Below are positions 1-21,452 of a DNA stretch of 21,452 nt, piece by piece; the stretch's first letter is position 1; every line of letters starts with the position of its first letter. The position numbers were made by a program, and so were the translations under genes. The stretch spans positions 1 to 21,452 of IMG/VR virus record IMGVR_UViG_3300006921_000195, one strand, 5' to 3'. The notes beneath the pieces are model-generated. The model was not told the origin of the DNA, searched no databases, and saw nothing but the letters and a program-made list of their open reading frames with translations. Source of the DNA: a virus.

Positions 1-1215
1 AAAACTGAATCGTTAGTTAGTAGAATGACATCATTTGCTGATATGATTCAAATTACACATTTAAAGCTTCAACAAGTTTTATCTCGTATGGTTCCCGATG
101 GTGTTTATTTGGACGCTGATGGTTTAGCAGAAGTTGATTTGGGTAATGGAACTAATTATAATCCGCAAGAAGCATTGAATATGTATTTCCAAACAGGTTC
201 TGTTATTGGTAGATCAATGACACAAGATGGTGAATTTAATAATGGGAAAGTACCAATACAAGAATTAAGAGCTGGTGCTGGTGGTTCAAAAATACAAAGC
301 TTAATACAATCTTATAATTATTATTTGCAAATGATGCGAGATGTTACAGGGTTGAATGAGGCAAGAGATGGTAGCACGCCAGATAGAAATGCACTAGTTG
401 GTTTACAAAAAATAGCTGCTGCTAATTCAAATACAGCTACAAGACATATATTACAAGCCGGTTTATATATTACTTTAAAAACTGCGGAAGCAATATCATT
501 AAGAATATCTGATATATTAGAGTTTTCAAATACTAAAAATTCTTTCATACAATCGTTAGGTAAAGTTGATGTTGCTACTCTTGCTGAAATTAAAGATTTA
601 CATATTCATGATTTTGGAATATTTTTGGAATTATCTCCAGACGAAGAAGAAAAACAATTGTTGGAAAATAACATACAAATGGCTATTACACAAAAGCAAA
701 TAGAATTAGAAGATGCTATTGATGTTAGAGAAATTAGAAATTTAAAATTAGCTAATCAGTTGTTGAAATTAAGAAGAAAGCAAAAGTTTGAAAAAGATAG
801 ACAAATCCAAATGGAAAATATCCAAGCACAGTCTCAAGCTAACGCTCAGTCAGCTCAAGCAGGGGCCGCCGCAGAAATACAAAAACAGCAAGGGATTGCT
901 GAAACAAAAGTACAAATTGCACAAGCACAATCGCAATTTGATATTGCAAAACTTGAAAGAGAAGCACAAATTAAAAAAGAACTAATGGAGTTTGAGTTTC
1001 AGCTTAATATGAAGCTTAAAGAGCAGGACAATCAGGTGATTAACAATAAAGAGAAGTATAAAGAAGATCGTAAAGATAAAAGAACAAAAATACAAGCTTC
1101 ACAACAAAGTGAACTTATAGACCAGAGAAAATCTGGAAAACCACCAAAAAACTTTGAATCCGCTGGGTTTGATAACTTAGGTGGATTTGGATTAGAACAA
1201 TTTGATCCAAGATAA
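1..1215 (+). CDS. Portal protein, C-terminal part (5' end outside window)
   Basis: The frame is open from base 1 (eight codons before the Met at 25), so this is the C-terminal 404 residues of a longer protein. In a tailed phage the portal dodecamer sits at one capsid vertex and passes DNA during packaging and ejection. Numbering from the Met at 25, residues 1-200 hold a portal-like core with the stretch DVTGLNEARDGSTPDRNALV (about residues 106-125). After that comes a long charged tail (about 205-350), rich in Gln, Ala, Lys and Glu, that reads as continuous coiled coil, then a Gly/Phe-rich end (GGFGLEQFDPR). The scaffold-like and capsid genes follow directly, the usual portal position. Portal identity is by recognition of the conserved stretch plus synteny; I see no catalytic motif. 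The coiled-coil tail resembles SPFH/stomatin-type helices only in composition. Confidence 0.8.
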   Translation, partial: KTESLVSRMTSFADMIQITHLKLQQVLSRMVPDGVYLDADGLAEVDLGNGTNYNPQEALNMYFQTGSVIGRSMTQDGEFNNGKVPIQELRAGAGGSKIQSLIQSYNYYLQMMRDVTGLNEARDGSTPDRNALVGLQKIAAANSNTATRHILQAGLYITLKTAEAISLRISDILEFSNTKNSFIQSLGKVDVATLAEIKDLHIHDFGIFLELSPDEEEKQLLENNIQMAITQKQIELEDAIDVREIRNLKLANQLLKLRRKQKFEKDRQIQMENIQAQSQANAQSAQAGAAAEIQKQQGIAETKVQIAQAQSQFDIAKLEREAQIKKELMEFEFQLNMKLKEQDNQVINNKEKYKEDRKDKRTKIQASQQSELIDQRKSGKPPKNFESAGFDNLGGFGLEQFDPR

Positions 1216-1238
1216 TACTTAAACAATTATATTTTATT

Positions 1239-2474
1239 ATGTCAGAAAACATCAAAGCAGAAGCTTTAGACATCGAAGAAAAGTCTATTGCTGAAAAAGA
1301 AGCAGAGGTACAAAAGCTATCAACTAACGAAGATGGCGATTACACTGTGGATTTAGGAAAAATTAATCAATCAAAAGAAGAAACAGATGCCGTTCAAAAA
1401 CAAAGCCCAGAAGATGGCGTGTTACGCGGAAGCAGCGAAGATGAAAAAAATGGGGAAGAAGCCAAAGTGGAACTGCAAGAAGTACAGCAAGAAAAAGTAG
1501 AAGAGCCTGTACTGGAAGAAATTATTGAAAATGAAAAAAATAATACTGAAGAGGAAGGAGTGGATGGAAGCGTTAAAGCTCCCGACGCCACACCGGAACC
1601 TGAAGAAGTATTACAGGAAGAAAAAACACAAGAACCAGAAGTAAACTTACCAGAAAATATACAAGATCTGGTAAAATTTATGGAAGAAACTGGTGGAACT
1701 CTTGAAGATTACGTTAGACTTAGCGCTGACTATTCAAATGTAGATGAAAATACATTATTAAGAGAATACTATAAACAAACTAAGCCTCATTTGAGTTATG
1801 ATGAAGTGTCGTTTTTATTAGACGATAAATTTTCATTTGACGCAGAAATCGATGAGGAAAGAGATATTAAAAGAAAAAAACTTGCTCTCAAAGAGGAAGT
1901 CGCAAATGCCAATAAGTTTTTAAACGAAACTAAGGAAAAGTACTATAAGGAAGTCAAGTTGGGTTCCAGATTAGCTCCTGAACAGCAAAAAGCTATTGAA
2001 TTTTTTGACAGATACAATAAAGAGCAACAATCAGCTGAAGAATTATTAAAGCAGCAAACAAAACATTTTCAACAAGAAACTAGTAAAGTTTTTAGCGAAG
2101 AATTTAAAGGTTTTAATTTCAACGTAGGAGACAAGAAATACCGTTTCAATGTAAAAGATGTTAATAAAGTAAAAGAAACTCAGAGTGATTTATTGAATGT
2201 TTTCAATAGATATGTTGGTGACAATAAAATGTTACAGGACGCCGGGGGTTACCATAAAGCTTTATTTGCCGCTTCTAATCCTGACAAAATAGCTAACCAT
2301 TTTTATGAACAAGGTAAAGCAGATGCAATCAAACAAATGAGTGCCGAAGCTAAAAACATTAATATGGATCCTAGAAAAACTTCTAGCGGATATGTTGATG
2401 CTGGTGGATTAAAAGTAAAAGCTATTTCTGGGGATGATAATTCTAAGCTAAAATTTAAACTTAAGAATTATTAA
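1239..2474 (+). CDS. Acidic scaffold-like capsid assembly protein
   Basis: A 411-residue protein between portal and capsid genes, the normal place for a scaffolding protein, which templates the procapsid and then leaves. Residues 1-135 are low-complexity and strongly acidic (runs of Glu with Pro, Val and Gln), probably disordered. About residues 137-160 carry a conserved-looking helix beginning PENIQDLVKFMEETGGTLED. Residues 205-290 are helical and charged (KRKKLALKEEVANANKFLNE onward), consistent with a coiled coil. The C-terminal third is basic to neutral, ending in KLKFKLKNY, and could be the capsid-binding end, as in other scaffolds. No protease motif is visible. The leader is TTATATTTTATT with no Shine-Dalgarno. 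The scaffold role is inferred from position and composition; an internal head protein is the main alternative. Confidence 0.65.
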   Translation: MSENIKAEALDIEEKSIAEKEAEVQKLSTNEDGDYTVDLGKINQSKEETDAVQKQSPEDGVLRGSSEDEKNGEEAKVELQEVQQEKVEEPVLEEIIENEKNNTEEEGVDGSVKAPDATPEPEEVLQEEKTQEPEVNLPENIQDLVKFMEETGGTLEDYVRLSADYSNVDENTLLREYYKQTKPHLSYDEVSFLLDDKFSFDAEIDEERDIKRKKLALKEEVANANKFLNETKEKYYKEVKLGSRLAPEQQKAIEFFDRYNKEQQSAEELLKQQTKHFQQETSKVFSEEFKGFNFNVGDKKYRFNVKDVNKVKETQSDLLNVFNRYVGDNKMLQDAGGYHKALFAASNPDKIANHFYEQGKADAIKQMSAEAKNINMDPRKTSSGYVDAGGLKVKAISGDDNSKLKFKLKNY

Positions 2475-2493
2475 TTAAAAACTATTTTAAAAA

Positions 2494-3918
2494 ATGGCAA
2501 CAAACGCATCATTTGCTGGCCCATTGGCTGGCAGCATTTTAACTCCTTCGGCATCGAAGATGACTACACTAGGGAGTTACTTAGACATCCAAAATGACGG
2601 ATGGGCTAAACAATATCTACCTGAGCTTTACGAAAGTGAAGTACAGAGATACGGGAACAGAACTATTTCTGGATTCCTTTCACAAATTAGTGCAGAAATG
2701 CCTATGTCTTCTGATCAAGTAATTTGGTCTGAGCAAGGTAGACTACACTTATCTTACAACGGTGAGATTAATCCTGTTACAGGTGCAATCGACGCTATTA
2801 CTGGTATTGACTCTGGAGCTTCTGAAACACACGCGATCAGAAAAGGAGCAACATTAGTATGTGAGGTAAACAGTATTGTATTTAAAGCTTTCGTTAAAGT
2901 TGGAGTTGAAACAGCTAACAACGCTTTAACAATTAAGCCTTACGGTGCTGAAAACGTTGATGACCTAGCGGGAATCGCGACTACAGACAATCAAGCAATC
3001 AAATTTTTCGTATACGGTTCTGAATTCAAAAAAGGAACTGCTAGTATGACTGAATCTGTTGAGCCTGGTTTCAAAACTTTCACTAACAAGCCAATGATTA
3101 TCAAAGATCACTTTGAAATCAACGGATCTGACACTGCTCAAATCGGGTGGGTACAAGTAAGTGGTGAAGGCGGAGAGTCTGGATACTTATGGTACTTAAA
3201 ATCTTCTGCTGATACAAAAGCAAGATTTGATGACTATTTAGAAATGATTGCAATTGAATCAGAAAAATCTCATTCAAGTGCAGACGCTGATATTCCTGAA
3301 GGTTCTGAAGGTTTACTAGCTGCTATCGGATCTAGAGGTATCGTAGCGACAAACCAATTTGACTCAGCTACTCCAGCTGCTGATAAGCTTCCTGAGTTTG
3401 ATCTTTTATTAAAAGAATTAGACAAGCAAGGAGCTATCGAAGAAAATATGTTATTCTTAGATAGAGATGCAAATCTTTACATAGATGACTTATTAGCTGG
3501 TTTATCATCTGGAGCACAAGGTGGAACTGCTTACGGAGTATTTAACAACTCTGAAGATATGGCATTAAACCTTGGATTCACAGGATTCAGAAGAGGTTCT
3601 TATGACTTCTACAAAACTGACTGGAAATATCTTAACGATAAATCTACAAGAGGTTCTGTAGGATCATTAAAAGGACTTTTAGTTCCTGCTGGAACATCTT
3701 CAGTATATGACCAAAACTTAGGAAGCAATGTTAGAAGACCTTTCTTACACGTAAGATATAGAGCTTCTCAAGCTGACGATAGAAAATTAAAATCTTGGGT
3801 TACTGGTTCAGTAGGTGGAGCATCTACAATCGGTGATGACAAAATGGAGATTCACTATCTTTCAGAAAGATGTTTAGTAGTACAAGCTGCTAACAACTTC
3901 ATGAGATTTGACTCATAA
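2494..3918 (+). CDS. Major capsid protein
   Basis: A 474-residue shell-forming protein. The N-terminus (FAGPLAGSILTPSASKMTTL) and the following stretch (residues about 45-85, including YGNRTISGFLSQ and EMPMSSDQVIWSEQGRLHLS) match what I recognise as the capsid protein of uncultured marine phages and their relatives. An HK97 fold is expected for the family but cannot be shown by eye. Position after portal and scaffold agrees. Codon choice differs from the neighbours: of 23 Asn codons I count 17 AAC and 6 AAT, whereas nearby tail genes use mostly AAT, a sign of very high expression. There is no obvious cleaved N-terminal delta domain; the scaffold is a separate gene. A hairpin follows 15 bases after the stop and may set the capsid/downstream expression ratio. 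Confidence 0.85.
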   Translation: MATNASFAGPLAGSILTPSASKMTTLGSYLDIQNDGWAKQYLPELYESEVQRYGNRTISGFLSQISAEMPMSSDQVIWSEQGRLHLSYNGEINPVTGAIDAITGIDSGASETHAIRKGATLVCEVNSIVFKAFVKVGVETANNALTIKPYGAENVDDLAGIATTDNQAIKFFVYGSEFKKGTASMTESVEPGFKTFTNKPMIIKDHFEINGSDTAQIGWVQVSGEGGESGYLWYLKSSADTKARFDDYLEMIAIESEKSHSSADADIPEGSEGLLAAIGSRGIVATNQFDSATPAADKLPEFDLLLKELDKQGAIEENMLFLDRDANLYIDDLLAGLSSGAQGGTAYGVFNNSEDMALNLGFTGFRRGSYDFYKTDWKYLNDKSTRGSVGSLKGLLVPAGTSSVYDQNLGSNVRRPFLHVRYRASQADDRKLKSWVTGSVGGASTIGDDKMEIHYLSERCLVVQAANNFMRFDS

Positions 3919-3933
3919 ATTTGACGTAAAGTT

Positions 3934-3958
3934 TATCCCCACGGTAATAGTGGGGGTA
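3934..3958 (+). terminator. Hairpin after capsid gene, probable terminator or attenuator
   Basis: A nine-pair stem TATCCCCAC / GTGGGGGTA (one G-U pair) with a seven-base loop GGTAATA, starting 15 bases after the capsid stop codon. It is followed by the U-rich tract CTCTTTGCTTTTATT. The GC-rich stem stands out in an AT-rich genome. The U tract is interrupted, so partial termination (or mRNA 3'-end stabilisation) is more likely than full termination. It would let capsid mRNA exceed tail mRNA. Confidence 0.65.
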
Positions 3959-3992
3959 CTCTTTGCTTTTATTAATTATATTATATTATATC

Positions 3993-4748
3993 ATGACAAA
4001 AATTAAAGAAAAAACAAAAGAAGTTAAACCTAAATGGGAAATAAAGGATAAAATATATGAACTGTGCATAAATGAAACGCCAATAGTTTATATGGTAAAA
4101 TCCAGAGGTATATTATGGTTTGACGAAGAAAAAGGATACGAAAGAGAAATTAAATACTGTGAAAATCAAAAAACAGTATTTGTAGATGAAATGAAAGGAC
4201 CGCAAAGATTATCACATATTATTTTCAGAGATGGTAATTTATACGTTCCAAAAGAAAAACAAATTTTACAAAAGTTTTTATCTATGCACCCTGATTTAGG
4301 GAATAGATTTATAGAACACAACCCTGTTAAAATAGCCGAAGACGATCTTGATTTTATTGAATTAGAAATTAGTGCATTAACAACAGCGCAAGGCGTAGAT
4401 GTTGATCACGCTGAAGCAATATTAAGAACAGAATTGGGCGACAAGGTATCTACGATGACTTCTAAGGAGCTTAAAAGAGATTTATTACTATTTGCTCGTA
4501 ACAACCCGGAATTATTCTTAGAACTTGCAAATGATGAAAACATAAATATTAGAAATGTTGGTATAAAAGCAGCAGAAAGAAATATTATTGTTTTATCAAA
4601 TGACCAAAGAACATTTACTTGGGCATCGACAGGAAGAAAACTTATAACAGTTCCATTTGATGAAAATCCGTATTCAGCTTTAGCTGCGTGGTTTAAAACA
4701 GATGAAGGTGTTGAAGTTTATCAAACTATTGAAAAAAAATTAAAATAA
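3993..4748 (+). CDS. Uncharacterised virion-block protein
   Basis: 251 residues from ATG 3993. A TTG ten codons upstream would add a hydrophobic MLLLIILYYI that is simply the translated AT-rich leader, so I reject that start. I do not recognise a named family. About residues 30-100 look like a small beta-rich unit (IVYMVKSRGILWFDEEKGYE, then a CENQKTVFVDE stretch and LYVPKEKQILQKFL). About residues 115-185 are helical and acidic, and the end (FTWASTGRKLITVPFDENPY) is again beta-like with a basic C-terminus. It sits between capsid and connector genes with a hairpin on each side, so its expression may be set apart from both. A head-completion, neck or capsid-decoration role is possible from position only. 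Confidence 0.7.
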   Translation: MTKIKEKTKEVKPKWEIKDKIYELCINETPIVYMVKSRGILWFDEEKGYEREIKYCENQKTVFVDEMKGPQRLSHIIFRDGNLYVPKEKQILQKFLSMHPDLGNRFIEHNPVKIAEDDLDFIELEISALTTAQGVDVDHAEAILRTELGDKVSTMTSKELKRDLLLFARNNPELFLELANDENINIRNVGIKAAERNIIVLSNDQRTFTWASTGRKLITVPFDENPYSALAAWFKTDEGVEVYQTIEKKLK

Positions 4749-4754
4749 AATGCT

Positions 4755-4794
4755 TATAGTGGTTAGGCCGCAAGTAAGCGGCTTAATCATTATA
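4755..4794 (+). other. Long intergenic RNA hairpin
   Basis: The gap between the unknown gene and the connector gene folds into a stem of 17 consecutive pairs, three of them G-U (TATAGTGGTTAGGCCGC with GCGGCTTAATCATTATA), around a six-base loop AAGTAA. No U tract follows on the + strand (TAAAAAAATATT leads straight into the next start codon), so it does not look like a standard intrinsic terminator for these genes. A processing site or a 3' stabiliser of the upstream mRNA fits better. The T-rich flank lies on the opposite strand, so it could terminate antisense transcription. Confidence 0.55.
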
Positions 4795-4806
4795 TAAAAA
4801 AATATT

Positions 4807-5805
4807 ATGGCAATATCAGTTGATACAACATATAAAACAGTATTATCAATACTAAATAAAGAATCAAGAGGTTTTTTAACGCCAGATGAATTTAATAAAA
4901 TAGGTTCACAGGTCCAACTTGATATATTAGAAAAAAACTTTTATGACTACAATAGAGCAGTTGTAAAAAGTAATTTAAATCGTTCTGTATCAGAATACGG
5001 TGATATTCCATCAAATATTAAAGAAAAAATAGATATTTTATCTAAAGAAGCAAATTTATTAATGTATGGTATTAACGGAATAAAAGTTGGTACAAATGTA
5101 AGGACTAGAACAACAACTACGGGTGTTAGTATTCCTACACAAGTTACAGCCGGTACATATTCAAATTTAGCCACAACTTCAAATGGTAGTGGCACAGGTT
5201 TAAAAGTTACTGTTGTAGCCACCGCAAATAATTTTGTTTCAATAACAGTTACAGAAGCGGGATCAGGTTATGCAGCGGGCGATGTAATTACTATTGCCCA
5301 AGCGTTAATGACAGGCGCAAATAATCCTTATACGTTTCCAATAGAAAGCACTGATTTAGTAAGTGGCAACTTTATATTACCTACAGATATATATAAAGTA
5401 ATTAATCTTTCAAGATTAAATAGAACAGTAAATTTTGATGAAATAAATAAATCAGAATTTACTTATGTTAATTCTTCTAAATTAACAGCCCCATCCAAAA
5501 CTTATCCTGTTTATTATAGAGATCATCAAAGTATTAAAGTAAGTCCTATGAGTTTAGTTGGTGAGAATATTACTTTTGACTATATAAAAATACCAGCGGA
5601 ACCAGTATGGGGAGGTGCTACAGATGCTTATGGGGCTATTACATACACCGCTTCGGCATCTACTGATTTTGACTTGCATATTTCTGATAGAGTTCAATTA
5701 ATTATTGGAATTTTAAAATATGCTGGGGTTGTAATCAGTGACCCACAAATAATTCAAGCTGCTAGTGCTGAAGCAAACTCACAAGTTCAATTAGAAAATT
5801 TATAA
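4807..5805 (+). CDS. Head-tail connector / ring-type virion protein with inserted repeat-type module
   Basis: 332 residues. The N-terminal 75 residues are helical (VDTTYKTVLSILNKESRGFL onward). The C-terminal part (about 180-332) starts with FILPTDIYKVINLSRLN and ends in a helix DLHISDRVQLIIGILKYAG plus a short tail. That layout suits a head-to-tail adaptor or tail-tube-base protein and fits its place right after the capsid region. Between them, about residues 113-166, lies a Gly/Ser/Thr-rich beta module (GTYSNLATTSNGSGTGLKV ... TVTEAGSGYAAGDVITI). It resembles a unit I know from many marine and cyanophage structural proteins and looks inserted into the adaptor core. It ends 3 bases before the next gene, so the two are probably co-translated. 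The exact place in the virion is inferred. Confidence 0.65.
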   Translation: MAISVDTTYKTVLSILNKESRGFLTPDEFNKIGSQVQLDILEKNFYDYNRAVVKSNLNRSVSEYGDIPSNIKEKIDILSKEANLLMYGINGIKVGTNVRTRTTTTGVSIPTQVTAGTYSNLATTSNGSGTGLKVTVVATANNFVSITVTEAGSGYAAGDVITIAQALMTGANNPYTFPIESTDLVSGNFILPTDIYKVINLSRLNRTVNFDEINKSEFTYVNSSKLTAPSKTYPVYYRDHQSIKVSPMSLVGENITFDYIKIPAEPVWGGATDAYGAITYTASASTDFDLHISDRVQLIIGILKYAGVVISDPQIIQAASAEANSQVQLENL

Positions 5806-5808
5806 TAA

Positions 5809-6948
5809 ATGGGATTAATTACAAAAACAAATCAATCGTATTACAATAAATCACAAGGGTTTGTTGGCACAGGTTCAGCTACAGGGTTTACTTTAACCAC
5901 AGCCGCTTTTGAATCAATTCCCACTAGTGTTGTTGTATTTGTAGATGGCAAAGAAATAAACACAAATAATTACAGTTATAGCTCCCCAACAGTAACCTTT
6001 TCGGGTAATGTAAGCAATGCAGATGTTCTTGCAAACAATGGCGCTCCGCTTGCTGGTAAAATTATAGAAATTAAACCAACTGGTTCATTAAATAAATTTG
6101 GGGATTACAGATATATATCTTTAAACGATGCTATAAACAACTACATGGTTGCATTTGTTGGTGATGGTAAATTAATACCTAGTGTAAAAAAATCAGATGT
6201 ATTATTCCATGCTAAAAGAGGGATACAAGAATTTAGTTACGATATAGCTAGAACAGAAAAAATACAAGAAATTGAAGTTGGCACTAGTTTATCTATACCA
6301 ATGCCACAAGATTATATCCATTATGTGAGAATATCTTTTATAGATGATACAGGTATTGAGCACATTGTTTATCCAGCCAGATATACATCTAAGCCATCAG
6401 AATCAATATTACAAGACGATGATTACAATTATTTATTTGATGTTGATGGTTCTTTATTAACTGGAACGCCTGTAACAGATGATAGATTTAAAACATTTGA
6501 TAATAGAAAAATATCAGGTAACTTTGCTGAAGAAGATATTAGTTATGATACCAGCATAGGATTACAAAAAATAACTTCTTATGGCGGTAGAAAAGGTTCA
6601 AATCCAGAAACTACACAAGAAAACGGCGTATTTATAATAGATGAATTAAATGGCAAAATAAGCTTTTCAAGTGAATTAGCTGGTCAAATAGTTACATTAA
6701 AGTACACATCAGATGGTTTAGGCACGGATGATGAAATGAAAATACATAAATTTGCAGAAGACGCAATATATAAATACATAACTTACGGTGTTGCTAGTTC
6801 AAGAGCAAACTTTCCTGAATACATTATAAATAGATTTAGAAAAGAAAAAAGAGCAGCAATAAGAAATGCTAAATTAAGATTATCTAGCCTTAAAATTGCT
6901 GAACTAGAACAAGTGATGAGAGGTAAATCAAAATTTATTAAACACTAA
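5809..6948 (+). CDS. Tail-tube-A-like / head-tail adaptor protein
   Basis: 379 residues. Residues 1-88 form a separate beta-rich N-terminal unit (GTGSATGFTLTTAAFESIPT, then VVVFVDGKEINTNNYSY) like the strand-rich caps found on phage tail-fibre and tail-tube proteins. The core (about 95-330) has the adaptor-type sequence LNDAINNYMVAFVGDGKLIP, then HAKRGIQEFSYDIARTEK and IPMPQDYIHYVRISFID, features I associate with T7 gp11-like tail tubular A proteins of marine phages. The end is a long basic helix (INRFRKEKRAAIRNAKLRLS). It would form a ring between portal and tail tube. Gaps of 3 bases on both sides place it in a translationally tight group with the connector and the large tail protein. The A-like role is inferred from pattern and synteny. 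Confidence 0.65.
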   Translation: MGLITKTNQSYYNKSQGFVGTGSATGFTLTTAAFESIPTSVVVFVDGKEINTNNYSYSSPTVTFSGNVSNADVLANNGAPLAGKIIEIKPTGSLNKFGDYRYISLNDAINNYMVAFVGDGKLIPSVKKSDVLFHAKRGIQEFSYDIARTEKIQEIEVGTSLSIPMPQDYIHYVRISFIDDTGIEHIVYPARYTSKPSESILQDDDYNYLFDVDGSLLTGTPVTDDRFKTFDNRKISGNFAEEDISYDTSIGLQKITSYGGRKGSNPETTQENGVFIIDELNGKISFSSELAGQIVTLKYTSDGLGTDDEMKIHKFAEDAIYKYITYGVASSRANFPEYIINRFRKEKRAAIRNAKLRLSSLKIAELEQVMRGKSKFIKH

Positions 6949-6951
6949 TAC

Positions 6952-9900
6952 ATGCCAGAAATTAAAAACAACTTCGTTCAAGGTAAAATGAATAAAGACC
7001 TTGATGATAGATTATTACCTAACGGCCAGTATAGAGATGCAAAAAATATAACAGTTTCAAAATCTGAAAACTCAGATGTGGGAACTGTTCAAAATATAAA
7101 AGGAAATGTAAAATTATTTAATGATAATTTAAATCTTCCCACGTCTGCTCCTTTTTGTGAAACAATAGGTAAATATATAGATTCATTAACTGGAGAAATA
7201 TTTTGGTTTGTAACAAATTTTGATGGAACGGCTTCTGAAAGCTCTTCTTTAGTTAATTACGCTGGGTCTTCTTTTGTTTGTAAAATATTATATGCAAAAC
7301 AAGATGGAACATTTAAAACATTAGTTGACTCTTATAGATTAAATTTTAGTAAACAACACCCTATAACACATTTAAATCGGTTAGATAATATTTTATTTTG
7401 GACTGATAATTATAATCAGCCTAGAAAAATAGAAATAGACAAAGCGTTAGGGAATAATAATCCCTATAGTAACGATGTTTATTTAGAAGACAAAATTAGC
7501 GTTGCACAATATGCTCCTTATGCTGCTCCAATAGTAGAATTATCTTACGATTCTTCTATAAAAAGTAAAACAATTGAAGAAGAATTTGTTAAATTTTCAT
7601 ATAGATTTAAATATGATAATAATGAATATTCATTGATGGCACCGTTTACTCAACATTGTTTTCATCCTGGAAAAGCTTCACAAACATTTAATGATGGAAC
7701 ATATTCGACATCTAGTAGTGGTATGGCGGGTATTTTAACGTCTAGTGATATATCAGATATTGCAAAAACTACAGTAGTTAACAATATGGTTAATAAGGCT
7801 AATAAAGTTTCTTTATTAATTACTCTTCCATTTGATGAATCTATATCTTCCCACGCAACCGCCAAAGTTAATAATGGTTCGGGATTATCGGGAACAACCC
7901 ATGCAATAGATACTGCTGCTGGTACAATTGCTGCTAATAATATAGTTTTAACTGCTGATAATGAATTATACGTTGTAACTGGAACACCCACAGCAACAGC
8001 ATTTAATACAACGGCTTCTATTTCCCCAGCAATAGCTAATAATACAGATTTGTATTTTTTCAATGTAGGCACCTCATCACCTTACGGGTGGAGTAATAAA
8101 TTAAAAATAAAAGAAATTGAAATATTATATTCTGAATCTGATAGCACTGCTATAAAAGTAATAGATATAATAAAAGTTGGAACCTCATCACTAACGGTAA
8201 AGCCTATTATAGAGGTTATAAGTAGCACATCTGCAAGGTTAAGATATACCTACGAATATATTTACAAGTCAACTAAAGCAACAAAAACACTTCCAGAAGC
8301 TGATTTAATTAGGGTTTCAGATATTATACCAGTTAAAGCTAAAACACAAGAAATATCTGGTAATAGAATAATCTACGGAAATTTTTTACAAAATAGAAAT
8401 ACAGATGATGTTTTTGATACATCTAGTATTACTATTGGGAGCGGTGATCAAAGCTTAAAAAATAAAGAATATTTATTGTCTTCTGTAAAATCAAATAGAA
8501 CATATCAAGTAGGTATTGTTCTTTCTGACAGATATGGTAGGCAATCCCCTGTTATACTGCCAGACGAGTCAACGTCTTTTGTTGACCCTAAAACTGGTGT
8601 TGTAACAAATGGCTCGAACTCTTGGAATCATAGTTGTTTAAAAACAACTTTTAATACACCGCTTGGAAGCGATATATATAACAGTGCTGATAATCGTTTA
8701 GGATGGTATTCCTATAGGTTTGTAGTTAAACAAACAGAACAAGATTATTATAACGTATATTCACCGCAAGTGTTAGAGGCTGGAACATTGACAAGCGCTG
8801 CCGACCGTAGTTCTTTTGTTTTACTCCACGGGGATAATATAAATAAAGTCCCTAGAGATGTAACTGATGTTAATGCAGAAACTGGTAATCAAGGCTCCAA
8901 TATTAGACTTTTACCAAAAATTAAAGAAAATAATGTTTTACAAGCTAACTACACAAATTTACAACAACAAACCGGGGTAGATTTTATTGAAGTTACTTCA
9001 ATTGGTACCGCTTTAGAACAAGGTTTAACAGAAAAACTAGATGGAGGAGCCGCAACTGATGTTTTAAATGAAGTGTATCTTAAAGAAAAAAATCCTTTAT
9101 TTGCACAAATGCCAACTGGTTTAGGCTCTTATTTTAGTACTTGGGCGCCTGGAACAAAAGCGTTTAGTCTATATGCTTTTGAAACACAGCCGTTTGTTTC
9201 ATCTATTGATATATATTACGAAACATCCTCATGCGGATTATTGCAGGATTTAAAAGATAAAATAGCCGCGAGCGCTGGTGAAGCACCTACGGATATAACT
9301 GTAAATTCAACAACATTTAATGAAGCGGACACCTCTGGTTCAACTGTATGTGTTTTTACAGCTAGAAAATCAAATGGGGACCCAGTACAGGGTGGTGCTT
9401 CTTTTGCAATAAACAGTATAACAGACGGATTAGGTAATTCTAGGCCTGGCATATTTGCAATAAGCGGGAATCAATTAGTTACAGCAACAACTTTTAATTT
9501 TAAAAACACATCTGCAGACCAATTTATAGTTTCTGTTACGGCAACAAGAAATAATACAAGTGAAACATATACTAGAACTCATTTAATTACTTTGCAAAAT
9601 ACTCCAGCTAAAATTAATGTTGGCTCTGGCAATAACGTTTCAAACACAGCCCCAGGTGTAACAATAGCGGCTGTACAAGCTAATCAGAACACAAGTATAA
9701 CTATAACTGGTTTAAATGGAGGCTTAGCAAATAATACAGAAAATGTTACGTTTACTTTGGTTTCTCAAACTAATACAGGAAGATACAGTATTGATGCTAA
9801 TACAGGTGTAATTAGTGCTAATGTTAATTTATCGAATGGTATGGCCGACACTTTGGTTTTAAAATCTAGTGACGTTGCTGGAAGTGATAGCCCTAATACT

Positions 9901-10221
9901 AGTTTAAAAATTACAGTGACTGGCTCACCTTATACACAATTTTGGAGATCTTACAATGGTAATTCAACGGCAGCTACTGCGGTTGACGAACCAACAGGCG
10001 TTCAAGCATGGCACAATGGAAACAATGCATTGCCCCAAGAGTTTGATATAGTGTATAGCAACGCAACAGGAACAGCTCTTTTTAGCACGGGTTCTGCTAC
10101 AGATGGAGCGGGTGGTGATTGGCATTCTATGTGCGGACCTAATTATTGCAGTCATCAAGTTGCGGCGTTTGTTTTTAAAACAAGTAGTGATGGTGTGGTC
10201 AGGGCGGTAACAATAGCTTAA
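6952..10221 (+). CDS. Large tail protein (tail-tube-B / stabilisation-like) with Ig-like C-terminal domains
   Basis: 1089 residues. The N-terminus (NNFVQGKMNKDLDDRLLPNG, residues about 5-24) is a conserved opening of large tail proteins in many marine phages and resembles T7 gp12-type tail proteins in place and size. The main beta-rich body runs to about residue 765, with GWYSYRFVVKQTEQDYYNVY near 584-603 and FSLYAFETQPFVSSIDIYYE near 740-759. Residues about 780-1003 then hold two Ig/cadherin-like domains (first PTDITVNSTTFNEADTSGST, ending SVTATRN; second ending SLKITVTGSP), rich in Thr, Asn and Ser. Residues 1005-1089 form another unit, with a close cysteine pair in MCGPNYCSH, that could be surface-exposed and host-facing. 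No signal peptide, no membrane span. The next tail gene follows after 31 bases; the two probably act together. Confidence 0.7.
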   Translation: MPEIKNNFVQGKMNKDLDDRLLPNGQYRDAKNITVSKSENSDVGTVQNIKGNVKLFNDNLNLPTSAPFCETIGKYIDSLTGEIFWFVTNFDGTASESSSLVNYAGSSFVCKILYAKQDGTFKTLVDSYRLNFSKQHPITHLNRLDNILFWTDNYNQPRKIEIDKALGNNNPYSNDVYLEDKISVAQYAPYAAPIVELSYDSSIKSKTIEEEFVKFSYRFKYDNNEYSLMAPFTQHCFHPGKASQTFNDGTYSTSSSGMAGILTSSDISDIAKTTVVNNMVNKANKVSLLITLPFDESISSHATAKVNNGSGLSGTTHAIDTAAGTIAANNIVLTADNELYVVTGTPTATAFNTTASISPAIANNTDLYFFNVGTSSPYGWSNKLKIKEIEILYSESDSTAIKVIDIIKVGTSSLTVKPIIEVISSTSARLRYTYEYIYKSTKATKTLPEADLIRVSDIIPVKAKTQEISGNRIIYGNFLQNRNTDDVFDTSSITIGSGDQSLKNKEYLLSSVKSNRTYQVGIVLSDRYGRQSPVILPDESTSFVDPKTGVVTNGSNSWNHSCLKTTFNTPLGSDIYNSADNRLGWYSYRFVVKQTEQDYYNVYSPQVLEAGTLTSAADRSSFVLLHGDNINKVPRDVTDVNAETGNQGSNIRLLPKIKENNVLQANYTNLQQQTGVDFIEVTSIGTALEQGLTEKLDGGAATDVLNEVYLKEKNPLFAQMPTGLGSYFSTWAPGTKAFSLYAFETQPFVSSIDIYYETSSCGLLQDLKDKIAASAGEAPTDITVNSTTFNEADTSGSTVCVFTARKSNGDPVQGGASFAINSITDGLGNSRPGIFAISGNQLVTATTFNFKNTSADQFIVSVTATRNNTSETYTRTHLITLQNTPAKINVGSGNNVSNTAPGVTIAAVQANQNTSITITGLNGGLANNTENVTFTLVSQTNTGRYSIDANTGVISANVNLSNGMADTLVLKSSDVAGSDSPNTSLKITVTGSPYTQFWRSYNGNSTAATAVDEPTGVQAWHNGNNALPQEFDIVYSNATGTALFSTGSATDGAGGDWHSMCGPNYCSHQVAAFVFKTSSDGVVRAVTIA

Positions 10222-10252
10222 AAAAGCAGTAAAAAATGTAATAATTTAAAGT

Positions 10253-11473
10253 ATGGCATACGTAGTTGATATTCAATTTTTTAATACCTTTATTCTTAGG
10301 GCAGCAGATCAGAACACTGTTCATGTGGAAGAATCGAGAATAAAAGGAGGTTTTAATGAGGCGTCGGCCGGTCTTGGTCCGAAGGCTTATATTACAAATG
10401 AAAACTACGAAGAAAATAAAAGAGCTAATGCTTTAATATATTCTGGTATATATAACTCTAAAACCGATGTTAATAAAATAAACGTTTTTAGCGCGGGTGA
10501 TAAAATAACTAGGTCTGTAGATCCTGTTAATGGTAGTATAGAGAAATTACACGCAGAAGATACAAACTTGTTAATATTTCAAGAAGATAAAGTAAGTAGA
10601 GCTTTAATTGATAAAGATGCCTTATTTACAGCTGAAGGGGGGCAGTTAACCGCATCAGGAGCCGCTGTTATAGGCCAAATTATACCATTTACAGGAAAAT
10701 ATGGGATTAGTAAAAACCCTGAAAGTTTTGCTTTAAAGGGTAATAGAAAGTATTTTACTGATAAAAGTAGAGGAGCGGTGTTAAGATTATCAAGAGATGG
10801 TATAACAGAAATATCTAAAGCAGGCATGAAAGATTGGTTTAAAGATAATTTATCTACAGCTTCTAAAATTGTGGGAATGTATGATGATAACTTAGACCAA
10901 TATGTATTGAATATTAAAAACAATACTGAATATAATACTTTAGCTTTTGAAGAAGATGTTAAAGGATGGACAAGTTTTTATAGTTACAATCCTGACTTTG
11001 GCTTTAGTATTAATAAAAATTTTTATACAATAAAAGATAATTATATATGGGATCATGGTACCCTTAATCCCAGTAGAAATTATTTTTATGATGGATTTGA
11101 AGAAAGCAGTATAACTTTTGTTGTAAATGCTGAACCCTCTGTGGTTAAATCTTTTAATACCATAAACTATGAAGGAAGCCCAGACTGGGTTATGGAATCT
11201 TCAGAAACCGATTTAGCAATGAAATCTTGGCCTATTAGAAAAAGTTCAACTTCAATTGGAAGCGGAGTTTTAGGCACAAGTTTTATTAAAAAAGAAAACA
11301 AATATTATTCCCATATAAGAAATAATACTACTTTGACTGCAAAAAACCAAATTATAGGCGTAGATGTATCCGGTATTAAAGGATTTTTTACAACAGTAAA
11401 AATGAAGCACGACTCTACAACAGACGAAGTTGAGTTATTTACCGTATCGCATAATATAGTAAAATCAAGTTAA
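10253..11473 (+). CDS. Tail protein, partner of the preceding large tail protein
   Basis: 406 residues. The start (MAYVVDIQFFNTFIL, then VEESRIKGGFNEASAGLGPK) is directly preceded by an in-frame TAA at 10247-10249, so it is a true separate gene. Residues about 100-190 carry the most recognisable run (AEDTNLLIFQEDKVSRALID, GKYGISKNPESFALKGNRKY, VLRLSRDGITEISKAG), which I recall from large tail or structural proteins of Bacteroidota and marine phages, where repeated beta strands suggest a propeller or beta-stack. It contains no catalytic motif that I can see. In some relatives this region may be part of one longer tail protein with the upstream gene's body, which would make the pair here a split form; that is inference. 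It ends directly at the ATG of the GNAT-like gene (zero spacing). Confidence 0.65.
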   Translation: MAYVVDIQFFNTFILRAADQNTVHVEESRIKGGFNEASAGLGPKAYITNENYEENKRANALIYSGIYNSKTDVNKINVFSAGDKITRSVDPVNGSIEKLHAEDTNLLIFQEDKVSRALIDKDALFTAEGGQLTASGAAVIGQIIPFTGKYGISKNPESFALKGNRKYFTDKSRGAVLRLSRDGITEISKAGMKDWFKDNLSTASKIVGMYDDNLDQYVLNIKNNTEYNTLAFEEDVKGWTSFYSYNPDFGFSINKNFYTIKDNYIWDHGTLNPSRNYFYDGFEESSITFVVNAEPSVVKSFNTINYEGSPDWVMESSETDLAMKSWPIRKSSTSIGSGVLGTSFIKKENKYYSHIRNNTTLTAKNQIIGVDVSGIKGFFTTVKMKHDSTTDEVELFTVSHNIVKSS

Positions 11474-11881
11474 ATGAAATTAAATATACGCAGACTCAAT
11501 GAGTCAGACTATGAAACATTAGTTAAATGGTGGGATGCGTGGCCAGAATGGCAAGCACCACCCAAAACCTTTTTGCCAGATAATGGAAAAGGTGGATTTA
11601 TTGTTGAAAAAAACAATATAGGTGTAGTTGCTGGATTTGTTTATATGACTAATTCTAAAGCAGCTTTACTTGAATGGATTATATCTAATCCAGAATATAG
11701 AGAAAGCGACAGAAAAGACGCGATAGAGCTATTAATTAACGCCGTGGAGCAAGTTTTAAAAGATCAGGGAATTAAACATGTATTTTCAATAGGTCGAAAT
11801 AAACATTTAATAGAAACTCATAAAAAATTAAATTGGATTGTTGATAGTAAACCTTCCTACGAAATAATAAAAAATATATAA
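11474..11881 (+). CDS. GNAT-like (N-acetyltransferase fold) protein
   Basis: 135 residues, close to the usual 130-160 of single-domain GNAT enzymes, which move an acetyl group from acetyl-CoA to an amine. Strand/helix order fits: start KLNIRRLNESDYETLVKWWD, central strands GGFIVEKNNIGVVAGFVYMT and ALLEWIISNPEYR, helix DAIELLINAVEQVLKDQGIK, then VFSIGRNKHLIETHKKLNW near the end. The acetyl-CoA pyrophosphate loop, normally R/QxxGxG/A, reads RESDRKDA (about residues 76-83) and lacks the glycines, so catalysis is doubtful; it may have become structural or bind another ligand. It sits among tail and ejection genes with gaps of 0 and 1 base, so it is probably made with the virion proteins. The fold call is fairly sure; substrate and activity are unknown. 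Confidence 0.65.
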   Translation: MKLNIRRLNESDYETLVKWWDAWPEWQAPPKTFLPDNGKGGFIVEKNNIGVVAGFVYMTNSKAALLEWIISNPEYRESDRKDAIELLINAVEQVLKDQGIKHVFSIGRNKHLIETHKKLNWIVDSKPSYEIIKNI

Positions 11882-11882
11882 T

Positions 11883-12512
11883 ATGGCAGTATTTAGTGCA
11901 ATAGCGGCCCGAAAAGCTAGAAAGCAGCAAATCAATGCTCAAGAAAAATTAGACCAACAAATAGCAAATAGACAAAAAATTATAAATCCATATGAAAACG
12001 TATCGGATTTAAGTGGTATGATTTCAAACCCATTTGCTAATTTACAAGTTGCTACGGGCGCAGCTGAAATGCAAGCAGAACAAGCAGATATATCTTTAGC
12101 AAATACTTTAGACACACTAAGAACTACGGGCGCTGGCGCAGCGGGTGCAACCGCCTTAGCTCAAGCTGCTTTAAAAGGTAAACAAGGAATTGCAGCCAAC
12201 ATTCAACAGCAAGAAGCACAAAACGCTAAATTAAGAGCGCAAGGAGAAGCGGGGGCAATGCAAATGAGAATGGCAGAAGGACAAAGAATGCAAGAGGCCG
12301 ATATATTAGGGAAAACTTTTATGTTTCAAGCACAAGAGGGTAGACAAATTGCAGATATAGCTAGAAGTGGTGCAATGGTTCAGCAATATGGACAACAAAG
12401 ATCTGATGCTTTAGGCGCGATGGGAGCTAACACCATGTCATTCCTAGGCGCTGTTGCCACGGCTGGTGCTGGTGGAGGTGCTGGTGGTAGTTTTGGATTT
12501 GGGGGAAATTAA
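11883..12512 (+). CDS. Small ejection / internal virion protein (0-frame product)
   Basis: 209 residues in the 0 frame. Composition is Ala/Gln/Gly-rich: a basic N-terminal helix (AIAARKARKQQINAQEKLDQ), a short conserved-looking turn (SDLSGMISNPFANLQVAT, about 41-58), a Gly/Ala linker (TGAGAAGATALAQAAL) and a long helical Gln/Ala/Met section to about 180, ending in a Gly-rich tail (GGAGGSFGFGGN). This is typical of small internal core proteins of podoviruses (T7 gp14-like by position and size), which leave the virion first and help form the DNA channel. The stop codon at 12510 lies right after a -1 slippery heptamer; a frameshifted form would be 227 residues (see 12503-12565). Role inferred from composition and synteny. 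Confidence 0.65.
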   Translation: MAVFSAIAARKARKQQINAQEKLDQQIANRQKIINPYENVSDLSGMISNPFANLQVATGAAEMQAEQADISLANTLDTLRTTGAGAAGATALAQAALKGKQGIAANIQQQEAQNAKLRAQGEAGAMQMRMAEGQRMQEADILGKTFMFQAQEGRQIADIARSGAMVQQYGQQRSDALGAMGANTMSFLGAVATAGAGGGAGGSFGFGGN

Positions 12513-12565
12513 ACGCCGGTAGCGGCACTAATACTAACAGAAATTTTGGATACCATCCAGGTTAA
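12503..12565 (+). other. Probable -1 frameshift site and 18-codon C-terminal extension
   Basis: In the 0 frame the gene ends GGG GGA AAT TAA. Bases 12503-12509 form G GGA AAT, a canonical X XXY YYZ slippery heptamer differing from phage lambda's G-T site (GGGAAAG) only in the last base. After a -1 slip, reading continues TTA AAC GCC ... to TAA at 12563-12565, adding LNAGSGTNTNRNFGYHPG. The -1 frame has a TAG at 12488-12490, so any shift must fall in 12491-12510, which contains the heptamer. Five bases downstream is a GC-only hairpin GCCG-GTAG-CGGC (12515-12526), a weak stimulator candidate. With the extension the gap to the next gene drops from 67 to 14 bases, in line with the rest of the operon. 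An under-called G in the five-G run would give the same reading without recoding. Confidence 0.6.
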
Positions 12566-12579
12566 AAATATAATAAATT

Positions 12580-14247
12580 ATGGGATTACCAAAAGTAACA
12601 TACGGAAATTACAATTACGGACAATACGCAAATCCAAAAGCAATACAATATAAAGGAGGGCTTGGTGAGGGATTAGCTGGTGGTGCGTTAGCTGTTGCTA
12701 ACACTATTGCGCAAAGCAGAAAAGAACAAAAAGAAGAAGGAAAAAAAGAGGATGAAAAACTAAAAAAAATTGATATAGATAGTATTAATAAAGCTGGCGT
12801 ATTTGGTTCTCAAATGAAAAAAGCCGCTGGAAAATCTTTTGCAATAAAAGAAAATAAAAAATACATTAGGCAATTAAAAAAAGATTTTGGGGAAAATGAA
12901 AAACAATTTGCTTTACAAGGTAGTGCATATGCAGATGAGTATAGCGAAAAGAAAGATTTTTTTGAAAATATATTAAATGAGTTAATTCAATTTAGAAATC
13001 ATGCCACCACTGCTCTTAAAGGATCCGATTTAGACATTAAGGATATTAGAAATAATTCTGCAAACCTTGCCCGTTACCAGCAAAGAAAAGCTATAGAAAA
13101 TGGACTTTTTACTTTTGGTACTAACGAAGGCACTCAAGGCTTGCAAGTTACATTTTCAACAAATGGTGAACCAGCCACTTTATTGGCTAGTGATATTTAT
13201 TCAGATGCAAAGTCTTTAACACCTCAGGCTTCATATTCTAATAGCATGAATAGTACTTTTCAAGAAGAAGTTGAAAACGCCTTTCGAAATTTTAGAGGAG
13301 TCGAAGGAATCACAATAGATGATAAAACACCTATAGGCAATAAAATATATAGCCGTTTAAATTTTAAAGGAGCAGAAAAAGAAATTAAAAATTATCTTAA
13401 AAGTTCCTCGTCTATAACTAAAATAATGAAAGACCCTACTTTTGATAATGAAACTTATTATGAAGACATTTTAGGTTTGGAAAATTACGAGGGCACAGAG
13501 GACGAAGACAAACTTATAGTTGAAGGTTTGGTTAATGATATGTTTAAGCAAGCTGAAGATTTAAATAAGTCCGTTGATTCTTATACTGTTACCAATACAA
13601 ATACAACCCCAACAGGCACTACAACAAAAGTTACAAACTTTTTAGACACCGTGCAGGCAACACCTACCACTAAAACAAAATATAAAACACTTTTAGACAC
13701 ATATGATGGGTTTACAGTGGAAAAAGATGGCAAACAACTAACAGGAAGAAATGTGGGGGCACTTGATATGATAAAACAAGTTAAAAGCGCTGATCAGTTT
13801 AAATACGGCACTAATCTTACTGACGTTTTAACAAATGAAGAATTAATTAAAGAAATTAATTTAGCTTTATCAGACGATAAAGGAACAAGAGAAACTTCTA
13901 TTTTAAGAACAAAAAATGGTAATAGCGTGAAAAACGCAAAAAACGGGAGATTAAGAAAAAAATTAGAAGCATTAAAAAATAAATTAGCGGCAGGTATTGG
14001 AGATGAAAGCAAAATGAAAGCATATCAGCTTACGGTCATAGATGATGGCGACAATAGTTTTTTAGTTCCTGAATTTGATAGTAACGGCAATTTTAAACCT
14101 ATGCTGGAAATAGACAACAATACTTCTTTAGATTCCCATACTAAAGTATTATCCCTGTTGCCTAACGTGGGAACAGGAAATACCGGAGTAAAATTAACTA
14201 CAGAGATATATGATATAGTTGGGCGATATAACTCTTATAACAAATAA
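12580..14247 (+). CDS. Medium-size ejection / internal virion protein
   Basis: 555 residues, not matching a family I can name. It starts with a Tyr/Gly/Asn-rich segment (GNYNYGQYANPKAIQYKGGL), then a short Gly/Ala helix (LGEGLAGGALAVANTIAQSR) followed by a very Lys/Glu-rich stretch (about residues 46-65). The middle (about 80-165) is helical and charged; the later part mixes Thr/Asn-rich linkers (SYTVTNTNTTPTGTTTKVTN, about 342-361) with helices and ends in a beta-like region (VLSLLPNVGTGNTGVKLTTE). There is no transmembrane segment, signal peptide or enzyme motif that I can see. It lies between the small Ala/Gln-rich protein and the 2096-residue protein, the slot of T7 gp15, so an ejection-tunnel role is a reasonable inference. 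The next gene begins 6 bases after its stop. Confidence 0.65.
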   Translation: MGLPKVTYGNYNYGQYANPKAIQYKGGLGEGLAGGALAVANTIAQSRKEQKEEGKKEDEKLKKIDIDSINKAGVFGSQMKKAAGKSFAIKENKKYIRQLKKDFGENEKQFALQGSAYADEYSEKKDFFENILNELIQFRNHATTALKGSDLDIKDIRNNSANLARYQQRKAIENGLFTFGTNEGTQGLQVTFSTNGEPATLLASDIYSDAKSLTPQASYSNSMNSTFQEEVENAFRNFRGVEGITIDDKTPIGNKIYSRLNFKGAEKEIKNYLKSSSSITKIMKDPTFDNETYYEDILGLENYEGTEDEDKLIVEGLVNDMFKQAEDLNKSVDSYTVTNTNTTPTGTTTKVTNFLDTVQATPTTKTKYKTLLDTYDGFTVEKDGKQLTGRNVGALDMIKQVKSADQFKYGTNLTDVLTNEELIKEINLALSDDKGTRETSILRTKNGNSVKNAKNGRLRKKLEALKNKLAAGIGDESKMKAYQLTVIDDGDNSFLVPEFDSNGNFKPMLEIDNNTSLDSHTKVLSLLPNVGTGNTGVKLTTEIYDIVGRYNSYNK

Positions 14248-14253
14248 TATTAT

Positions 14254-17200
14254 ATGGAAGATTTTATTTACGAGCTTAATGGCGAACAAATTGTTGTTAA
14301 AGCTGAAAATAAAGAAAATTTTGAAAGTTTATTTCCTGAAGCGGTTTTAAAACAGCAAGCAGAAAATTTTCAACCGGGTGTCCCGAATGTGGATGCGAGC
14401 GAGACGCCTGTAAAAAGAAGAATACAACAATCAGGCCAATCTTCGGGCTTCGCATCAGAAAATGGTTTTTCGGGATCAGCGGATGATTTTGAAAATACAC
14501 AAGAAAAAGCAACAGCTATAGAAAGACAATTTGGTAAAAATATTGTAACTGATTTTTTTGGAGACTTATATAGGGCTGGGGTACAAGGATCCGCCGCAGG
14601 ATCCTCTGTTGACGAAGCTTTTGATGTTTATAAAAGAGGTGATGATATTTCCGATGAAGATTTACAAAAATTTATCGATGCCAACGAGCGCATGGAAAAT
14701 GCTGGTACCTCTGATGAAATGTTAGAATACCAAAAATTATACGATGAAGCTGGTGGAGGATTGTGGGGATTTTTATCTGCGAACGCACAAACTAGAGGCG
14801 CTGTATTACCACAAATAATAGTTAGCTCTGTTGCAAATATGGCCACATCCGCTTTTGATTCAGAAGAAGTTTTTGGAACAGCTGCTGCAAGCGCGGGAGT
14901 TGGGGCCACTGCTGGTACAGCAATTTTACCAGGAGCAGGAACATTAACTGGCGCTGGTGCTGGGTTTGTTGGAGGTTTAGTTGGTGCAATGGAAACAGGT
15001 TTAACTCTTTCTGAACTATTAAAAGAAGAATTAGATGGTGCTGATTTTAATAAAGAAAATGTAAGAAAAATATTAGAAGATTCAGATGCTTTTGATAGAA
15101 TAAAATCAAGGGCTGTTGGAAGAGGTTTAGCAATTGGTGCTGTTGAGGCTGCTACTTTAGGTTTATCTAGGGGTGTAGCTACTAAATTAGGGAAAACAGC
15201 AATGACTACTACTAAAAAAGGCGCAGTTATTGCGGGCGTTGAAGCGGTTGGTGGCTCTACAGGAGAGGTTGCAGGTAGATTAGCGGCTGATCAAGAAATG
15301 GATACATCTGATATTTTATTTGAAGGTGTTGCAGAATTAAAGGGTGTTATTAATGTGGCCGATATTCTTGCTAAAAAATCTTATAAAGTAAATGGTAAAA
15401 AATCTACCAGAAAAGAAATATTAAAATTTGTTACAAACCCTAATACTAGAGCTGAAGATATTGCGGCTGCAGATATAGACGTACAAGGCGATGTAGAATT
15501 TAAAAATTTTATAGAAAACAAGCAAGCGGATATATACCTAGAGTCAACTATACCTTCTATTGTAACAGATTCTAAAGATAGAGAAGCTCTTTTTGAATTA
15601 GAAAAAGAAAGAAATAAATATAAAGATAATAAAAGTAAAACTGCTCAAAATCTAGTTACCGAAATAAATACCGAAATAAAAGAAATTACAGATAAATATA
15701 AAGGGAGAGGTAGAAGAACAACAGCTCAAGTAAACCAAGCGAAGCAAGATGAAGCAGTACAAAAAGCATCGGAAGAAAGAACTGTAGCAAAAACAATAAG
15801 ATTTGCTGAAACACAAGGCGGTAAAATTGGTTTAAATACAGTAGTTTTAGATGATTCAATTTCTTTTGAAAATGAATTAAAAAAAGATGGTATAAAATTA
15901 TCTAAAGAAGATAAAAAACAAATTGATTTAATTGGAGGCTATATAGAGGGTAATAAAATATATATAAATAAAAGTGCCGCAGCAAAAACAGGACAAATTA
16001 ATGTTGGTGGTCATGAATTGCTTCACGGTATATTAGCTAATGCAAAAATTGATAACCTTAATAGTTTAGTAGAAGATTTTAAAACACAGCTCGATAAAAA
16101 AACATTAGATATATTAGAAAATAATATGGTCGCAAGAGGGTACAATAAAAGTGCAGACTTGTATGCGAAAGAGTATTTAACTAATTTTTCAGATATGATA
16201 GAGTCTGGGGAAATAAAATTTAATGAAAATGTGTTTACAAAAATTGGTAATGCTGTTGTAAATCTTTTAAAATTATTTGGATATGAAAATATAAACTTTA
16301 AAGATGGAAAAGGAGTTTATAATTTTATGAAAGAATATTCTAAAAATATAAAGAGCGGAGAGTTGTCGTCTAGTGTTATTTCTCAGGTAACTGATTCAAA
16401 ATCTGTTGAAGGTAGTTTATCTATAGCTGACGAAAAAGTAGCTAAAGTAAATAAAATATATAATGATTCTTCTGATAAAACTCAAGCAGGGCTAAACATT
16501 GCTATGGAATATTCCGGCATGGCCGAAAAATATATTACAGATTTTAAAAATAACCCTAACTTATCTGAAGAACAAAAAGCGTTAATTGATAGAAACAGAG
16601 AAGATATTAGGGCTCAAATACTTTATGATAAGCTTCCATCTCAAAAGGCTGATTCAAAAAACAGAAATGTACTTGGGTTAGTTCAATCGTTTGAATCTGA
16701 AAAACAAAAATATAATAATGTTGCCGCTTATATAAATACTTTTTTTAAAAGAAGAGCTTTGGAAACAATGAATTACAATTTTAAAGAAGCTGGTATAAAA
16801 AGTATAGAAAACGAAGATGGAACAATAAGAAAAGATGTTGCTAAAAAAACTTCATCAAGTCAAAATATTAAAATTAATAAAAAACAAGAAAAAGGCATAA
16901 ATAGAAAAATAAAACTTGATGATTTAGCTAATGAAATATTTGAAAACTCAAGCGATATTGTAAAAACTATTGAAGAAAGCTTTAATAAAGAAATAAAATT
17001 ACAAGTTAGAAAAGGCACTTTAAAGTCTTTTGATATTGAAAAATTTGTTAAAACAAGTGTAAGACAAGCTATAGTAAATAAATTTGGTAAAATAACTCAA
17101 ACTAAAAACACAGCAGGCGAAAGAGTTGCTGTGGTTCCTAACGAATATAAATCTATATTAGTATCACAATTTGAAAATATAATAGATGCTTTTCCAATAA

Positions 17201-20200
17201 AAGACATAAAGAAAAGATATAGTAAGTTATTTAAAATAAAAGAAATACGTAGAGAAAAAACACGAGAAGGCAATCCAATATATGAAATACCTAAACCTGA
17301 CAAAAAGGAATTTGTTAAATTTTTTACAGAGGGCAGACCAACAACTATTATTGAAAAACAAAAAATACTTTCTGAAATTATAGGTAATTATTTAACATCT
17401 AAAGTTATTAGTGATTTTATTACTACTGAAAATTTAAAAGAATTAAATTCAATAAGTGAATTAGCGCCATCAGTTGCTACAGATGTTGTAGAAAATATTA
17501 TAATTGAAAATGAATTAAATAAACTAGCCGCGCAGGCTGACAGATACGCTGGGGAAAAAATGTTGCAAGATGAAAGGTTATTTTCTAAATCTGCAATAGC
17601 TAGTAAATCGAAAGTTTTAGAGTTATCTAAAATTGAATTAGACAGTGATGAATTTAATAATTATAAAGCGCCGAAAGTAGTTAAAGATTTTGTTAGGACT
17701 ATGCACGCAAAAGGGATTATCAAAGGTAATAGATTTGGCGGGGTTATATATGAGGAATTGCTTTTAGACAAAATTGCAAAAGCAGGTGGTGTAATAAAAA
17801 TACTAAAAAGTGGAGCAGCGTATGATTCTACGGCAGCAGACTTACAGCTTTTAATAAATGATATAAAAGTAAACATAGAAGCAAAATTGAATTCTAAAGC
17901 TTTATTTGGTCAAACAGGTATTAAAGTTAGCTTTAACAATAACCAATCTAAAATTGAATTTTTAAAAAATAATAAGGTTGTAAATAAAAACGAATTATCA
18001 AATTATGAATTGTTCGAATCTATGGTTAATCAATCTTTGCCTTTTATTAAAAACATATTAGACCAAATAAATGAAATAGAAAAAACTAATTTTAATAGTT
18101 TTCCCTTGGGAACGCATATAGCTCAGTCAACTTGGCAAAAAGTTCAAGAGTCTGAAAGCTACAAGTTGCTTACAAAAATAAATAAAAAAATGTCTTCAAA
18201 AGTAGTTGCAGATCATTATAATGCAAAAGACATGTACTACATACAAATTGGAGATAAAGGACTGTATCATTTAGGTATTGATAAATATGGTTTAGGCACA
18301 AAAGAATTTAATGTTGAATTCTTAATGCCTCTTGGTTTTAAACAATCTGGAGCGGCTACAATTATTAAAGGGTTTAAAGGAAAAAGAGTTCGAATTAGTT
18401 TCAAATCTGAAGCTAAAATATTTCAACCTGCTAAGCTTAATCCTTCACCAATAAATTTAGAAAATACTGAAGGAATAAATTTATTAGGCGAAAAAGTTTC
18501 AGAAGGCTCTTTTAGTAGAGCGGCATTAGATAAAGGTATAAATGATATAATTGAAGAAAAAACAGGTATTGGATCTCAAAAAATTTATTCAATTGAAAAA
18601 TCAAAAATAGTTGGTGCAAGAAAAGGTAAATTTAATTTTTATATAGCGCCATCTGCCGAAGACTTTGTAGGTTTATTATATAAATTTTTATCAAAAGGGA
18701 AATTAGGAGATTTACAAATGGCTTGGTTTAAAAAGCATTTGCTTAATCCATACTCTAAAGCCATGCATAAGCTTAATGCCGACCGTATGGTCTTAATGAA
18801 TGATTTTAGAGCATTAAAGAGAAAAATAAACAAAGTTCCTAAAAAATTAAAAAAATTCATACCGAATGAAGGCTTTACTTATGAAACCGCAGTAAGAACG
18901 TATATATGGGATCAACAGGGCATGAGTATTCCGGGTTTATCTAAAGCAGATCAAAAAAGTTTAGTTAAAATAATAAAAAACGATAAAGAATTAAAATCTT
19001 TTGCCGATCAAGTTATACTGATCCATAAAGACAGGGGTTATCCAAACCCTCAACAACACTGGTCAAGCGGAACAATGACAACAGATATGCTGAATGGCTT
19101 AAACACCGTTAGAAGAAAAGAAATACTATCTGAATGGAAAGCTAATGTTGATATAATATTTTCTAATAAAAATTTAAACAAAATGGAAGCTGCTTTTGGT
19201 GGCAAGTTTAAAGAGGCTATGGTAGATATTTTATCAAGAATGGAAACTGGAAGGAATAGACCATATGGAGGGAATAGAATTGCCAACGCTTGGTTAGACT
19301 GGGTTAATAATTCTGTTGGTGTTGTAATGTTTTTGAATATGCGATCTGCTCTTTTACAAACTATATCTACTGCTAACTATATTAATTGGGGTGATAATAA
19401 TGTTTTAAGTGCAGGTAAGGCTTTTGCAAATCAACCTCAATATTGGAAAGATTTTCTTTATATTTGGAATTCTGATTATTTAAAAGAAAGAAGAGGCGGA
19501 TTGAAATTAAACGTTAGTGAAAGTGAAATAGCTGATATGGCTAATCAAGGTGGGGTAAATGGTGTTGTTAGTTTTATACTTAAAAATGGTTTTTTACCTA
19601 CAAAAGTAGCAGATAGTTTTGCTATTGCTTCTGGAGGTGCTTCTATGTACCGAAACAGAGTAAAAACCTATAAAAAACAAGGCTTAAGCACAGAAAAAGC
19701 AGAAGCAAAAGCGTTTAAAGATTTTAGAGAGTTAACAGAAGAAGCCCAGCAGTCAAGTAGACCGGACAGAATATCTTTGCAACAAGCGAGTCCTGCGGGG
19801 AGATTGTTTTTAGCATGGGCAAATACCCCTATGCAATATGGCCGACTAATAAAAAGATCTACTTTAGATTTAATAGCTGGTAGAGGAGATAGAAAAACTA
19901 ATCTATCTAAATTAATTTATTATACAGCGATACAAAATATTATATTTAATGCAATGCAACAGGGAATGTTTGCTATGGCTTTTAATGATGAAAACGATGA
20001 AGAAGAAGATATAAAAAAATATTCAAAAGTCGGAGAGGGCATGTTTGATTCTATATTAAAAGGAGGCGGAATACAGGGTAGTGTTATTATTGCTTTAAAA
20101 AATATAATTGCAGATATTTATAAAAGATCTCAAAAACCTAGACCAAACTATAAAGAAACTTTGTGGAAATTTTTTGACGTAACTCCTCCTTTAGATTCAA

Positions 20201-20544
20201 AAATGACCCGACTTAAATCAGCTTCTTATAGTTTTGAATATGAAGCTGAAGCTATGCAAGAGGAAGGATTTTCTTTAGATAATCCTGCGGTAATGGCAAC
20301 TTCACAGTTAATATCCTTTTTTACAAATATACCGTTAGACAGAGCGGTAAAAAAAGCTAACAATATACAAGCTGCCACGTCAGAAGAAGCTGAAACATGG
20401 CAAAGAATAGCGTTAATTTTAGGGTGGAGCGAATGGGAGTTAGGTATGACAGAGGATGCTAATAAGTTTAAAGTACGAAAAAATATAAGAAAACCTGCAG
20501 CTAGAAAATCTAGTCCGCGTAGAACAATACAAAAAAGAAATTAA
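14254..20544 (+). CDS. Giant ejection protein with zincin-like and PD-(D/E)XK-like regions
   Basis: 2096 residues. In T7-like order this is the gp16 slot: a large internal protein ejected into the host envelope. Visible parts: residues 1-30, small start unit (FIYELNGEQIVVKAENKENF); about 182-256 and 286-345, Gly/Ala-rich hydrophobic segments able to insert in membrane; about 515-700, a metallopeptidase-like domain with HELLH at 587-591 and a possible third ligand E640; about 880-1100, Lys-rich helical region; about 1150-1260, an E1167 ... D1196 ... E1209-x-K1211 pattern fitting a PD-(D/E)XK nuclease; about 1463-1525, a conserved-looking segment (FYIAPSAEDFVGLLYKFLSK); about 1684-1910, the most recognisable part (NNSVGVVMFLNMRSALLQTI, ELTEEAQQSSRPDRIS, WANTPMQYGRL), shared with large virion proteins of marine phages. 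The C-terminus is basic. No lysozyme or transglycosylase motif is evident. Ejection role is inferred; enzymatic domains are candidates. Confidence 0.75.
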   Translation: MEDFIYELNGEQIVVKAENKENFESLFPEAVLKQQAENFQPGVPNVDASETPVKRRIQQSGQSSGFASENGFSGSADDFENTQEKATAIERQFGKNIVTDFFGDLYRAGVQGSAAGSSVDEAFDVYKRGDDISDEDLQKFIDANERMENAGTSDEMLEYQKLYDEAGGGLWGFLSANAQTRGAVLPQIIVSSVANMATSAFDSEEVFGTAAASAGVGATAGTAILPGAGTLTGAGAGFVGGLVGAMETGLTLSELLKEELDGADFNKENVRKILEDSDAFDRIKSRAVGRGLAIGAVEAATLGLSRGVATKLGKTAMTTTKKGAVIAGVEAVGGSTGEVAGRLAADQEMDTSDILFEGVAELKGVINVADILAKKSYKVNGKKSTRKEILKFVTNPNTRAEDIAAADIDVQGDVEFKNFIENKQADIYLESTIPSIVTDSKDREALFELEKERNKYKDNKSKTAQNLVTEINTEIKEITDKYKGRGRRTTAQVNQAKQDEAVQKASEERTVAKTIRFAETQGGKIGLNTVVLDDSISFENELKKDGIKLSKEDKKQIDLIGGYIEGNKIYINKSAAAKTGQINVGGHELLHGILANAKIDNLNSLVEDFKTQLDKKTLDILENNMVARGYNKSADLYAKEYLTNFSDMIESGEIKFNENVFTKIGNAVVNLLKLFGYENINFKDGKGVYNFMKEYSKNIKSGELSSSVISQVTDSKSVEGSLSIADEKVAKVNKIYNDSSDKTQAGLNIAMEYSGMAEKYITDFKNNPNLSEEQKALIDRNREDIRAQILYDKLPSQKADSKNRNVLGLVQSFESEKQKYNNVAAYINTFFKRRALETMNYNFKEAGIKSIENEDGTIRKDVAKKTSSSQNIKINKKQEKGINRKIKLDDLANEIFENSSDIVKTIEESFNKEIKLQVRKGTLKSFDIEKFVKTSVRQAIVNKFGKITQTKNTAGERVAVVPNEYKSILVSQFENIIDAFPIKDIKKRYSKLFKIKEIRREKTREGNPIYEIPKPDKKEFVKFFTEGRPTTIIEKQKILSEIIGNYLTSKVISDFITTENLKELNSISELAPSVATDVVENIIIENELNKLAAQADRYAGEKMLQDERLFSKSAIASKSKVLELSKIELDSDEFNNYKAPKVVKDFVRTMHAKGIIKGNRFGGVIYEELLLDKIAKAGGVIKILKSGAAYDSTAADLQLLINDIKVNIEAKLNSKALFGQTGIKVSFNNNQSKIEFLKNNKVVNKNELSNYELFESMVNQSLPFIKNILDQINEIEKTNFNSFPLGTHIAQSTWQKVQESESYKLLTKINKKMSSKVVADHYNAKDMYYIQIGDKGLYHLGIDKYGLGTKEFNVEFLMPLGFKQSGAATIIKGFKGKRVRISFKSEAKIFQPAKLNPSPINLENTEGINLLGEKVSEGSFSRAALDKGINDIIEEKTGIGSQKIYSIEKSKIVGARKGKFNFYIAPSAEDFVGLLYKFLSKGKLGDLQMAWFKKHLLNPYSKAMHKLNADRMVLMNDFRALKRKINKVPKKLKKFIPNEGFTYETAVRTYIWDQQGMSIPGLSKADQKSLVKIIKNDKELKSFADQVILIHKDRGYPNPQQHWSSGTMTTDMLNGLNTVRRKEILSEWKANVDIIFSNKNLNKMEAAFGGKFKEAMVDILSRMETGRNRPYGGNRIANAWLDWVNNSVGVVMFLNMRSALLQTISTANYINWGDNNVLSAGKAFANQPQYWKDFLYIWNSDYLKERRGGLKLNVSESEIADMANQGGVNGVVSFILKNGFLPTKVADSFAIASGGASMYRNRVKTYKKQGLSTEKAEAKAFKDFRELTEEAQQSSRPDRISLQQASPAGRLFLAWANTPMQYGRLIKRSTLDLIAGRGDRKTNLSKLIYYTAIQNIIFNAMQQGMFAMAFNDENDEEEDIKKYSKVGEGMFDSILKGGGIQGSVIIALKNIIADIYKRSQKPRPNYKETLWKFFDVTPPLDSKMTRLKSASYSFEYEAEAMQEEGFSLDNPAVMATSQLISFFTNIPLDRAVKKANNIQAATSEEAETWQRIALILGWSEWELGMTEDANKFKVRKNIRKPAARKSSPRRTIQKRN

Positions 20545-20546
20545 TT

Positions 20547-20663
20547 ATGCCAAAAGATGCGTGTTACTATCAAGTAAAAAGACGATATAAAGTATTCCCA
20601 TCCGCATATGCGAGTGGAGCTATAGCTAAATGTAGAAAAAACAAAGGTAAAAAGAAAAAATAA
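20547..20663 (+). CDS. Tiny basic conserved phage protein (KDACYxxVK type)
   Basis: 38 residues, beginning MPKDACYYQVKRRYKVFPSA, with 13 Lys/Arg and two Cys (C6, C29), ending in a lysine run. I recognise the pattern KDACYxxVKxRYxVxPSAYASGAxxKCRK from many small hypothetical proteins of marine phages and some giant viruses; no function is known to me. The two Cys could bind metal or form a disulfide in so short a chain. It starts 2 bases after the giant ejection gene, and its stop overlaps the next start by one base (TAATG), so the two small basic genes are translationally coupled. ATG at 20547 has an in-frame TAA just before it (20541-20543), fixing the start. A nucleic-acid-binding role would fit the charge but is inference. 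Confidence 0.75.
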   Translation: MPKDACYYQVKRRYKVFPSAYASGAIAKCRKNKGKKKK

Positions 20664-20938
20664 TGGCTGTAAGAAAAACCAAAAAAGGAGCATCGCTCAA
20701 ACGTTGGTTCAAAGAAAAATGGGTTGACGTTAGAACAGGTAAAGCTTGTGGTCGTAAAAAAGGCGACGGCAGAGGTGTACCGTATTGCAGGCCAAGCAAA
20801 AGAGTATCAAGTAAAACACCAAAAACATCAAGCGAAATGTCTTCATCTGAAAAAGCAAAAAAAATCAGAGAAAAGAAAAGCTTGGGACAACCAAAAGGAA
20901 AACCAAGAAGGGTCAAATCAGTTAAAAGAAGAAAATAA
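20663..20938 (+). CDS. Small Lys/Arg-rich protein, DUF5872-like
   Basis: 91 residues, 34 of them Lys or Arg. The core KWVDVRTGKACGRKKGDGRG, followed by VPYCRPSKRVSSKTPKTSSE (residues about 19-58), has the look of the DUF5872 family, known from phages and nucleocytoplasmic large DNA viruses with no assigned function. Two Cys (in ACGRKK and YCRPSK) are conserved in what I recall of the family. The rest is a basic, probably disordered tail ending KSVKRRK. The ATG overlaps the TAA of the 38-residue gene. Charge and Cys suggest binding to DNA or RNA, perhaps packaged with the genome, since both small genes end the virion block. The family name is from memory; function is unknown. Confidence 0.75.
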   Translation: MAVRKTKKGASLKRWFKEKWVDVRTGKACGRKKGDGRGVPYCRPSKRVSSKTPKTSSEMSSSEKAKKIREKKSLGQPKGKPRRVKSVKRRK

Positions 20939-20939
20939 A

Positions 20940-21104
20940 ATGGATACTCAAGATTTAAAAGTGTTAGCATTGAACACATCAGCATTTACAGTTTCAATGA
21001 CTTCGGTTGAAGATATACTTAAAATAATATTATTATTAGTTTCAATAGGCTTTACTGTTCAAAGATGGTATGAAGTACATAAAAGGAATAAAGATAGTAA
21101 GTAG
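20940..21104 (+). CDS. Small single-span membrane protein, holin-like
   Basis: 54 residues from ATG 20940, one base after the preceding stop. Upstream the frame is open back to a TTG at 20724, but that part overlaps the basic gene and is only a shadow. Residues 1-23 are polar (MDTQDLKVLALNTSAFTVSM), about 24-41 form one hydrophobic span (EDILKIILLLVSIGFTVQ), and the tail RWYEVHKRNKDSK is strongly basic, predicting N-outside/C-inside. Size and topology fit a short holin or pinholin-type protein; small proteins of this pattern occur in many marine phages. There is no neighbouring lysin in the window to prove it, so other small membrane roles remain possible. Its last 35 bases overlap the next gene in another frame. 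Confidence 0.6.
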   Translation: MDTQDLKVLALNTSAFTVSMTSVEDILKIILLLVSIGFTVQRWYEVHKRNKDSK

Positions 21105-21452
21105 TTTATTATTTTGCATTGTAATATCTGCACAAGATATTAAAATAAACGATATAAAAAATTCAATTCAAACTGGTCCTTTAGTTGATAATAGGAACGT
21201 TGGGTTTGGTTTGAAAAATATATTAGAGGAAGTGGTTCAGGATCAAGATTATAACTTAAATGATAGGAGTGAAAATGTTTTAGATGTTGAGCTAATTTAT
21301 TTTGATGTAAAACGTACTCAATCAAATATTGCATTGTATAGCAAATCATCGAGTCAAACCGAAATAATTGCTATTGCTAAATATAAAAAGAAAAAAGTAA
21401 AAGTAAAAGGCACTTCAAAAGACATTACAACTTCTTTAATTTTATTAAATGA
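21070..21452 (+). CDS. Exported protein with Bacteroidota-type signal peptide (3' end outside window)
   Basis: 127 complete codons from ATG 21070, open to the window edge. Residues 1-21 are a classical signal peptide: basic MKYIKGIK, a hydrophobic core IVSSLLFCIVIS and a small Ala at 21, with Gln22 next, fitting the Bacteroidetes Q-rule for signal peptidase I. A lipoprotein is unlikely because the Cys at 16 follows Phe and lies inside the core. The mature part starts QDIKINDIKNSIQTGPLVDN, then FGLKNILEEVVQDQDYNL and LDVELIYFDVKRTQSNIALY, an alpha/beta pattern I vaguely recall from flavobacterial phage and host exported proteins. It overlaps the holin-like gene by 35 bases in a different frame, a nesting typical of lysis genes (as Rz/Rz1), so an envelope or lysis role is possible. 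Family not identified. Confidence 0.65.
   Translation, partial: MKYIKGIKIVSSLLFCIVISAQDIKINDIKNSIQTGPLVDNRNVGFGLKNILEEVVQDQDYNLNDRSENVLDVELIYFDVKRTQSNIALYSKSSSQTEIIAIAKYKKKKVKVKGTSKDITTSLILLN

Follow-up and report, generated by a model that had tools for sequence, protein, structure and literature searches.

A slippery heptamer set against the stop codon, and probable programmed -1 frameshifting, in a small virion protein gene of uncultured Bacteroidota-associated phages

In gene 10 of phages T7 and T3 (10A/10B), a -1 shift near the end of a virion gene gives rise to a minor, C-terminally extended form of the protein; the T3 capsid contains both products, and such extensions are believed to pass from phage to phage, ending up in or out of frame (PMC5009743). 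The lambda G/GT pair also depends on a -1 shift, at G GGA AAG; its products, which include a separate T domain, serve as assembly chaperones and are not part of the mature virion (PMC5009743). In a third system, a +1 shift on a proline codon yields second, extended virion-protein products, and the slip site of the tail-shaft gene is located just 5′ of the stop codon (PMC5009743). The gene described here lies in a DNA stretch of 21,452 nucleotides (IMG/VR virus record IMGVR_UViG_3300006921_000195, positions 1 to 21,452; hereafter the window), and its family resembles gene 10 in the position of the shift and the kind of product, and lambda G/GT in the direction of the shift and the class of heptamer, GGGAAAG being the commonest in the family. 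Unlike gene 10, which is non-homologous, encodes the major capsid protein and is extended by an Ig-like or other domain, it concerns a small protein in the position of T7 gp14, tails of 15-46 aa and a heptamer directly against the stop. Unlike lambda G/GT, it concerns a virion protein, its phages are related to short-tailed ones and its stop is followed by a hairpin; the +1 system differs in its genes and host phylum. The window gene was also considered as a major capsid gene of the gp10A/10B type, and this was rejected because the head gene (phrog_13704 match) is a separate one at 2494-3918. In the open-licence literature searched, no description of frameshifting was found for ejection proteins, for internal virion proteins or for Bacteroidota phages, in keeping with an earlier note on this DNA, which knew of no such recoding for a gp14-like protein.

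The 3′ end of the window gene reads ...TTT GGG GGA AAT TAA, with a GGGAAAT heptamer in X XXY YYZ phase abutting the stop codon (Table 1). The -1 frame is closed upstream by a TAG at 12488-12490, is open only from 12491 and ends in a TAA at 12563-12565. Its use reduces the distance to the next ATG (12580) from 67 nt, counted from the 0-frame stop, to 14 nt. The GC-only hairpin that follows has a predicted energy of -7.2 kcal/mol (z -2.1). All these elements had been read from the sequence in the earlier note, which placed heptamer and stop correctly to the base, and its upstream TAG, its hairpin five bases on, its 18-residue tail and both gap figures were found as described. The heptamer is the only in-frame GGGAAAN among the 12 main ORFs of the window. 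In-frame XXXYYYZ sequences of any type account for 1.4% of codons in these ORFs and are mostly A/T-only; since A/T-only heptamers are frequent by chance, evidence from a single gene is suggestive only. Taken without homologues, the case for a slippery site in the window gene is weak; strong comparative evidence, resting on homologous sequences, lifts it far beyond chance.

Table 1. Features at the 3′ end of the small virion protein gene and downstream of it (window coordinates)
Feature	Coordinates	Strand	Remarks
0-frame ORF, 209 aa, small virion structural protein (normal product)	11883..12512	+	PHROG 13764-family isolate homologues
Exchangeable 3′ cassette	12479..12564	+	missing in 93% identical L004; alignment breaks exactly there
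Slippery heptamer G GGA AAT	12503..12509	+	equivalent heptamer in 28/31 tail-bearing homologues
-1 frame tail LNAGSGTNTNRNFGYHPG (18 codons) and stop TAA	12509..12565	+	start like L301 tail
0-frame stop TAA	12510..12512	+	TAG instead in 23/31 architecture members
Probable stimulatory hairpin GCCG (12515-12518)-GTAG-CGGC (12523-12526), spacer 5 nt from heptamer	12515..12526	+	folding, family-wide energy minimum
Next gene, 555 aa, position of T7 gp15	12580..14247	+	
Large gene, 2096 aa, position of T7 gp16	14254..20544	+	

The window protein taken alone matches neither phrog_13764 nor any family in Pfam or PHROGs, and tblastn searches with it and with its relative L192 against 50,697 phage records gave no match. 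Since tblastn gave nothing, cultured isolates were reached via the head protein and neighbouring genes. The window head protein shares 40-45% identity with its counterparts in Flavobacterium elemo phages and Maribacter Panino, and there are matches in Cellulophaga phages too; the window phage is related to Bacteroidota podoviruses, and the likeness of the head protein makes Bacteroidota the most likely host phylum, with which most matches among metagenome-assembled genomes (MAGs) agree. Cellulophaga phi38:1 gp099, Flavobacterium elemo gp20 and Maribacter Panino CDS0072 are homologous to the window protein and have the same place in the operon, but possess neither slippery site nor -1 tail. The isolates' proteins align with the family profile (hhalign, probability 97, E 6e-11), match phrog_13764 and are annotated as virion structural, phi18:3 gp120 by MS/MS. 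On the strength of this homology, the predicted 209-aa product holds as a small virion structural protein. The earlier note had gone further and called it a gp14-like ejection protein; profile homology bears out the virion part of this claim, whereas the gp14-like label rests on size and on gene order only, the small-mid-large arrangement resembling T7 gp14-15-16. Neither a sequence match in the PDB nor direct similarity to T7 gp14 was found for the 209-aa protein, and its AlphaFold model is all-helical and of low confidence (pLDDT 58).

Other features of the operon were noted in passing. Immediately 5′ of the frameshift gene, at 11474-11881, a GNAT-like acetyltransferase (weak Pfam match) is encoded within the virion operon, and MW202828 features an annotated acetyltransferase at the equivalent place. 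The 2096-aa ejection-type protein contains the HExxH-like motif GGHELLHGIL and possibly carries a peptidase domain. In L002 (3001-3870), a C-terminal segment resembling the Peptidase_S74 intramolecular chaperone is present in frame, below the Pfam cut-off (E 0.0045), an unexpected place for such a segment on a small virion protein; similar C-terminal ends occur in L011, L038, L054 and L568.

Seven protein scans of IMG/VR provided 282 distinct 3′ ends of homologues, in most of which the distance from the stop to the next ATG is -10 to 39 nt. The earlier note had proposed aligning homologues for heptamer and tail; both recur, and are linked, in 31 of the 282, which have the same architecture as the window. 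This frameshift set comprises members with a gap of 55-150 nt, together with the truncated L166 and with L350, whose next start seems to be misplaced. The next gene could be located in 30 members, and in 29 of these the -1 ORF spans the long gap, ending about 2-24 nt before the next start except in one case of overlap by 8 nt. The +1 ORF, used as control frame, does so in only 4, and was rejected as the frame of the tail. An in-frame XXXYYYZ heptamer at the stop or one codon earlier is found in 28 of 31 members compared to 6 of 242 short-gap relatives (p 4e-29). GGGAAAG predominates (14 members), followed by AAAAAAG (4), GGGAAAA (3) and GGGAAAT (2), with GGGAAAC, GGGGGGG, GGGGGGA, AAAGGGC and AAAGGGA seen once each. 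The three members without heptamer, L005, L203 and L244, end in CAAAG.TAG, GCTTTT.TAG and GATTTT.TAA; judging from these bases, such ends would still allow the last tRNA to slip by -1 with full or near-full pairing, which suggests slippage of a single tRNA while the A site contains the stop codon.

The choice of stop codon also differs, TAG closing the 0 frame in 23 of 31 members of the frameshift set but in only 15 of 242 short-gap relatives (p 5e-17), where TAA dominates (217/242). The TAG preference may come in part from the coding need of the -1 frame. The p-values for heptamer and TAG overstate independence, because the members share kinship. On a tree of 273 members, the state of the frameshift architecture changes at least 22 times, and the heptamer tracks the architecture in a mean of 9.6 of 12 independent pairs across supported branches (sign test, median p 0.004). 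A Bacteroidetes MAG found afterwards in an independent collection (L560) agrees with the set, with GGGAAAT.TAG and an SVSP tail. Gaps of 40 nt or more without a frameshift device were seen in L079, L318 and L464, where something else must be present; the long post-stop gaps of L079 (314 nt) and L318 (182 nt) hold no -1 tail and would reflect either the insertion of a small ORF or wrong placement of the next start.

The tails evolve as coding sequence. Differences between related tail pairs are distributed over the -1-frame codon positions as 54/37/88 (p 9e-6, pairs not all independent), and motifs such as A..SVSP, FKVTNPLF and KYKPNDTVGFY are common to groups of tails; by this codon-position bias and these shared motifs, coding selection on the -1 frame is borne out across the family. 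The C-terminus that L477 encodes in the 0 frame matches the -1 tail of L471 (E 2.6e-9), and an in-frame FAVTNPLF of L267 corresponds to the FKVTNPLF tails, which indicates that some relatives make an extended form as a normal product. Low complexity makes homology hard to call close to the C-terminus. The window tail itself, among the shortest of the family, resembles at its start the L301 tail VNTGSGSNT, a partial match only, and as no close relative retains it, selection on that particular tail cannot be measured.

That other members' -1 tails have in-frame look-alikes in L477 and L267, and that the window tail is protein-like, would also be expected if the true gene ran straight into the tail and the stop were an artefact of a sequencing or assembly error, or the product of a recent indel. 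The five-G run is, however, repeated in a second, near-identical assembly (L001; 1 mismatch in 6,627 nt), which argues against assembly error, and random indels would yield both frames and no heptamer, whereas about 31 diverse members have the same -1 offset, heptamer against the stop and hairpin. This recurrence largely refutes such an origin already, and we give it next to no credence. The tail might instead be a separate short ORF, translated through reinitiation or coupling at the stop without any frameshift, as could be imagined for L016 and L017, in which the junction reads ATGA so that an ATG opens the -1 ORF. Yet in 27 of the 31 tails the first eight codons contain no ATG, and many tails lack any start codon; coupling would not need the heptamers that 28 of 31 members have, and L016 has GGGAAAA as well. 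Reinitiation is thus a very improbable explanation of the family.

Folding of 30-nt windows places the mean energy minimum of the family exactly at the stop codon (-7.1 kcal/mol, versus about -1 to -2 beyond), with a return to -1.6 kcal/mol within 12 nt. The folding z at the stop is -1.06±0.24 relative to dinucleotide shuffles and about 0 at most other offsets tried, and the perfect-stem score after the stop is 9.2 against 3.8±0.9 for shuffles. Many members have a simple hairpin of 4-7 bp after the stop. In a subgroup of 11 members, the hairpin has two stems and a conserved UAA bulge, and its inner stem shows covariation (74% of cells paired compared to 62% when shuffled; covariation in 0/500 shuffles). 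The alignment of this subgroup is short and was chosen by eye, so that it is supportive rather than proof. An Rfam search gave no match. The counterpart of the window hairpin in L301, ACCG-GAAG-CGGT, differs by one compensatory pair change.

In E. coli, an A-site AAT, as in the window, promotes -1 slippage less well than AAG. Together with the short tail and the near relatives without the device, this A-site codon could mean that a device still working in relatives is in decay at the window site, with slippage there too rare to matter. GGGAAAT is nevertheless accompanied by conserved tails in L192 and L560 too, and the compensatory change between the window and L301 hairpins is not what decay would leave. 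We regard such a relict as unlikely, though not negligible.

Loss and gain of the elements occur at the 3′ end of the gene. The sequence of L004 departs from the window exactly at 12479-12564, L252 and L253 (96% identical) differ at the 3′ end in the same manner, and L139 differs from L136 and L151 in the same kind of way. A close relative lacking both heptamer and tail had been named in the earlier note as a refuting case; L004 is such a relative, but the joint absence of the two supports their linkage and does not amount to refutation. Comparison of these 3′ ends indicates that the frameshift device is a 3′-end cassette in which heptamer and tail are gained and lost together. A DNA pattern search with the window's own cassette matched only its twin and the L301 contig. 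The device is missing in the nearest relatives, L004 and L006 (78% identity), and the cultured relatives examined have no slippery site and no -1 tail, the next gene beginning at once, which makes the device dispensable for the family.

The site anatomy, recurrence, codon-like evolution of the tails, RNA covariation and linkage of the elements observed here are best explained by programmed -1 frameshifting that produces a C-terminally extended minor form of the small virion protein, to which we assign a probability of roughly 0.9. The -1 recoding inferred in the earlier note is strongly supported by the recurrent heptamers, the covarying hairpin, the codon-like tails and the relatives with in-frame tails. 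In this mechanism, a ribosome on G GGA AAT would have the stop codon directly ahead of it, and would pause both at this stop and at the hairpin, which begins 5 nt beyond the heptamer. The pause would allow the two tRNAs, on GGA and AAT, to re-pair one base back, on GGG and AAA, or only the last tRNA, in the P site, to do so. A fraction of ribosomes would continue for 18 codons in the -1 frame, giving a minority form of 227 aa with a C-terminal tail beside the main product of 209 aa. Relatives would use the same device with different heptamers and tails, gained or lost as a 3′-end cassette, and some would encode a matching tail in frame. The tail of the minority form may mediate a contact that only some copies should make, in assembly or ejection. 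Slippage in the host, its efficiency, the presence of both forms in the virion and the contact made by the tail are inferred, in the absence of protein or reporter data.

If correct, these findings extend phage recoding, of which most known examples concern tail chaperones, major capsid proteins and major tail proteins, to a further class of gene, and add a case in Bacteroidota-associated phages, for which none is described in the open literature searched. Extended products in such genomes escape gene callers. The approximately 30 natural variants form a comparative set for the joint action of the heptamer, the stop codon and the hairpin; in some of them, slippage at the stop seems to involve a single tRNA. 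A contact role for the tail of the extended form is inferred from the parallel of T7 and T3, whose coat proteins have extended forms (PMC5009743). Evenly balanced, in our judgement, is the wider proposition that an exchangeable 3′ frameshift cassette of heptamer, TAG or TAA, hairpin and tail is used by the whole protein family and has been gained and lost repeatedly, the share of virion proteins with a given tail being set by recoding in some phages and by in-frame fusion in others. The frameshift architecture is found in uncultured Bacteroidota viruses that form a widespread group and in which one gene would give two versions of a protein; the DNA-ejection apparatus of these phages could use the tail as a variable contact module.
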